A DNA stretch of 64,000 nt, from NCBI GenBank assembly GCA_025964675.1, contig JAOPYI010000044.1:1-64000 (forward strand), in the 5' to 3' direction. Position numbers and translations under genes: made by a program. The stretch is from Sphaerisporangium sp. (GTDB taxonomy: Bacteria > Actinomycetota > Actinomycetes > Streptosporangiales > Streptosporangiaceae). Below the pieces are notes generated by a model. It searched no databases and was not told the DNA's origin. It saw only the letters and a list, made by a program, of their open reading frames with translations. Numbering within the stretch: the first letter of the stretch is position 1; each line of letters begins with the position of its first letter. Below are positions 1 through 64,000 of this stretch, one piece after another.

Positions 1-1032
1 CTCGTCGACGCGGTGTTCCGCGAGTGGACCCCGCTGGAGCGGGCCGTGGCCATCGAGCGGCTGTTCGCCGAGGAGCCGATCAGCCTCCGCACGCTGGCCC
101 ACGAGCTGCACGTCGACCGCGACGTGCTCTCGCAGGCGCAGCGGGCGGCCGAGGAACGGGTGCTCCAGTGGCTCCGCTCTCCCGAGTCCACCGCGGTGAC
201 GGGCCACCTGTTCCGGCTCACCGAGTGGCTCGGCGTAGCCGCCACGGAGGACCAGCTCATCGGCGCCGACCCCGCGCACCCCATCCAGCTCCCCTCGCTC
301 GGCACGCCCCTGTGGCGCGTGCTGGTGGCACTCATGCCCGACCGCCGCCTCCAGGACCGATGGCTGGTCGTCGGCGACCTCTCCCGCCTGCGCGAGCGGA
401 CGGCGCAGCTGCTGGGCGACAAGACCTCGGGCGAGGACGCGGCGGAGCTGCTGGCCCAGGTCGGCATCCGCGCCCACTCCGCCCAGGCCTGGATCGACGC
501 GCTGCCGAAGGCCATGACGCGGCAGCTCGAGCCACCGGCCACCAACGGTTTCACACCGCTCCCCCGCCGCACGCCGGGCGCCAACGCGCACCAGATGCGC
601 GGTGGGCTGCCCGTCCCGTCCGTCGCCGATAGGCTGCCCGACGCCCAGACAGCCCTGGCCGCGCTCACCGCGCTGTCGGGTCCCCCCCGGCCCCATCTGG
701 TGCCGGAGCCGCGCGCCGCGACCCACGCGCCGCCGCTGCCGAGCCCCGCCTCAGACCCGCGCCGCTGGCAGCGGATCGACGTCACCAGCGAGCACCTGCG
801 AGGCGAGCCCGTGCCCGTCCCCGAGGGGTACGCCACACAGCTCGGCATGCGCCCGGGCACGCTGCTGTCGGTCACCGGGCCGGGGGACAACGCGGTCGTC
901 CTCGTCTGGCGCGACCGCCAGCCGGTGTTCGACTCGCTCCAGCCGGTGCTGATGCAGCTCAACGCCCGCCCGGGCGACTCGGTGTACGTCACCGTGGACG
1001 GCTACCGCCTGGACGCCCAGCTCACCTCCTGA
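1..1032 (+). CDS. Sigma-factor region 4-like HTH protein, 5' end outside window
   Basis: The reading frame is open from the first base, so the true start lies upstream and only the C-terminal 343 residues or so are visible. The first 50 visible residues read like sigma-70 region 4: an ERAV.IERLF segment, then SLRTLAHELHVDRDVLSQ, which fits the helix-turn-helix that contacts the -35 element, then an ERVLQWL helix. The rest is not a known sigma domain. It holds a Pro/Arg-rich linker and a C-terminal 80-residue region (from about the RRWQRIDVTSE segment) of alternating short hydrophobic strands that resembles a small all-beta domain. Regions 2 and 3 are not in the window, so I cannot tell whether this is a sigma factor or only a sigma-like HTH protein. 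It converges on the GNAT gene downstream, 21 bases away. Confidence 0.6.
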   Translation, partial: LVDAVFREWTPLERAVAIERLFAEEPISLRTLAHELHVDRDVLSQAQRAAEERVLQWLRSPESTAVTGHLFRLTEWLGVAATEDQLIGADPAHPIQLPSLGTPLWRVLVALMPDRRLQDRWLVVGDLSRLRERTAQLLGDKTSGEDAAELLAQVGIRAHSAQAWIDALPKAMTRQLEPPATNGFTPLPRRTPGANAHQMRGGLPVPSVADRLPDAQTALAALTALSGPPRPHLVPEPRAATHAPPLPSPASDPRRWQRIDVTSEHLRGEPVPVPEGYATQLGMRPGTLLSVTGPGDNAVVLVWRDRQPVFDSLQPVLMQLNARPGDSVYVTVDGYRLDAQLTS

Positions 1033-1053
1033 GCCCACGGGCCCGGTCAGGTG

Positions 1054-1503
1054 TCACGTCTGGCGCTCTCCCTGGAGCACCTTGCGGTAGTACGTGCCGG
1101 CGGACTCGTACTGGAGGGCCTGGTAGAACTCCGGGGCTCGCCGGGTGGCCAGGGCGATGTACCCGGCGTCCTGGGAGCGCGCCCAGGTCTCGAACTCCTC
1201 CAGGAGCGCCCGGCCTACCCCGCGCCGGCGGAAGCCGTGCTGGGTCATCGCCTCCTCCACCCAGGCCACGTGGCCGTTGGCGAACAGGGTCAGGTGCACG
1301 AAGCCGAGGAGGTAACCGCGTACGTTGCCGCCCACGACGGCGACCAGGACGAGGGCGTCGGGGTTGCCCAGCAGGAGCGGAAAGGCCGCGTCGAAGGCCG
1401 ACCGCTGCGGGCGGAAGGACAGGGCGAACTCGCGGGCCAGTCCGAAGATCTCCTCGGTGTCCTTCTTGTCGGCCCTCCGCACCAGGAGATCATCAGAAGT
1501 CAT
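1054..1503 (-). CDS. GNAT family N-acetyltransferase
   Basis: A 149-residue single-domain protein. The acetyl-CoA pyrophosphate-binding loop of the GNAT fold is clear: RRRGVGRAL at residues 92-100 matches the Q/RxxGxG/A motif and follows the V-EEAM strand. The C-terminal YIALATRRAPEFYQALQYES segment is the usual strand and helix that end in 'FY...GY'. It would transfer an acetyl group from acetyl-CoA to an amine; the substrate cannot be read from the sequence. The start is ATG at 1503 without a strong Shine-Dalgarno. It stands alone, converging on the sigma-like gene and lying downstream of the SnoaL-like gene on the same strand. Confidence 0.85.
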   Translation of the reverse strand: MTSDDLLVRRADKKDTEEIFGLAREFALSFRPQRSAFDAAFPLLLGNPDALVLVAVVGGNVRGYLLGFVHLTLFANGHVAWVEEAMTQHGFRRRGVGRALLEEFETWARSQDAGYIALATRRAPEFYQALQYESAGTYYRKVLQGERQT

Positions 1504-1558
1504 GAAAAGGACTTTATGGAGTCGATGGCCCGTTCGTCCATTCGCTGGCGCGCCAAGA

Positions 1559-1996
1559 TCAGCGGCGGTGGTCTCCGGGTGAGAGAGAACAGCCTAGCTG
1601 GGCGACGAGCTCGAGCTGGTCGAAGTAGAAGCGATGGGTCGCGATGCGGCCGTCCTCCACGGTCAGGATGGAGCAGCCTCGGATGGCGATCGGGCGGCCG
1701 GTCGCCTCGACCACCTCTCCTCCTGGTATCAGAAAGGGCCCATTATGGGTGCCGGTGACCGTGAACTCCATGACGCACGTGTCGCCGCAGACGACTTCCG
1801 CCGAGGGGGTCATCATCGCGTCCGGGAACGCCTCCAGGAACGCGGCGTGGTACGAGGCGATCTCGTCCCCGCCCTCCGCGACCCCGCCAGGAGAGACCGA
1901 CACACCCCGCGCGCCGTAGCACCCGGTGATCCCTTCGAGATCATGGTTGTCGTAGGCCTCTTTCAGCCGGTACGTGACTTCCCGAACATCCGACAT
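1559..1996 (-). CDS. SnoaL-like (NTF2 fold) domain protein
   Basis: A 145-residue protein with the plan of the SnoaL/NTF2-like superfamily: an N-terminal helix (VTYRLKEAYDNHDLEGI), 'CYGARGVSVSPG', then a helix carrying YHAAFLEAFPDA and strands with EFTVTGTHNGPF and the closing HRFYFDQLELVAQLG. Members are small cone-shaped proteins that bind or isomerise hydrophobic ligands; many are uncharacterised and I cannot assign a substrate. The frame opens further upstream, but I chose ATG at 1996 because AAAGGG precedes it by a suitable distance and the fold begins at once. It may be cotranscribed with the GNAT gene, 55 bases downstream. Confidence 0.75.
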   Translation of the reverse strand: MSDVREVTYRLKEAYDNHDLEGITGCYGARGVSVSPGGVAEGGDEIASYHAAFLEAFPDAMMTPSAEVVCGDTCVMEFTVTGTHNGPFLIPGGEVVEATGRPIAIRGCSILTVEDGRIATHRFYFDQLELVAQLGCSLSPGDHRR

Positions 1997-2136
1997 CGCG
2001 ACGACCCTTTCTCTCAACCGGGATCGGCGAAGGATCGCGACCGGCTCGGCCGCCCCTGCCAATGCTCCCTTTCTGCACGATAGCTCAGGTCAAAGGGGAG
2101 GCACGAAGGCGGCAAGCGAGTGCGGTGTGTCCACGA

Positions 2137-2165
2137 CCGCCGGCGGGGCGGCGGCCGCCCGGCGG
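2137..2165 (-). terminator. GC-rich hairpin downstream of the leucine-catabolism operon
   Basis: About 45 bases beyond the acyl-CoA dehydrogenase stop lies an almost continuous run of CCG/CGG units that can fold into an imperfect stem (CCGCCGG / CCGGCGG-type arms with a bulge). There is no T-run, as is common in actinomycetes. Its position fits a terminator for the minus-strand operon, but the low complexity makes the assignment weak. Confidence 0.3.
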
Positions 2166-2209
2166 CGCCGGCTCCGTCGTACCCGCCGCGAGGGCACGTG
2201 AACGCCGCG

Positions 2210-3367
2210 CTAGGCGGGCATGCCGAGCTGGCGGGCGATGAGCATGCGCTGAACCTCGCTGGTGCCCTCGCCGATCTCCAGGATCTTGGCGTCGCGGTAG
2301 AAGCGCCCGACCGGGTACTCGTTCATGAAGCCGTAGCCGCCGAAGATCTGCGTGGCGTCGCGGGCGTTGTCCATCGCCGCGTTGGAGCTCACCAGCTTGG
2401 CGATGGCGGCCTCCTTCTTGAACGGCTCCCCCGCGAGCATCTTCTCAGCGGCGTGGTAGTAGGAAAGGCGCGCGGTGTGGGCCCGCACCTCCATGTCGGC
2501 GACCTTGAACTGGATGGCCTGGTAGCGCCCGATCGGCAGGCCGAACGCCGTGCGCTCCCGGACGTACCGCAGGCTCTCGTCGACGCAGCCCTGCGCGAGC
2601 CCCACCGAGAGCGCGGCGATGGCGATCCGGCCCTCGTCCAGGGTCTGGAGGAACTGCGCGTATCCCCGGCCCCGCTCACCGAGCAGGTTGGCGGCGGGCA
2701 CCCGGCAGTCGCTGAACGACAGCTCCCGGGTGTCGGAGGCCGACCAGCCCACCTTGGAGTACTTCTTGGAGACCGTGAACCCGGGCGTGCCGGAGGGCAC
2801 CAGGATCGTCGAGATCTCCGGCCCCCCGGTGTCCTCACGCCGCCCGGTGATGGCGGCGACGGCGACGAACCCGGTGATGTCGGTGCCCGAGTTGGTGATG
2901 AAGGCCTTCGAGCCGTTGATCATCCACTCGTCCCCGTCCAGCACCGCCGTGGTCCGCATGCCGCCCGGCACGTCGGTGCCGCCGCCGGGCTCGGTCAGGC
3001 CGAAGGCGCCAAGTGTCTCGCCACAGGTCAGCCGGGGAAGCCACTCGGCCTTCTGCTCCCGCGTGCCGAACCGGTAGACCGGCATCGTGCCGAGCGACAC
3101 CGCCGCCTCGAGCGTGATGGCCACCGAGGAGTCGACGCGGGCGAGCTCCTCGAGCGCGAGGCAGAGGGCGAAGTAGTCGCCGCCCATGCCACCGTGCTCC
3201 TCAGGGATCGGCAGCCCGAAAAGCCCCATGCGCCCCATCTGAGAGACGAGGTCGTACGGGAACGCGCAGCGCTCGTAGTAGTCGCCGATCACCGGCGCCA
3301 CCACGTCCCGTGCGAACTCCTCGACGGTCTCTCGCAACGCCTCGTACTCGTCATTGAGCCGGTGCAT
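2210..3367 (-). CDS. Acyl-CoA dehydrogenase (short/branched-chain type)
   Basis: A 385-residue flavoprotein of the acyl-CoA dehydrogenase family, last gene of the carboxylase/HMG-CoA lyase operon, where an isovaleryl-CoA or branched-chain acyl-CoA dehydrogenase is expected in leucine breakdown. The hallmarks are FGLTEPGGGTD (FAD/acyl loop), the SRG/WSASDTRELSF segment, ATQIFGGYGF and the C-terminal GEGTSEVQR. That last motif carries a Glu at about residue 367, the catalytic-base position of medium- and short-chain enzymes. Human-type isovaleryl-CoA dehydrogenase has a small residue there, so substrate range may be broader. I chose ATG at 3367 over GTG at 3373 because GAGGAG sits 5 bases before the ATG and directly abuts the GTG. 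It starts 3 bases after the HMG-CoA lyase stop. Confidence 0.92.
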   Translation of the reverse strand: MHRLNDEYEALRETVEEFARDVVAPVIGDYYERCAFPYDLVSQMGRMGLFGLPIPEEHGGMGGDYFALCLALEELARVDSSVAITLEAAVSLGTMPVYRFGTREQKAEWLPRLTCGETLGAFGLTEPGGGTDVPGGMRTTAVLDGDEWMINGSKAFITNSGTDITGFVAVAAITGRREDTGGPEISTILVPSGTPGFTVSKKYSKVGWSASDTRELSFSDCRVPAANLLGERGRGYAQFLQTLDEGRIAIAALSVGLAQGCVDESLRYVRERTAFGLPIGRYQAIQFKVADMEVRAHTARLSYYHAAEKMLAGEPFKKEAAIAKLVSSNAAMDNARDATQIFGGYGFMNEYPVGRFYRDAKILEIGEGTSEVQRMLIARQLGMPA

Positions 3368-3369
3368 GC

Positions 3370-4368
3370 TCACTCCTCTTCTTCGGCCGGGCGTTCGCCC
3401 GCCGGGCCTTCGCCCTCGGGCACTTCATCGGCCGGGCCTTCCTTGGCCAGGGCCTGGACGACGCGGGAGGGGCTCGGGCGGCCCAGCTCCCGGGCGAGCC
3501 AGACGCTGGTCGCGACCAGTGATTCCAAGTCGACGCCGGTCTCCACGCCGAGCCCGGAGAGCATCCACACCAGGTCCTCGGTCGCGAGATTGCCGGTGGC
3601 GCTCTTGGCGTACGGGCAGCCTCCGATGCCTCCGGTGGAGGCGTCCACGACGGTCACCCCGGCCCGCAGTGCGCTGAGGGTGTTGGCCAGGGCCTGGCCG
3701 TAGGTGTCATGGAAGTGCACGGCGAGCCGCTCCGGGCCCACCCCGGCCTCCGCGAATGCGGCGAGAAGGGCGGTGACGTGCCCGGGGGTGCCGACCCCGA
3801 TGGTGTCGCCGAGGGACAGCTGCGAGCAGCCGAGGTCGAGCAGCCTCCTGCCGTGCCGGACGACCTGGGCGACCGGCACCGGCCCCTCCCATGGGTCGCC
3901 GAAGCACATCGACAGGTACGCCCGGACGGCGAGGCCGTTCTCCCGGGCACGCTCGACGACCGGCGTGAACATCTCGATCGAGCCGTCCACGCTGCGGTTG
4001 AGGTTCCGCTGGGCGAACGTCTCGGTGGCGCTGCCGAAGATCGCGATATCGGTGACGCCGAGGCCGAGCGCGCGGTCCAGGCCCCGCTCGTTGGGGACCA
4101 GCACCGGGTAGCGGACCCCAGGCACCCGTTCCATCCGCCTCAGCAGTTCCTCGGCGTCCGCGAGCTGCGGCACCCACTTCGGGTGCACGAAGCTGGTCGT
4201 CTCGATGGTGGTCAGCCCCGCCTCGGCGAGCCGCGCGACGAACTCCGTCTTGACGCCGACGGGAAGGATCACCGGCTCGTTCTGCAGGCCGTCCCTTGGC
4301 CCGACCTCGTAGATCGTCACCCGGTCCGGCAGCCCGTCCATCGGGGCCTCGAACGGCGTGCGAATCAT
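3370..4368 (-). CDS. Hydroxymethylglutaryl-CoA lyase
   Basis: A 332-residue TIM-barrel enzyme that cleaves HMG-CoA to acetyl-CoA and acetoacetate, the last step of leucine degradation. The family motifs are intact: [10 protein letters not shown] at residues 22-31 (metal-binding Asp), metal-ligand HFHD at 218-221, and the signature GGIGGCPYA with the catalytic Cys at 251. ATG at 4368 overlaps the biotin-carboxylase stop (ATGA), so translation is coupled. A Pro/Glu-rich tail of some 25 residues ending in EEEE follows the barrel and is unusual for the family. Its order between the carboxylase alpha subunit and the acyl-CoA dehydrogenase supports a leucine-catabolism role. Confidence 0.95.
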
Positions 4369-6434
4369 GACCCTCCCCCGTCCGTGAGCGTGTCGATGGC
4401 CGCGCCCGGGGACGTCGCCTCGTCCTCGTCCCGTACGACGGCGAGCACGGCGTCCATGTCGACCGGCTGGCCGGCACGTACGGGAAGCTCGGCGACGACG
4501 CCGCCGGTGGGGGCGGTGACGGTGTGCTCCATCTTCATCGCCTCGACGATCAGCAACGGCTGGCCCTCGGTGACCCGCTCCCCGGGAACGACCTTGACCA
4601 GGAGCACGGTGCCCGGCATCGGGCTGCGGACCACTCCGTCGCCCGTACGACCGGCGCCGGCGCGGTCACCGGGATCCCCTGGCACGTGCGGGGTGATCGC
4701 CCACGATCTGCCGTCCCGGCCGAGCCACACCGACTGTCCGTCCAAAGCGCAGGCGAAGTGGGACGTCACCCCGTCCAGCGTCACGAGCGCGTCACCCCCG
4801 TCCCAGGCGAGCGCGGCCCCGGTCGCGAAAGAATCACCGCCCTCACGAGAGAGCGCGGCCCCGGGCGGAGGCTCACCCTGGAGCACCTCGCAACCCCGCG
4901 CGGGAAGGCCGCGCACCTTGACGGCGGCCGTCTCGCCCCGTGCCGACAGGAGCCAGGTGGTCCAGGCGGGCTCGCCGACCCGCCACCCGTCCGGCACGTC
5001 CCACGGGTCGTCGCCGGCGTTCGAGACGAGCCGGTCCTGCAGGACCAGCCCCGCGGCGGCGAGCACGTCGGCCGGCAGGGCTTCGGAGCCGTAGGCGGCG
5101 TCCAGCAGCGCGTCGAGACGCTGGTCGATCAGGCCCGTGCCGAGGTTCCCCGCCGCCACGTCGGGGTCGGCGAGCAGCGCCCGCAGGAACGCGATGTTGG
5201 TCGTCACCCCGAGCACGGTCGTCGCGCGGAGCGCCGAGTCCAGCCGCCGCAGCGCGCCCTCCCGGTCCGGGCCCCAGGCGATCACCTTGGAAAGCATCGG
5301 GTCGTACTCGCTGCCGACGACCGTGCCGACCTGGAGCCCCGAGTCCACCCGCACGTCGGGGTCGGCGCCGGGTTCCGCGAGCGCGAGGACCCGCCCCCCC
5401 GTGGGGAGGAAGTCCCGCGCGGGGTCTTCGGCGTACACGCGCGCCTCGACGGCGTGGCCGCGCAGCCGAACGTCGTCCTGCGACAGCGGCAGCGGCTCCC
5501 CCGCGGCCACGCGGAGCTGGAGCTCCACAAGGTCGAGGCCGGTGACCAGCTCGGTGACCGGGTGCTCGACCTGGAGGCGGGTGTTCATCTCGATGAAGTA
5601 GCGCGGGTGCCCGGGCGCGTCGCCGGAGACGATGAACTCGACGGTTCCCGCGCCGACGTACCCGACGGACCTCGCGGCCCTGACCGCTTCCTCTCCCATG
5701 CCGCGCCGCGTGTCCTCGTCCAGCAGCGGCGACGGGGCCTCCTCGATGATCTTCTGGTGGCGGCGCTGGAGGCTGCACTCACGCTCGCCGAGGTGGATCA
5801 CGTTGCCGTGCGCGTCGGCCAGCACCTGGATCTCGATGTGCCGCGGATCGTCGACGTACCGCTCGACCAGCAGCGTGGCGTCGCCGAACGCGGCGGCGGC
5901 CGTACGTCTGGCCGACTCGATGGCCTCGGGCATCTCCCGCGGCGAGCGCACGACCAGCATGCCCTTGCCGCCGCCACCCGCCGAGGGCTTGATCAGCACG
6001 GGGAAGCCGACGCGCCGGGCGATCTCCTCCAGGTCGCCGGGCTCCGCGCCGCCGGGGACCACGGGGACCCCCGCCGCCTCCACGGTCGCCTTGGCCCGGA
6101 TCTTGTCGCCCATCGTCTCGACCGCCTCGGGCGGCGGCCCGACGAACACCAGGCCCTCCCGCGCGCAGCGCCGCGCGAACGCGGTGTTCTCGGCCAGGAA
6201 CCCGTAGCCCGGGTGCACGGCCTGGGCCCCGCTCAGCCTGGCGGCGGCGACGACCTGCTCGATGTCGAGATAGCCGGAGGCCAGCCGTACGGCCGCGTCG
6301 GCCTCGCGGACGTGCCGGGAGCCCGCGTCGGCGTCGCTGTACACGGCGACGGACCTGACGCCGAGCCGGCGCAGGGTCTTGATGACGCGGAGCGCGATCT
6401 CGCCCCGGTTGGCGACAAGAACGGTGTCGAACAT
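4365..6434 (-). CDS. Biotin carboxylase/BCCP subunit of acyl-CoA (methylcrotonyl-CoA-type) carboxylase
   Basis: A 689-residue alpha subunit that carboxylates its own biotin with ATP and bicarbonate. The N-terminal biotin-carboxylase part begins with [16 protein letters not shown], has the glycine-rich ATP loop SAGGGGKGM, and the [11 protein letters not shown] and [14 protein letters not shown] motifs. The C-terminal biotinyl domain carries EAMKMEH with the biotinylated Lys at about 634. Length suits a two-domain 3-methylcrotonyl-CoA or propionyl-CoA carboxylase alpha chain, and the neighbours favour methylcrotonyl-CoA. The frame runs far upstream, but ATG at 6434, two bases after the carboxyltransferase stop, matches the conserved N-terminus. 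It overlaps HMG-CoA lyase by ATGA. Confidence 0.95.
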
Positions 6435-6436
6435 GA

Positions 6437-8017
6437 TCACATCCGGAAGACGCCGTAGCCGATGGGGTCGAGGGGGGCGTTGGCCGCCGCGGAGAGGGCC
6501 AGCCCGAGCACGGTGCGGGTGTCGATCGGATCGATCACACCGTCGTCCCACAGCCGCGCGGTGGAGTAGTAGGGATTGCCCTGCTCCTCGTACCGGTCGC
6601 GGATCGCGCGCTTGAACTCCGCGTCGTCCTCCCCGCCGGGACGTACGGTGGCCAGCACGTTGGCCGCCTGCTCGCCGCCCATGACCGAGATGCGGGCGTT
6701 GGGCCACATCCACAGGAAGCGCGGGGAGTACGCCCGTCCCGCCATCGCGTAGTTGCCCGCCCCGAACGACCCGCCGACGACGACGGTGAGCTTCGGAACC
6801 CGGGCGCACGAAACGGCCGTGACCATCTTGGCGCCGTGCTTGGCGATGCCCCCGGACTCGTAGGCGCGGCCCACCATGAACCCGCTGATGTTCTGCAGGA
6901 AGACCAGGGGGATCTTCCGCTGATCGCACAGCTCGATGAAGTGGGCCCCCTTCAGCGCGGACTCGCTGAACAGGATGCCGTTGTTGGCGACGATCCCCAC
7001 GGGGTGCCCGTGGATGTGCGCGAAGCCGGTGACCAGCGTGGGGCCGTACTCGGCCTTGAACTCAAGGAAACGGCTGCCGTCGGCGATCCGGCCGATGACC
7101 TCGCGCACGTCGTACGGCGTGCGGGTGTCGGCGGGCACGATGCCGTACAGGTCGCGGGGGTCGTGCAGCGGCTCCTCGGGCCGGGCCCGGTCCCAGGGGA
7201 CGGGGCTCCTCGGCGCGAGCGTCGCGACGATGTCGCGGACGATGGAGAGCGCGTGGGCGTCGTCCTCGGCCAGGTGGTCGGTGACCCCGCTGACCCGGGC
7301 GTGCACGTCGCCGCCGCCGAGCTCCTCGGCCGTGACCTCCTCGCCGGTGGCGGCCTTCACCAGCGGCGGGCCGCCCAGGAAGATCGTGCCCTGGTTCCTG
7401 ACGATGACCGCCTCGTCGCTCATGGCCGGCACATACGCGCCTCCGGCCGTGCAGGAGCCCAGCACGGCGGCGATCTGCGGGATGCCGTGCCGCGACATGG
7501 TGGCCTGGTTGTAGAAGATGCGCCCGAAGTGCTCGCGGTCGGGGAAGACCTCGTCCTGGAGGGGCAGGAACGCGCCGCCGGAGTCGACCAGGTAGACACA
7601 CGGCAGGTTGTTGTGGAGGGCGACCTCCTGAGCGCGCAGGTGCTTCTTCACCGTGAGCGGGTAGTAGGTGCCGCCCTTCACGGTCGCGTCGTTGGCGACG
7701 ATCACGCATTCCCTGCCGCTGACCCGGCCGACCCCGGTGATGATCCCGGCCGCGGGCGCCTCGTCGCCGTACAGCCCGGTGGCGGCCAGGGGCGAGAGCT
7801 CCAGGAAGCGGGAGCCTGGGTCGAGCAGTGTGCCGACGCGGTCACGGGGCAGAAGCTTGCCGCGCTCGACGTGCCGCACGCGGGAGCGCTCGGTGCCGCC
7901 CAGGGCCGCCACCGCCAGCCGTTCGCGCAGCTCGGCGGCCAGGCGCTCGTTGACGTCGGCGTTGCGCTTGAACTCCTCGCCGCCCGGGCCGGCCACCGTA
8001 CGGAGCACAGGGGCCAT
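6437..8017 (-). CDS. Carboxyltransferase (beta) subunit, methylcrotonyl-CoA carboxylase type
   Basis: A 526-residue carboxyltransferase of the crotonase superfamily that moves CO2 from biotin to the acyl-CoA. Features typical of MCC beta are [35 protein letters not shown] and [14 protein letters not shown] in the N-terminal half, and [14 protein letters not shown] and [16 protein letters not shown] in the C-terminal half. Methylcrotonyl-CoA specificity is inferred from these and from the HMG-CoA lyase neighbour. ATG at 8017 is preceded by GGGAGG at good spacing, so I prefer it to the longer frame. First gene of the operon; its promoter lies among two operator-like palindromes shared with the divergent TetR gene. 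Confidence 0.95.
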
Positions 8018-8035
8018 GACGCACACCTCCCAGCG

Positions 8036-8051
8036 GTTAACGTTCGCTAAC
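8036..8051. promoter_or_regulatory. TetR operator-like palindrome, proximal to carboxylase operon
   Basis: The sequence GTTAACGTTCGCTAAC is an inverted repeat with 6 of 8 half-site positions matched (GTTAaCGt / GTTAgCGa). It lies downstream of the predicted -10 of the carboxylase promoter, so a bound repressor would block elongation. It shares the GTTA half-site core with a second palindrome 28 bases away, centre to centre. Assignment to the adjacent TetR protein is an inference from position. Confidence 0.6.
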
Positions 8052-8061
8052 ACCGCCCTGG

Positions 8062-8090
8062 ATGTTAGTCATCATTAACCCGTTCGTCTA
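8062..8090 (-). promoter_or_regulatory. Predicted promoter of the leucine-catabolism operon
   Basis: On the minus strand TAGACG (rc of 8085-8090) and TAACAT (rc of 8062-8067) are separated by exactly 17 bases and resemble a sigma-70/HrdB-type promoter. The -10 lies inside the distal operator palindrome, which fits repression by the TetR protein. The leader to the ATG would be about 40 bases. Confidence 0.5.
8064..8079. promoter_or_regulatory. TetR operator-like palindrome, distal site
   Basis: GTTAGTCATCATTAAC is an inverted repeat with 6 of 8 half-site positions matched and GTTA/TAAC ends identical to those of the palindrome at 8036-8051. It overlaps the predicted -10 and spacer of the carboxylase promoter and lies about 24 bases before the TetR start, so it could also serve autoregulation. 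Confidence 0.55.
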
Positions 8091-8102
8091 CCATTGCCGG
8101 TC

Positions 8103-8699
8103 ATGACCGTTGTGCGGACTCCTACCCGCGTTCCGAGCCCTCGCCGCAGGGAGATCCTGGATGCCGCCGCCGGGCTGTTCGCGGCCCGGGGGTTCCACGG
8201 GGTGTCGATCGAGGAGATCGGCGGCGCGGTCGGCATATCGGGGCCCGCGCTGTACCGCCACTTCAGCGGCAAGGATTCCCTTCTTTCGGAGATGCTGCTC
8301 GACATCAGCGAGCGTCTGCGCACCTCGGCGGTGGAGCGGGTCACGGGAGCGTCTCATGGCGGCGAGGCCCTCGACGCGCTGATCAGCGGCCAGATCGAGT
8401 TCGCGCTCGACCACCCCGCGCTGATCACCGTGCACGACCGCGAGCTGGGCAACGTGCCCGAACCTGCCCGGCGGCAGATCAGGCGACTCCAGCGGCTGTA
8501 CGTCGAGGAGTGGGTCACCGTCATGACCGAGTTGTACCCGGGGGTGCGTCCGCCGGTGCTGCGCGCCGCCACGCACGCGGTCTTCGGGCTGCTGAACTCC
8601 ACCCCGCACAGCGCCGGGGAGCTGGCACGGGACGCCATGGCCACCCTCCTGCACCGCATGGCCCTCGTCGCCTTGGCCAGCCTGGTTAACGAGCCCTAA
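8103..8699 (+). CDS. TetR family transcriptional regulator, probable repressor of the adjacent carboxylase operon
   Basis: A 198-residue TetR protein. The N-terminal HTH is canonical: RREILDAAAGLFAARGFHG, then VSIEEIGGAVGISGPALYRHFSGKDSLL, matching the TetR signature through YRHF. The C-terminal ligand domain (about residues 60-198) is helical, with a TetR_C-type ending; a bound acyl-CoA intermediate is a plausible inducer but cannot be read from sequence. It is divergent from the methylcrotonyl-type carboxylase gene, with 85 bases and two GTTA-type palindromes between, the usual layout of a local repressor. I chose ATG at 8103; a TTG 9 bases upstream is in frame. No clear Shine-Dalgarno is visible. 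Confidence 0.88.
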   Translation: MTVVRTPTRVPSPRRREILDAAAGLFAARGFHGVSIEEIGGAVGISGPALYRHFSGKDSLLSEMLLDISERLRTSAVERVTGASHGGEALDALISGQIEFALDHPALITVHDRELGNVPEPARRQIRRLQRLYVEEWVTVMTELYPGVRPPVLRAATHAVFGLLNSTPHSAGELARDAMATLLHRMALVALASLVNEP

Positions 8700-8707
8700 C
8701 CCCGAGA

Positions 8708-8725
8708 CGGCCCTCTTCTGGGCCG
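8708..8725 (+). terminator. Short hairpin after the TetR gene
   Basis: CGGCCC, a six-base loop and GGGCCG form a perfect 6-bp stem 8 bases beyond the TetR stop. There is no T-run. Weak, but placed where a terminator would be expected. Confidence 0.35.
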
Positions 8726-8774
8726 CGATCCCGCTACGCCTGACTCACACTTCCGCCATGCCCGGATATAGGAC

Positions 8775-8803
8775 TTGCTCTGCAAACTATCTAGATATAT
8801 CTT
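8775..8803 (+). promoter_or_regulatory. Promoter of the PadR-ABC exporter operon
   Basis: TTGCTC at 8775-8780 and TATCTT at 8798-8803 are separated by exactly 17 bases. The left operator box fills the spacer and the right box covers the predicted start of transcription, a textbook repressible arrangement. Confidence 0.6.
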
Positions 8804-8821
8804 TCATGTATCTAGATAGTT
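8785..8821. promoter_or_regulatory. PadR operator: perfect 13-bp inverted repeat made of two TATCTAGATA boxes
   Basis: AACTATCTAGATA (8785-8797) and its exact reverse complement TATCTAGATAGTT (8809-8821) flank an 11-base spacer. Each arm contains the self-complementary decamer TATCTAGATA, with centres 21 bases apart, two helical turns, so two PadR dimers could bind the same face of DNA. It is strikingly AT-rich for this genome and lies just before the PadR start. Confidence 0.75.
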
Positions 8822-8835
8822 GGAAGGTGGCTGAG

Positions 8836-9348
8836 ATGAGCGATCTGCCCGGCATGCCGTTCGCCCCGCCCGGCGCCCACTTCGCGCCGAGGGTGCGCCG
8901 GGGCGACGTGCGGGCCGCGCTGCTGTCCTTGCTGGGCGAGAAGCGGCGCAACGGCTACCAGATGATCCAGGAGATCCAGAACCGCAGCCGCGGGATCTGG
9001 CGTCCGAGTCCCGGGTCGGTGTACCCCGCGCTCCAGCAGCTCGAGGACGAGGGTCTGGTCGTCGGCGAGGAGTCCGGCGGCAGCCGGACGTTCCAGCTCA
9101 CCGACGATGGACGGCGCTACGTCACCGCCCACGCCGACGAGCTGCTCAGCCCATGGTCGGAGGTCGCGAGGAGCATGCCTGAGGAGATGATGGAGTTACG
9201 CATGCTTTGGGGGCTGTTGAGCGAAGCCTTCGGCCAGCTCACCCAGGTGGCCAACGCGAGGCAGGTGGCGGCGGCCCGATCGCTCCTTCGGAGCACCAGG
9301 CGATCGGTCTTCGCGATCCTCGCCGACGACAAGGAGGAAGAGGGATAG
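8836..9348 (+). CDS. PadR family transcriptional regulator
   Basis: A 170-residue PadR repressor. The winged helix spans about residues 25-95: VRAALLSLLGEKRRNGYQMIQEI, then IWRPSPGSVYPALQQLEDEGLV and the wing SGGSRTFQLTDDGRRY, all diagnostic of PadR. The C-terminal helices (MPEEMMELRMLWGLL onward) would make the dimer. ATG at 8836 has GGAAGGTGG just upstream; the in-frame ATG at 8758 lies upstream of the operator and is unlikely. The stop overlaps the ABC ATPase start by one base, so regulator and exporter are one operon, repressed by PadR until a substrate drug binds. Confidence 0.92.
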   Translation: MSDLPGMPFAPPGAHFAPRVRRGDVRAALLSLLGEKRRNGYQMIQEIQNRSRGIWRPSPGSVYPALQQLEDEGLVVGEESGGSRTFQLTDDGRRYVTAHADELLSPWSEVARSMPEEMMELRMLWGLLSEAFGQLTQVANARQVAAARSLLRSTRRSVFAILADDKEEEG

Positions 9349-10331
9349 TGACGACAAGCGAGGCGCCCGCCGTCGCCGTACGGGGGCTGAAGAAGAGTTA
9401 CGGCAACATCGAGGCCGTCAAGGGCATCGACTTCGAGGTGCGGCCGGGCGAGGTCTTCGGCTTCCTCGGGCCGAACGGCGCCGGCAAGACCACCACGATC
9501 AGCATGCTCTGCACGCTCATCCGGCCGACGGGCGGATCGGCCGAGGTCGCCGGATACGACGTGGTCAGGGATCGCGACCAGGTCCGGCGCAACATCGGGC
9601 TGGTGTTCCAGGACCCGACCCTGGACGGCTATCTGTCAGCCGAGCAGAACCTCCGATTCCACGCGGAGCTGTACGGGGTGCCGAAAAACGTGGTGAACGA
9701 GCGGATCAAGCAGGTCATGGAGATGGTCGCGCTCTGGGATCGCAAGGACGCCAAGGTCATGACGTTCTCCGGAGGCATGAAGCGCCGGCTGGAGATCGCC
9801 CGCGGCCTGCTGCACTCGCCGAGGGTGCTGTTCCTGGACGAGCCCACGGTCGGCCTGGACCCCCAGACCCGATCCGCCATCTGGGGATATATCAACAAAT
9901 TGCGGCATACCGAGGACATCACGATCTTCATGACGACGCACTACATGGAAGAGGCGGAGTACTGCGACCGGATCGCGATCATCGATCACGGCGAGATCGT
10001 GGTCATCGACTCCCCCGAGGCCCTGAAGGCCAGCATCGGCGAGGACCGCGTGCAGATCCAGACCGGTGACGACGAGGGCGCCATCGCCGCGCTCAAGCGG
10101 CGTTTCGACCTCGACGCGGCCGTCCGCGAAGGCGTGGTGACCTTCGCCGTCCCCTCCGGCGAGGAGTTCGTCCCCCGGCTGTTCGCCGAGCTCGGAGTGC
10201 CGATCCGCTCGGTCAGCGTGTCCCGCCCGTCGCTCGACGACGTCTTCATGAACTACACCGGCTCAACCATCCGCGATGCCGAGGGCGAGAGCGGCGCTTC
10301 GGCGTGGATGCGCGCCATGGCGAGGAGGTAA
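9348..10331 (+). CDS. ABC transporter ATP-binding protein, DrrA-like multidrug exporter
   Basis: A 327-residue ATPase of the DrrA/daunorubicin-resistance subfamily that drives export by the membrane partner encoded next. The motifs are Walker A GPNGAGKTT, Q-loop LVFQDPTLDGYLSAEQNL, signature FSGGMKRRLEIARGL, Walker B VLFLDEPTVGLD and the switch MTTHYMEEAEYCDR. A C-terminal 100-residue domain ending in RPSLDDVFMNYTG is typical of DrrA. GTG at 9348 overlaps the PadR stop by one base. The drug exported cannot be told from sequence. Confidence 0.93.
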   Translation: MTTSEAPAVAVRGLKKSYGNIEAVKGIDFEVRPGEVFGFLGPNGAGKTTTISMLCTLIRPTGGSAEVAGYDVVRDRDQVRRNIGLVFQDPTLDGYLSAEQNLRFHAELYGVPKNVVNERIKQVMEMVALWDRKDAKVMTFSGGMKRRLEIARGLLHSPRVLFLDEPTVGLDPQTRSAIWGYINKLRHTEDITIFMTTHYMEEAEYCDRIAIIDHGEIVVIDSPEALKASIGEDRVQIQTGDDEGAIAALKRRFDLDAAVREGVVTFAVPSGEEFVPRLFAELGVPIRSVSVSRPSLDDVFMNYTGSTIRDAEGESGASAWMRAMARR

Positions 10332-10333
10332 CG

Positions 10334-11203
10334 ATGGCAACTGGCGTGACCTCACCCGGAGTCGTCCGGGTCCACGTGCCCGGGCGCAGCGTCAAGCACG
10401 ACCTCCGGGCGATCAAGATAGTTCTCCACCGCGAACTGCTGCGGTTCGTCAACGACCGCACCCGCATGATCTCCACGCTGGTCCAGCCCGTGCTGTGGCT
10501 GTTCGTGATGGGCACCGGCCTCAGCACGCTGGTCTCGCGGCCGAACCAGGGCGTCGACTTCCGCACCTTCATCTACCCCGGTGTGATCGCCATGACGGTG
10601 ATCACGACGGCGATGTTCTCGGCGGGCTCGATCGTGTGGGACCGCGAGTTCGGGTTCCTGCGCGAGATGCTGGTCGCCCCGGTCAGCCGCGCCGCGATCG
10701 TGATCGGCAAGTGCCTGGGCGGCGGCATCGTCGCGACCGTGCAGGGCGTCATCATCCTGGCCCTCGCCGGGCTGGTCCACGTGCCCTACTCCCCGACGCT
10801 GATCCTGACCTTGCTATGCGAGATGTTCCTCGCGTCGGTCACGATCACCGCCTTCGGCGTGAGCCTGGCCGCCCGGATGAAGAGCATGCAGTCCTTCTTC
10901 GGCATCATGCAGATGGCGATCATGCCTATGATCTTCCTGTCCGGGGCGATGTTCCCCCTGGCCAACCTGCCCGGATGGCTGGCGTTCCTGACGAAGATCA
11001 ACCCGCTGACGTACGCCGTCGACCCGATGCGCCACGCGGTCTTCAGCCACCTCGACGTGAGCCCGCAGGTCGTCGACGCGCTCAACCCCGGCGTCCACTG
11101 GTTCGGCTGGCACGTCCCGGTCATGGTGGAGCTCGGAATCGTCGCGCTCATGGGCCTGGCCCTGCTCGGCATCGCGATCGCCCAGTTCCGCCGCACCGAC
11201 TAG
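10334..11203 (+). CDS. ABC-2 type transporter permease, DrrB-like
   Basis: A 289-residue integral membrane protein of the ABC-2 family with about six helices. It has an N-terminal cytoplasmic helix (IKIVLHRELLRFVNDRTR), helices around VQPVLWLFVMGTGL, FRTFIYPGVIAMTVITTAMF and VQGVIILALAGLV, and the family signature FLSGAMFPLANLPGWLAFLTKINPLTY split across the last pair. It pairs with the ATPase encoded two bases upstream. I chose ATG at 10334 because GAGGAGG precedes it by 6 bases; the longer frame has no such site. It is the last gene of the PadR operon and is followed by a strong terminator. Confidence 0.93.
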   Translation: MATGVTSPGVVRVHVPGRSVKHDLRAIKIVLHRELLRFVNDRTRMISTLVQPVLWLFVMGTGLSTLVSRPNQGVDFRTFIYPGVIAMTVITTAMFSAGSIVWDREFGFLREMLVAPVSRAAIVIGKCLGGGIVATVQGVIILALAGLVHVPYSPTLILTLLCEMFLASVTITAFGVSLAARMKSMQSFFGIMQMAIMPMIFLSGAMFPLANLPGWLAFLTKINPLTYAVDPMRHAVFSHLDVSPQVVDALNPGVHWFGWHVPVMVELGIVALMGLALLGIAIAQFRRTD

Positions 11204-11213
11204 CCACCGAGCG

Positions 11214-11249
11214 ACGACGGCCCGGGAGCGTGGGCTCCCGGGCCGTCGT
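11214..11249. terminator. Strong bidirectional-type hairpin terminator
   Basis: A perfect 16-bp stem (left arm ACGACGGCCCGGGAGC) closes on the loop GTGG and is followed by CTTCT. It lies between the convergent DrrB-like permease and the secreted repeat protein, and probably ends both transcripts. Confidence 0.9.
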
Positions 11250-11272
11250 CTTCTACCTGAGCGGTACGGGCG

Positions 11273-12649
11273 TCACTTCTTCACCCTGACGTAGTCGCTC
11301 CTGCTGGAAGAGGCGTTGGCCTCGCCGTTGCCCTTGAAGGTGATCTTCCAGGAGCCGGAGTGCCAGTCCTTGACCTTGGTCCAGAAGTCGCCGGAACCGT
11401 TGGTGCTGACCGTCTTGACGTACTCCCACTTGGCCTGGCCGGCGGGCTTGAAGTACAGCCCGACCTTCTGGTGGTCGTACGCGGTCCAGTGGTGACCGTC
11501 CCAGATCTGCAGCTTGCCGGTGTTCTTGACGTACTTGCCGTACTTCACGGGCTCGGGGTACGCGTTGAACTTGATGATCCGGGTGTCGGCCGACACCTGC
11601 GGCTCGTTGACCGTCACGTACACGGACCGGCTGCTCGAGCCCTTCACGCCCTGGGCACCGTCGAACTCGGCCCGGAACCAGCCGGACAGCTCCGCCCGGG
11701 CGTCGATCGAGAACCGGCCGCCGCGGTCGGTCCAGTCGTACGCCACGAACTGCCACGAGCGCGAACCGTCGGGCTTGAACAGCAGGTTGACCTTCTGCCC
11801 CCCGTAGCCGTCCCATCCGTGCGAGGTGTCGAGTCCGAGACGCCCCCGCGCGGACAGCCTGGCGCCCTGGTCGGCGGGATCGGGGGTGACGTCGAAGCCG
11901 GCGATCCGGCTGCCGGTGGTCTTCTGGCGCACGTCGACCTGGTCGCTGTCGCTGGTCGCCTTGTGCGCGACCTCCGAGCCGTCGTACTCGGCCCGCCACC
12001 AGCCGGTGCGGTCGGCCTTGACGCCGGCCGAGAAGCGGCCCTTCGAGTCGGTGTAGTCGTACGCGACCCGGTCGTACCCGGCGCTGCCCTCGGCGCGGAA
12101 GGCGATGTACACCTTCTGTGCGTTGTACGGCTTCCAGCCCTCGGTGCCGTTGAGTAGCAGCCGGCCCTGGAGGGTCAGCGTGTCCCCCTTGTCGACGGGC
12201 TCCGGGGAGGCGCCGAACCCGGCGAGGTCGGTCTCCCAGACCTGGTTGACCTGGAAGTCCTTGTTCGCCTGACCGGTGCCGACGACGCTGCTCGCCTTGG
12301 CGGTGACGTTCCACGTGCCGGGGGCGTCCGACCGGCCGAAGGTGCGCGTGCCCTGCCACTTCTGCTTGCCGCCGGCGTCATCGACCTTCTTGGCCTCGAT
12401 GTCGAGCGTCGAACCGTTGGGCCGCTTCAGCGTGAAGCCCCCGCCGGTCGCGCCGTCGACGACGAAGCTGAAGGTGACCGCTTTGCCGTCCTTGCTCTCG
12501 ACGACGACCGGGCTGGAGCTCACCTCCACCGCGGAGACATCGGGGCCCGCCGGTTTCCCTGCCGTCGCCGACGCCGGCGGGGTCACCAGAGCGAGAGCCC
12601 CGGCGCCCATCGCCATCGCCACAACGACGGCACGGATGCGTTTTAACAC
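11273..12649 (-). CDS. Secreted protein with three tandem beta-sandwich-like repeats
   Basis: A 458-residue exported protein of unknown function. A Sec signal peptide (KRIR, then a hydrophobic stretch, ending TPPASATA at about residue 30) is followed by a first Ig-like region (about 35-135) and three repeats of about 100 residues (roughly 140-245, 250-345, 350-458). Each repeat has a P.P....G..L...G.L pattern, a GW..Y..QKV.L.F...G, and a DWTDRGGRFS-like turn before GW.RAEFDG. This is typical of bacterial Ig-like/adhesin surface modules found widely in actinomycetes, but I know no function. The start is GTG at 12649, with GAAAGGA upstream. Transcribed alone, ending at the terminator at 11214-11249. 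Confidence 0.85.
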   Translation of the reverse strand: MLKRIRAVVVAMAMGAGALALVTPPASATAGKPAGPDVSAVEVSSSPVVVESKDGKAVTFSFVVDGATGGGFTLKRPNGSTLDIEAKKVDDAGGKQKWQGTRTFGRSDAPGTWNVTAKASSVVGTGQANKDFQVNQVWETDLAGFGASPEPVDKGDTLTLQGRLLLNGTEGWKPYNAQKVYIAFRAEGSAGYDRVAYDYTDSKGRFSAGVKADRTGWWRAEYDGSEVAHKATSDSDQVDVRQKTTGSRIAGFDVTPDPADQGARLSARGRLGLDTSHGWDGYGGQKVNLLFKPDGSRSWQFVAYDWTDRGGRFSIDARAELSGWFRAEFDGAQGVKGSSSRSVYVTVNEPQVSADTRIIKFNAYPEPVKYGKYVKNTGKLQIWDGHHWTAYDHQKVGLYFKPAGQAKWEYVKTVSTNGSGDFWTKVKDWHSGSWKITFKGNGEANASSSRSDYVRVKK

Positions 12650-12740
12650 GGGGTGTCCTTTCTTCCCGTTGCTTTAACGCGGCTTGAGGGTGCCACGTCC
12701 TTCCTTAGTAGTAGACGGCCGTATTACGACAATAGTTCTG

Positions 12741-12786
12741 CTATCTGACAAACTGTCATCAATCAGAGTCAGATAGATCGGTCCAC
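12741..12786. repeat. Spaced 9-bp inverted repeat upstream of the E1 gene
   Basis: CTATCTGAC (12741-12749) and GTCAGATAG (12778-12786) are exact inverted copies 28 bases apart in the AT-richer gap between the divergent secreted-protein and E1 genes. It may be a pair of operator half-sites or chance; no regulator gene adjoins it. Confidence 0.35.
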
Positions 12787-12839
12787 CGGACACTCAGACG
12801 GTCTCGGCAAGCCCCGGGACGCGACACGGTCCGTCGCGA

Positions 12840-12845
12840 CATAAT
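12840..12845 (+). promoter_or_regulatory. -10-like element giving a probable leaderless E1 transcript
   Basis: CATAAT ends 7 bases before the GTG start at 12853 and no Shine-Dalgarno is present, the usual geometry of leaderless actinobacterial mRNAs. No good -35 hexamer is visible. Confidence 0.4.
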
Positions 12846-12852
12846 CGGCCTT

Positions 12853-15066
<2,214 letters not shown>

Positions 15067-16610
15067 TCGGCTGTAGAGCGTGAGGTGGACGCGGCCGAAG
15101 ACCTGGCTCCTGGCCCGGCGGAAGCGCTTGTCCGCGATCAGCGTCTGGTAGCGCGGGTCCGTCCTGAGCAGCCGCCCGGACGACACGAGCCAGATCCGCT
15201 GGAACCGGTCGGCGACGGTGCGGAACTGCGGCGGCGTGCGCGGCTCGAAGTGGCCCGGGGCGAAGGTCAGGTCGTGGAGCCGATCGTACGGCAGGCTGTA
15301 CACGCCCACGTAGAGGCGGTAGCGGTGCGGGACGAACAGCGCCGCGTCGCCGGGCCTCTCCTGGGCGGTCAGCCATGCGGCGACGCTGCGCAGGTCGTCG
15401 GCGCGGGTCGCGGGCTGCCGGAGGAAAAGCTGCGCCGGGAGGGTGAGGGCGGCGAGCAGCCCCACCGCGAGCAACGGCACGGCACGGTTGACCATGACGG
15501 CCCAGGACCTCATCGGCCGGGCGAAGGTCGCACCCGCGAGCAGCGCGAACGCCGGGACGCAGAACAGCACGTAGCGAGGGTGGTAGATCGGCTGCACCTG
15601 GGAGATCGTGAAGGACAGCACAATGGGGAGCACGGCCCACGGCAACGCCACCATCGCGACCGGCCGGGCCAGCCGTACGGCGACGACCGTCCCGGCGACG
15701 GCCAGCGCCACCAGCAGCGTCACCCCCCACCACGACCCGCCGGTCTGCGCGGCGAGGTCCACGATGTCGTGGAGACCGGGCTTCTGCAGCCACGCGACCT
15801 GCTGCCGCTCCGCCGAGGCGACCACCGCCAGCGGCACGACGACGGCGACGGCGACGGCCGCGGCGGCCGTCCAGCGCGGCATCTCTCGACGGTTCCACAG
15901 CAGCACGGTGACCGCTTGCGCCGGGATCAGCAGGAGGGCGTACAGGTGGAGCCAGCCGAGAAGGGCCAGGGAACCGGCGTAGATGGCGTACCGCGACCAG
16001 CGCCTGGTGTCGAGAGCGTTGAGCAGCGTCCAGGTGGCCAGCACCGCGAGCGCGCTGACGATGGCGTAGCTGCGCGCCTCCTGGGCGTACCTGCTGACGA
16101 TCGGCAGCAGCGCGTACACCAGCCCGCCGACCAGGCCCGCCCGTTCCGCGCCGAGCCGCCTGCCGATCACCGCCAGCCCGTACGCGGCGGCGGCGGTCGC
16201 GATCACGGAGGGTAGGCGTAGCGCCGTCTCGCTGGTGCTCAGGACCGCGATGGGACGTAGCAACAGGTAGTAGAGCCCGTGGACCGCGTCGATCGCGCCT
16301 AGGAGCGTCCACATCTGGCCGAACGGCATGGACGCCGCCATGCCGCTGACGGACTCGTCGCGCCAGAACGACGGCACGCCGACGGCCCACAGACCTATCG
16401 CGACCGCGAGAACAGGGGGAATCAGCTCAATGCGCCTACGCACGTTTCCGCACTCTAAGTGCGCCGCGGTAAGAGGCGCGTTAATCCCTTGAGACGGCGA
16501 GCCCCACCATCAAAGCTGACATAATGGCATTTCAGGAGCTATGTGGGAGATGTGCGCCACGGGAACGACCACCCAGATCCCCGGCTGTTGAGCATGGCCG
16601 GTCCGGCCGG

Positions 16611-17186
16611 TCATGGTCGGCGGCCGGTGAGGGCGATCGTGCGCGTCTGCGCGTCGGCGTCGTCCGGCACCGGGACCGGTTCGGCGAACATCCCGCTCCC
16701 CGTGAGACCCCCGCCACCTGCCAGTGACGACAGGTAATCATGCACCTCGGCCATGAGACCGGGGTCGATGCGGTCGTTGACGCCAAGGCCCCGGGCCAGG
16801 TCCCAGGCATGGACGGCCAGGTCGCTGGCCATCTCCATACAGTAACGCCGGGCGCCCACGGTCCCGTAGGAGAGGCGGACGTCGCGGTCGAGGGCTCCCG
16901 GCTCCGCGAGCGCCCGCTGCGCCGCGACGCTGGCCTCGGTCCACCGGCCCACGGGGTCGTCGTAGAGCTGGTCACCGTCGAACCTGTCCCCCACGTCGTC
17001 GACCGTCTTCCCGGCGAGCAGTGGGGGCACCCACAGCTGCTCGACCACGAGATGGTTGACGAGATCGCGGACGCTCCAGTCGGCGCAGGGCGTCGGGGCG
17101 TTCCAGTTATAGTTATTGATCATCGCCACTCGCAGACCGAACTCGTCCATCGCGATGGCGTGCAGTTCCAGCACACGATCCTCCAT
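16611..17186 (-). CDS. TIGR03086 family metal-binding protein (mycothiol-dependent isomerase/DinB-like fold)
   Basis: A 191-residue protein of the actinobacterial TIGR03086 type. The core is NAPTPCADWSVRDLVNHLV (the W.V.DL..H motif with a metal-ligand His), MEMASDLAVHAWDLARGLG (second metal-ligand region H.WDLA.A.G) and a C-terminal FAEPV.V..DAD...R..ALTGR tail. The fold is the four-helix bundle shared with DinB and maleylpyruvate isomerase; some relatives use mycothiol, but the reaction here is not known. ATG at 17186 follows GGGGTAAG. It lies downstream of CorA on the same strand, though 44 bases from the CorA stop and with its own upstream region. Confidence 0.88.
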   Translation of the reverse strand: MEDRVLELHAIAMDEFGLRVAMINNYNWNAPTPCADWSVRDLVNHLVVEQLWVPPLLAGKTVDDVGDRFDGDQLYDDPVGRWTEASVAAQRALAEPGALDRDVRLSYGTVGARRYCMEMASDLAVHAWDLARGLGVNDRIDPGLMAEVHDYLSSLAGGGGLTGSGMFAEPVPVPDDADAQTRTIALTGRRP

Positions 17187-17230
17187 ACGCCGGACTTACC
17201 CCAAATGCGAAAATCATCCCCTATGCGGGA

Positions 17231-18376
17231 TCACAACCAGTTGCGGCGTTTGAAGATCAGGTAGAGGGCGCCACACACCGCCGCCATGAGGGCGACGGCG
17301 AACGGATAGCCGTAGATCCAGCCGAGTTCGGGCATGTGCGTGAAGTTCATGCCGTAGATCGTGCCGACGAGGGTGGGGGCGAAGAGGATGGCCGCCCAGG
17401 AGGAGATCTTCTTGACCTCCTCGCTCTGGGCGTAGCTGGCCTGGGTGACATTCTTCATCTCTTCGTTCTGCGCCTGGCTGACCAGCGTCGAGTTGACGAT
17501 GAGGATGTCCTGCAGCATCTGGCGGAAGTTGTCCACCCGCTCCACCACCGTGATCGCGTGGTCGGCCACGTCACGCAGGTAGCGCTGGAGCTCCTCATCG
17601 ACGCCGTACTTCGGAGAGCCGGCGATCAGGCCGTTCAGCATGTCGAGGAGCGGCCGGGTCGCCCGCTGGAACTCGATCACCTCACGCGACAGCGCGTAGA
17701 TGCGCCGCGGCGCGGCCGGGTCACCGCCGAAGACCTGGACCTCGATCTCGTCGATGTCCTTCTGCAGGCCCGCGACCACCGGCGCGTAACCGTCGACGAC
17801 CGCGTCCAGAATGGCGTACAGCACAGCCTGCGGGCCCTGGCGCAGCAGGTCGGGGTCGGTCTCCATGCGACGGCGGACCTTGCTGAGGTCGGGCGCCTCG
17901 CTGTGGCGGACTGTGAGCACGAAGTCGGGGCCGACGAAGACGTGGAGCTCGCCGAACTCGACCTTCTCCGGCGAGTCGAGATACTGCGCGGCGCGCAGCA
18001 CGAGGAAGAGCGTCTCGCCGTAGCGGTCCGCCTTCGGACGCTGGTGGGCGACGATGGCGTCCTCGACGGCCAGCTCGTGCAGTCCGAACTCGTCGGCGAG
18101 CTTGAGGATCTCGGCCTCCGCCGGGCGGTACAGGCCGATCCAGGCCATGCTTCCCCGCCGGGAGCGCAGGGCGGCCACGGCCTCGGCCAACGACGGCGGG
18201 GTGTCGGCGCGCTCGCCGTCGATGTATATGGCGTTGTCGATGACGCTGCGCTGTGCCGGGGCGTCCGCTTGCTGTGATCGGGGATCCATGGAATGCTCCG
18301 GAGCGACCTCGTGCTCGCCTACACGTACAGGCACTCGCATCAAATCCCTCAGCCCACGCACACGACGTTCCGGCAC
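17231..18376 (-). CDS. corA: CorA-type magnesium/divalent cation transporter
   Basis: A 381-residue CorA protein: a long cytoplasmic alpha/beta and coiled-coil domain (about residues 40-310) and two C-terminal helices. The diagnostic pore motif GMN at 342-344 sits in IYGMNFTHMPELGW, followed by the last helix and the basic tail KRRNWL. The stretch VVERVDNFRQMLQDILIVNST is the long stalk helix. It would carry Mg2+ (perhaps Co2+/Ni2+) into the cell as a homopentamer. I chose GTG at 18376 because AGGGGAGGT lies 8 bases upstream. Not clearly in an operon with its neighbours. Confidence 0.95.
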   Translation of the reverse strand: MPERRVRGLRDLMRVPVRVGEHEVAPEHSMDPRSQQADAPAQRSVIDNAIYIDGERADTPPSLAEAVAALRSRRGSMAWIGLYRPAEAEILKLADEFGLHELAVEDAIVAHQRPKADRYGETLFLVLRAAQYLDSPEKVEFGELHVFVGPDFVLTVRHSEAPDLSKVRRRMETDPDLLRQGPQAVLYAILDAVVDGYAPVVAGLQKDIDEIEVQVFGGDPAAPRRIYALSREVIEFQRATRPLLDMLNGLIAGSPKYGVDEELQRYLRDVADHAITVVERVDNFRQMLQDILIVNSTLVSQAQNEEMKNVTQASYAQSEEVKKISSWAAILFAPTLVGTIYGMNFTHMPELGWIYGYPFAVALMAAVCGALYLIFKRRNWL

Positions 18377-18433
18377 GGCACACCTCCCCTGGACGATCGG
18401 GACGGGTCTGCAGCGTTCCGCCCGTGTCAGACC

Positions 18434-18952
18434 CTAACCTGATATGGGGGAATTGCTCCGTAGGTAGTCGTCCAGCCGGCCCCGCGCCTGGTCACGTACC
18501 TTGCGGCGCAGCATCGGCGTCCAGCCGAGCACCACCCCGGTGGGCCTGCCGAGCGCCATCTTGGACCACTGGCGGAAGTCGAACTCGTCGTGGTGGCGCA
18601 CGATGAGACCGTCCTCGAAGCGGAACTGCGAGTCGACCTCGTTCACCACTCGCCTGCCGGTGGCCGAGAAGACGTACCGCGCCGTCCAGTGGGCCGTGCC
18701 GGAGTGGTTGTCGGCATCGATGTCGCGGGCCGACACCTCGACGCCGCGATTTCCCTCGAGCAGCATGCGCCACATGCCGAGGACGCGCTCACGGCCTTCC
18801 AGCTCCAGGAACACCGGATCGCCGAAGCTGATGTCAGGGTGGTAACACCGCCCCATGGCGTCGGTGTCACCGCGCGCGAAGGCGTCGAAGAACGTGCGGA
18901 TCACCTGACGATGCTCCCCGCCCCGTGACGCCGATGTACGGGAGTTTGGCAT
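18434..18952 (-). CDS. SnoaL-like/NTF2-fold protein
   Basis: A 172-residue protein with the NTF2-like plan: helix HRQVIRTFFDAFARGDTDAM, CYHPDISFGDPVF, a WRMLLEG helix, then strands SGTAHWTARYVFSATGR and DGLIVRHHDEFDFRQWSKMALG, a run seen in many actinobacterial nuclear-transport-factor-2 family members. A basic C-terminal helix follows. Ligand or reaction unknown. ATG at 18952 lies 9 bases after the amidohydrolase stop with GGGGGA before it, so the two genes are probably cotranscribed; the pair may act on the same small molecule. Confidence 0.8.
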   Translation of the reverse strand: MPNSRTSASRGGEHRQVIRTFFDAFARGDTDAMGRCYHPDISFGDPVFLELEGRERVLGMWRMLLEGNRGVEVSARDIDADNHSGTAHWTARYVFSATGRRVVNEVDSQFRFEDGLIVRHHDEFDFRQWSKMALGRPTGVVLGWTPMLRRKVRDQARGRLDDYLRSNSPISG

Positions 18953-18961
18953 TCCCCCAGC

Positions 18962-19954
18962 TTAGAGGGCTTTTCCGAGGACGTGGATCCCATTGTGCCA
19001 ACACACCGCACGCAGCCAGTCGTCGCCGAGGTCCAGCCTGGCCAGGGCATGCAGCTGGTGGGCGTAAGGATACGGAATGGTGGGGAAGTCGGAGCCCAGC
19101 ACGACCTTCCCCTCCAGCCCGAGATCGCGTAGCAGCGGCCGGAGCCGCAACGGAAACGGCGCCGTGGTGTCGGCGAAGTCGGTGAAGGCCATGGTGGTGT
19201 CGAGACGCACGTTCCGGAAGCGCACGGCCAGGTCGAGGAACTCGTCGTACTCCGGCATGCCGAGGTGGGCGACGACGACGGCCAGCGCCGGGTGGGCGGC
19301 GAGGACGTCCGCGATCGGCCCCGGGCCTGTGCAGCGGCCCGGCACCGGCATGGAAGAGGCGTGTACGACCACCGGGGTCCCGGTCTCGGCGAGCAGCCCC
19401 CACACCTGGCCGAGCTGCTTGTCGCGCGGGTCGAACGCGCCGACCTGCAAGTGCACCTTGAACACGCGCGCGCCGGCGTCGAGCGCCGACCGTACGTACT
19501 GCACGGCCCCCGGCTCGGGGAAGAACGTCGCCGAGGGCACGCAGCCGGGGGTGGCGCGGGCGAAGTCCAGCGTCCAGTCGTTGAGGCTCTGCGCCATGCC
19601 CGGCTTGTGGGCGTAGGCCAGGGCCGTGAAGTGGCGCACGCCCATGGCTCGCAGCCGGGCCACCCGCTCCTCCCGGGGCAGGCGGTACCGGATGTCCCAG
19701 CCGCCGCCGACCAGGGGGCCGCCGTGCTCGAAGTGATGCCATACGCGCCGCTCCATGCGCTCCGGGAGGAAGTGCACGTGCACGTCGGCGAGACCGGGCA
19801 GCCCGAGCGCCGCCCACCATCGTGGCACCTCGGCATCCTCGACCGGCACGGGCGGCACCGTATCCGGAACGGCGGACGGATCCACAGACCACTTCGCTTC
19901 CGGCGGGGAACCTTCCGCGGCCTTCATCCCTTCGGCCGAAGGTTGTTCTAGCAT
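18962..19954 (-). CDS. Amidohydrolase-2 family TIM-barrel protein
   Basis: A 330-residue metal-dependent hydrolase/decarboxylase-type barrel. It opens with LADVHVHFLPERM, where the HxH is the first metal-binding pair, and has the strand-5/6 His in VVVHASSMPVPG, a VVVAHLGMPEYDEF strand and the closing GKVVLGSDFPTIPYPY with the metal-ligand Asp, all characteristic of amidohydrolase-2 (ACMSD-like) enzymes. Substrate is not evident. The frame runs far upstream, but ATG at 19954 is the first plausible start; ATG at 19927 is an alternative. A Pro/Glu-rich N-terminal 45 residues precede the barrel. First gene of a pair with the SnoaL-like gene. Confidence 0.87.
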   Translation of the reverse strand: MLEQPSAEGMKAAEGSPPEAKWSVDPSAVPDTVPPVPVEDAEVPRWWAALGLPGLADVHVHFLPERMERRVWHHFEHGGPLVGGGWDIRYRLPREERVARLRAMGVRHFTALAYAHKPGMAQSLNDWTLDFARATPGCVPSATFFPEPGAVQYVRSALDAGARVFKVHLQVGAFDPRDKQLGQVWGLLAETGTPVVVHASSMPVPGRCTGPGPIADVLAAHPALAVVVAHLGMPEYDEFLDLAVRFRNVRLDTTMAFTDFADTTAPFPLRLRPLLRDLGLEGKVVLGSDFPTIPYPYAHQLHALARLDLGDDWLRAVCWHNGIHVLGKAL

Positions 19955-20086
19955 CACGGGGAAGACCTTACCTCGCCGACCATGCGACGCTATGTCCGCG
20001 CGTCCTTGCCCACGCGCCCCGAATGGCGTACCTGATGGAGGTGGACCCTGCAGACGCTCAGCGGTCTCTGGGCACGGCTGATCACC

Positions 20087-20782
20087 GTGCAGCCGGGCCC
20101 TCCCATATGGATCACGGCTCTGGTGGCGCTGGCCGCCCTGGGCGTGGTCGTCTACCGCCCGTCCTGGCACATCTCCAGGGGCCTGATCACGGTGGCGCAC
20201 GAGGGAGGCCACGCGCTCGTGGCCCTGCTCACCCGGCGCAAGCTCCAGGGCATCCGCCTGCACTCCGACACCTCCGGCGTCACGCTCACCCGAGGACGGC
20301 CGACGGGCCCCGGCATGATCTTCACGGCCGCCGCCGGGTACGTCGCCCCCTCGCTGCTCGGGCTGGGCGCCGCCTGGCTCACCGCCGCCGGATACATCAC
20401 GATCCTCCTGTGGACGGTCCTGGTGCTGCTCGCCTGCATGCTGCTGATGATCCGCAACGTGTTCGGCGTGGTGGCGCTGCTCACCATCGGTGGCGCGGTC
20501 TTCGGGCTGTCCTGGTTCGCCCCGCCCGACGTGCAGGCCGTGGGCGCGCAGCTGGCCGCCTGGTTCCTGCTCATCGGGGGCATACGGCCGATCCTCGAGC
20601 TGCGGCACAAGCGCCGTCGCGGCAGGGCGCCCGACTCCGACGCCGACCAGCTCGCCCGGCTGACGCCGTTCCCTGGCGGGCTCTTCGTCTTCCTTTTCCT
20701 GCTGATCTCGGCCGCGACCCTGGTCATCGGCGCCTACCTGCTCACCCCGATCAGCCTGATGAACCGCCTGAACGGCCTGTGA
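20087..20782 (+). CDS. M50B-like membrane metalloprotease
   Basis: A 231-residue membrane protein with about six helices. The zinc motif HEGGH in LITVAHEGGHALVALLTRR matches HExxH of the M50B family (peptidase_M50B-like), and GYVAPSLLGLGAAWL supplies the following helix. The usual role is cleavage of membrane proteins inside the bilayer. A GTG at 20087 is the first ordinary start codon but has no ribosome-binding site; an in-frame CTG at 20048 lies 6 bases after GGAGG (20037-20041) and would add 13 residues (LQTLSGLWARLIT). No partner anti-sigma gene lies nearby; the kinase gene follows 75 bases downstream. Confidence 0.85.
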   Translation: MQPGPPIWITALVALAALGVVVYRPSWHISRGLITVAHEGGHALVALLTRRKLQGIRLHSDTSGVTLTRGRPTGPGMIFTAAAGYVAPSLLGLGAAWLTAAGYITILLWTVLVLLACMLLMIRNVFGVVALLTIGGAVFGLSWFAPPDVQAVGAQLAAWFLLIGGIRPILELRHKRRRGRAPDSDADQLARLTPFPGGLFVFLFLLISAATLVIGAYLLTPISLMNRLNGL

Positions 20783-20857
20783 CCCGGCCGGGATCGTCGC
20801 CGGTTCGCCCGCTCACGCCACGCGTCCTCGCACTAGGATCTTCGTCGACGGGGACGT

Positions 20858-22423
20858 ATGGGGAGATTCACGGTGCAATCACTCGACGAGGCTCCCGGCT
20901 ACCGCATCCTTGGACAGGCGGGGCAGGGGGGCTTCGCCATCGTCTACCGCGCCCAGCAGGAGCTTCTGGACCGCGTGGTGGCGCTCAAGGTTTTGTCGGT
21001 GGACCGGGTCGACCAGGGCACGATGCGCAGGTTCCAGCGGGAGCTACGGCTCACGAGCCGCCTGACCGGCCATCCCAACGTGGTGACCGTGTTGGACACG
21101 GGGTTCACGCGGGCCGGCAGGCCGTACATCGCGATGGACTTCTTCGAGGCGGGGTCCCTGCGCGAGCGGCTCGACCGCGAGGGCCCCTTCCCGGTGCCCG
21201 ACCTGCTGCGGATCGGCGTGAAGATGGCGGGGGCGCTCGCGGCCGTACACGCGGCGGGGGTGCTCCACGGTGACCTGAAGCCGCAGAACATCCTGGTCTC
21301 GCGGTACGGCGAGCCCGCACTGGCCGACTTCGGCATCGCCAGGGTCGTCGACTCAGCGGAGGCGTCGGCCATGGGGCAGGCGTTCACGCCAATGCACGCC
21401 GCCCCGGAGGTCCTCAACGGGAAGCCGCACAGCGCGGCCTCCGACGTCTACTCCCTCGGCTCGACGCTCTACCACCTGCTCGCGGGCCGACCGGCCTTCC
21501 ACAGCCCCGCTGACCCGTCGATCGCCTCGCTTATGCTCCGCGTCCTGAGCCACGACCCTTCGCCCATCACCCGCCCCGGCGTCCCGGCCGCCGTCAGCCA
21601 GGCCATCGTCAGGGCCATGGCCAAACGGCCGGAGGACAGGTACGCCGGAGCCGTCGACCTCGCGTCCCGCTTCCAGCGGATCCAACGCGACCTGGGTCTC
21701 CCCGTGACCGACCTCGTCGGCGCCGACCCACACCCCACACTCGCCCCCGACTCGAGGCTTCCACCGCCCCTCAACCCGGCGTCCGCACCGCTACCGGGCC
21801 CGGAGCGGCGCCCCTACGCCGTTCACGAGCAGCCGCCCGGCGACCAGCGGGAACGATCGCCCCATCCCACGCCCGCCCACGCGCCGTACGGCGAGGAGCC
21901 GTCCCGTCGGCGGGCGGCGGCCTCGCGCCCACGGGCTCGTCTGATCGCCGGTCTGGTCATCGGGGGGCTGGTCGTCTCGGGGGTCGGCATAGGTGCCTTC
22001 CTCGTCTCCCGGCCGGATACGGCTGTCACGGTTGCGGGCCCGTCCAGTACGGCGGGGGCCGCGCCCGGCAGGCCGTCCCCCGGTGACAAGGGTGGCGCCC
22101 GTAAGACACCCGCCATCGACCAGAGCGTGATCGCCGGTCTCCGGCCACGTCGCCTGTCGGTGGCCGCCGACCAGGGTTCGCACGTGACACTGCGATGGGT
22201 GCTTCCCGAGGGCGCGAAGACGTACCCTCTGGTACTGCAGCAGGAGCCCGTGGTCAGCGCGGCGCTGACCCCGCTGGACCGGGCCGCGACCTCGGCCAGG
22301 GTGTTCGACCTGGACCCCGGCCAGGGGTACTGCTTCCGCGTGGGCGTGGCGCTCAGCATCGGCACGGCCTCCAACGTGGCCTGGTCGACCCCCCGCTGCA
22401 TCAGGGGCGCGGTCACCCACTGA
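20858..22423 (+). CDS. Membrane Ser/Thr protein kinase with C-terminal FN3-like domain
   Basis: A 521-residue PknB-type kinase. The kinase domain spans about residues 13-280: glycine loop GQAGQGGF (19-26), ATP Lys44 in VALKVL, catalytic loop HGDLKPQN (137-144, Asp139), DFG 157-159 and APE 182-184. HGD in place of HRD makes it a non-RD kinase, so activation-loop phosphorylation may not be needed. A Pro-rich linker, one membrane helix (about 362-383) and an extracellular domain of about 90 residues ending in GQGYCFRVGVALSIG...W, which looks like fibronectin type III, follow. GTG at 20873 has a better Shine-Dalgarno (GGGGAG) than ATG at 20858 and may be the real start. It converges on the transglutaminase gene with an 11-base overlap. 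Confidence 0.9.
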   Translation: MGRFTVQSLDEAPGYRILGQAGQGGFAIVYRAQQELLDRVVALKVLSVDRVDQGTMRRFQRELRLTSRLTGHPNVVTVLDTGFTRAGRPYIAMDFFEAGSLRERLDREGPFPVPDLLRIGVKMAGALAAVHAAGVLHGDLKPQNILVSRYGEPALADFGIARVVDSAEASAMGQAFTPMHAAPEVLNGKPHSAASDVYSLGSTLYHLLAGRPAFHSPADPSIASLMLRVLSHDPSPITRPGVPAAVSQAIVRAMAKRPEDRYAGAVDLASRFQRIQRDLGLPVTDLVGADPHPTLAPDSRLPPPLNPASAPLPGPERRPYAVHEQPPGDQRERSPHPTPAHAPYGEEPSRRRAAASRPRARLIAGLVIGGLVVSGVGIGAFLVSRPDTAVTVAGPSSTAGAAPGRPSPGDKGGARKTPAIDQSVIAGLRPRRLSVAADQGSHVTLRWVLPEGAKTYPLVLQQEPVVSAALTPLDRAATSARVFDLDPGQGYCFRVGVALSIGTASNVAWSTPRCIRGAVTH

Positions 22424-24590
22424 AGGAGGGGGACCGAGGCTGGTTCCTGAAGGCCGGGCGGGGCCGGAGCGACCGAGGATCCAGGCGGCGGGCGACACGG
22501 CGGAGACGTGGCGTGCCCCGCCGCAGGAGCGTGCCGACCGCGTCGGAATGACGCCATGCCTCGTCGGCAACGTCCGGGCCGACATCCAGTCCGGCGAACT
22601 CCACATAGTTCACCAGCTCGGCCAGCGGCCGGATATGAGGTGATACTTCGGACCCGGCCTCGGCGGCGGCCCTGTCCGAGACCTCCGAGGCCGTCAGCGA
22701 GGTGTCCCCCGCCAACCCGAGGTCCTCCCGGACCTGACGCCAAGCGCCCATGACCCGTTCACCCGGATCGCCGCGACGGCGGCGCCGTCTCCGGAGCACC
22801 GGCACGACGGCGGCGGCGAGCACGTACACAAGGACCACGGCGCCAAGGGCGCTCGAAGCCAGCACCGCGATCGACGGCCCCGGCGATCGCGCGGCCCCGT
22901 CTCCGGCGTCGGTAGCGGGGGTGGCGGAGGGCTTGGGCTTCGTGGCCGTGGCGCCACCGATCTGCTCGGCGAGCTGCGCGCGCTCCTTGACGGCCGTGCT
23001 GACGACGTCCTGCTGGGCCTGCGAGCCGCTCCGCTCGGGGGTCGGGTCGAACGCGGTCCAGCCGAGGTCCCTGAACTGGATCTCCGGCCAGGCCAGCACG
23101 TCTCCCGAGAGCACCTGGAAGGCTCCGTCCCTCGGCGTCCCCGGACGGAAGCCCACCACGACCCTGCTCGGCAGCCCCAGCGTACGGGCGAGCAGCGCGA
23201 AGGAGCAGGCGAACTGCTCGGAGGTGCCCCGATGCGTGGAGCGAAGGAAGTACTCCAGCACGGCCAGGGAGTGCCCGGGCGGGGAGTTCACGTCGTACCT
23301 CTCGCTGGTGCGCAGGTAGTGCTCCAGCAGCGAGGCCTGCTGGTACGGCGAGCCGGCCTTCCTCGTCACCCGCTGCGCGAGCGACCGGAAGACCCCGATC
23401 TTCGGCGGCAGGGCGGGCGGAGGTCCGGCGGAGACCGCCTCCCGCAGCTCGGTCGCCGCCGGGCGGGGCACGTACGAGGTGACCCGGTAGGACCTGCCGG
23501 ACGTACCCCGGGCCGTGGCGAGCAGCGAGCCCGACCCGTCCACCGCTACCCCGATGCCGGACACCGCGGCAGGGCGGTCGGCCGCGGGCAGCCAGTTCCC
23601 CGGGAGCCCCTCCAGCGTCACCGTCTGCTCCACGGTTTCGTACCGGCCGTGGTACGGCCCGGACGGCACCCGCCCGCCCGTCGGCTGAAACCGCGCCGAG
23701 GACGACCAGCGCACCCCGTCGTACTGGTCCAGCACGGCCAGCCGCCAGTACTCGGCATGGGACGCCTTCACCGTGAACAGCGGCGTCGTCGGCACCTGAA
23801 GCCACGCCGAGACCCGGTCGAGCGGGCTGACGCCGTCGAACCGCACCGCGGCCGGCTGGTCGATCAGCGTTCTGGGGTCGTACGGCTCCCGTGCGATGGG
23901 CAGCAGCGGGGCCACGAGCACCCCCGCCAGGCCCAGCACCACCGCCACCGGCACGCCCGCGAGCAGCCACACCCCGCCCCGTCCCGCCCGTACGACCACG
24001 AGCGCCGCGACCAGTGCCAGAAGCAGCCCCGCCACGGAGGTGTTCGATCCGGGCCCGTCCACGCCGAACGGCAGGGCGACGGCGAAGACCGCCAGCGCTG
24101 GTAGTCCGGGGACCGCACGGGCTCGGGCACGGGAGCGCAGGACCAGCTCGGCGCCCGCGAGTGCCGCGAGCCACACCAGGAGATGGACGGCCACGAGCAG
24201 CCGCGGCTCCCCCGGCGCGGGGAGGATCGTGGTCAGCAGGGCTCGCCAGGAGTTCAACAGGCCGCCTGCGGTCCCGGACAATGTGGCGCGGGACGGCAGG
24301 AACCCGCCCAGCGCGGTCGCGTGGAACAGCGTCGCGGACACGATCAGCAGCCAAACCACGGCGTGCACGAGGAGGGAAAGCCACAGAGGGCGGTTCCTCG
24401 CCAGCACGGACAGCAGGACCGGCACGACGGCCGCCACCGCGACGACCCGTAGCAGATCGGCCGGGGCGAACACCCGCTGGAACCCCCACCCCGCGACCCC
24501 GGCCAGCCCCCCGACCAGCGCCAACCCGGCGACACCACTCCACCCCAGCTCCAGCCGCCCCACCCCCGAGGGACTCACCGGACCGCTCAC
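22413..24590 (-). CDS. Membrane transglutaminase-like protein, catalytic His replaced
   Basis: A 725-residue membrane protein: a cluster of N-terminal helices (to about 260), an extracytoplasmic region, a transglutaminase-like domain (about 430-530), then a helix (VLASSALGAVVLVYVLAAAVV) and a cytoplasmic tail with DUF4129-like sequence. The papain-like core is SEQFACSFALLARTLGLPSRV (Cys near 461) and ending WTAFDPTPE with the Asp. The usual catalytic His, found in HAWPE, is Leu here (DVLAWPEIQF near 497). GTG at 24590 overlaps the DUF58 stop (GTGA) and has GGGAG upstream; the longer frame is rejected. Last gene of the FN3-MoxR-DUF58 operon. This triad is a known conserved set in actinobacteria whose role remains unclear. 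Confidence 0.88.
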   Translation of the reverse strand: MSGPVSPSGVGRLELGWSGVAGLALVGGLAGVAGWGFQRVFAPADLLRVVAVAAVVPVLLSVLARNRPLWLSLLVHAVVWLLIVSATLFHATALGGFLPSRATLSGTAGGLLNSWRALLTTILPAPGEPRLLVAVHLLVWLAALAGAELVLRSRARARAVPGLPALAVFAVALPFGVDGPGSNTSVAGLLLALVAALVVVRAGRGGVWLLAGVPVAVVLGLAGVLVAPLLPIAREPYDPRTLIDQPAAVRFDGVSPLDRVSAWLQVPTTPLFTVKASHAEYWRLAVLDQYDGVRWSSSARFQPTGGRVPSGPYHGRYETVEQTVTLEGLPGNWLPAADRPAAVSGIGVAVDGSGSLLATARGTSGRSYRVTSYVPRPAATELREAVSAGPPPALPPKIGVFRSLAQRVTRKAGSPYQQASLLEHYLRTSERYDVNSPPGHSLAVLEYFLRSTHRGTSEQFACSFALLARTLGLPSRVVVGFRPGTPRDGAFQVLSGDVLAWPEIQFRDLGWTAFDPTPERSGSQAQQDVVSTAVKERAQLAEQIGGATATKPKPSATPATDAGDGAARSPGPSIAVLASSALGAVVLVYVLAAAVVPVLRRRRRRRGDPGERVMGAWRQVREDLGLAGDTSLTASEVSDRAAAEAGSEVSPHIRPLAELVNYVEFAGLDVGPDVADEAWRHSDAVGTLLRRGTPRLRRVARRLDPRSLRPRPAFRNQPRSPSFSG

Positions 24591-25705
24591 CGGACCACTC
24601 CCGCCCAGGTGGTGGCGAGTGTCTCCAGATCGGGCACGTCGACGACCGTGACGCCCGGCGCGGAGACCGGACCGCCGGCGGGCGCGATACGCAGGCACAC
24701 CGTACGGTCGTGGCGGCGGCGAACGGCGGCGACCCTGTCCACGGCGCCGGAGTCACCGCTCACGACGACCAGCGAGCCCCCCGGGCGTACGGGACGCACG
24801 GGATCGGCGGCGGGGTCGGCGCAGAGCCGTGCGACGGCGAGCCCGTCCAGCGCGACCTCGGCGTCACCGGTACCGCCTTTGAGGTCCAGCAAGGTGCGCT
24901 CCCCGGTGACCACCCGCACGGGGAACCCGGCCCGCGCCGCGCCCACGGCGACCGAGGCGGCCGCGTCGACCGCCAGCTCGAAGTCGGAAGATTCATACGA
25001 AGAGGCACGGTTGTCGAGCGCGACCGTCGTCAGGGGCAGGCTGGCGTCGACGAGCCTGCGTACCATCAAGGTGCCGGTGCGCGCGCTGGACCGCCAGTGG
25101 ACATGCCGGAGGTCGTCGCCCACGACGTACTCGCGCAGGGTGTGGAAGGTCGCGGTACCACTGGGAGCGCGGTCGCTGCTCGGCCCGTCCAGGTGGTGGG
25201 CCCGTCCGGACGGCAGCACCGCGAGCGGCACGGTGCGCGGCCGGACCAGCAGGACGACCGCCTCGCCGTACTCGGCCACGTTGCGGGTCAGGCCAAGGGG
25301 ATCCTCCCGGACCAAGGCGAGCGGCCCGACCCCGATCTCACCACGCGCGTCCGTAGGCAGAGAGTACGACACGACCCGGGTCGCGCCGGGGCGCAGACGG
25401 GGCACGTCGACAGTGTGGTCCGCCGCGCCGACGCGGTCGCGGGCCCGCAACCCGGCCAGACCCCGTCGCCCCTGGTTGTGCACGTGCAGCACGGCCACCG
25501 CCGCCTCGCCGCGCGCCACCTTCAACGGGGTGACCTCCCGGCGGATCTCCAGCCTGGCCTGCGGCAGCGTCCACAGCAGAGCCCCGATGAGGCCGATCAC
25601 GCCGCCGGAGGCGAGCACGACGGGCTCGGGGTAGCCGAGCCCGAAAGCCAGCGCGTAGAGAACCACCGAGCCCACCAGGACTCCTTGGCCCAGCCGAGTC
25701 AGCAC
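24587..25705 (-). CDS. DUF58 domain protein (VWA-like), MoxR operon partner
   Basis: A 372-residue protein with two N-terminal membrane helices (about 5-46), a beta-rich middle, and the DUF58 signature REYVVGDDLRHVHWRSSAR at 191-209 before a VWA-like alpha/beta tail (TTVALDNR...VVVSGDSGAVDRV). DUF58 proteins are usual partners of MoxR ATPases, thought to be remodelled or matured by them. GTG at 25705 lies 4 bases after the MoxR stop; the stop overlaps the transglutaminase start by GTGA, so the set is translationally coupled. Confidence 0.9.
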   Translation of the reverse strand: MLTRLGQGVLVGSVVLYALAFGLGYPEPVVLASGGVIGLIGALLWTLPQARLEIRREVTPLKVARGEAAVAVLHVHNQGRRGLAGLRARDRVGAADHTVDVPRLRPGATRVVSYSLPTDARGEIGVGPLALVREDPLGLTRNVAEYGEAVVLLVRPRTVPLAVLPSGRAHHLDGPSSDRAPSGTATFHTLREYVVGDDLRHVHWRSSARTGTLMVRRLVDASLPLTTVALDNRASSYESSDFELAVDAAASVAVGAARAGFPVRVVTGERTLLDLKGGTGDAEVALDGLAVARLCADPAADPVRPVRPGGSLVVVSGDSGAVDRVAAVRRRHDRTVCLRIAPAGGPVSAPGVTVVDVPDLETLATTWAGVVR

Positions 25706-25709
25706 GGCG

Positions 25710-27023
25710 TCAAACCACGGTTAGCGCCTGAGGGCCGGGCGTGCCCGCCAGGGTCTCGGCGACGACGGCGGCGGCGGTGCGGTCGCGCAGCTCGGCCTCG
25801 GGGGTGAGGATGAGCCGGTGGGCGAGCACGGGAGCGGCCAGCGCCTTGATGTCCTCGGGGATCACGAAGTGCCGCCCGGCAGCCGCGGCCCTGACCTTGC
25901 AGGCGCGAAGCAGCGCCAGGCTCGCCCGGGGGCTCGCGCCCAGCCGGACCTCGGGCGACCGCCTCGTACCGCTGACCACGGCCACGACATAGTCGTAGAT
26001 CGGGTCGGCGACGTGGATGCGAGTGGCGAAGTCGATCATCCCGGCGATGTCGGAGGCCCGCGCGATCAGGGGCAGGCGCTCGACCTGGGGCCCCGTGGGC
26101 ATGCCCTTGAGCACCTCGACCTCCGACGCGTGGTCGGGATACCCCACGGACACGCACATGAGGAAGCGGTCGAGCTGCGCCTCCGGCAGAGGGTAGGTGC
26201 CGTCCATGTCCACCGGGTTCTGGGTGGCGAGGACCAGGAAGGGGCGGGGCACCGGGTGGGGCTCGGCGTCGACCGTGACGCGCCGCTCCTCCATGACCTC
26301 CAGCAGCGCCGCCTGGGTCTTGGGCGAGGCACGGTTGATCTCGTCGGCCAAGACGATGTTGGCGAACACCGGCCCCTGGTGGAACTCGAACCGCTGGCTC
26401 AACTGGTTGAAGATCGACACACCGGTGATGTCGGAGGGGAGCAGGTCGGGGGTGAACTGGATCCTGCGCAGCTCGGCCTCGATGCTCGCCGCCAGGCTCC
26501 GGGCCAGCGTGGTCTTGCCCGTTCCCGGCACGTCCTCGATGAGCAGGTGCCCCTCGGAGAACAGGCAGACCAGCGCCAGCTCGATCGTCTCCCTCTTGCC
26601 GCGGATCACCTGCTCGACGTTTCCGGCGAGCGCGTGAAAACGCTGCTGAAACTGCACCGCGAGAGCCGCCACATCCCCGTGCCCCGCACCCACGCGGGCA
26701 CCGTTCAGCTCCCCAGCGGGCGCAACAGGGGCGGCCTTGTACTGGATCGCCCCGTAGTGTCCGCCGCCATACGCGGAACCGCCTGGCTCGGCGCTCGGCT
26801 GCTCCGCGGCCTTGTACTGCCCGGTGTCGTGTGGCGCGGCACCGTAGGCGGGGTCGGAGCCGGTCGAGTCGGTGGCGGTGTAGACGGTCTGGTCGGTGGT
26901 GGTGTGCTCGGTGTCGGCGTACCGCCTGCCGGTGTACGGCTGGGCGGTGTACCGAGGGTCGTCATACTGCTGCTGACCGCTGACGTTGTGCTGCGGGTTG
27001 CTTTGGTGCGGACTGTGCTTCAC
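25710..27023 (-). CDS. MoxR-type AAA+ ATPase with long disordered N-terminal extension
   Basis: A 437-residue AAA+ ATPase. The ATPase core begins at about residue 118: Walker A GTGKT 167-171, RIQFTPDLLPSDITG, Walker B NIVLADEINRASPKTQAALLEVMEE, sensor ATQNPVDMDGTYPLPEAQLDRF and a C-terminal lid, all hallmarks of MoxR. The first 115 residues are a low-complexity Tyr/Thr/Gln/Ala-rich segment (several QYKAA and YTA-like units) absent from usual MoxR proteins, likely disordered. Likely acts as a chaperone for the DUF58 and transglutaminase partners. GTG at 27023 follows CAGGGGG and lies 15 bases from the FN3 gene stop. Confidence 0.92.
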   Translation of the reverse strand: MKHSPHQSNPQHNVSGQQQYDDPRYTAQPYTGRRYADTEHTTTDQTVYTATDSTGSDPAYGAAPHDTGQYKAAEQPSAEPGGSAYGGGHYGAIQYKAAPVAPAGELNGARVGAGHGDVAALAVQFQQRFHALAGNVEQVIRGKRETIELALVCLFSEGHLLIEDVPGTGKTTLARSLAASIEAELRRIQFTPDLLPSDITGVSIFNQLSQRFEFHQGPVFANIVLADEINRASPKTQAALLEVMEERRVTVDAEPHPVPRPFLVLATQNPVDMDGTYPLPEAQLDRFLMCVSVGYPDHASEVEVLKGMPTGPQVERLPLIARASDIAGMIDFATRIHVADPIYDYVVAVVSGTRRSPEVRLGASPRASLALLRACKVRAAAAGRHFVIPEDIKALAAPVLAHRLILTPEAELRDRTAAAVVAETLAGTPGPQALTVV

Positions 27024-27038
27024 GACGTGGCCCCCTGA

Positions 27039-29162
27039 TCAGTCGTCGCATTGGAACAAAGGCGCGGCGGGGAAGCCGCCGCGCGGAGTCTTCATCAGCG
27101 TGTCGCTCAGATAGCCGACCCCGCCGTTCCACTCGATCCGATCCCAGGTGTCACTGGTCTCCTGTGACTCGGCCTCCGTGACCGAATCCCCCTTGAGCTG
27201 GCAGATCACAGTGATCGAGATGTACTGTCCCTGCGGGATGGAGCCGACTTTGCCCGTCTTGCTGGTGCCGGGCCTGATGATCGTGTCGGTCTGGTTGTTG
27301 TTGGCGTTCTGGTACGCCTGGCGGGGATAGGCGAGGTCGGCCGTGGCAGACGCCGTGCTCTGGCCCTCACCCGCGGCGTTCTTCGCCTTCAGGACGAAGT
27401 CGTACTTCTGGGTGTTCTTCAGGCCCTCCGCGCTGAACGAGGTGCCCTGGATGGCGTCGGCGGTGGCGGCACCCGACAGGGCGTAGGTGACCGTGGAGCC
27501 CTTCGCGTTCTCCGGCGCTCCCCATGACAGGTCGGCGCCGTGGTTCTTCGGCTTCGCCTGGAAGCTCGCGGGAGCCGCCGGGGCGACACACGGCTTGGCC
27601 GCCCCGCTCGGTTCGGACGACACCTCGCCACCCCGCCAGTGCGCCACAACGGTGAACCGGTATTCCTTGGCGCAGTCTCCACCGGTGACCTCGAACTGGA
27701 AGGGCCCTTCACCGCTGACACGCGCCGGGCTGATCTGCCCGCCCGCCGGGGAACCGGTCAGCGTGTAGTGATCGACCGTGCCCGCCGCCGACGGAGAGAA
27801 GGTGACGTCGATCCTCCCTGGGCCGGACCGGACGCTCACCGATCCGGGCGCCGAGGGTCCGGGTGTCGCCGTACGGCTCCTGCTCGGCGTGGGCGAGGCC
27901 TCAGGCGGCACCGTGTCATGGGTGCCGGTCGGGCCGGCGCTCGGCTCCCCGGACGCGGGTGGGGCCGAAGGGGTGCTCCGGTCACCCGTGGGGGGCGTGC
28001 TCGGCGTCAGCTCGGGCCTGGGCGTGCGGCTGGGGCCGGGGACGTTGGGGTCGTCCTTCTGGACGCGGTGCTCGCGACCCTCGGGGTCGATCACGACGGC
28101 CCCGTCACCGTTCTGGTCGTCGGCCCAGAGGAGCCCGTCCCTGACGAAGACGTCGAACGACCCCGGGCGCGCGGTGACCGGGATGGGCTTCAGGAAGGTC
28201 TTCGCCGCCGCGTCCCACACGATCAGCCGCCCGGTGCGCGTGTCGGGGACGTAGACCCGGCTGCCCAGCACCTGCGGCACGCCGAGCCCGGACGGGTCGT
28301 CGACGACCTGGGAGAGCTTGGTCTGGGATATCTGCCCGGAGGCGGTGTCGAGCAGAAGGAGCAACCCCTCGGACCCGGGCACGAGGAGCGGCACGGTGGG
28401 GCCGTCGGTGTGCGCGGGAGACAGCACTCCGCCGTGCCCGGCGCCGGTCACCGCCTTGGGAAGCTCGAATCGCGACCGGGTGCCGTCCGCGCCGATCGCG
28501 AGGGCACTGGAGGCCCGGGTGTCGGTGACCACCGGCACGCCGCCGGCGACGGTGAGGACGAGCGGGTCACCGGCCTCGCCCACGGCGACCTCCTGCCCCT
28601 TGAGCCCCTCACGCACCGGCACGGCACGTCCGCTCGCGGGTACGGGAACCCACAGCCTGCTGCCACCGTCGACGGCCGAGCGGCCGAGCGGCCGGGGCAA
28701 CGCGATGGGCGCGCCGACGGCATTGAGGGTGGCGGGGTCGATGCGCTGCACGCTTCCCTCGGGGTCGACCGCGTAGGCGGCGTGCCCTGCCACGACCAGC
28801 TGGAGGTGAGCGGCCTGGAAGTCGCGGGTCTGCACGACGGTGAGCTGGCTCGGCTCGATCCGGCTGACCACACCGGTCGCCTGGTCGACCAGAAGGACGG
28901 TGGCGCCATCCTGCACGACCTTGAGATGGCTGCCGGGCTTGGCGACGTTCTCGATGCGGCCGTCGACCTTGCCGGACAGGCCGTTGGCGTGCACGACCGT
29001 GCCCTTGCCGGAACTCCACAGCCAGGCTCCGACGTCGGCGAGCGTGGGGCTCGCGCTGGACACGCCGACGCCGACGACGGCGGCCGTGACACCGAGCACG
29101 CCGACGACAGCCGCCGCGATCACTGCCGTCAGACGGTCACCCCGCGGCATTGGGACCTTCAC
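27039..29162 (-). CDS. Membrane-anchored protein with propeller-like and fibronectin type III domains
   Basis: A 707-residue protein, first of the MoxR operon. After a short basic N-terminus lies one membrane helix (about 12-35), then an extracytoplasmic domain (about 50-350) built of recurrent beta units such as VDQATGVV..IEP and TASGQISQ that suggests a propeller. A Pro/Ser/Thr-rich linker, two fibronectin type III domains (about 430-520 and 525-615) and a C-terminal region (SIPQGQYISITV...WDRIEWNGGVGYLSD) that looks SH3-like follow. Adhesion or scaffold role outside the cell is inferred. I prefer GTG at 29162 with GGGGAG seven bases before it; ATG at 29186 is in frame. Confidence 0.82.
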   Translation of the reverse strand: MKVPMPRGDRLTAVIAAAVVGVLGVTAAVVGVGVSSASPTLADVGAWLWSSGKGTVVHANGLSGKVDGRIENVAKPGSHLKVVQDGATVLLVDQATGVVSRIEPSQLTVVQTRDFQAAHLQLVVAGHAAYAVDPEGSVQRIDPATLNAVGAPIALPRPLGRSAVDGGSRLWVPVPASGRAVPVREGLKGQEVAVGEAGDPLVLTVAGGVPVVTDTRASSALAIGADGTRSRFELPKAVTGAGHGGVLSPAHTDGPTVPLLVPGSEGLLLLLDTASGQISQTKLSQVVDDPSGLGVPQVLGSRVYVPDTRTGRLIVWDAAAKTFLKPIPVTARPGSFDVFVRDGLLWADDQNGDGAVVIDPEGREHRVQKDDPNVPGPSRTPRPELTPSTPPTGDRSTPSAPPASGEPSAGPTGTHDTVPPEASPTPSRSRTATPGPSAPGSVSVRSGPGRIDVTFSPSAAGTVDHYTLTGSPAGGQISPARVSGEGPFQFEVTGGDCAKEYRFTVVAHWRGGEVSSEPSGAAKPCVAPAAPASFQAKPKNHGADLSWGAPENAKGSTVTYALSGAATADAIQGTSFSAEGLKNTQKYDFVLKAKNAAGEGQSTASATADLAYPRQAYQNANNNQTDTIIRPGTSKTGKVGSIPQGQYISITVICQLKGDSVTEAESQETSDTWDRIEWNGGVGYLSDTLMKTPRGGFPAAPLFQCDD

Positions 29163-29198
29163 CCCGTGACTCCCCTTTGCCCTCATTTACGGTGGATC

Positions 29199-29225
29199 AC
29201 CCTAGCGTGCCGTACCTCGTACCAA
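29199..29225 (-). promoter_or_regulatory. Possible promoter of the FN3-MoxR-DUF58-transglutaminase operon
   Basis: On the minus strand TTGGTA and TAGGGT are 15 bases apart, short of the optimum but the best hexamer pair in the 105-base gap before the operon. Confidence 0.35.
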
Positions 29226-29291
29226 GCCGAATCGGTTGAGCCCATTCGCACCAACAGCCCCTGGCTTACCAAAGTTCCCCTGAGGGCCCAT

Positions 29292-32200
29292 TTATCTGGG
29301 AACAGTGACGGAAAGACTGGAGCCGAACCGATCCTTGATCACCTTGAGCTGCGCCGGGACGCGGGCACGCAGCTCCCCGACGTGGCTCACGATGCCGACG
29401 GCCCGCCCCCCGTCCCTCAGCTCGTCGAGGATGTCGAGAACACCGTCGAGGGTCTCCTCGTCAAGGGTGCCGAACCCTTCGTCGATGAACAGCGTGCCGA
29501 GCTCCACCCCGCCCGCCTCGGCCGTCACCACGTCGGCCAGCGCGAGTGCGAGCGCCAGCGAGGTCATGAACGCCTCACCTCCGGACAGGGTGGCCGGGTC
29601 ACGGTCCACCCCCGTCCAGCCGTCGAGCACGCGCAGGCCGAGGCCACCACCCGACCGTTTGCGGTCGGCGGCTGACTTGCGCTTGTCGTAGAGCAGGAGG
29701 TAGCGACCGGCGGACATGTGGCCGAGACGCTCGTTGGCGGCGTCCACCACCTGCCGCAACCGCTCTCCGAGCACGTACGACGACAGACGCATGTCGAGCG
29801 TGTTGTCGGGAGAGGTCCCGACGGCCAGCTCGGCCAGCCGCTTCGCCAGCCCGTAGCGCTCCTCGGCCGGACGCCACTCCGCCAGGGTCGCCTCGAGGGT
29901 CTCGGCGAGCCCGCCCAGCTGGTCGCGCCGGGCGCCGGCCTGGTCACGGGCCGAGGTGTGCGTACCGTGCTCGCGCTCGGCCACGTCGAACGCCTCCGCG
30001 ATCGCGGCGATGTCGGGAACGGGCACGGCAGCCGCCGCGACCAGCTCCGGATCGGCCAGCAGCTTGGTCACGGAGGCGCGTTCGGCGTCCAGCTCGCGCA
30101 GCCGCTCGGTCATGGACTGACGGGCGGCCGCCGGCCGCGTGGCGGCCCGGACGTCCTCGACGCTCGGGAATCCCGCGTCCGTGGCGGCGCTGTCGGCCCC
30201 GGCGAGGGCCTCGTCCCGCTCCGCAGCGGCCGAGCGGGCGAGCCGCCCGGCTTCCGCCGCGTCCCGGAGCAGTTCGGCCTCGTCGATGAGTCGTTCCAAG
30301 CGCGCGGCCAGCGTGGCGTCGTCGCCTCGGGCCGTGTCGAGCCGTACGGCCAGCCGCTCGGCGTCGGCGGCGAGGCTCTTCTCCTGGGCACGCTCGGCGG
30401 CGATCTCCAAGCCGACGCGCGTCGCACGCTCGGTCAGCTCGGCGAGCTCGGCCTCGATCTGCCCGGCCTCCTCCGCGAGCGCGCCCTCACCTTCGGCGAC
30501 CTCCCGCAACCGCGCCAGAGCCGCCTCGGCCTCAGCCAGCGCCCGCTCCATATCCTCCGCGAGCGGATCGTGCTGCCCCAGCTCCCCCTCACCCACCTCA
30601 CTCCCAGCCGCCGGCCCGCCACCGAGCACCCACCCGAGCTCGCTCCCGCCGGGCATGCTCTCGCCTTGCGCGGGCATGTCAGGTGTGGCCTGTGAGGAAC
30701 CGCGTCGTGCGGCTGCTCGGGCCTCGTCGTACGTGGCCGCCGCCTCGCCGAGTCGCGTAGCCGCCCGGACGGCGAGGACCAGGAGCCCAGCCTGCCCGCC
30801 GAGGCGGTCACACCGGGCCGTCACGCTCTCGTCTCCGTCACGGGCGGCGTCGAGGACGGCCGTGAGGCGGCCGAGCTCCTCGCGGAGCGCCACCTGGTGG
30901 ACACGGTGCTCCGCGAGCACCAGATCGAGCTCCTGGGCCTTGCTTCTGGCGGTATCCAGCGCTTCCCGCACGCGCTCCGCCTCCGCCGCGAGGCCGGGCT
31001 CCTGCTCTGCCACCGCGCCAAGGCGCCCGAGCTCGGCCTGCGCCTGCTGGCACGCGGCCAGCGCCGCCTCCAGCGAGACGCCGTCGGCCCGGGCCGCCGC
31101 CTCGTCGAGCTGGGACGAAAGCACGGCGACCCTGCCCTCGGCGGCCTGCCGGGACTCCTGGGCCGCGTCGGACAGCGCCTGAGCCTCCTGCTCGTCGTCG
31201 ACCGTGGGCGTGGCCTCCGCAAGGGACGCGGGTGCGGGATGGTCCGCCGAACCGCACACGACGCACGGCTCCCCCGCGACCAGACCCTGCGCGAGCTCGG
31301 CCGCCATGCCGTCGATGCGGGCCTGCCTGATCGACTGCAGACGGTCGCGCAACCCCTGCGCCTCGTCGGTGGCCAGCCGCCGCTCGCCTTCGGCGGCGTC
31401 CAGCTCCGCCAGCAGCGCGTCACGGCGCCGCGCCTGCTCCAGCAGGGCACCGGCGGTCTGGCAGGCGGCCTCCGCCGCCGGGACGCGTGCCGCCTCGGCC
31501 CGCATCGCCGCAAGCCGGCCGTCGATGTCGTGCAGGCGCCCGGGGAGCTCGGCCTGGGCGTCCGCCAGGGCCGCCTCGCGCTCGGCCAGCTCGGCGAGCT
31601 GCTCCTCCAGGGCGGCCAGCTTGACGACGGTCTCGGTGAACCGTGCCTCGTCGGCTCGCCGAAGCTCCAGCCCGGCCAGCTCGTCACGATGGACCCGCTC
31701 GATCGCCCCGAGCCGGTCGCACACCTCCCTCGCGGCCTCCCTGACCCCGGCCCCGGGCGCACCGGGGCGATCAAGGCCCACGACGCAAGGCAGGCCGGCC
31801 AGAACGCTCTGCGGGCCCACCCTCTCAGCGTCAGGCAACGGGCTCGCCAGAATGCCGCGCGGGTCAAGGGTGCCGGAGAGACCGGCGGTCAGAGTGGCGG
31901 GCAGGGCGGTGATGACTTGAAGCAGGGTGTGTTGCGTGGTGGCGAGTTCCTCGGCGAGCCCGTCACGGCGCCGTACGGCGTCGAGGTCGCGGACGGCGCT
32001 CGCGACGGCGGACCGCGCGGCGGGAAGGCCGGAAGCGGCGAGGCGTGCCCGCGCCAGGCGCTCTCCGGTGGCCTCGCGCAGCCCGGGCAGAACGGCGAGA
32101 CGCTCGGCCGTCGCGGCCTCCTGCTCCCCGAGCGCCGTCAGACGCTTACCAGCCCTCGCCAGCTCCTCGCGGACGCCGGCCAGCCGTACCTCTTCGGGGC

Positions 32201-33461
32201 GGAGCTGCTCCAGCCGGGCGATCTCGTCGCGACGGCCGCGCTCGAGCTCCGCCAGCCGCTCCGGGTCGATGCCCTCCTCCCCACGGCCGCCGGGCAGCAA
32301 CGGCAGGGCGCGTGCCATGGCGTCGGCGACCAGTTGCTCGGCCTTGGCGGCGGCCTCCGCGCGGTGCTCGGCCTGCTGGACGAGCGGGAGCAGCCGGTCG
32401 GCGCGGGTGGCCTCGGCGAGGATGGTCTCCAGGTCGGAGCGCTCGTCGGCGGTCCTGTCGAGCTCGTCGCGGCGTGCCACGGCCTCGGCGTGGCCGCGCT
32501 GCCGCTGGACCAGCTCGCGGGCGCCTTCCAACTCGAGCCTGGCGGATCGCATCGCCGTCTCGCTGGCCGCCCGCGCCTCCGCCTGCCCGGCGAGTGACTC
32601 CCGTGCCACCGCGAGGAGAGCCCGCGCCCACTCGAGCGGCTCGGCGTGCGGGTCCAACTCGGCGCGCGGACCGGCCTCCACCTGCGCTTCCAGACCGGCC
32701 TGCGCGTTCGGCTCAGGTGGCCTATGAAGCTCGGGTTGTGTAGTGAGTTCGGGTTGGATGCCCCGGTTGGCGAGCGACTCCAGCAAGGTGGGGCCGGCGG
32801 CGCCGCGCATGTGGTCGATGACCGAGTCGACGCGCTGGCGCAGCTCCTGGCGCTCCTGACCGGCGCGGGTGCGGTGGTCGGCCAGCCAGTGCTCGACGTC
32901 ACTGAAGATCTTGACCGAGAAGAGCTTCTCCAGGAGCTTGCGGCGCTCGTCGCCGTCGGCACGCAGAAAACGGGCGAAGTCCCCCTGGGGAAGCATCGCG
33001 ACCTGGCAGAACTGGTCGGCGTTCATGCCGAGCAGGCCGCCGACCAGCTCTCCGGTCTCGTCGGCGCGGCTGGAGAGGAACATGGACTCGCCGGAGGGGA
33101 GCAGCTCCTCCAGCAGGACCTTGGCCTTCTCCTCGATGAGACCCTCGCCTCTCAGCTTGGGCCGGTGCCAGACGGGCGAGCGGGTGACGCGCAGCCGCCT
33201 CCCGCGCACGGTGACCTCCAGCGCGACCTTCGGCCCGCGATCTGCGGGGGCGTGGTCGCACCTCAGGCGGCGGGCGCTGTTGCGCTGGCCTGGCACCTGG
33301 CCGTAGAGGGCGTAGCACACGGCGTCGAGCACGGTGGTCTTCCCGGCGCCCGTCGGTCCGTGGACCAGGAACAGGCCGGCCTCGCCGAGCGCGTCGAAAT
33401 CGACGTCCTCGTCTCCGGGAAAGGACCCGAAGGCGGTCAGCCGCAAGCGGTGCAGCCTCAT
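29292..33461 (-). CDS. sbcC: SbcC, SMC-like ATPase subunit of the SbcCD nuclease
   Basis: A 1389-residue SMC-like ATPase. Walker A GPTGAGKT at 35-42, the coiled-coil arms, the zinc hook CVVC in GEPCVVCGSADHP near residue 730, the ABC signature LSGGEAFMTSLALALA and Walker B LFIDEGFGTLDEETLD near the C-terminus are all in order. With SbcD it processes DNA ends and hairpins. It is some 300 residues longer than typical SbcC. Two low-complexity Pro/Gly/Glu segments (about 233-275 and 917-965) interrupt the coiled coils and account for part of this. ATG at 33461 has GGAGG upstream, 56 bases after the SbcD stop, so sbcDC is one operon. Confidence 0.95.
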   Translation of the reverse strand: MRLHRLRLTAFGSFPGDEDVDFDALGEAGLFLVHGPTGAGKTTVLDAVCYALYGQVPGQRNSARRLRCDHAPADRGPKVALEVTVRGRRLRVTRSPVWHRPKLRGEGLIEEKAKVLLEELLPSGESMFLSSRADETGELVGGLLGMNADQFCQVAMLPQGDFARFLRADGDERRKLLEKLFSVKIFSDVEHWLADHRTRAGQERQELRQRVDSVIDHMRGAAGPTLLESLANRGIQPELTTQPELHRPPEPNAQAGLEAQVEAGPRAELDPHAEPLEWARALLAVARESLAGQAEARAASETAMRSARLELEGARELVQRQRGHAEAVARRDELDRTADERSDLETILAEATRADRLLPLVQQAEHRAEAAAKAEQLVADAMARALPLLPGGRGEEGIDPERLAELERGRRDEIARLEQLRPEEVRLAGVREELARAGKRLTALGEQEAATAERLAVLPGLREATGERLARARLAASGLPAARSAVASAVRDLDAVRRRDGLAEELATTQHTLLQVITALPATLTAGLSGTLDPRGILASPLPDAERVGPQSVLAGLPCVVGLDRPGAPGAGVREAAREVCDRLGAIERVHRDELAGLELRRADEARFTETVVKLAALEEQLAELAEREAALADAQAELPGRLHDIDGRLAAMRAEAARVPAAEAACQTAGALLEQARRRDALLAELDAAEGERRLATDEAQGLRDRLQSIRQARIDGMAAELAQGLVAGEPCVVCGSADHPAPASLAEATPTVDDEQEAQALSDAAQESRQAAEGRVAVLSSQLDEAAARADGVSLEAALAACQQAQAELGRLGAVAEQEPGLAAEAERVREALDTARSKAQELDLVLAEHRVHQVALREELGRLTAVLDAARDGDESVTARCDRLGGQAGLLVLAVRAATRLGEAAATYDEARAAARRGSSQATPDMPAQGESMPGGSELGWVLGGGPAAGSEVGEGELGQHDPLAEDMERALAEAEAALARLREVAEGEGALAEEAGQIEAELAELTERATRVGLEIAAERAQEKSLAADAERLAVRLDTARGDDATLAARLERLIDEAELLRDAAEAGRLARSAAAERDEALAGADSAATDAGFPSVEDVRAATRPAAARQSMTERLRELDAERASVTKLLADPELVAAAAVPVPDIAAIAEAFDVAEREHGTHTSARDQAGARRDQLGGLAETLEATLAEWRPAEERYGLAKRLAELAVGTSPDNTLDMRLSSYVLGERLRQVVDAANERLGHMSAGRYLLLYDKRKSAADRKRSGGGLGLRVLDGWTGVDRDPATLSGGEAFMTSLALALALADVVTAEAGGVELGTLFIDEGFGTLDEETLDGVLDILDELRDGGRAVGIVSHVGELRARVPAQLKVIKDRFGSSLSVTVPR

Positions 33462-33517
33462 CTCAAGCGCCCTCCACGCGTCACAAGGTCACGAGCACCA
33501 GCCTGGCATGAGCCCAT

Positions 33518-34645
33518 TCAGACCAGAGTCTCCTTCACCCGGCAGGCCTCGACCGCCTCCTGGAGGAGCCGTCTCTCGTGGTCGTCCGCCGGCTCGCCGC
33601 GCACCTCGCGGATGAAGTCGAGCACCACGTCGATCTCGGGACGGCCCGCGAGCCGGGGCGCCCGGGACGCCACCTGACCCGCGCCGCCCGGCTCGAAGGC
33701 GAGGGTGAGGGTGTGCGGGAAGCGCTGGCGCAGCTTCTCCATGGCGCCCTTCGGCCGCTCCGGGTCGGTGAGGGTCACCTGGAGCCAGTGATCCTCGAAC
33801 CTGGCCCACTCCACCGACACCAGAAGGTCGGCGAGATGACCCCGTATCCGGGCAAGGCGGCGCGGCACGGGGGCGGGCACGAAGTCGGCGGCGGCGAACC
33901 CGTGCGGGCCGATGTCGACGAGCCATGACCCCTTCAGGTGGTTCGCCTCCGAGAACGAGTAGGCGAGCGGCGAGCCGGAGTAGCGCACGGACTCGCTCAT
34001 CCGCTGCCGGCCGTGCAGGTGGCCGAGGGCGACGTAGTCCACGCCCGCGAACGCGCCGACCGGCACGTGGGCGACACCGCCCACGCTGATGTCGCGCTCG
34101 CTGTCGCTGCTGTCGCCGCCGGTGACGAAGGCGTGGGCCAGCACCACCGACCTCGTGCCGCGACCGGCCAGGTCGTCGCGGATCATGGTCATGGCGTGCT
34201 CGATGGCCGCCGAATGGCTGCGCTCGGACAGCTCCCACGGCCCGCGGACCACCTCGGGCTCGAGGTACGGAATGCCGTAGAACGCGACGTCGTCGACCAC
34301 GACGGGCTCACCGACGCGGGCGGGATCGGTGCGCAGATGCACGCCCGCCGCGTCGATCAGGTCGGCGCCGAAGCCCAGCCTGCGCGCGGAGTCGTGGTTG
34401 CCGCTGATCAGCACCGTGCGGACCCCCTCGGCGACCAGCCGCCGCAGCGCCTCGTTGCACAGCGCCACCGCGTCGACCGAGGGAAGGGCGCGATCATAGA
34501 CGTCACCCGCCACGACGACCACGTCGACAGACTCCGAACGGATCGTCTCGACCAGGTGGTCGACGAAGGCGCCTTGGGCGTCGATCAGGCTCTCACGGTG
34601 GAAGGCCCGGCCCAGATGCCAGTCGGAGGTATGCAGCACACGCAT
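33518..34645 (-). CDS. sbcD: SbcD, Mre11-like exonuclease subunit
   Basis: A 375-residue metallophosphoesterase. The metal-binding motifs are all present: TSDWHLGR (first Asp and His), VAGDVYDR, ISGNHDSARRL, VLAHAFVTGG and LGHLHGRQR. The C-terminal capping domain that contacts SbcC follows. It acts as the nuclease of SbcCD, removing DNA ends, hairpins and stalled forks. The start is ATG at 34645 with no strong Shine-Dalgarno; a TAGCTT 8 bases before the ATG may be the -10 of a leaderless mRNA. Confidence 0.96.
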   Translation of the reverse strand: MRVLHTSDWHLGRAFHRESLIDAQGAFVDHLVETIRSESVDVVVVAGDVYDRALPSVDAVALCNEALRRLVAEGVRTVLISGNHDSARRLGFGADLIDAAGVHLRTDPARVGEPVVVDDVAFYGIPYLEPEVVRGPWELSERSHSAAIEHAMTMIRDDLAGRGTRSVVLAHAFVTGGDSSDSERDISVGGVAHVPVGAFAGVDYVALGHLHGRQRMSESVRYSGSPLAYSFSEANHLKGSWLVDIGPHGFAAADFVPAPVPRRLARIRGHLADLLVSVEWARFEDHWLQVTLTDPERPKGAMEKLRQRFPHTLTLAFEPGGAGQVASRAPRLAGRPEIDVVLDFIREVRGEPADDHERRLLQEAVEACRVKETLV

Positions 34646-34844
34646 GTCGCAGGAAGCTAACAGGTCCCACCGACAAAAGCGGTACCACCCGCACCATCGT
34701 TCCCCCCGCGTGACTTAACCTGATCCTCGGAGGTCATATTTAGGGCGGAAAGCCCTGGTGCGGAGGACGCGTTCAATCGGGGAGCGGAGTCCTGTGAGCG
34801 ATCACGGACACGGTCCGCGAAGAGCCGCCCGAGGAGGAGGTGGC

Positions 34845-36341
34845 GTGAGCGACCGTAGCCGGTTGAGCGTGGCGACCGGGATCCTGCTGGCGATGCTCGC
34901 GACGGTGGGCTACGTGCTGTCCCCGCAGTCCTTCGATCCCCCTCGGCTGAGCGACACCCAGAGCTTCCAGTCGCTCCCGGCGCAGCCCGTGGCGGAGTAC
35001 CGCCCAGTGCCCCACAGCACCCCCATCGCCGTCCAGGACATCTCCGTCCCCGCGCAGGGCACCACGCTGACCGCGACGATCAGGTCGCCGCGCACTCCGG
35101 GCCGCCACCCCGCGATGGTCTTCGTCCAGGGCTCTGGCCGAGGTGACCGGGGCGAGTTCACCTCCCAGGCCACGTGGCTCGCGAAGGCGGGAGTGGTGAC
35201 GCTCACCTACGACAAGCGCACCGTCGGCTACGACTTCCGTCACCGTGACTTCGGCCTGCTGGCCGACGACGCGCTTCGCATGGTGCAGGTGCTCAGGCAG
35301 CGCACCGACGTCGACCCGGTGCGCGCGGGCCTGTGGGGGGTGAGCGAGGGGAGCTGGGTCATCCCCATCGCGGCGGCCAGGAGCCTCGACGTCGGCTTCA
35401 CCGTGCTGGTCTCCTCCCCCAACGTCTCGCCCGTACGCCAGGTCGCGTGGGCGCTGAACGAGCAGCTGGAACGCCTGGACGCGCCCACCGGCGTGCGAGA
35501 GCTGCTGACCAAGGCCATGGGCGGGGTCGGGTTCAACTTCCTTCGCTATGACAGCGTGCCGGCGCTGAAGCGACTGAAACAGCCGGTACTCGCCCTGTAC
35601 GGCACGATGGACCCGTCGATCCCCTTCGTGGAGAGCACCCAGAAGCTCACCTCGGCGCTGAACGCCACGCGCAACTCCGACTACACGATCCGGTTCCTTG
35701 AAGGAGCCGACCACGCCATGAGGGTCAACGGCGGCTCCTTCACCCATGGCTATCTCGAGACGCTGGCCAACTGGGTGCTCGGGCTGCCGGGCACGTCCCG
35801 GCCGCCGATGGGGGCGCAGATCGCGGGAGCGACCCCGGTGCAGCGGTACCAGGCGTCCGACGTGCCGAGGGCCCCCTGGTACGCCGGCAGCGCCATCCTC
35901 GGCCTCGCGCTCACCCTCACCGCCGTCGGCTACGTCGCGGCCCCGGTCACCGAGATGGTCGTACGGCTGCGCGGGCGTGACCTGCTTCCCACGGCGCACT
36001 CGGAGTCGTGGCCGGCCATCCGCCGCCGCCTTCGCCGCATGGCCTGGACGGGCGTCGGTCTGCTCGCCTCGGTGGTGGCGTTCATCACGCTGATCGTGCT
36101 GTTCTCGGTGAACCAGGCCGGCGCGTGGCCCGCGGTGCTCTCCGGATGGCTGGTCATCCGGGTGCTGGCGATCCTGATGCTCGTACAGGAGGTGACCACC
36201 GTGGCGGCCGTGGTCACCGCGCTACGTGAGGGGTGGGAGCCCGGCCGCTGGCAGCGCTTCACGGTCGCCACCGTGCTGGGGGGCACCGGCCTGCTCCTGG
36301 TCACGGCCGCGTACTACGGCCTGTTCGGCATCCCCTGGTAA
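34845..36341 (+). CDS. Membrane-bound alpha/beta hydrolase with C-terminal membrane domain
   Basis: A 498-residue protein. An N-terminal helix (VATGILLAMLATVGYVLS) leads into an alpha/beta hydrolase fold: HPAMVFVQGSGRGDRGEF (oxyanion strand), GVSEGS with the nucleophile Ser at about 167, YGTMDPSIP for the acid and GADHAM for the His. The last 150 residues contain about four further helices (AGSAILGLALTLTAVGYVAAP to LLVTAAYYGLFG), not part of the usual fold. Acyl or peptide substrate unknown. I chose GTG at 34845 since GAGGAGGAGG lies directly upstream; GTG at 34794 and 34758 are in frame. Nothing nearby indicates a pathway. Confidence 0.82.
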   Translation: MSDRSRLSVATGILLAMLATVGYVLSPQSFDPPRLSDTQSFQSLPAQPVAEYRPVPHSTPIAVQDISVPAQGTTLTATIRSPRTPGRHPAMVFVQGSGRGDRGEFTSQATWLAKAGVVTLTYDKRTVGYDFRHRDFGLLADDALRMVQVLRQRTDVDPVRAGLWGVSEGSWVIPIAAARSLDVGFTVLVSSPNVSPVRQVAWALNEQLERLDAPTGVRELLTKAMGGVGFNFLRYDSVPALKRLKQPVLALYGTMDPSIPFVESTQKLTSALNATRNSDYTIRFLEGADHAMRVNGGSFTHGYLETLANWVLGLPGTSRPPMGAQIAGATPVQRYQASDVPRAPWYAGSAILGLALTLTAVGYVAAPVTEMVVRLRGRDLLPTAHSESWPAIRRRLRRMAWTGVGLLASVVAFITLIVLFSVNQAGAWPAVLSGWLVIRVLAILMLVQEVTTVAAVVTALREGWEPGRWQRFTVATVLGGTGLLLVTAAYYGLFGIPW

Positions 36342-36374
36342 CGGGGCCTAGCATTCCTGTCCGTACGTATCCCG

Positions 36375-36390
36375 ACAAATTGTGATTTGT
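36375..36390. promoter_or_regulatory. Palindrome upstream of the LCP gene
   Basis: ACAAAT and ATTTGT, exact inverted copies, flank TGTG in an AT-rich stretch 75 bases before the LCP start. It could be an operator; no adjacent regulator gene supports it. Confidence 0.3.
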
Positions 36391-36464
36391 TCCGAAGGTG
36401 TTCACGCGCCTGTCGGGTCGTGCTAGTACATTTCCTCACTTGCGTCGACGCGAATGGGACAGCC

Positions 36465-37934
36465 TTGCCTGAAACAAGGAAGCCACGGGGAGCCGCCGCG
36501 GTCATCGGCTGGACGGCCCTCTCCGCCTTCCTTCCTGGCTCGGCGCACCTGCGCGCGGGTCACCGCCGTACCGGGCTGGCGCTGCTCGCAGGTTACGTCC
36601 TGGCGGTCGCGGCGCTCGGCGTGGCGGCCTTCAGAGCGGACGCCGATCTCGCCGGCCGCCTCCTCGATCCCGCCTGGCTGCGCGCCCTCATCGCCCTCGC
36701 GGTGATCGCGGCCATCTGCTGGTTCACCGTGCTGGTCCGCTCATACGTCATCCTGCGGCCTGGCGAGCTCTCCCAGGCGGGCCAGATCGTCTCAGGGGTG
36801 CTGACGGGGACGCTGGCGGTAGCCGTGGCGATGCCGTTCGTGGTCGTCGCCCAGTACGCGATGGTCTCCGAGGAGACGCTGAACACCGTCTTCGACGCCC
36901 CCCCGACCGTCGCGGCCGCCCCTACCGGCGCCCCGAGGCCCGCCGACCCCTGGGCGGGCAGGACCCGGGTGAACGTCCTGCTCCTCGGGGGCGACTGGCA
37001 GCCCGACCGTGTCGGCGTCCGCACCGACAGCATCAACCTGGCCAGCGTGGACGTGCGCACCGGCAACACCGTGCTGCTCAGCCTGCCGCGCAACCTGGAG
37101 AACGTCCGCTTCCCCCCGGGCAGCCCGCTGCATCAGCGGTTCCCCGCCGGATTCCGGCTGCCCGCCAACCCCGACGGGTCCCGGGAGGACCTGCTCTTCG
37201 CCGTGTGGGAGTACGCGGAGACCCATCCCGAGCTGTTCGGCGGGCGCACGGGCATGGGCCCGGAGACGCTGAAGGACACCATCGGGTACACCCTCGGCGT
37301 CGAGGTGGACTGGTACGCCCTGGTCAACATGTGGGGGCTGGCAAGGATCATCGACGCCCTCGGCGGCCTGACCCTCACCGTCCCCACCGACATCGTCTTC
37401 GGTAAGTACAACGAGGGGCTGGTCAAGGCCGGCACCCGCAGGCTGCGCGGCGCGGACGCGATGTGGTACGCCCGCTCGCGCACCTTCAGCGATGACTTCA
37501 CCCGGATGGGCCGCCAGCGGTGCGTGCTCGACGCCATGCTCCACCAGGCCGACCCGGCGACCGTGCTGCTCCGCTTCAACCAGCTCGCCAAGGCGTCGAA
37601 GGGGATGTTCCGCACCGACATCCCGCGCTCGATGCTGGAGCACCTGGTGCCGCTCGCCCTCAAGGTCAGGGACGCCCGCGTGACCGGGGTCCAGTTCGTA
37701 CCGCCTCTGATCAACACCGGCGCCCCGGACTGGGCACGCATACGCAAGCTGAGCGCCAAGGCCGTCCGTGAGTCGGTCCCCCGGGCGGCCACGCCGGGAA
37801 CCACCACGTCAGCGACCCCGGGAGCCCCTACGGCAAGGGCTTCCGGCACCGGGGCGCCGCCCTCACCGTCGCCTCGGATCACCCCGTCGGCGGAGGGCTC
37901 CTCCAAGATGACCGGTGACATCTGCGGCGTCTGA
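36465..37934 (+). CDS. LytR-CpsA-Psr (LCP) family cell-wall glycopolymer ligase
   Basis: An LCP protein of about 489 residues. Four N-terminal helices (WTALSAFLPGSAH to the QYAMVSEET region) are followed by the extracytoplasmic LCP domain: RVNVLLLGGDWQPDRVGVRTDSINLASVD, with the Arg/Asp residues that hold the polyprenyl pyrophosphate, LSLPRNLENV, and ARSRTFSDDFTRMGRQR, the catalytic Arg-rich segment. It would attach wall polymers to peptidoglycan. Several hydrophobic helices instead of one is a common actinobacterial variant. No ATG fits; TTG at 36465 matches the first acceptable start and TTG at 36387 is longer. C-terminal tail is Thr/Pro/Ala-rich. Confidence 0.88.
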   Translation: MPETRKPRGAAAVIGWTALSAFLPGSAHLRAGHRRTGLALLAGYVLAVAALGVAAFRADADLAGRLLDPAWLRALIALAVIAAICWFTVLVRSYVILRPGELSQAGQIVSGVLTGTLAVAVAMPFVVVAQYAMVSEETLNTVFDAPPTVAAAPTGAPRPADPWAGRTRVNVLLLGGDWQPDRVGVRTDSINLASVDVRTGNTVLLSLPRNLENVRFPPGSPLHQRFPAGFRLPANPDGSREDLLFAVWEYAETHPELFGGRTGMGPETLKDTIGYTLGVEVDWYALVNMWGLARIIDALGGLTLTVPTDIVFGKYNEGLVKAGTRRLRGADAMWYARSRTFSDDFTRMGRQRCVLDAMLHQADPATVLLRFNQLAKASKGMFRTDIPRSMLEHLVPLALKVRDARVTGVQFVPPLINTGAPDWARIRKLSAKAVRESVPRAATPGTTTSATPGAPTARASGTGAPPSPSPRITPSAEGSSKMTGDICGV

Positions 37935-38259
37935 CCGCGGGTCGCGCACGCTCACGGTTCTGTAACGGTGGCACTTCAGTTACGTGCCGTAGCCGAGTGA
38001 CTACGGTAAGTCTTTCTCGTGTGTCTGCCCCCCGTGACGCGGTCGCGCTCGAGAGCGACCTTTGACGATGCGCCCAGCCCGTTCCCTCCTCCGCGCTCCG
38101 GGTGGCCTGTTCCGAGCGTTGACCAGGCAACCCGCGCCGGAGCCCCCGGTCGCCGTCGCCGAGCCACAGGCGAGCCCACCCGGCCCGTCCACCGGCATCG
38201 ACCGCCCCGTCGCGAGGTGCCTCCCCGGCAACGCCCACAATCCCGACAAGGAGAGCGCA
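37935..38259. other. Gap before the FAD oxidase: small hairpin and possible N-terminal extension
   Basis: This 325-base gap has one small hairpin (CCGTAG 37987-37992 / CTACGG 38001-38006) followed by a T-rich run, a weak terminator candidate for the LCP gene. From 38068 the FAD oxidase frame is open, beginning ATG and reading an Arg/Pro-rich 64 residues without a clear Shine-Dalgarno; it may be leader sequence or an N-terminal extension. Confidence 0.4.
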
Positions 38260-39855
38260 GTGTCCAACGCGGAAGCCAGTTCGGGCATCACCGTAACGGG
38301 AATCGACGACAGGTACAGCTCGCTGTGCCAAGGGTTCAACCAGCGCTGGACGGCCCATCCCGACTACATAAAAGTCGTGCGGTCGACCGCCGACGTGATC
38401 GGAGCGCTGAACGAAGCGCTGAACAGCGGCCGTACGCGGATCACCGTCCGCTCGGGTGGCCACTGCTATGAGAACTTCGTGGCCAATCCCGGCGTACAGG
38501 TGATCATCGATGTGGGCCAGATGGACCGCGTCCACTACGACCCCGGCATGGACGCGTACTGCGTGGAGGCGGGGTCGACCAACTGGCACAACTACACCCA
38601 GCTCTACCGCGAGACCGGGCTGGCACTGCCCGCCGGGTCGTGTTACTCGGTCGGCGCGGGCGGCCACATCTGCGGCGGCGGGTACGGCATGCTCTCCCGC
38701 CAGCACGGCCTGACGGTCGACTACCTGTACGCCGTGGAGGTCGTGGTGGTCCGCCGCGAGCCTCACGGCGCCTACGAAGCCAAGGCGGTCATCGCCCGGA
38801 GGGACGACGACGGCGACCTGAACGACCTGTGGTGGGCGCACACCGGCGGCGGAGGCGGCAACTTCGGGGTCATCACCCGCTACTGGTTCAAGGACCTCCC
38901 CCGGCCTCCCATCAACGTCTGGCTCAGCGCCGTCGCCTGGGACTGGAAGGGCATGACGTACGAGAGCTTCTCCCGGCTCGTCGGCAACTTCGGGCGGTTC
39001 TGTGCGGCGAACAGCGATCCCGGCAGCGAGTACGCCGACCTGTTCTCCATCCTGAAGCTCACCCACAGGGAGGCCGGCAAGATCGGCCTCATCACCCAGG
39101 TCGACGCCACCAACCCCGCGGCCGGACGCGACCGGCTGGACGCGTTCCTCACCGAGATCGAGGAGGGCGTGGGCCTCCAGCGCGCCGAGCTCGACGTCGA
39201 CTTGGGCGAGCACCCCCAGATCCGGGGCCTGCACAAGACGCCGCGCCTGATGCCATGGATCCAGGCGACCCAGACCCTCAACGGCTCGGGCGACAACCGA
39301 CGCGGCAAGTACAAGTCGGCGCACATGCGCAAGCCGTTCCCCGAGGACCAGATCGAGGTCATGTGGAACTTCCTGTCCGGCACACGCGACGGCGGCGACC
39401 TTCCCGGTGATGACTACGACAACACCGGGTACGCCAATGCCGATGCCCTGATCCAGGTCGACACGTACGGCTGCCGCATCAACGCCCTCGGCTCCCAGGA
39501 GACGGCCGTGGCGCAACGTGACTCGATCATGAAGCTGCAGTACCAGACGTACTGGACGGATCCGGCCGAAGACGGCGTTCACGAGCGCTGGATGCGCGAG
39601 CTCTACCGCAGGGTCTACCTCGACTCGGGCGGCGTCCCGGTTCCCGCCTCGGCCGACGGCACGGTCGACCCGGACGCGGTGACGGACGGCTGCTACATCA
39701 ACTACCCCGACCGCGACCTGGGCAGCGACGAGTGGAACACCTCGGGGGTGCCGTGGTACCGCCTCTACTACGGCGACAACTACGACCGCCTGCTCAGGAC
39801 CAAGCACACCTGGGACCCGCACGACATCTTCCAGCACGACCAGTCGATCAGGTGA
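38260..39855 (+). CDS. FAD-binding berberine-bridge-type oxidase, bicovalent flavin
   Basis: A 531-residue flavoprotein of the berberine bridge/6-hydroxynicotine oxidase family. The FAD-binding domain has RSGGHCYENF with His68 and the GSCYSVGAGGHICGGGYG region with Cys128; together they are the two residues that tether FAD in bicovalent BBE-like enzymes. The BBE tail is ending HDIFQHDQSIR. Substrate unknown; such enzymes oxidise alkaloids, sugars or polyketides. GTG at 38260 is preceded by AAGGAGAG at 6 bases, so I prefer it; the frame is open to ATG at 38068. The gene appears to be alone. It is not part of a visible biosynthetic cluster. Confidence 0.88.
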   Translation: MSNAEASSGITVTGIDDRYSSLCQGFNQRWTAHPDYIKVVRSTADVIGALNEALNSGRTRITVRSGGHCYENFVANPGVQVIIDVGQMDRVHYDPGMDAYCVEAGSTNWHNYTQLYRETGLALPAGSCYSVGAGGHICGGGYGMLSRQHGLTVDYLYAVEVVVVRREPHGAYEAKAVIARRDDDGDLNDLWWAHTGGGGGNFGVITRYWFKDLPRPPINVWLSAVAWDWKGMTYESFSRLVGNFGRFCAANSDPGSEYADLFSILKLTHREAGKIGLITQVDATNPAAGRDRLDAFLTEIEEGVGLQRAELDVDLGEHPQIRGLHKTPRLMPWIQATQTLNGSGDNRRGKYKSAHMRKPFPEDQIEVMWNFLSGTRDGGDLPGDDYDNTGYANADALIQVDTYGCRINALGSQETAVAQRDSIMKLQYQTYWTDPAEDGVHERWMRELYRRVYLDSGGVPVPASADGTVDPDAVTDGCYINYPDRDLGSDEWNTSGVPWYRLYYGDNYDRLLRTKHTWDPHDIFQHDQSIR

Positions 39856-40015
39856 CCGGACGCCTTCCGGCCTGACCAGGCGACCAGGTGTCACCGGTCC
39901 ATGACATGGCGTTCCCGCCGCCCGCCCGTTTCCTCGCACCGGTATTCCCGTCGGCGTCACCGGCCCTTGAAGAGGTGAGATGCTGTCACCGCCCGCTGAC
40001 CCAAGGAGGACACCC

Positions 40016-40219
40016 GTGAAGAACTGGCTTCTCATCGCAGGAGGCGCCGTGCTGGTCCTCGTGGGCGCCCTATGGGCACTCCAAGGGCTCGGCTACGTCG
40101 GCGGCAGCTTCATGAGTGGCGCCAAGGAATGGTTCGTGATCGGCCTGGTCGCCGTGATCGCCGGCCTCGCCCTGGCCGTGCCCGCCCTTCGCCGCCAGCT
40201 CAGGAGCTCCAGGCCGTAG
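40016..40219 (+). CDS. Small two-helix membrane protein
   Basis: A 67-residue protein: helix 1 (LLIAGGAVLVLVGALWALQGLGYV), a short loop with SFMSGAKEWFV, and helix 2 (IGLVAVIAGLALAVPAL), ending in basic RRQLRSS. It matches the common actinobacterial small membrane protein type often left unannotated. Function not known. GTG at 40016 has AGGAGG 6 bases before it, the strongest ribosome-binding site in the area. Faces the enolase-like gene tail-to-tail. Confidence 0.85.
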   Translation: MKNWLLIAGGAVLVLVGALWALQGLGYVGGSFMSGAKEWFVIGLVAVIAGLALAVPALRRQLRSSRP

Positions 40220-40233
40220 GGCGCCGCGGCGGG

Positions 40234-41421
40234 TCAGAGCCGGAACGAGTCACTGGCAAGGCGGCGGACGCGGTCCTCGTCGACGAGGTGACCTAGGCCG
40301 GGCTGGGTGAGCGGGACGGCCACCACGCCACCGGAGGCCCCGACCGGCGGCGTCACGATCTGGGCGCTGCGCGGCGGCTCGGTCACGTCGCTCGGCAGCG
40401 TGCAGCCGGGCAGGCTCGCGACCGCGACGGTGGCCGCCCGGGCCAGCCCTGTGCCCCTGCCACCGGCCGCGGTGATGTCCCATCCCGCCGCCATCGCGCG
40501 GTCGTGCGCGAGCCGTACGGCGCGAAGTGACCCGAACCGGGACGGGTGAAGCAGGAGCGCGCGCCCGGCCCGCGCCGCGATGGCCTCCTCCAGGGCCGCC
40601 ACCGAGTGGACCTCGATCGCCACCAGGGAGGAGATCCGCTCCTGGAGCTCGGCGTGGAGATCGAGGTCGGCGGCGCCGTCGGGGCCTCCGAAAGGCCGTT
40701 CGATCGCCGTCACGTCGTAGGCGTCCAGCGCCTCGAGGGCCGTGGTCTCGGTGTAGGCGCCGCGACCGTCCACGGCGAGCGCGAGAGCGGGATACGCCTG
40801 GCGGACCGCCCGCACCGGCTCGACGTCCCAGCCGGGGTGCACGTCGAGAGTGACGTGGGCATACCCGGCGCACACGTGCCGGTTGACCCGGGCGACCATC
40901 GCCTCCAGCGACCGTTCGGCCGGCAGCCGTACGGTCGCCATCACGGACGTACGGCTGCCGCCGAGAGCGTGCGCCAGCGGGACTCCTCGCATGCGGGCCC
41001 ACAGGTCCCAGCACGCGAGGTCGACCGCTGTGCCACCGGGGACCGTGCCCAGCTCGTCGGGATGCTCCCAGTCGACTCCGAGGAGGGCAGGCCCGAGCGA
41101 CTCCTCCAGCGTCGTCCAGGTCTTCGCGAGCACATGGTCACGCTCGTTGTCTGATCCTTCGAGGCCGGCCGCCTCACTCCCCTGGCGAACGGCCCTCTGG
41201 ACGCTCTGATGAGCCACGCTCCCACGACCGGCCTTTTCGGCCCCCTGGTCAGTGACGGCGCGCGCGGCTCCCGCACGGGGGGACCGGCGGTCCGGCGACT
41301 GGACGACCTCGCCCCACCCCGTCATGCCCCCGTAGTCGGTGAGCTTGATCAGGATGCTCTCCGGACGCCTGCCATAGGGCAGTACGAGCCGGAAGACCTC
41401 GAGCTCACGGACGCGTGGCAT
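40234..41421 (-). CDS. Enolase-superfamily (MenC/N-acylamino acid racemase-like) protein without catalytic lysines
   Basis: A 395-residue member of the enolase superfamily nearest to o-succinylbenzoate synthase/N-acylamino acid racemase, as seen from TAVDLACWDLWARMRGVPLAH and HPGWDVEPVRAVRQAYP. The barrel residues that make those enzymes work are altered: the KxK acid/base pair is Thr191-Leu-Asp193, the opposite Lys is His292 (HPSRFGSL), and the segment that should read DES reads AIEVHS. The metal-ligand-like Asp218 and Glu241 remain. About 45 extra residues (41-95) fill the capping domain. It may be a pseudo-enzyme or a different chemistry. Alone on the minus strand. Confidence 0.8.
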   Translation of the reverse strand: MPRVRELEVFRLVLPYGRRPESILIKLTDYGGMTGWGEVVQSPDRRSPRAGAARAVTDQGAEKAGRGSVAHQSVQRAVRQGSEAAGLEGSDNERDHVLAKTWTTLEESLGPALLGVDWEHPDELGTVPGGTAVDLACWDLWARMRGVPLAHALGGSRTSVMATVRLPAERSLEAMVARVNRHVCAGYAHVTLDVHPGWDVEPVRAVRQAYPALALAVDGRGAYTETTALEALDAYDVTAIERPFGGPDGAADLDLHAELQERISSLVAIEVHSVAALEEAIAARAGRALLLHPSRFGSLRAVRLAHDRAMAAGWDITAAGGRGTGLARAATVAVASLPGCTLPSDVTEPPRSAQIVTPPVGASGGVVAVPLTQPGLGHLVDEDRVRRLASDSFRL

Positions 41422-41719
41422 GGAACCCCCTCGTCGAACACCTGCCCTTCCATGGTGCCCGTTGAGCGGATCTCGTCCAAACCGGGGGATGAACTAAATC
41501 CTCATTCGCGTTCCCTGGCCCCTACGACGGCGGGCGATGGTGCCCACGCGACGTCGAACCTGGCCGCCGGGCACTTCCGCAATGTAAGCGGCGTGTCTCA
41601 ACGACGCCGCCCCTCCCCTGTCGGCATTGCCTGACATTTCGTCATGTCTTCTGTCCTGCGACTGTTCTTGTGGTTTATCACCCCGTCTCCCGGACCGGGC
41701 ACCCCCGAAAGGACTCCCC
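41422..41719. other. Intergenic region between the enolase-like and nuclease genes
   Basis: A 298-base gap between divergent genes. It holds no gene I can support. One short inverted repeat GGCGT/ACGCC near 41590-41608 and a T-rich stretch near 41630-41680 suggest only ordinary promoter DNA for either gene. Confidence 0.4.
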
Positions 41720-43513
41720 GTGGCAACTTCGCGATATCGGCTCACCACCGTGAGCCTGCTCTCGTGTGTCACCCTTGCCTCGACGGCGCTGATCGCATCA
41801 CCCGCAGCGGCAGCTCCGACCACCATCCACGCGATCCAGGGCATCAACCGCAAGTCGACGATTCAGCAGGGAACCGTCAGCGGTATCGTCACCGCCATCC
41901 GTTCCACCGGGTCGAGCAGGGGTTTCTGGATCCAGGACCCCGCACCTGACAACGACCCGCGCACCAGCGAGGGCATCTTCGTCTACACCGGGTCCTCGAC
42001 GCCCAGCACCGTGGTGGGCAACAAGCTCAGCGTCACGGGCCAGGTCAGCGAGTACTACCCGGGCGGCTCAGCTGCCGGCGGGCAGTCGGTGACGGAGCTC
42101 ACCGGATCGTCCTGGACGACGATCTCCACCGGTAACCCGCTGCCGGCACCACTCGTGCTCACCGACGCCATGATCCCCGCCGCCTACACCGCAACGGGCA
42201 ACCTCGAAACCCTCACTCTCAACCCGACCAGCTACGCGTTGGATCTGCTGGAGTCGGTGGAAGGCATGCGGGTGCAGGTCGACAACGCCCGCGTCGTCGG
42301 CGCGGCCAACCAGTACAACGAGCTTTTCCTCACCGCCAAACCGGCGCAGAACCCGACCCCGCGCGGCGGCACCGTCTACGGCTCGTACGGGTCGCAGAAC
42401 TCGGGCCGTATCAAAGTGATGTCGCTGCTGGCCTCACCGCTCCCGCAGGCCAACGTTGGTGACGTGCTCACCGGGCCCACTGTCGGACCCCTGGACTATG
42501 ACAACTTCGGCGGGTACGTGATCGCCGCCACCACCCTGGGCGCACGCCAGAACAACAACCTCGCAGCCGAGGTCACCACCACGCAGGCCACCGATCAGCT
42601 CGCGATCGCCACCTACAACGTGGAAAACCTCGACCCTACCGACCCGCAGGCCAAGTTCGACCGGCTCGCCGCCGGGATCGTCACGAATCTCCGCTCGCCG
42701 GACGTCGTGGCCCTGGAGGAGATCCAGGACAACAACGGTCCCACCAACGATTCCGTTGTGGCCGCCGACCAGACCTACACCAAGCTGGTCAACGCGATCA
42801 CCGCAGCAGGCGGCCCGGCTTACTCCTACCGGCAGATCAACCCTGTTGACGACGCCGACGGCGGTGAGCCCGGTGGCAACATTCGCGTCGGTTTCCTGTT
42901 CAACCCCGCCCGGGTGACCTTCACCGATCGCCCCGGCGGCACCGCCACCGCCGCCGTCTCGGTGGTCAACAACGGCGGCATGGCGCAGCTGTCGTTGTCC
43001 CCGGGCCGGATCAGCCCGACCAACAGCAACTGGTCGGCGACCCGCAAGCCTCTCGCCGGCGAGTTCGTCTTCCAGGGCAAGACCGTCATCGTGATCGCCA
43101 ACCACTTCAGCTCCAAGGGGGGCGACCAGCCGCTGTACGCCCGTACGCAGCCGCCGACGCGCGGTTCGGACACCAAGCGCGGCCAGCAGGCCGCCATCGT
43201 CAACACGTTCGTCAAGCAGATCTTCGCCGTGCAGCCCACCGCCAGGGTCGTGGTCCTGGGCGACATCAACGACTACGAATTCTCCACCACCATGTCGAAC
43301 CTGCTCGCCGGCACGAGCATGACCGACCTGATCACCACGCTGCCTTCGGCCGAGCGCTACAGCTACACATATGAGGGCAACTCTCAGGTCCTCGACCACA
43401 TCATCACGAGCGCCGGCCTCGCCGATCACAACTACGACGTGGTCCACATCAACGCCGAGTTCGCCGACCGCGCGAGCGACCACGACCCGCAAATCGTGCG
43501 CGTACGCCCCTGA
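41720..43513 (+). CDS. Secreted endonuclease/exonuclease/phosphatase family nuclease (ExeM/NucH-like)
   Basis: A 597-residue exported protein. A Sec signal peptide (LTTVSLLSCVTLASTALIASPAAAA) is followed by an OB-fold-like N-domain (about 35-280) as in ExeM-type DNases and then an EEP domain: ATYNVENLDP, VVALEEIQDNNG, FLFNP, VIVIANHFSSKGGD, VVLGDINDYEF and DRASDHDPQIVR contain the Asn, Glu, Asp and His residues of the DNase I-like centre. It should cut extracellular DNA or RNA, perhaps to scavenge phosphate. GTG at 41720 has GAAAGGA upstream; the frame extends further without a signal peptide. Ends at a strong hairpin terminator. Confidence 0.92.
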   Translation: MATSRYRLTTVSLLSCVTLASTALIASPAAAAPTTIHAIQGINRKSTIQQGTVSGIVTAIRSTGSSRGFWIQDPAPDNDPRTSEGIFVYTGSSTPSTVVGNKLSVTGQVSEYYPGGSAAGGQSVTELTGSSWTTISTGNPLPAPLVLTDAMIPAAYTATGNLETLTLNPTSYALDLLESVEGMRVQVDNARVVGAANQYNELFLTAKPAQNPTPRGGTVYGSYGSQNSGRIKVMSLLASPLPQANVGDVLTGPTVGPLDYDNFGGYVIAATTLGARQNNNLAAEVTTTQATDQLAIATYNVENLDPTDPQAKFDRLAAGIVTNLRSPDVVALEEIQDNNGPTNDSVVAADQTYTKLVNAITAAGGPAYSYRQINPVDDADGGEPGGNIRVGFLFNPARVTFTDRPGGTATAAVSVVNNGGMAQLSLSPGRISPTNSNWSATRKPLAGEFVFQGKTVIVIANHFSSKGGDQPLYARTQPPTRGSDTKRGQQAAIVNTFVKQIFAVQPTARVVVLGDINDYEFSTTMSNLLAGTSMTDLITTLPSAERYSYTYEGNSQVLDHIITSAGLADHNYDVVHINAEFADRASDHDPQIVRVRP

Positions 43514-43522
43514 TCCCACCCT

Positions 43523-43551
43523 CGGGCCCGCGCACCCGGTGCGCGGGCCCG
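43523..43551 (+). terminator. Hairpin terminator after the secreted nuclease
   Basis: A 14-bp stem with arms CGGGCCCGCGCACC and GGTGCGCGGGCCCG closes on one base (effectively a four-base or larger loop), 10 bases beyond the stop codon. Also suitable for the convergent MFS gene. Confidence 0.85.
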
Positions 43552-43629
43552 CGCCTCATAGTCGGAGCCACTCCGAAGCCCTTCACTCGGGTCGACGTGG
43601 TCACGGCCTGGGGCGCGGGACCTCTCGTG

Positions 43630-45015
43630 TCACCGTTTCACTCGGCCTGCGGTCAGGGGGCCGAGGGCGGCCTGACCGACGATCAGTCCGAAACAGGCCA
43701 GGTAGACCCACCAGGCGGTGTCGAACCCGGCGAAGACGGCGCCGGTGACGGCGATGACGACGACGGAGAAGACGGACTCGCCGATCTGCAGCGAAGAGCT
43801 GTTCCTGCCTTCTTCTCCAGGCTCGGAGAGCTCAAGGGTGAGGACCGACAGCGTCGGATAGACCAGGCCGATGCCGAACCCCGCGACCAGCCAGGCCACG
43901 AGGCCGAGCAGTATCGGGACGACGTCGAAGGTCAGAAGCGCCGTGCCAGCGATGCCCCCCGCGAGGAGCGCGGTGCCGACGCGCAGCAGCACCTTACGGT
44001 CGTACTTACGCCGCCCCTGGATCCAGGACGCGAGAGACCAGCTCAGCGCCGACCCGGTGAGGAAGAGTCCCGCCTGCGTCGGGCTGAGCCCGCGTTCACC
44101 GGTCAGCATGAGTGGCACGAACACATCGGCGGCGAAGGAAGCCCCCGCAGCCAGGCCGCGCAGGAGCACCACGGTGGGAAATCCCCGTGCCGCCCGCATC
44201 GTGCCGGGAGGCAGCAGCCTGGGGAGGGCGAACGCGAGAACGACCAGCCCCACCACTAGGAGGACGAGACCGCGCCCGCCGAGCCCGCTGCCGTACTGCA
44301 GGAGCGCGGCACCGACGGCCACCACGCCGCCCCACACGAGCCGGGCCCCGAATCCGGCACGGGAGGGGACAGGCTCCGCGCCGTCCCGTCGCGGAACGGC
44401 GGTGGCCCGCCCTGCCAGCCCGCGCCACAGCACCACGGCGGCGGGAGCGACCAGCACCGGGATCCCGAGGAAGATCCACCGCCAGCCGATGTGCTGCACC
44501 ACGGCGCCCGTGATCGCCGGCCCGACGATGGACGGAAGCACCCATGCCGCCGCCAGCAGCGAGAACACTCGCGGGTGCATCACCGCGGGATACACCTGGG
44601 CCACCAGGACGTACAGCGCCACCGAGAACAGGCCGCCGCCGATGCCCTGGACGAACCTGCCGATGATCAGGACGTGCATCGTGGGCGCGAACCCGGCTAT
44701 GAGCAGCCCCGCCACGAAACCGCCGACCCCCGTCCACAGCGGCGCCACCGGCCCGTGGACATCGCTCCACCGGCCACCGGCCACCGTGGCGATCACGCTG
44801 GCCGCCATCGAACCGCTGAACGCCAGCCCGTACAGGGAAAGCCCTCCGAGTGCCCGGGCGACCACCGGCATGGCCGTCGCCACCGCGAGGTACTCGAACG
44901 CGAGAAGAAGGACGAGGGCGACCATCCCGGCGCTCATCGCCCGGTACGGACGGCTGAGCACGCCGGGCGGCGCGCTGACAGGGGGAACGATCACGGCTGA
45001 AGACACCTGCCCCAA
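43630..45015 (-). CDS. MFS transporter (DHA-type efflux)
   Basis: A 461-residue major facilitator protein with about 14 helices. The N-terminal half shows AFEYLAVATAMPVVARALGGLSLYGLAFSGS split over two helices, the motif-A-like GGRWSDVHGP, and GRFVQGIGGGLFSVALYVLVAQVY (motif B/C region), typical of drug:H+ antiporters. Substrate unknown. The first usable start is TTG at 45015; GTG at 45006 is three codons later and either could be used. The gene stands alone, with no regulator near, and converges on the secreted nuclease terminator. Confidence 0.87.
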   Translation of the reverse strand: MGQVSSAVIVPPVSAPPGVLSRPYRAMSAGMVALVLLLAFEYLAVATAMPVVARALGGLSLYGLAFSGSMAASVIATVAGGRWSDVHGPVAPLWTGVGGFVAGLLIAGFAPTMHVLIIGRFVQGIGGGLFSVALYVLVAQVYPAVMHPRVFSLLAAAWVLPSIVGPAITGAVVQHIGWRWIFLGIPVLVAPAAVVLWRGLAGRATAVPRRDGAEPVPSRAGFGARLVWGGVVAVGAALLQYGSGLGGRGLVLLVVGLVVLAFALPRLLPPGTMRAARGFPTVVLLRGLAAGASFAADVFVPLMLTGERGLSPTQAGLFLTGSALSWSLASWIQGRRKYDRKVLLRVGTALLAGGIAGTALLTFDVVPILLGLVAWLVAGFGIGLVYPTLSVLTLELSEPGEEGRNSSSLQIGESVFSVVVIAVTGAVFAGFDTAWWVYLACFGLIVGQAALGPLTAGRVKR

Positions 45016-45168
45016 GGTACGTGCACCCTCTCGCCGGCCACATCGGCCCCTAGCTGGGTCTTTGGTCCTACACCCCCACCTCTGCCGCCGGCGAAGTCGA
45101 GCCTCAACAGAGGCGGAGGCGGTTCTCGCGCAGGCCGAGCCCGTCTACTTGTGTCTCCGGCCGAACGC

Positions 45169-45188
45169 GATCCGGCGGCACCCGGATC
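45169..45188 (-). terminator. Hairpin just beyond the VWA gene, end of the SWIM-DUF5691-MoxR-DUF5682-VWA operon
   Basis: GATCCGG and CCGGATC form a 7-bp stem with a six-base loop, 3 bases beyond the VWA stop on the minus strand. No T-run follows. Position supports termination of the five-gene operon. Confidence 0.45.
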
Positions 45189-45191
45189 CCC

Positions 45192-46370
45192 TTACGTGGC
45201 CCGGACCGCGAGGGTGCGTTCGGCCCATTGGGCGATGTCACGGCGCTCGATCGCGGCTGCCATCAGTCCCGGGAAGGCGTCGGGGGTGCACGCGAACGCC
45301 GGGACGCCCAGCGCGGCCAGTGCCTCGGCGTTGTCCCGGTCGTAGTGGGGCTGGCCTTCGTCGGAGAGGGCGAGCAGCACGATGACCTGCACGCCCGCCG
45401 CCGTCATGGCGGCGACCCTGCGCAGCATCTCCTCCCGTACGCCGCCTTCGTACAGGTCGCTGATCAGAATGAAGATGGAGCTCGCCGGGCGGGTGATCAG
45501 CCCCTGGCAGTAGGCGATGGCACGGTTGATGTCGGTGCCGCCACCGAGCTGGGTGCCGAACAGCAGCTCCACGGGGTCGTGCAGCTGATCGGTGAGGTCG
45601 ACCACGCTCGTGTCGAAGACCACCAGCGAGGTGCGGAGCGAGCGCATCGACGCCAGCACGGCACCGAAGACACTGGAGTAGACCACCGACGCCGCCATCG
45701 AGCCGCTCTGGTCGATGCACAGCGTCACCTCTCGGATCACCGCGCGCTGCTTGCGGGCGTACCCGACGAGCCGGGACGGCACGACCGTGTTCTTCTCCGG
45801 CAGGTAGTTCTTGAGGTTGGCGCGGATAGTGCGGTCCCAGTCGATGTCGGCGACCCGGCGCGGCCGGTTGGTGCGTGCCGACCGGTCGAGCGCCCCGGTG
45901 ATGGCGGTCCTGGTGCGCTGCGCCAGCCTGCGCTCCAGGTCGGCCACGACCTTCCTGACGACCACGCGTGCCGACCGCCGTGCCGTCTCGGGCATCACCC
46001 GGTTGAGCGAGAGCAGCGTGCCGACCAGGTGGACGTCGGGCTCCACGGCCTCCAGCATCTCGGGTTCGAGCAGCAGGCGGGTGAGGTTGAGCCGCTCGAT
46101 GGCGTCTTTCTGCATGACCTGGACGACCGTCGAAGGGAAGTAGGAGCGGATGTCCCCGAGCCACCTCGCGACCCGTGGCGCCGAGGCACCCAGGCCCGCG
46201 GCACGCTGGGCGTCGCCGCCTCCACCCGCGCCGTCGCCCGTGGCGCGCCCGCTGTTGTAGAGCGCGGCGAGGGCCGCGTCCATCTGGGAGTCCCTACCGC
46301 TCAGGGCGCATCCCGTGCCGTCCGCGTCACCGCCCAGCACCAACCGCCACCTGCGCAAACGCTCATCCAT
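45192..46370 (-). CDS. VWA domain protein, last gene of the SWIM/DUF5691/MoxR/DUF5682 operon
   Basis: A 392-residue protein whose last 180 residues form a VWA (von Willebrand A) domain with an intact MIDAS: DQSGSM with Asp220, Ser222 and Ser224, GGGTDIN for the Thr and ISDLYEG for the second Asp. The first 210 residues are helical, with a Gly/Ala-rich linker near 42-62. VWA proteins bind a metal and a partner acidic residue, and typically act with a MoxR ATPase, here encoded two genes upstream. Cytoplasmic; no signal or helix. Gap of 76 bases from the DUF5682 stop. Last gene of the operon. Confidence 0.9.
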   Translation of the reverse strand: MDERLRRWRLVLGGDADGTGCALSGRDSQMDAALAALYNSGRATGDGAGGGGDAQRAAGLGASAPRVARWLGDIRSYFPSTVVQVMQKDAIERLNLTRLLLEPEMLEAVEPDVHLVGTLLSLNRVMPETARRSARVVVRKVVADLERRLAQRTRTAITGALDRSARTNRPRRVADIDWDRTIRANLKNYLPEKNTVVPSRLVGYARKQRAVIREVTLCIDQSGSMAASVVYSSVFGAVLASMRSLRTSLVVFDTSVVDLTDQLHDPVELLFGTQLGGGTDINRAIAYCQGLITRPASSIFILISDLYEGGVREEMLRRVAAMTAAGVQVIVLLALSDEGQPHYDRDNAEALAALGVPAFACTPDAFPGLMAAAIERRDIAQWAERTLAVRAT

Positions 46371-46446
46371 CAGACGCTCCCATCCGTCACCCTGAAACCC
46401 CGGTCCATCAAGGGACCCACATCGAGAACCCGGGCACCGCGGGCCA

Positions 46447-48891
46447 TCAGGTGCTTCCCAGGATCGTGAGGACGGTCCGCACGGCGGGAGCCGCGCGATC
46501 TGTATCGGTCTCGAGGGTGACGGCCCTTCCCGTCTCGCCCGAGGAGACCCTCCCGCCGATGGCCCGGCGCTCGGGTGGCGTGAAGGCTCCGAACGTACGG
46601 CGGAGCAGTGGAAGCACGTCGACGAACGCCTCTTCCGCCAGCCCTGTCAGCCACGTGTCGATGAGGCCGAGCAGGCCGGCGTCGTGGACGAGGAGAAGGC
46701 CGCTGCCCGACAGGAACCCCTCGACCCAGGCAGCCGCCTGTGTGGGAGTGTTGCCGGCCGACATCGAGCGGGACATGCGCCGCGCGACCTCCTCGGCCGG
46801 GATCGTGCCCGCGTCGAGCAGGATGCGGGTCAGCCGCCCTCCGATCAGCCCGTGCAGGTCACGGCGCTCGGCGACCCCGCGCAGAGCCGCCAGCCAGCCT
46901 TTCCTGCGGGACTCCAGCAGCCCGACGGACGCGTGAACCGCGTCCACGTGACCCAGCAGCGCCCGCGCCGAGTCGTCGTCGAGCCCGGTGACCGCCGCCG
47001 AGAGCCCCGCGCAGATACGGCTGAGCAGCGACTCCACGATCACCGACAGCCCCTGTGCGGGCGTGCCCCGCACGTCGCCGTACCGCTGCGCGCGCACGAG
47101 GGCGGGAAGGGCCGCCATCAGGTGGGTGACGTCGCTGTCGAGGGCCGCCCTGGTCGAGATCGACGACAGGACATGGGGTAAGGCCTCCGGCAGGTCGGCC
47201 AGCAGGCAGCGCTCCGCCACCCCGGTGAGCGCCGCCAGCGTTCTCGGCGACGAGGGACCGGCCGCCCCGGGCCCCGCGTGACGGGCCACCCGTCCCGATC
47301 CCAGATCGACGACTTCCCGCACCCGCGCGGTGGCGGCGGCCGGGACGGTGGTGCCGTACGCGCTCGCCTCGATCAGGTCGATGTCGAACTCCGGACGCCA
47401 TCCGAGCGTCCAGGACTCGCGGAAGGTGCCCTTGCCGCGAGCTTCGCGTGGCGAACCCCATTCCACACCGATCAGGCGCAGCCGGTGAAGCAGGCGGCTG
47501 CGGTCGAGATCGAGAGGTTTACGAAGGTCGAGATCGAGGTCGCGTTCGAGCGCCTCGGGCCGGAGCTTCAGACGTCGCTGCCGATCGCGAAGATCGCGCT
47601 GGAGGGGCACCATGGGCGTGCTCTCCGGGACGCCGCCGAGCCGCTCACCCACGACCATGCGCCGCTGGATCAGCTCCACGGGCAGCTCGTCGCCCTCGCA
47701 GAGCACCGCCCGGACGGCCTCGGTCACCTCTCCAAGCCCGGCCAGGGGACGACCCCGCACGACCGCAAGGCTGTTCGCTAGCCGTACGGCCTCGATGACA
47801 TGGGCGGACGAGACAGGCAGATCCTCCTCCCGCAGCGCCCTGGCAGCCGCGGCGAGCCAGCGCTCGATCGGACGGTCGGGCGCGGCGAACAGATGGTCGT
47901 ACCAGCCGGGCGAGGTGATGCCCGCGCCGTAACCGCTCCAGGAGGCGAGCCGCCCGTACGTCCACGGCACCCAGGTCATCTCCACCTTGACCTTGGGCAG
48001 GCCTCTGAGAAGGCGCTCGTCGTGGGCGGCGGGTCCGAGCTCGCGCAGCGCCGGGACGTGCCAGGCTCCGCACACCACCGCGACGCGCTGGTAGCCGTCC
48101 TTGAAGGCGGTACGGATGGTCTTGCGCATGTACGCCTCGCGGCGGGCCTCGCGCTCGTGCGGTGTGTACCCCTCCCTGACCGCCGCCATCGCCTCGGCGA
48201 TCACCTCGAAGGGCGTGTCACCGCGATGCTCGACGGCGTCCTCCCACCAGCGTTCGGGATCGTCGTACCCAGCAGCCTCGGCCAGCTCCCCAATCGGATC
48301 ACGGGCCGCACCATTAGGTGCCACACCGCCAGGGCCAGCACCATCAGGATCCGCGCCATCAGGGTCCGCACTACCAGGGGCAGAATCGCCGGGGCCGGGT
48401 TGAGGGGGGGTGGCCTCGCCGGGTGCGGAATCGGCGGGTTCGGCGTCGACGGCCGGTGGGGCACCGCCAGGGGGCGGCGAGGTGGCATCTCGCTCCGCGA
48501 GGCTGTGAGTGGCGGGCAGGTCGCAGAACCGGACGGGGATGCCCGCGCGGGCGGCATAGCGGATCGCCTGCCACTCGGGGGAGAACACCGCGAACGGCCA
48601 GAACGCCGCCCTTGACGGCTCTCCCGGGACGTGTGCCAGCAGCGCCACGGGGGGCTTCATGTCGGGATCGGCCGCAAGCGCCACCAGCCCGTCAGCCTCC
48701 GGCGGCCCCTCGATGAGCACGATGTCGGGCCGCAGCCGCTCCAGCTCGGCCGCCACAGCCCGCGCGGACCCAGGCCCATGATGCCGCACCCCAAGCACCG
48801 TGGACCTGGTGCGAGGTTCGGATGGCTGCGGCCTCGTCAGCGTGCTTCGGGGATCCTTAGGAGGCATCGCGGCAGGCCCGGTAGAAGTCAC
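46447..48891 (-). CDS. DUF5682 family protein (TraB/EreA-like fold suspected)
   Basis: An 814-residue protein of the DUF5682 type. The N-terminus RHHGPGS (36-42) and DIVLIEGPPEADGL, and later VVCGAWHVPAL, are the conserved pieces; the H..G start, EGP and G.WH spacing recall the TraB/ChaN/erythromycin-esterase fold, which I infer. A Pro/Asp/Gly-rich insert with repeated DPDGA units sits around residues 145-195. The remainder (about 300-814) is helical and without a known domain. Function unknown; it always travels with MoxR and VWA genes in the families I know. GTG at 48891 overlaps the MoxR stop by 35 bases; ATG at 48867 is an alternative. Confidence 0.82.
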   Translation of the reverse strand: MTSTGPAAMPPKDPRSTLTRPQPSEPRTRSTVLGVRHHGPGSARAVAAELERLRPDIVLIEGPPEADGLVALAADPDMKPPVALLAHVPGEPSRAAFWPFAVFSPEWQAIRYAARAGIPVRFCDLPATHSLAERDATSPPPGGAPPAVDAEPADSAPGEATPPQPGPGDSAPGSADPDGADPDGAGPGGVAPNGAARDPIGELAEAAGYDDPERWWEDAVEHRGDTPFEVIAEAMAAVREGYTPHEREARREAYMRKTIRTAFKDGYQRVAVVCGAWHVPALRELGPAAHDERLLRGLPKVKVEMTWVPWTYGRLASWSGYGAGITSPGWYDHLFAAPDRPIERWLAAAARALREEDLPVSSAHVIEAVRLANSLAVVRGRPLAGLGEVTEAVRAVLCEGDELPVELIQRRMVVGERLGGVPESTPMVPLQRDLRDRQRRLKLRPEALERDLDLDLRKPLDLDRSRLLHRLRLIGVEWGSPREARGKGTFRESWTLGWRPEFDIDLIEASAYGTTVPAAATARVREVVDLGSGRVARHAGPGAAGPSSPRTLAALTGVAERCLLADLPEALPHVLSSISTRAALDSDVTHLMAALPALVRAQRYGDVRGTPAQGLSVIVESLLSRICAGLSAAVTGLDDDSARALLGHVDAVHASVGLLESRRKGWLAALRGVAERRDLHGLIGGRLTRILLDAGTIPAEEVARRMSRSMSAGNTPTQAAAWVEGFLSGSGLLLVHDAGLLGLIDTWLTGLAEEAFVDVLPLLRRTFGAFTPPERRAIGGRVSSGETGRAVTLETDTDRAAPAVRTVLTILGST

Positions 48892-49921
48892 GCCAGTCGG
48901 GGCGCTCGCGGACCACGGTTTCCAGGTATTCCTGCCAGACCACCCGGTCGGATACGGGGTCCTGGATCACCGCGCCGACGATGCCGGCCGCCACGTCGCC
49001 GGCGCGGAGCACTCCGTCGCCGAAGTGGGCGGCGAGCGCGATGCCGCTGGTCACCACCGAGATCGCCTCGGCGGTACTGAGCGTGCCGCTTGGCGACTTC
49101 AGCGTCGTACGGCCATCGGTCGTCACCCCGGAACGCAGCTCGCGGAAGATCGTGACCACCCGGCGTATCTCGTCCATGCCGGTCGGCGTCGCGGGCAGTT
49201 CAAGGGAACGGCCGAGCTGGACGACGCGCCGCGAGACGATGTCGACCTCCTCCTCGGCAGTGGCCGGAACCGGCAGGACGACGGTGTTGAACCGCCGCCG
49301 CAGAGCACTCGACAGCTCGTTGACCCCGCGGTCACGGTCGTTGGCCGTGGCGATGACGTTGAACCCTCGAGAGGCCTGGACCTCCTGGTTCAGCTCGGGG
49401 ATCGGCAGCGTCTTCTCCGACAGGACCGTGATCAGCGCGTCCTGCACGTCAGACGGCATGCGGGTGAGCTCCTCCACACGGGCGAGCCGGCCCTCGGCCA
49501 TGGCGCGCATCACCGGGCTGGGGGTCATCGCCTCACGGGACGGGCCCTCGGCGAGCAACCGGGCGTAGTTCCACCCGTAGCGGATCGCCTCCTCGGCCGT
49601 GCCCGCCGTGCCCTGCACCAGCAGCGTCGAATCACCGCTGATCGCCGCGGCCAGGTGCTCAGACAGCCATGTCTTGGCGGTGCCCGGGACGCCGAGCAGC
49701 AGCAGTGCCCGGTCGGTCGCGAGCGTGGCGACGGCCACCTCGACGATCCGGCGAGGCCCGACGTACTTGGGGGTGATCTGGTGGCCGTCGCCGAGAAGGT
49801 AGGTGGTCACGGCCCAGGGCGACAGCTTCCAGCCGGGCGGCCTCGGGCGGTCGTCGGACTTGGCCAGGATCGCCAGCTCGTCGGCGTACTGGTCTTCCGC
49901 GTGCGGACGCAGAACGGTCAT
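48857..49921 (-). CDS. MoxR-family AAA+ ATPase of the DUF5682/VWA operon
   Basis: A 354-residue AAA+ ATPase: Walker A GVPGTAKT in LLLLGVPGTAKTWLSEH, Walker B-like RLARVEELTRMPSDVQDALI with an EE acidic pair, sensor 1 NVIATANDRDRGVNELSSALRRRF and the Arg pair that follows. The lid domain is at the C-terminus. It would remodel the DUF5682/VWA complex using ATP. ATG at 49921 is chosen because homologous sequence begins there; the frame is open for 86 codons upstream without AAA sequence. It lies 64 bases after the DUF5691 gene and overlaps DUF5682. Confidence 0.9.
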   Translation of the reverse strand: MTVLRPHAEDQYADELAILAKSDDRPRPPGWKLSPWAVTTYLLGDGHQITPKYVGPRRIVEVAVATLATDRALLLLGVPGTAKTWLSEHLAAAISGDSTLLVQGTAGTAEEAIRYGWNYARLLAEGPSREAMTPSPVMRAMAEGRLARVEELTRMPSDVQDALITVLSEKTLPIPELNQEVQASRGFNVIATANDRDRGVNELSSALRRRFNTVVLPVPATAEEEVDIVSRRVVQLGRSLELPATPTGMDEIRRVVTIFRELRSGVTTDGRTTLKSPSGTLSTAEAISVVTSGIALAAHFGDGVLRAGDVAAGIVGAVIQDPVSDRVVWQEYLETVVRERPDWRDFYRACRDAS

Positions 49922-49985
49922 ATCGGCTTTCAGCTCGCTCTCGCGTAGTCGGCCCAATTGACGGCCTTCGACAGGACAGGAATGA

Positions 49986-51545
49986 TCATGGGCGGGGCTC
50001 CAGCTCCGCGAGCATGTCGGAACGGAACCGCAGGGTGGCGGCGACCTCCTGTACCGGAGGCTCGGGTGACAGCCGCGCGGCGACCTCGTGCATGGCGGGA
50101 TCGACGCGCTCGCTCGCGAGGCGGACCAGCTCGCCGAGATTCCACGGCTGGCGCCCCGCCGTGTCGAGGATCTTCTCAAGCACGGCCTTCGCCAGCGTCG
50201 CTCCCCAGGGTGCGGGCACCCCGCCGAGCATCATGATGAGCTGTCCGTCGACAGGCTGGTCGTGCACCAGCTCGGCGGCTTTGTCGGCGCGCTCACCCGG
50301 GGGAAGCACGGCGAGCAGGTCGGTCAGCGGCTCGACGGCGAACAGCGCACGCGCCCACGTGGGATCGTTCTGCAGAACGGTGGCACGCTCCCAGCCGAGC
50401 CTGATCTCTCGCGCCCACTCGCCGAGGTTCAGCGCGACGATCTGCTTCGCCGTGCGGCCGAAGTGATCGGTCCAGAAATCGAGCGGGGTGTGGGCGACGA
50501 CCTGCTGGAGCCACCAGCTGCGCTCGCCTGTGCCTCCAGGGGCGCGTGAACGGACCCCGTCGCGCTCCATGCCGCTGTCGCATGCCTGCGGTGGCTCGGC
50601 ACGGAGCCGGTTGCCGGACAGCGTCAGGCAGCGCGCCGCCCGCTCGGCCATCCTGCGGCCGAGCCGCGAGTCTGGGAGCCTGGTGAGCAGATCGGCCGCC
50701 TGGCTCCTGACCTCGCGCCGCCGGTCGTCGAGCGTGGCCTCCAGGAACGGCTCATCGGCCATCGACAGACCGTCGGCCATGGCCTGCACGAACGCCGCCC
50801 GGTCTTCGGGAGACTCCTGCTCCCAGCCTCGTCGCAGCAGCGCCCGTGCCCTGGCCGGATCGGTGGCCCGAAGGCTCCGGAGGTACGAGAGACGGTCCCC
50901 CCTGGTCCCGAACTCCCAGAGCACATGCGTCTCCACCCCCTCCCCTCCACCCACCGACCCCGCGATGCCACCAGAGCGCCGCGAACCGGCGGAGCCATCG
51001 GAGTCAGTGGATCCGGCGGAGCCCGGAGAACCCGGCGACCCACCGGACTCCGGAGGACCCGTGGACCCGGTGACACCCGTCTTGGAGGCGGGGCCGGTGG
51101 AAATGGTGGTCATGTGGGCGGTCGCTTCCTCCAGCAGGTAGGTCCACGTCGGGTTGAGCTGGGCGAGCCATCGGCCTCTGGCCCCCGCCAGCACGCCGAT
51201 GGGGGCCCGCAGCGAACGGTCACGCGCGCCGTGGTCGAGCACCCGGGGGACGAGTTTCGGCTGCAGGCGATACCCCCGGACGGCCGCGGCCTCCAGCCAC
51301 TCGGGCAGCAGCCGGGGCTGCTCACCGTCGAGGATGCGGGACACGCGCTCACCCGCCGCACGCGGGACCAGCGGCTGCTCCTCGGGAGGCGCGACGGGCA
51401 GCGGCTCGCCCCTTTGGAGCCGCTGCCCCGCACGCGCCGCGACCGCGTGTGCCGCGGCCTGCCCCAGCAGATCGGGCACGGTGCGACGATGCGTGCCGAC
51501 CAGCGCCGCCGACACCAGCCGCTCCCACTCTTCGACCGTGATCAC
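49986..51545 (-). CDS. DUF5691 family protein
   Basis: A 519-residue protein of the DUF5691 type, largely helical and HEAT-like (SLRATDPARARALLRRGWEQESPEDRAAFVQAMADGL split over two helices, then EATLDDRRREVRSQAADLLTRLPDSRLGRRM, as helical repeats). A Gly/Ser/Pro-rich linker of about 60 residues near 150-205 is low complexity. Function unknown; it may be a scaffold for the MoxR ATPase. GTG at 51545 overlaps the SWIM gene's TGA (GTGA), so it is coupled to it. The longer frame upstream is non-homologous. Confidence 0.82.
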   Translation of the reverse strand: MITVEEWERLVSAALVGTHRRTVPDLLGQAAAHAVAARAGQRLQRGEPLPVAPPEEQPLVPRAAGERVSRILDGEQPRLLPEWLEAAAVRGYRLQPKLVPRVLDHGARDRSLRAPIGVLAGARGRWLAQLNPTWTYLLEEATAHMTTISTGPASKTGVTGSTGPPESGGSPGSPGSAGSTDSDGSAGSRRSGGIAGSVGGGEGVETHVLWEFGTRGDRLSYLRSLRATDPARARALLRRGWEQESPEDRAAFVQAMADGLSMADEPFLEATLDDRRREVRSQAADLLTRLPDSRLGRRMAERAARCLTLSGNRLRAEPPQACDSGMERDGVRSRAPGGTGERSWWLQQVVAHTPLDFWTDHFGRTAKQIVALNLGEWAREIRLGWERATVLQNDPTWARALFAVEPLTDLLAVLPPGERADKAAELVHDQPVDGQLIMMLGGVPAPWGATLAKAVLEKILDTAGRQPWNLGELVRLASERVDPAMHEVAARLSPEPPVQEVAATLRFRSDMLAELEPRP

Positions 51546-53014
51546 AGCACCACCACCTGGCCTTCTTCGTCCCATGTCGTGAGGGGACGCAGCCCCCGCG
51601 GTGTCCATTCGGCGGCCAGGGTCACCGGGTGGCCTCCGGACACGGCGAGGAGCCGCCACGGAAGACCTGTCGACGGGTGCAGCGGGATTCCCTCCACCCC
51701 GTGCGCATCGCCCGAAGATGTCTCGCCCGAGTTCCCCGAATCAGGGGAATCCGCTGAATCACCGGAATGACCTAAATCGCCGGAGTCGTGACGAGGACCT
51801 TTCCCAGGGGAGCTCTCGACCCAGGCGGCGTCGGCGAGCACCCATCGGTCGCCCTGCCTGGCGGGGACGACGGGGCTCAGCACGACAGGCCAGGACTCCA
51901 GCCATGGGTCCCCTGCGAGCGCGGTGGCCACCTCGGCCAGCGCCGCCTGCACGCCACCGCCCTGCGGCGGCGCGGTCGGCACCCCTCCGTGCCGGACGGC
52001 CACCAGCGCCCGCAGTGGCGACCCGCCGGGATAGAAGGCCAGCTCGGCGTCGATCGCGTTGCCGGTGACCAGCGAGGCGTCCAGAGCCTGGCCGGCAGGT
52101 GCGAACGACAGCACCAGGGCGGACCTGCCGCTGGTGCGCCCCCGCAGCCAGACGCGGCGGGAAACCAGGCGGTCCTGCTCCTCGTCACGCTGCCCCAGCA
52201 CATGCCACTGATCGCGCATGGTCTTGCCCGCGAGCACCTCATCGCGGGATGTGGGGAAGCCCACCCGCGACCGGACGGTCTCACGCAGCGGCCCGGGCAG
52301 CTCGCCGGCACGGCGGTAACCGACCGCGAGCAGGTTGAGCAGGCCGTACTCCCCGAGCAGGCGGGCCGGCCAGTCTTCCTCCGCCAGCACCCGCGGCAGG
52401 CGGGCGACTGCTCCCGCGACTCCGGGCGCCTGCGCGTCCACGAGCCGCCTCGTCAGCTCCTGCCACTGGGCCGGGGCGCTCTGCCGGGCTCCGGCGAGGC
52501 CCTGCCCGACCTGGTCGGCCAGCCACCGCTCCAGCTCGGAGAGGCCCGCGGCGACGCGCTCCTCGCGCTGGGCCGCACGCCGGTCGCCGCCCCCGGTGTC
52601 GCCGGAACCCGCCTCGCGCCGGTCGGACGCGCCCGGCTCGGCGGGCGCCCCCTCACCGCTGGCGGCGGTCGCCTTGGCGGCGCGAGCGAGACGCTGCTCC
52701 AGCCACTCGGCGACCCAGGCGGGTGGAGCCTCGGCGGGTGGCACACTGTCGGCCGACCAGAGCAACAGCAGGCCGAGCGCGTGCTTGCAGGGGAACTTTC
52801 TACTCGGGCAGTCGCATCGATAGGCGGGCTCGCTCAGGTCGACGCATGCAAGGTACGGCGAGGCGCCGCTGCCCTTGCACTCGCCCCACAGCACGTCGGG
52901 CATGTTGCCCATGGCGGACCACTTCGCCGGCGTGCCGACGCTTTGCGCTCCCTTCTGGGAGGAGGCGTCGGGGGCGAGCGCGAGCACTTGATCACGGCTC
53001 CAACGTTCGATCAC
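51542..53014 (-). CDS. SWIM zinc-finger protein, first gene of the operon
   Basis: A 490-residue protein with the SWIM motif CxCxnCxH as RCDCPSRKFPCKHAL: Cys67, Cys69, Cys76, His78. N-terminal 60 residues read WSRDQVLALAPDASSQKGAQ, a common start in bacterial SWIM proteins of this type. Residues 100-150 are low-complexity; the rest is mixed alpha/beta with unknown role. SWIM domains bind DNA or proteins through zinc. GTG at 53014 has no Shine-Dalgarno but a TAGTGT six bases upstream, suggesting a leaderless transcript that begins the operon. Ends in a GTGA overlap with DUF5691. Confidence 0.88.
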   Translation of the reverse strand: MIERWSRDQVLALAPDASSQKGAQSVGTPAKWSAMGNMPDVLWGECKGSGASPYLACVDLSEPAYRCDCPSRKFPCKHALGLLLLWSADSVPPAEAPPAWVAEWLEQRLARAAKATAASGEGAPAEPGASDRREAGSGDTGGGDRRAAQREERVAAGLSELERWLADQVGQGLAGARQSAPAQWQELTRRLVDAQAPGVAGAVARLPRVLAEEDWPARLLGEYGLLNLLAVGYRRAGELPGPLRETVRSRVGFPTSRDEVLAGKTMRDQWHVLGQRDEEQDRLVSRRVWLRGRTSGRSALVLSFAPAGQALDASLVTGNAIDAELAFYPGGSPLRALVAVRHGGVPTAPPQGGGVQAALAEVATALAGDPWLESWPVVLSPVVPARQGDRWVLADAAWVESSPGKGPRHDSGDLGHSGDSADSPDSGNSGETSSGDAHGVEGIPLHPSTGLPWRLLAVSGGHPVTLAAEWTPRGLRPLTTWDEEGQVVVL

Positions 53015-53020
53015 GACCGC

Positions 53021-53026
53021 ACACTA
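53021..53026 (-). promoter_or_regulatory. -10-like element of a probable leaderless operon promoter
   Basis: On the minus strand TAGTGT ends six bases before the GTG start of the SWIM gene, and no ribosome-binding site is present. The spacing puts the transcription start on the GTG. A -35 is not clear. Confidence 0.4.
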
Positions 53027-53040
53027 GCGACGGCCTCTGA

Positions 53041-53189
53041 CAAAACCCGGGCCTCTCGCAGGCTCGCGAAAGGTCCGAGGTCGACCGGCTGCTCGCGCTC
53101 GGCGCCCGCCCGGCCGACGTGGGCCATGGGACCCAGCCGTGGGTCGTGCTCGCCGACCCGGATTCTGCGTGCTCAGCGCGCGCACCTGA
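53041..53189 (+). pseudogene. Remnant of a glyoxalase/VOC-family gene (C-terminal fragment)
   Basis: The plus-strand frame at 53041-53160 reads EVDRLLALGARPADVGHG then QPWVVLADP, the C-terminal strands of a Glyoxalase_6-type VOC protein. After ADP the family continues EGNEFCVL; here those bases are missing and the frame shifts, so that FCVLSART-stop appears two bases later in another frame (53163-53189). A ten-base deletion removing EGNE would explain it exactly. There is no start and the N-terminal two-thirds is gone. It sits between the SWIM gene and the degenerate recombinase-like gene. Confidence 0.75.
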
Positions 53190-53214
53190 CGAATGAGCTC
53201 CGCGTGCCGCGGTT

Positions 53215-54027
53215 TCAACGGTGGGCGAGTCCCGCGGAGCGGAGGTGGCGCAGCGTCCAGCCGCGCCCTTCGGGGTCCAGCCCGCTGGTGGCGGCGGTGA
53301 AGAGCTCGGCCGCGCGCCGGTACGAGAGCCGCCCCCGGCCGGTGACGGGGCACCGGTCGGGGGCCGGCGTGGCGGGCGCCGCTCGGCGTTCCGTCAGCAG
53401 GACCGGGCCGCCGGTACGGCCGAGGAGGAGCAGCGGCAGAAGCCGGGCCGTGCCGGCGCGCCAGCGGATCGCCGGGGAGGTCCGCACCCGCCTCCGCACC
53501 AGGTCGAGGTCGTCGACGTTCAGGGCCAGGACGCGTTCGATGGGGGCGGTGGTCTCGTAGAGCAGGCGCCAGCACGTCTGCTCCCGCAGGCCGGCCGGCA
53601 GCTCGAAGATCATCGATATCTGCTCGGCGGAGAGCACCGGCGGCTCGGCGGCCGGCGTGGACGGGGGCCGAAGCCGCTGGAGCGGGTCGCCGTCGATCCA
53701 GCCGCGCATGCGCCACCAGGCGAGCGCACCGCGCAGGATGGACAGCTCCCGGCTGATGGTGCGCGGATCGGCGGTGGCGGCGCGCGCTCCCAGAGCGGTG
53801 CGCAGGCGCTCCCCGGTACCGGGGGAGTCGAGCAGGGCCAGGGGCACGATGGGCGGGGTGGCACCGCGGCGCGCCTTTCCCTGTGGTGGCGTCCTGCCGA
53901 CGAGCGGCCACGCCCAAGTGGCCAGCGCGATGCGATACACGCGACGGGAGGCCTCCCCCAGCCGCAGGGTGGCCAGATAGTGATCGATCGCTACGGCGTA
54001 TTCGACGGGCGCCGGAGGTGACGTCAT
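53215..54027 (-). CDS. Degenerate tyrosine-recombinase-like protein, C-terminus missing
   Basis: A 270-residue protein with the layout of a tyrosine recombinase: an N-terminal SAM-like core-binding helical domain (YAVAIDHYLATLRLGEASRRVYR, then SRELSILRGALAWWRMRGW) and the start of a catalytic domain (RLLYETTAPIERVLALNVDDLDL). The first catalytic Arg (TGxR) is replaced (TTAPI), the H-x-x-R box is WTLRHLRSAGLAHR with Trp in place of His, and the protein stops there, before any second His/Trp or Tyr. It cannot be an active recombinase by these motifs. Whether it was truncated by the rearrangement that left the adjacent VOC remnant, or is a natural short DNA-binding relative, is unclear. ATG at 54027 has GAGTGAGG upstream. 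Confidence 0.6.
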   Translation of the reverse strand: MTSPPAPVEYAVAIDHYLATLRLGEASRRVYRIALATWAWPLVGRTPPQGKARRGATPPIVPLALLDSPGTGERLRTALGARAATADPRTISRELSILRGALAWWRMRGWIDGDPLQRLRPPSTPAAEPPVLSAEQISMIFELPAGLREQTCWRLLYETTAPIERVLALNVDDLDLVRRRVRTSPAIRWRAGTARLLPLLLLGRTGGPVLLTERRAAPATPAPDRCPVTGRGRLSYRRAAELFTAATSGLDPEGRGWTLRHLRSAGLAHR

Positions 54028-54197
54028 GCCTCACTCGCAATCGCCGCAGTAAATAGAACCGTCCCCAGGACGGGATCCGAGTCTAACTCGCCGGAAAAGA
54101 CCAGCTGGCACACATGTATCCGGGCCCGACCGGTCCCCGACGATCCTGCAGTAAAGAGACTCAACTTTCCTCAGTCCAAGCATTGAAAGCCGGCCGT

Positions 54198-54213
54198 TCA
54201 CCTCCCAAGGTGA
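54198..54213 (+). promoter_or_regulatory. Hairpin covering the ribosome-binding site of the MFS gene
   Basis: TCACCT and AGGTGA are exact inverted copies with the loop CCCA, and the right arm contains the Shine-Dalgarno (AAGGTGAGGG) used by ATG at 54220. The stem could mask it, or the palindrome could be an operator. Confidence 0.4.
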
Positions 54214-54219
54214 GGGAAC

Positions 54220-55518
54220 ATGGCTTGGAAGTGGACTCAACGACGTCTGGCTGCCCTCACCCATCGGGACCTGCGACTGTTCTTCATCGGCGAGGCCACC
54301 TCGATGCTCGGCTCCTCGATGTCGTCGCTGGCGGTGGCCTTCGCGGTGCTCGACACCGGCGGCACCCAGGCCGAACTCGGCTACATCATGGCGGCGCGCA
54401 TCGTCCCCATGGTCGTGTTCCTGCCGGCCGGTGGCGTGATCGCCGACCGGCTGGGTCCCCGGCGCGTCATGCTGTCCTCCGACGTCGTGCGTTGCGTCTC
54501 CCAGTCGCTCCTCGCCGTGCTGCTCCTGGTCGGGCATCCGGCGATCTGGATGTTCACCATGCCGGTCGCGATCTGGGGTGCCGGCGAGGCGTTCTACGCG
54601 CCGGCGCGGGGTGCCCTGATCCCCAGGGTCGCGGCGAGCGGCGCCTCGTACGACGGCAAGCTCCGGGATGCCAACGCGCTGGCCGGGCTGGCCCAATCGG
54701 TGGCGTCCGTCGGCGGGCCCGCGCTCGCCGGGGTCGGCGTCGCCCTGGTCGGGTCAGGTCTGGTCGTCGCGCTCGACGCGGCCACCTACGCGGTGAGCGT
54801 CACGGCGCTCGCTCTGCTCCACGTCTCCGACCGGGGCACCCTCCCGGCCGGCTCCACGGACCGACCGGCGCTGCTCGAAGGCTGGCAGCAGTTCCGCTCC
54901 AGGACCTGGCTCTGGGTGACCACCCTGCAGTTCACGCTGTTCAACCTGCTCGTGTGGGCGCCGTTCCTCGTACTCGGTCCGGTCGTCGCCCACGACCGTC
55001 TCAGCGGCGCCCGCGACTGGGGCCTGATCATGGCTCTGTATGGCGCCGGTGCCGTAACGGGCGGTCTGGCCATGATGGGCGGTCGTACGCCCCGCCGCCC
55101 CCTCGTCGTCGCGACGATCGCCACGTTCGGGTGGGCGCTGCCGTCGGGTGCCATCGCCGCGGGCCTGCCCGCCATCCTCATCGCGGGTGCCGCGCTTGTC
55201 GCCGGCGTCGGCTCGGCGGTCTGCGGCACGCTCTACGCGACCACGAACCAGCGGCATGTGCCGGGCGAGGTCCTGGCGCGGGTCACCTCGCTCATGACCG
55301 TGGGCGCGTTCGTCCTCGGACCGGTCGGCCTGGCCGCCGCGGGCCCGGTGGCCTCCGCGATCGGGGTCACCGCCCTGCTGGGCTTCGGCGCCATCTGGCA
55401 GGTCTTCGCCGCCACCGTGGTGCTCGCCGTACCCGACGTGCGGAATCTCCCGGCGGGTGGGGGGAGTCAGGGTTCGCGCGACGAGAGCGCCGAAAGTTCT
55501 GGGCAGTCCGTCGCATAA
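54220..55518 (+). CDS. MFS transporter (EntS/MFS_3-like efflux type)
   Basis: A 432-residue twelve-helix transporter. The N-terminus has LTHRDLRLFFIGEATSMLGSSM and the loop GGVIADRLGPRRVML, the G.ladR.gpR motif A of the major facilitator family, and later YSSDVV-like and FYAPARGALIPRV, which is typical of the MFS_3/enterobactin exporter branch. It should export a small molecule; the substrate cannot be told. ATG at 54220 follows GGTGAGGG. The stop is only 9 bases before the cupin gene, so the two form an operon. Confidence 0.9.
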   Translation: MAWKWTQRRLAALTHRDLRLFFIGEATSMLGSSMSSLAVAFAVLDTGGTQAELGYIMAARIVPMVVFLPAGGVIADRLGPRRVMLSSDVVRCVSQSLLAVLLLVGHPAIWMFTMPVAIWGAGEAFYAPARGALIPRVAASGASYDGKLRDANALAGLAQSVASVGGPALAGVGVALVGSGLVVALDAATYAVSVTALALLHVSDRGTLPAGSTDRPALLEGWQQFRSRTWLWVTTLQFTLFNLLVWAPFLVLGPVVAHDRLSGARDWGLIMALYGAGAVTGGLAMMGGRTPRRPLVVATIATFGWALPSGAIAAGLPAILIAGAALVAGVGSAVCGTLYATTNQRHVPGEVLARVTSLMTVGAFVLGPVGLAAAGPVASAIGVTALLGFGAIWQVFAATVVLAVPDVRNLPAGGGSQGSRDESAESSGQSVA

Positions 55519-55527
55519 GATCGCGGC

Positions 55528-56136
55528 GTGCTGCTCATGACACTCGGCGCGTACCCCGACGGTCCTTCTCTCCCGGCCTCCGACGACGGTGAGGCGCTGC
55601 GAATCGCGACCGAGACCTTCACCGGGCCGGATACGGTGGTGGCCGTGGGCGAAGACGGGCGGCTGAGGTTTCTGCGCCGCGACGTGACCGGGGCCTTCGT
55701 CGCCGTCCAGGAGCGTCCGGCGGTCGCCGAGGCGCTGGAGCTGCTTCCCCACCCCGAAGGCGGCTGGTTCCGCGAGACCTGGAGGACGTCCGCCGCTTTC
55801 GAGCCGTCCGGGTACGGCGGGGTACGCCAGAGCGCGACGGGCATCTACTTCCTGCTCCAGCCGGGCGAGAGGTCGGTGTGGCACGTGGTCAGGTCCGACG
55901 AGGTGTGGTTCTGGCACAGGGGCGGCCCGCTGACCCTGCTGCTCGGCGGCATGGGTGACCGTCCGGACGAGCAGCAGACGATCACGCTGGGCCCCGACGT
56001 GGAACACGGTCAGGTGCCGCAGGCCCTGGTGGCGGCGGGCACGTGGCAGGCCGCCCACCCCGCGGGCGCCGAGGGCGTCCTGGTGAGCTGCGTGGTCTCC
56101 CCCGGCTTCGACTTCGCGGACTTCAAAGCCGTCTGA
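55528..56136 (+). CDS. DUF985-type cupin protein
   Basis: A 202-residue protein whose C-terminal 140 residues form a DUF985 (cupin_5) domain: HPEGGWFRETWR, TGIYFLLQPGERSVWHVVRSDEVWFWHRG and the closing VSCVVSPGFDFADF. The His/Glu residues of the cupin barrel (HV, E and H above) are in place. The N-terminal 60 residues (YPDGPSLPASDDGEALRI) are an addition of unknown role. Some relatives are sugar epimerase-like, most are unknown. GTG at 55528 or ATG at 55537 start it; the MFS gene stop is 9 bases upstream. Confidence 0.85.
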   Translation: MLLMTLGAYPDGPSLPASDDGEALRIATETFTGPDTVVAVGEDGRLRFLRRDVTGAFVAVQERPAVAEALELLPHPEGGWFRETWRTSAAFEPSGYGGVRQSATGIYFLLQPGERSVWHVVRSDEVWFWHRGGPLTLLLGGMGDRPDEQQTITLGPDVEHGQVPQALVAAGTWQAAHPAGAEGVLVSCVVSPGFDFADFKAV

Positions 56137-56261
56137 CCTCCGCGCTGACGCTGGGCTTACCGCCGGAGTACGGACATCCAGGACGGCCGGGCGACCCGTT
56201 TTTGGGGAAACCCGGCGCAGGCGGAAGAATGCAGGCAAGCGCCCATGCGAGGAGGTCAACG

Positions 56262-57803
56262 GTGACCCGCCATATCGTCTCCGTCGTCGGTGGCAAGGCC
56301 GCCGACGACGCCAACGCCGCGACCTACGACTCGGTCAATCCCGCGAGGACCGCCGAGACAGTGGCCAGAGTCCAGCTCGCCGGCGCCGCGTCCTTCGCCT
56401 GGGCCTGCAGCGTGGCCGCCGCCGCGCAACGCGAGTGGGCACGGGTGCCCGCGCCGGTCCGGGGCCGGGTGATCGCCTCGATAGGCCGTCTGGTCGAGGC
56501 CAACGCCGAGACCCTGGCGAGGCTCGTCACCGAAGAGATCGGCAAGCCGTACGCCGAGGCGCTGGGCGAGGTCAGGGAGATCGTCGACACCTGCGACTTC
56601 TTCCTCGGCGAAGGACGCCGGCTCTACGGCCAAACCGTGCCTTCGGAGATGCCCGACAAGAACCTTTTCACGTTCCGGGTGCCCGTCGGGGTGGCCGCCG
56701 TGATCACGGCGGGCAACTTCCCCGTCGCGGTGCCGAGCTGGTATCTCGTGCCCGCCCTGCTGTGCGGCAACGCCGTGGTGTGGAAGCCGGCCGAGTACGC
56801 CGCCGCCTCCGCGCACGCGCTGTACCGGCTCTTCGCGGCGGCCGGGCTGCCCGACGGGGTGCTGAACGTCGTGTTCGCCGACGGGCCCTCGACCTTCGCC
56901 GGGCTGGACGCGGCGCTCGGGGAGGGCACGGTGCAGAAGGTCGGCTTCACCGGGTCGACCGCCGTCGGTCGCCAGATCGGCGAGCTGTGCGGGCGGCACC
57001 TCCAGTCGCCGTGCCTGGAGCTGGGCGGCAAGAACCCCATGGTGGTCATGCCCGACGCCGACCTCGACCTGGCCGTGGAGGGCGCGCTGTTCTCAGGGTT
57101 CGGCACGGCCGGGCAGCGCTGCACGTCGCTCGGCACCGTGCTGGTGCACCGGTCCGTGCACGAGGAGTTCGTCGGCCGGTACGCGCGGGCCGTACAGGAG
57201 GCGACGGTCGGAGATCCGGCGGGCGAGGTGCTGTACGGCCCGATGCTCGACCACCGGTTCGCCGAGCGCTACGAGGAGTACCTCGGCTGGATCCAGCCGC
57301 ACCACAGGGTGGTCACCGGCCCGACCGGGCGGATCACAGGGGACAACCCGCGTGGCGGCTTCGACGGCGCGGGGGGCCTGTACTACCACCCGGTGGTGGT
57401 GGACGGCCTGCGTTCCAGGGACCGCCTGTTCCTTGAGGAGACGTTCGGCCCCATCGTGGGCGTCACCGCCTTCGGCAGCCTGGAGGAGGCGATCGAGCTG
57501 GCCAACCGCCCCGGCTACGGGCTCTCCTCCTCGATCTACACCACCGATCCGAAGGCGGCGTTCCGGTTCCGGGCGGGCATCGGGGCGGGCATGGTCAGCG
57601 TCAACAACTCCACCTCGGGCGCCGAGGCCCACCTGCCCTTCGGCGGCAACGGCAAGTCGGGCAACGGCAGCCGCCAGTCGGGCCAGTGGGTGCTCGACCA
57701 GTTCACCCGCTGGCAGGCGATGAACTGGGACTACTCCGGCCGCCTCCAGAAGGCCCAGATGGATGTGGCCGAGATCATCCCCGACCTGGAGTTCCGCCTC
57801 TGA
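56262..57803 (+). CDS. Aldehyde dehydrogenase
   Basis: A 513-residue NAD(P)-dependent aldehyde dehydrogenase. The catalytic residues are in place: Glu253 in LELGGKNP and Cys287 in GTAGQRCTSLG. Cofactor elements are ITAGNFPVAVPSW, VVWKPAEYAAAS and GFTGSTAVGRQIG. The C-terminal LEETFGPIVGVTAF and SVNNSTSGAEAHLPFGG are standard. The Glu/Cys setting and length suit the alpha-ketoglutarate-semialdehyde/piperideine-6-carboxylate dehydrogenase group, but the substrate is open. GTG at 56262 has GAGGAGGT 8 bases upstream. It converges on the FtsH-like gene with only 3 bases between stops. Confidence 0.93.
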   Translation: MTRHIVSVVGGKAADDANAATYDSVNPARTAETVARVQLAGAASFAWACSVAAAAQREWARVPAPVRGRVIASIGRLVEANAETLARLVTEEIGKPYAEALGEVREIVDTCDFFLGEGRRLYGQTVPSEMPDKNLFTFRVPVGVAAVITAGNFPVAVPSWYLVPALLCGNAVVWKPAEYAAASAHALYRLFAAAGLPDGVLNVVFADGPSTFAGLDAALGEGTVQKVGFTGSTAVGRQIGELCGRHLQSPCLELGGKNPMVVMPDADLDLAVEGALFSGFGTAGQRCTSLGTVLVHRSVHEEFVGRYARAVQEATVGDPAGEVLYGPMLDHRFAERYEEYLGWIQPHHRVVTGPTGRITGDNPRGGFDGAGGLYYHPVVVDGLRSRDRLFLEETFGPIVGVTAFGSLEEAIELANRPGYGLSSSIYTTDPKAAFRFRAGIGAGMVSVNNSTSGAEAHLPFGGNGKSGNGSRQSGQWVLDQFTRWQAMNWDYSGRLQKAQMDVAEIIPDLEFRL

Positions 57804-57806
57804 GCG

Positions 57807-60800
57807 TCAGGCTCCGTTCTGGCCGTTGCGGCCCTCGTAGCCGAGGAGGCGCATGGCGGTCTCGGGTTCCATGGCGGCGGCGAGGAGCTGCGCTCGTTCG
57901 ACGGCCCGGTCCCTGGACTCCTCGGCCCTGGCCCGCCCGGCCTGCTGGCCCCGGATCATGAGGACGGCGACACCGGCGCCGACGACGATCAGCAGCATGG
58001 CGACGACGATGAGCGCCACCGCCCCGCCCGAGGAGGAGCCCGCCGCTCCGTCGCTACCGGTGGCCGGCGTGCCGCCGAACACCGCCAGGCCGAGGAGCAC
58101 GACCACCACGAGCGCCACTGCGGCCGCCAGCGCGATCAGGGCGGGCCGGAGCGATCGACCCCGAGGGGAGGGAGGCGCGTCTGGCAGCGGCGCCACGTGC
58201 CTGATCGGGGGCCTTTCGGGATCCCACGGGATGAACTCCGGCGAGCCGCCCCCGTTGGACGAAGGATGCCCGGCCTCGAAGCCCGGCACGAGCCCCGGGG
58301 CGTCGACCGGACCGTTGAGAGGCGCGCGTCCTGGACCGTCGAGGAGTACGGGCCCCGGGCCGTTGAGCATGGATCCAGGGCCGTTGGATGCGTACGGGCC
58401 GTTCTGTACCACCTGGCCCGCGATGACAGGCATGGGAAGCTCGGCGGGCCTCGGCCGGGGCAGCGCGGACGTCACGTGGCTGTGCGTGCGGTGGGCGTCG
58501 GCGGCCAGCTCGTGGTAGGCCTCCAGCGACTCGTAGAACTCGTCCGATGTGTAGATGGACCCGTCGATCAGCGGCCCGCGCGTGCCGTCGATGACTGCGA
58601 TCACGTCGTCGCCGTTGAGCGTCTTGTGCCGCTCCAGGGCGTGGGCGACGCAGAGCACCTCGCGGCGGTTCTCCTTCAGCAGGTCCTCGGTCTTCTTCAG
58701 GATCCTGGCGAGGTTGAACTCGATGCGCTCGGCCAGCATGTCGGGGGTGAGGTGGTCGCGGCGCCCGCCGGGCTCCTGGGTGTACCCGATGCCGCCGGTA
58801 CCGCCCTGCCGGGGGGCCGCCTTGCCGTCCCTGATGCCGAGCTGCTGGAGCGCGGCCAGGGAGGCGACGCCGACGCCCATGCCCCAGTAGGCCTCCATGA
58901 GGCCGGTCACCATGGTGGCGCTCTCCAGGTCGCCGGAGACGCCGGAGGAGTTGTCCTCCCCGAAGAACATGCGCTCGCCGGCGAGGGAGGCGAGCGACAC
59001 GATGATGTCGGACTCGTATTCGCTGCGCCAGCGGGTGAACTGGTCCTCGGGCTTGATGCTGGAGACCATGCCGAGGTAGTCGGCGCCCTTCTCGATCGTC
59101 GCGATGTCGATCTCGAGGTGCTGGCGGGTGCGGTAGGCCGCCACGGCGTGGCAGGCCTCGTGCACGGCCACGGCGTGGCGCTCCCGCTCGATGTACTCGA
59201 CGTCCTCGGGTGGCCCGAGCTGCTTGAGCCGCTTGGCCGTCGTGACGTCGGCCCACGTGATGATCTCGCGCCCGTTGCGGATGGCCGTGATGAGCGACTC
59301 GTTGACCAGGTCCTTGATGGTGGCGCCGGTGGCGTACGGCGTGATCGTGGCCAGCTTGTCGAGCTGCTCGGGGGTGAGCTCGTGGCGCACCTTTTCGAAG
59401 TAGCCCTGGTAGGTGCGGACCCGCCCGGCCTTGGATGGGTATCCCACCTTGTAGATGCGGTCGATACGGCCCGGCCGCAGCAGCGCCTCGTCGAGCGAGT
59501 TCGGCATGTTGGTGGCCATCATGACCAGGATCCGGTACTTCGGCGGCGGCTTGGGCCGCATGCCGAGCAGCCTGCGGACGTAGCGGTTGATGAAGCCGCG
59601 CGGCTTCTTCAGCCCCGACAGCTCGGTCAGCAGCGCCTGCAGGGTGCCCTGGTCGCCGCTGCCGCCCATCATGCCCATGGGCGAGACGACGCGGTCGCGG
59701 CCCGGCTCGGGCGCCTCGACGCGTGACGCGCCGAGCGCCTGCCTGGTCAGCGCGTCCCTGGTCTCGCTGGACAGGTACGTGAACCCGTGGCAGCCGTCGG
59801 TGTGGAAGGGGGCGCCCACCGCGAAGCCGCCGCCTCCGGGCGGGCCCTGCTGGGCGAGGGCGCCGCGCCGTCCGAGGGAGTCGGCCTCGTCGAAGAAGAC
59901 GATCACGCCGCCGTACCTGAGTGCCAGCTTGCGCAGCTTCCTGAAAAGGGACTTCACCTTCAGGATGCCGATGCCCATGAACATGTTGATGAAGGCACCC
60001 GGGTCCACGAAGACGTACGGCCGCCCGGTCTCGCCGGCGACCGCCTCGGCCATCAAGGTCTTGCCCGTGCCCGGCGGGCCCCACAGGAGCAGGCCGCTCG
60101 GCACGTAGCCGCCCTTGGCCTCGATCTCGTCGGGCTTCTCCAGGAAGACGATGTTCTCCTTCACGCGCTCGACGACGTGGTCCTGGCCCCACACGTCGGT
60201 GAAGCGGGTCTTGATGTCATCGGGGAAGTACGTCTCGACGCCGCCCCTGGACATGAACCAGAAGAGCCCGACGAACTGGATGATGACGAAGAAGAACCCG
60301 AAGGCGAGCTGCAGCCCGTACGGGAGCACCTGCCAGAGCAGGGCGGGTGCCTGGAAGAGCGCGAGCGCCGGGGAGACGTCGAGGATCTGGCCCAGCACCA
60401 GAGCCAGGACCACGACCCAGAACAGCCACTTCAGTGCCCTGGCGATGCGGTAGCGGTTCCAGTCGCTGAACCGGCGCCGCGTCCACCCGTCGAAGCCGCC
60501 GAAGACCTTCGCGCTCCAGAATCGGTGGTAGGACGCCGACCGTTCGCTCATGAGGAAGTGGAACTGCCGTACGGCTTCGGCGCCTATCAGCAGCAGAAGG
60601 ATCGAACCGGCGCGGCTGGCCATGATGGTCTGCGAGGCGTCGCCGAACGGCATGATCCCCTCAAAGGAAGCCATGTCATGCCACACCAGAACGAGGAAGG
60701 CGAGTGCCAGCACGAGAAGTATCTTGATCCGGTCCCAGAAGGCCATGGTGCGCCTGGTGGTGGAGTCGGGCCCGGAGTCTGGAGCGCGCAGTCCTGTGGG

Positions 60801-60827
60801 CTGCTCAGGCGCGGGGGCTTGTGTCAT
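57807..60827 (-). CDS. Large FtsH-like membrane AAA+ ATPase/M41 metalloprotease
   Basis: A 1006-residue protein. About four N-terminal helices (to residue about 195) lead into an AAA+ domain: Walker A GPPGTGKT at about 249-256, pore motif FMGIG, Walker B VIVFFDEADSLGRRG and the Arg-finger region LLRPGRIDRIYKVG. Then an M41-like peptidase follows: HEACH near residue 556 (HExxH zinc motif) and SSGVSGDLESATMV with the third ligand Asp. FtsH usually has about 650 residues. Here the ATPase carries an insert (PPGGGGFAVGAPFHTDGCHG) and a 250-residue Pro/Gly-rich tail with two more helices (LAAAVALVVVVLLGLAVF; VALIVVAMLLIVVGAGVAVLM). ATG at 60827 has GAGGAG. Probably cotranscribed from the lipoprotein gene 17 bases upstream. 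Confidence 0.9.
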   Translation of the reverse strand: MTQAPAPEQPTGLRAPDSGPDSTTRRTMAFWDRIKILLVLALAFLVLVWHDMASFEGIMPFGDASQTIMASRAGSILLLLIGAEAVRQFHFLMSERSASYHRFWSAKVFGGFDGWTRRRFSDWNRYRIARALKWLFWVVVLALVLGQILDVSPALALFQAPALLWQVLPYGLQLAFGFFFVIIQFVGLFWFMSRGGVETYFPDDIKTRFTDVWGQDHVVERVKENIVFLEKPDEIEAKGGYVPSGLLLWGPPGTGKTLMAEAVAGETGRPYVFVDPGAFINMFMGIGILKVKSLFRKLRKLALRYGGVIVFFDEADSLGRRGALAQQGPPGGGGFAVGAPFHTDGCHGFTYLSSETRDALTRQALGASRVEAPEPGRDRVVSPMGMMGGSGDQGTLQALLTELSGLKKPRGFINRYVRRLLGMRPKPPPKYRILVMMATNMPNSLDEALLRPGRIDRIYKVGYPSKAGRVRTYQGYFEKVRHELTPEQLDKLATITPYATGATIKDLVNESLITAIRNGREIITWADVTTAKRLKQLGPPEDVEYIERERHAVAVHEACHAVAAYRTRQHLEIDIATIEKGADYLGMVSSIKPEDQFTRWRSEYESDIIVSLASLAGERMFFGEDNSSGVSGDLESATMVTGLMEAYWGMGVGVASLAALQQLGIRDGKAAPRQGGTGGIGYTQEPGGRRDHLTPDMLAERIEFNLARILKKTEDLLKENRREVLCVAHALERHKTLNGDDVIAVIDGTRGPLIDGSIYTSDEFYESLEAYHELAADAHRTHSHVTSALPRPRPAELPMPVIAGQVVQNGPYASNGPGSMLNGPGPVLLDGPGRAPLNGPVDAPGLVPGFEAGHPSSNGGGSPEFIPWDPERPPIRHVAPLPDAPPSPRGRSLRPALIALAAAVALVVVVLLGLAVFGGTPATGSDGAAGSSSGGAVALIVVAMLLIVVGAGVAVLMIRGQQAGRARAEESRDRAVERAQLLAAAMEPETAMRLLGYEGRNGQNGA

Positions 60828-60844
60828 CGGGGCTCCTCACCCGG

Positions 60845-61549
60845 TCACCCGGAAATTCGCTTGACCTTGAAGGACTGCGCGATCCTGTCGAGTTCCCGGG
60901 TGCGGCTCCGGTAGCACGTGGCGGAGCAGCGGATGAGAAGGACGGATACGCGAGTGCCGTCGGCGGCGAGGTAAGCGGTCTGGTCGAAGGTCTGCACCGG
61001 GCCTCCGAGGACCTTGAAGTTGTACACCAGGTGGACGCCCCGCACGCCGTCCGCCGGTGGCAACACCTCGTCGCTGAGGAGTTCGAACTCTTTGAAGGGA
61101 TAGCCGGCGGTCTCCTCCATCTGCTTGCGGAGGTCATCGCTGACCACGACCGGCAGCATCGCCGCGTTGCGCAGGACGTCCAGGGAGACCGTGTCCCGCT
61201 CCGACTGGGTGAGGTTCGAGACCATCGCGAAGACGAAGGGCTCGTCGGATCCCCCTGCCGGGGCGAGCAGGTGCTCGGCCGACGGCCTGCTGAAGCCGTC
61301 GTAGCCGACCGTCCATGAGAGCTGTTTTCGCGCCTGGGCGGTGGCGGAACTCATGTCGCCGAAGACCTTACGGTCCAGCGAGTTCTGGTCTACCTTCTGC
61401 CAGGTAGCGGGCACCTTGAAATAGCTCTGCCCGTCGTTGCCCATGACGTACGTGAAATCGGCACCACCACAACCGGCCACCCCGGCGATCAGGACAGCGG
61501 CCGTCGCCACCACCGTGATCAGCCGAGACCCCACCCGCGCTCTTTCCAC
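60845..61549 (-). CDS. Lipoprotein, unknown function, upstream of the FtsH-like gene
   Basis: A 234-residue exported lipoprotein. The signal (RLITVVATAAVLIAGVAG) ends in the lipobox AGVAGC, Cys27 being lipidated. The mature part is a single alpha/beta domain with PATWQKVDQNSL and TFDQTAYLAADGTRVSVLLIRCS, recalling lipoproteins of the LpqN/PsbP type, which I offer only as a possibility. GTG at 61549 follows GGAGGTAAGG. The 17-base gap to the FtsH-like gene suggests one operon, so it may be a cofactor or substrate of that protease. Confidence 0.8.
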   Translation of the reverse strand: MERARVGSRLITVVATAAVLIAGVAGCGGADFTYVMGNDGQSYFKVPATWQKVDQNSLDRKVFGDMSSATAQARKQLSWTVGYDGFSRPSAEHLLAPAGGSDEPFVFAMVSNLTQSERDTVSLDVLRNAAMLPVVVSDDLRKQMEETAGYPFKEFELLSDEVLPPADGVRGVHLVYNFKVLGGPVQTFDQTAYLAADGTRVSVLLIRCSATCYRSRTRELDRIAQSFKVKRISG

Positions 61550-61618
61550 AGGGGCCTTACCTCCGCTTTGCGGGTCAACAAGGTAGTTGTGCCCGCTTTT
61601 TGGGTGGTCTCCCCCTCA

Positions 61619-61635
61619 AAGATTTTGGAAATCTT
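61619..61635. promoter_or_regulatory. AT-rich palindrome in the lipoprotein-pirin intergenic region
   Basis: AAGATTT and AAATCTT are exact inverted copies about TGG. It overlaps TTGACC at 61635, a possible -35 for the pirin gene, so it could be an operator acting on either divergent gene. No adjacent regulator identifies it. Confidence 0.4.
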
Positions 61636-61699
61636 GACCAAATCTTGGCGAAAAATTAGCTCGTCTTGTTACACATCGCTCGTATCCACTGACTGGAAT

Positions 61700-61715
61700 A
61701 GTTGAAGCATCAACT
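61700..61715. promoter_or_regulatory. Palindrome in the pirin leader
   Basis: AGTTGA and TCAACT flank AGCA in an exact inverted repeat, about 60 bases before the pirin start. TTGA..TCAA palindromes of this length resemble MarR-family operators; no regulator gene is visible here. Confidence 0.4.
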
Positions 61716-61776
61716 TCTGTTGTGCGGAGTATCGTCGTCCGGGGCGGCACTCGCCGCCTCCTGAAGGAGGGCTCCC

Positions 61777-62769
61777 ATGCCGGCCGTCACCGCTGACACC
61801 CTGACCCTGCCGCGGCTTCCACGACTGCCCGAGGCCACCACGGCCTGGCGTCCGGTTGCCCGCGTCATCACCGCCGAGCAGCACCTCGAGGGAGAGGGCT
61901 TCGCCGTACGCCGCCCCTTCCCCGGCGTCGACCTGTCGCTGGCCGACCCGTTCCTCCTGCTCGACCACATGGGCGCGGTGGAGTACGCCCCGGGCGAGGC
62001 CATGGGCACGCCCTGGCACCCCCACCGGGGCTTCGAGACGGTGACCTACATCATCGACGGCGCCTTCCAGCACCAGGACACCACGGGCGGAGGCGGCCTG
62101 ATCGCCGACGGCGACACCCAGTGGATGACGGCCGGGAGCGGGCTTCAGCACATCGAGCAGCCGACGCCGGAGCTGGTCGCCGCGGGCGGCCTGTTCCACG
62201 GCGTTCAACTCTGGGTCAACCTGCCCCGCGAGCAGAAGTGGGTGCCCCCGCGCTACCAGGACATCAACAGGAGCGACGTGAAGCTCCTGTCAAGCCAGGA
62301 CGGGTCCTCCCTGGTCCGGGTCATCGCGGGCTCGCTCGCCGGGCACGACGGGCCGGGCATCACCTACACGCCCATCACCTACCTCCACGCGACCGTCGCG
62401 CCCGGCGCGCGGCTGGACCTGCCGTGGCCGGTAGACTTCAACGCCCTGGTGTACGTCCTCAGCGGCCGGGGCACCGCCGGCACCACGAACACCTCTCTGG
62501 ACGAGGGACAACTCGCCGTCTTCGGGCCTCGCGGTGACGCGCTGACCCTGCGCGCCGCGGACTCCCAGCCGCTGGCCGGCGCGAAGGGTTGGGAGATCCT
62601 GCTGCTCGGCGGCCTGCCGATCAGGGAGCCGATCGCGCGGTACGGCCCGTTCGTGATGAACACGCGCGACGAGATCGTCCAGGCATTTGAGGACTTCAAG
62701 GCGGGCCGCATGGGCGTGGTCCCGGCCGAGAAGATCCCCCACCGCTCGACCCAGGACGAGGCCCTCTGA
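61777..62769 (+). CDS. Pirin family protein (Fe-binding bicupin)
   Basis: A 330-residue pirin. The iron site is intact: His81 and His83 in PWHPHRGFET, His125 and Glu127 in SGLQHIE. The second cupin and the Pirin_C tail (GPFVMNTRDEIVQAFEDFKAGRMG) are standard. Pirins may have quercetinase activity or bind regulatory proteins; here the role is unknown. ATG at 61777 is preceded by GAAGGAGGG at good spacing. The AT-rich 227-base region upstream bears two palindromes and it is followed by a terminator, so it is transcribed alone. Confidence 0.93.
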   Translation: MPAVTADTLTLPRLPRLPEATTAWRPVARVITAEQHLEGEGFAVRRPFPGVDLSLADPFLLLDHMGAVEYAPGEAMGTPWHPHRGFETVTYIIDGAFQHQDTTGGGGLIADGDTQWMTAGSGLQHIEQPTPELVAAGGLFHGVQLWVNLPREQKWVPPRYQDINRSDVKLLSSQDGSSLVRVIAGSLAGHDGPGITYTPITYLHATVAPGARLDLPWPVDFNALVYVLSGRGTAGTTNTSLDEGQLAVFGPRGDALTLRAADSQPLAGAKGWEILLLGGLPIREPIARYGPFVMNTRDEIVQAFEDFKAGRMGVVPAEKIPHRSTQDEAL

Positions 62770-62789
62770 GCCTCGCCCTCCCTTAGACC

Positions 62790-62826
62790 CCCGGCGACAG
62801 GGCGCATCATCACCCCTGCCGCCGGG
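62790..62826 (+). terminator. Hairpin terminator after the pirin gene
   Basis: CCCGGCGACAGGG and CCCTGCCGCCGGG form a 13-bp stem with one mismatch and an 11-base loop, 20 bases beyond the pirin stop. Confidence 0.6.
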
Positions 62827-62963
62827 CCACCAACATCCGATCGCCCCAACAGGCGCGGCTTGGCCGGCTCTCGCTGAGCGCCCGTAAAGGCTGACCATCA
62901 CCCGGGTTTGGGATCGGCCGCCCCACCGGGCTCGGGGGCGGCCCGGGCCGCTAGTCTGCCTGC

Positions 62964-63728
62964 ATGCCTACCGCACTCATCACGGGCGCGACCGCCGGCA
63001 TCGGCGCCGCCTTCGCCCGCAGGCTGGCCGCCGACGGGTTCGCCCTGGTCCTGGTCGCCCGCGACGAGAAGCGTCTCGCCGACACGGCGGCCGCGCTGCA
63101 CCGTCGGTACGGCGTACAGGCCGACACGCTCGCCGCCGACCTGGCCACCGACAAGGGCATCACCGCGGTGGAGGACCGGCTGCGCGAGGGAGTCGACCTG
63201 CTGGTCAACAACGCGGGCTTCGGCCACCCCGGCGCGGCCCTGGACGTGCCGATCGCCGACGAGGTGACCATGCTGCGCGTGCATTGCGAGGCGGTGTTGC
63301 GGCTCACCATGGCCGCCCTGCCCTCCATCCGGACGCGCGCCCGCGGCGGTGTGATCAACGTCGCCTCGGTCGCGGCGTTCTTCCCGCACGGCACCTACAG
63401 CGCCTCGAAGGCCTGGGTGGTCAACTTCAGCGAGTCGCTGGCGGCCCAGATCCCGGAGCGCCGTGTCCGGATCATGGCCCTGTGCCCCGGGTTCGTACGC
63501 ACCGAGTTCCACGATCGGGCATCCATCGACACCTCGGGCATTCCCGGGTTCCTCTGGCTGTCCACCGACCGGGTGGTCGACGCCGCCATGCGCGACTTCG
63601 CCCGCGGCCTGAGGGTCAGCGTGCCGGATGCCCGCTACAAGGCGATCGCGGCGGTGAGCAGGTTCCTCCCGCACAATCTTCCGGGGCAGATTCTCAGGCG
63701 CAAGGCTCTTCGAGCCGGCCGTCCCTGA
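62964..63728 (+). CDS. Short-chain dehydrogenase/reductase
   Basis: A 254-residue SDR. NAD(P) motif TGATAGIG at 7-14, NNAG in DLLVNNAGFG, catalytic Ser in INVASVAAF, YSASK Tyr/Lys pair and PGFVRTEFHD. The basic Arg residues after the TGxxxGxG motif (VARDEKR) favour NADPH. A C-terminal 40-residue tail (RYKAIAAVSRFLPHNLPGQI) resembles that of SDRs linked to membrane lipid metabolism, but substrate is not known. Start ATG at 62964. Alone between two hairpin terminators. Confidence 0.92.
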   Translation: MPTALITGATAGIGAAFARRLAADGFALVLVARDEKRLADTAAALHRRYGVQADTLAADLATDKGITAVEDRLREGVDLLVNNAGFGHPGAALDVPIADEVTMLRVHCEAVLRLTMAALPSIRTRARGGVINVASVAAFFPHGTYSASKAWVVNFSESLAAQIPERRVRIMALCPGFVRTEFHDRASIDTSGIPGFLWLSTDRVVDAAMRDFARGLRVSVPDARYKAIAAVSRFLPHNLPGQILRRKALRAGRP

Positions 63729-63793
63729 CAAACCGGATGTCGTTCTGCCCGTGGAGGCCGGCGACCTCCGTCATCCGGTGCTTCCGTGACATG

Positions 63794-63830
63794 CCGCCGC
63801 CGGTACCGAAGTGATCGGCACCGGCGGCGG
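63794..63830. terminator. Hairpin between the SDR and the gene at the window's right edge
   Basis: CCGCCGCCGGTACCG and CGGCACCGGCGGCGG form a 15-bp stem with one mismatch and a seven-base loop. It lies between the convergent SDR and partial gene and can end both transcripts. Confidence 0.75.
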
Positions 63831-63847
63831 GAATGCGGGAATGCGGT

Positions 63848-64000
63848 CTAGCGGAACAGCACCGGTGCCGAGAGCTGGAGGTCAGGCTGCACGCCGCTCA
63901 GCTCAGGGCAGGCCTGTATGTTCGCGCTCTTCGGCTCGCCGCCGGTGGCACCCGTCGCGAGCGTTTCCGGCTCGGTCTTGGACGTTCCAGCCTTGGAGGT
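63848..64000 (-). CDS. C-terminal part of a protein running off the window
   Basis: The last 50 codons of a minus-strand gene lie here. The frame ends TAG at 63848-63850 and is open to the end of the window. The visible part is Thr/Ser/Gly-rich (TLATGATGGEPKS) and ends CPELSGVQPDLQLSAPVLFR, which looks like the tail of a secreted or surface protein. Nothing more can be said without the upstream sequence. Confidence 0.5.
   Translation of the reverse strand, partial: TSKAGTSKTEPETLATGATGGEPKSANIQACPELSGVQPDLQLSAPVLFR

Follow-up and report, generated by a model that had tools for sequence, protein, structure and literature searches.

The locus and its predicted product

The window analysed here, a stretch of 64,000 nucleotides from a Sphaerisporangium sp. 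genome, encodes on its minus strand a protein of 395 amino acids (positions 40234–41421, stop codon included; Table 1); the same frame on the plus strand is interrupted by stops. The reading frame is real, and Thr191, Asp193, His292 and the segment AIEVHS all stand where an earlier, sequence-only reading of the gene had placed them. Residues 175–383 match Pfam MR_MLE_C at 78.7 bits (cut-off, 29.4), and MR_MLE_N is approached at just 19.8 bits (cut-off, 22). The best NCBIfam match is TIGR01928, the equivalog model of o-succinylbenzoate synthase (OSBS), at 98.3 bits and therefore under the cut-off of 200.65, above which canonical proteins score (320 for locus L005, 316 for L006 and 303.5 for L038).

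The top sequence relatives in the PDB are N-acylamino acid racemases (NAAARs; E = 8.5e-41). An AlphaFold2 model of the protein has a mean pLDDT of 81.7 and a pTM of 0.80, with pLDDT values below 50 at residues 45–89, and structure alignment to the Thermus NAAAR (2zc8) gives Z 41.8 and 1.9 Å over 337 residues. A short relative without the linker, the Streptosporangium-type L020, is predicted with a pLDDT of 92.7 and a pTM of 0.90 and aligns to 2zc8 with Z 42.5. The predicted cap-plus-barrel fold is complete and, on these models, the protein is an enolase-superfamily member by fold, nearest to the N-succinylamino acid racemase (NSAR)/OSBS type.

Table 1 Features of the locus (window coordinates)
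Feature	Position	Strand	Basis
Candidate enolase-superfamily pseudoenzyme CDS, 395 aa	40234..41421	-	Pfam MR_MLE_C at residues 175-383
Residues 1-41, N terminus of cap domain, most constrained of three segments measured	41299..41421	-	dN/dS 0.041
GRRPES motif, residues 17-22, in place of the 20s loop	41356..41373	-	near-invariant in Thr-type rows
Residues 42-95, disordered variable linker	41137..41298	-	pLDDT <50 at 45-89, dN/dS 0.76, length variation
Thr191-Leu192-Asp193, at the Lys-x-Lys position	40843..40851	-	alignment
Asp218, first metal-ligand position, retained	40768..40770	-	109/109 Thr-type, 22/29 Arg-type rows
Glu241, second metal-ligand position, retained	40699..40701	-	101/109 Thr-type, 29/29 Arg-type rows
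Glu270, third metal-ligand position (canonical Asp)	40612..40614	-	Glu/Asp in 71/71 close sequences; varies outside
His292, at the second catalytic Lys	40546..40548	-	69 Arg, 1 Lys, 1 His among 71 close sequences
Promoter-like GTTT-N19-GGCACYATGG, 33 bases	41450..41482	-	recurs upstream in many close relatives
Endonuclease/exonuclease/phosphatase-family gene, between the MFS gene and the candidate pseudoenzyme	41627..43513	+	family scan
MFS transporter, upstream neighbour	43630..45015	-	Pfam MFS_1
LCP (LytR-CpsA-Psr) protein, convergent, past the FAD oxidase	36387..37934	+	family scan, neighbourhood survey

Likeness to the NAAAR/NSAR enzymes of Deinococcus (2ggj and 1r0m) and Thermus (2zc8) extends over the whole fold (Z 41.2–41.8, 337–338 residues, 31–32% identity) and includes the PGWD region and the ligand positions Asp218 and Glu241. 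The 395-residue protein differs from these enzymes in the loss of all three lysine positions, an Asp-to-Glu change at the third metal ligand, the disappearance of the Glu-Ser that follows it and a shortened 20s loop; moreover, no M20 deacylase or acyltransferase was found among the eight flanking genes scanned. It resembles OSBS of the NSAR/OSBS type (Amycolatopsis 1sjb, Z 40.4) in fold and in its best NCBIfam model, but it falls short of the cut-off of that model, lacks the lysines and is encoded outside the stretch read around menD.

In the alignment, the canonical Lys-x-Lys, Asp, Glu, Asp and Lys become Thr191-x-Asp193, Asp218, Glu241, Glu270 and His292, and no alignment shifts a catalytic lysine elsewhere. 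The sequence-only reading had these residues right, but the histidine that it placed opposite the Lys-x-Lys motif is specific to one genome, and 69 of 71 close sequences have Arg292. Similarly, AIEVHS does stand in place of the DES segment, but three metal-binding-like acids remain and not two: a two-residue deletion follows Glu270 (AIE--VHS against canonical CLDES), with acids at all three aligned ligand positions (D218, E241 and E270). A pair of lysines acts as bases in NSAR and OSBS (PMC8142540), and the dipeptide epimerases of the superfamily are described as carrying out Mg2+-assisted proton abstraction at an alpha carbon flanked by two conserved lysines (PMC5808125). Because all three lysine positions are changed, the known mechanism is unavailable to the 395-residue protein, and the claim that it cannot abstract a proton in the manner of MenC or NAAAR holds, with the substitutions common to its relatives.

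A clade without the base lysine

We compared 169 sequences and typed them by residue 191, which is Thr in 109, Arg in 29 and Lys in 31. The rows were collected by similarity rather than by even sampling, and 165 are distinct over the core. Eight copies of G-handle loci (L069, L070, L071, L081, L091, L113, L127 and L144), which do figure among the 80 named loci of the neighbourhood survey, were excluded from the 169, as were L149, L157, L162, L165 and L171; other near-copies across collections stay in (for example, L133 and L161), and L067, L186 and L187 were typed later and stand outside this set. We call close the 71 Thr-type sequences that are more than 62% identical to the 395-residue protein, and outer the other 38 Thr-type rows; the protein itself is counted in the 71 and in the 138 rows of Thr or Arg type.

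By definition of the groups, the base lysine is absent from those 138 rows, among which Lys193 and Lys292 occur in one row each; the full canonical set is present in 31 of 31 Lys191 rows. Orthologues carry the same substitutions, which are not the decay of one genome. Named members come from the Streptosporangiaceae and Thermomonosporaceae, including Sphaerisporangium, Streptosporangium, Microbispora, Nonomuraea, Planobispora, Herbidospora, Actinoallomurus, Actinomadura and others. Two genomes each hold a canonical racemase-like gene and an Arg-type gene (L152 and L067 in G017; L151 and L187 in G067).

A maximum-likelihood tree was calculated from 91 of the 169 rows (less than 86% identity) by a quick method with no bootstrap, omitting the six active-site columns. 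All 67 Thr- and Arg-type rows in the tree share one side of a branch with an SH-aLRT value of 99, nested inside canonical rows, the nearest outgroups being L031, L038 and L150–L152. Since they form a single clade among canonical proteins, catalysis was probably lost a single time, which is the simplest reading of this tree. The outgroups belong to the same order but retain Lys-x-Lys, Asp, Glu, Asp and Lys intact; an M20-peptidase gene lies near L031, L038 and L152, and the gene beside L038 (L066:1260-2072), which has no Pfam or NCBIfam family, we take by eye to be a GNAT acyltransferase. The Thr-type label needs two changes on the tree, the divergent L153 branching separately; a single origin of the Thr type could still hold. 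L153 (G124:C6:224203-225312) is the most divergent Thr-type row: it has TLT, retains Asp218, carries Arg both at the position of Glu241 and at 292, and has a 20s loop of canonical length.

The barrel mouth of the close clade is conserved as Thr, Asp/Asn/Glu, Asp, Glu/Gln, Glu/Asp and mostly Arg. All 71 close sequences have Asp, Asn or Glu at site 193 and Glu or Asp at site 270, and 69 have Arg292, although sites 193, 241, 270 and 292 rank only 33–47% from the most conserved and this clade is also the least diverged. Sites 193 and 270 lie at the 97th and 94th entropy percentiles in outer Thr-type rows and at the 71st and 97th in Arg-type rows. In 21 of the 38 outer Thr-type rows the residue at site 193 is one of Ala, Arg, Thr, Gly, Gln, Pro and Lys, and 22 of the 38 carry Ala, His, Gly, Tyr, Gln or Arg at site 270. 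Counted by type, 25 of the 29 Arg-type rows and 85 of the 109 Thr-type rows have an acid at site 193. The variation of both sites outside the close clade makes it unlikely that the whole family shares one new mechanism without lysine.

Two further changes were missing from the sequence-only reading: the shortening of a cap segment that we take to be the 20s loop, presumably with a role in specificity, from 23 to 13 residues, and the loss of 7–10 residues from segment 118–136. The loop has 23 residues in 30 of the 31 canonical rows (the other is a partial racemase of Deinococcus radiodurans that does not cover it) and 13 in 108 of the 109 Thr-type rows, the exception being L153. In its place, 107 of the 109 Thr-type rows have the motif G.[RK].[EQ][STC], most often GRRPES; all 29 Arg-type and all 31 canonical rows are without it (the partial one lacks the loop). 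Arg-type loops vary from 13 to 27 residues, and the loop change is therefore a trait of the Thr-type clade and not of the whole family. Segment 118–136 corresponds to 27 residues in canonical and Arg-type rows, compared with 17–20 in the close clade.

We estimated dN/dS by the Nei–Gojobori method with Jukes–Cantor correction. Among eleven same-genus sequences (55 pairs, which are not independent), the median is 0.159 for the barrel (residues 105–390), 0.041 for residues 1–41 and 0.759 for the linker (residues 42–95); the barrel medians of three further genus groups are 0.125, 0.184 and 0.218. No listed homologous match has a stop inside it. The gene is under purifying selection and is a working gene; with a barrel value of about 0.16 and open frames, the decay that the sequence-only reading had allowed for is not seen. 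The insertion of about 45 residues that it had placed at 41–95 exists as an extra stretch, but it is a disordered, fast-evolving linker of variable length and not a domain. The stretch that matches residues 39–101 has 7–10 residues in 53 of the 71 close sequences, 24–118 in all 11 rows of the Sphaerisporangium-genus group and 14–23 in the other 7 longer rows. In L014 (G007), which is probably identical with L069 of Sphaerisporangium corydalis, the linker reaches 118 residues and has GRTVEG-type repeats.

Upstream element and gene neighbourhood

The promoter-like element that precedes the start codon was searched for in its strict form and in a relaxed form. Only rows with DNA and at least 150 upstream bases were used, which gave 70 of 71 close, 37 of 38 outer Thr-type, 23 of 29 Arg-type and 28 of 31 canonical upstream regions. 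The strict pattern is present in 39 and the relaxed pattern in 47 of the 70 close sequences; neither is found in the remaining 23, Streptosporangium rows included, or in any of the 88 others (outer Thr-type, Arg-type and canonical). Of the strict matches, 37 span 33 bases and 2 span 34, and the distance from their first base to the start codon ranges from 55 to 150 bases. The 10-base core, GGCACYATGG, is present in 49 of the 70 close sequences; none of the 158 controls made by a plain base shuffle contains it. A promoter would be expected to keep its inner spacing while its distance from the start varies, as here, and we call the element promoter-like on this pattern.

In the entire Sphaerisporangium sp. 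genome the strict pattern has a single occurrence, at this locus, where it has been retained despite the endonuclease-family gene between the 395-residue protein's gene and the MFS gene. The pattern thus pointed to no co-regulated genes, and a regulon was rejected. An upstream mini-ORF, considered because the element contains an ATG, was likewise rejected: six relaxed rows have ACACTGG without an ATG, and the reading frame is not constant with respect to the gene.

At 54 of the 59 named close loci an MFS gene lies upstream on the same strand, within 300 bases in 46 of them, and at 46 of the 59 an LCP gene lies downstream and convergent. The LCP gene is upstream on the same strand at 14 of 21 outer Thr-type loci; 13 of those 14 LCP proteins are 41–47% identical to the LCP protein in the window and one is 30% identical. 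Genes for VWA (CoxE-like) and DUF5682 proteins (45192–48891 in the window) lie further upstream on the same strand at 50 and 47 of the 59 close loci, respectively. Only these genes recur among the tested neighbours; the intervening endonuclease/exonuclease/phosphatase-family protein has no match at E ≤ 1e-15 across the 80 named loci. Arg-type loci have different neighbours, an alanine dehydrogenase and a methyltransferase, and the neighbourhood was set aside as a functional clue, given that no common pathway emerged across Thr- and Arg-type loci. The MFS transporter and the LCP cell-wall protein are positional leads to a partner, not proof of one. As the Arg type has neither GRRPES nor the shortened loop, and the upstream element is confined to the close clade, neither feature explains the whole family.

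Possible roles of the protein

We think it likely that the protein is a lineage-conserved pseudoenzyme that has been repurposed for binding, scaffolding or sensing. The choice that the sequence-only reading had posed, between a pseudo-enzyme and a new chemistry, is supported by substitutions shared with relatives, the lack of decay, canonical paralogues in the genome and a predicted fold that is intact. An ancestral N-succinylamino-acid-racemase-like protein of this actinobacterial order would have lost its base lysine to Thr or Arg; the partner in Lys-x-Lys would have become mostly Asp or Glu, and the opposite lysine mostly Arg. The Thr-type clade would additionally have lost most of the 20s loop, and the protein would have been retained for another job. 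Such a repurposed protein would perform no enolate chemistry. Its cap domain (residues 1–41, with GRRPES) may be a protein–protein surface, and its barrel mouth (Thr191, Asp218, Glu241 and Arg/His292) would at most hold a small acidic or metal-bound ligand. It could act as a binding, scaffold or sensor protein.

Pseudoenzymes of other superfamilies, such as pseudokinases, are alike in having lost catalytic residues while conserving the fold, as described in passages of PMC10415035 that name no enolase-superfamily pseudoenzyme; purifying selection is seen for the family of the 395-residue protein as well. Such a lysine-less clade is not described among the open-access literature matches listed, which is not proof of absence.

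A possible, though doubtful, alternative is that the protein is an active and probably metal-dependent enzyme with a new chemistry, in which the acid at 193 (or Thr191 or Arg292) replaces the lysines and Asp218, Glu241 and Glu270 hold the metal. The barrel mouth of the close clade is fixed and not drifting, as is Asp218 throughout the Thr type, and such conservation would be needless for a pure scaffold; the acid that most Arg- and Thr-type rows have at 193 could also be a base. However, more than half of the outer Thr-type rows have no acid at 193 (21 of 38) or at 270 (22 of 38), and a mechanism of this sort could therefore not work throughout the family. The shortened 20s loop also counts against it, and no pathway-like neighbours were seen among the flanking genes and loci surveyed. 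Between the two readings the sequences lean, although not decisively, towards a pseudo-enzyme: the loop is cut, and outside the close clade site 270 belongs to the most variable positions of both sub-clades, as does site 193 in one. It is conceivable, if unlikely, that the close sub-clade (Streptosporangiaceae) has remodelled its barrel mouth into a Thr-x-Asp/Asp/Glu/Glu/Arg metal site with a carboxylate base, which would catalyse a reaction or sense a metabolite. To our knowledge, no described member of the enolase superfamily handles such a reaction or metabolite without a lysine or a histidine.

We give only a slight chance to the protein being a regulatory subunit that forms a mixed oligomer with an active NSAR/OSBS paralogue. 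Its own genome does encode two canonical paralogues (L005 and L006), and both kinds occur in G017 and G067. However, the Thr-type genome G025 has no second place that matches its protein at E ≤ 1e-10 (its two rows are fragments of a single gene), the canonical query finds one match there at E ≤ 1e-60, and five Arg-type genomes (G016, G020, G028, G031 and G033) have a single match at E ≤ 1e-10, in G033 with 31 of 44 first-look candidates scored. As genomes with a lone Thr- or Arg-type protein exist, a paralogue partner is not generally needed.

It is very unlikely that the 395-residue protein is the missing MenC, producing o-succinylbenzoate by an altered mechanism. The idea draws on the menaquinone genes. 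MenD is encoded in all 44 genomes, that of Sphaerisporangium sp. included, where the AMP-binding and enoyl-CoA-hydratase-family genes beside it are read as menE and menB and where no PF02621 match (futalosine-pathway MqnA/D) was found. A PF18374-type MenC is present in 31 of the 44 genomes, on the same contig and about 3 kb or less from menD, and is missing in 13, among them Sphaerisporangium sp.; the stretch read around its menD contains no menC, and likewise not the gene of the 395-residue protein. Against the idea, all 13 have another NSAR/OSBS-type place, shown by sequence to have Lys-x-Lys in 10 (G000, G001, G005, G009, G014, G015, G019, G022, G032 and G037) and recognised by similarity only in 3 (G003, G006 and G008). 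In addition, 28 of the 31 genomes with a PF18374-type MenC were typed, and all 28 also have a Thr- or Arg-type protein; G025 combines that MenC with a Thr-type protein and has no further NSAR/OSBS-type match. An altered MenC was rejected on these two grounds. OSBS activity in the 13 genomes may instead be supplied by a canonical NSAR/OSBS paralogue. The sequence-only reading had raised the matter of a second, normal menC, and in Sphaerisporangium sp. L005 and L006, both over the OSBS cut-off, could act as one; the canonical genes can fill the MenC and racemase roles. L006 is grouped with an M20 peptidase, an M19 dipeptidase and an AsnC-type regulator, the transporter genes there being named by eye. 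L196 (G000:C166:4088-4420) is a weak MR_MLE_C match with an open minus-strand frame near an M20-peptidase-looking gene.

A pseudogene in decay, suggested by the lost catalytic residues, an Arg-to-His292 change private to one genome and the long disordered linker, has next to no chance of being right and is refuted for the family by dN/dS values of 0.16 and 0.04, open frames in every listed match, an upstream element kept in many close relatives and a conserved neighbourhood, and this genome's copy has no frameshift.

The likely pseudoenzyme is also an annotation trap: its nearest NCBIfam model is o-succinylbenzoate synthase, and the Arg-type L033 reaches 200.1 where the cut-off is 200.65. The enolase superfamily is a textbook example of the diversification of one partial reaction, the Mg2+-assisted removal of an alpha proton. 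This clade seems to have dropped the reaction of its superfamily while keeping the fold, and is conserved in at least two actinobacterial families. It thereby offers a testable case of the passage from enzyme to non-enzyme, in which the canonical outgroups can be compared with two different forms of the pocket, the Thr type and the Arg type.
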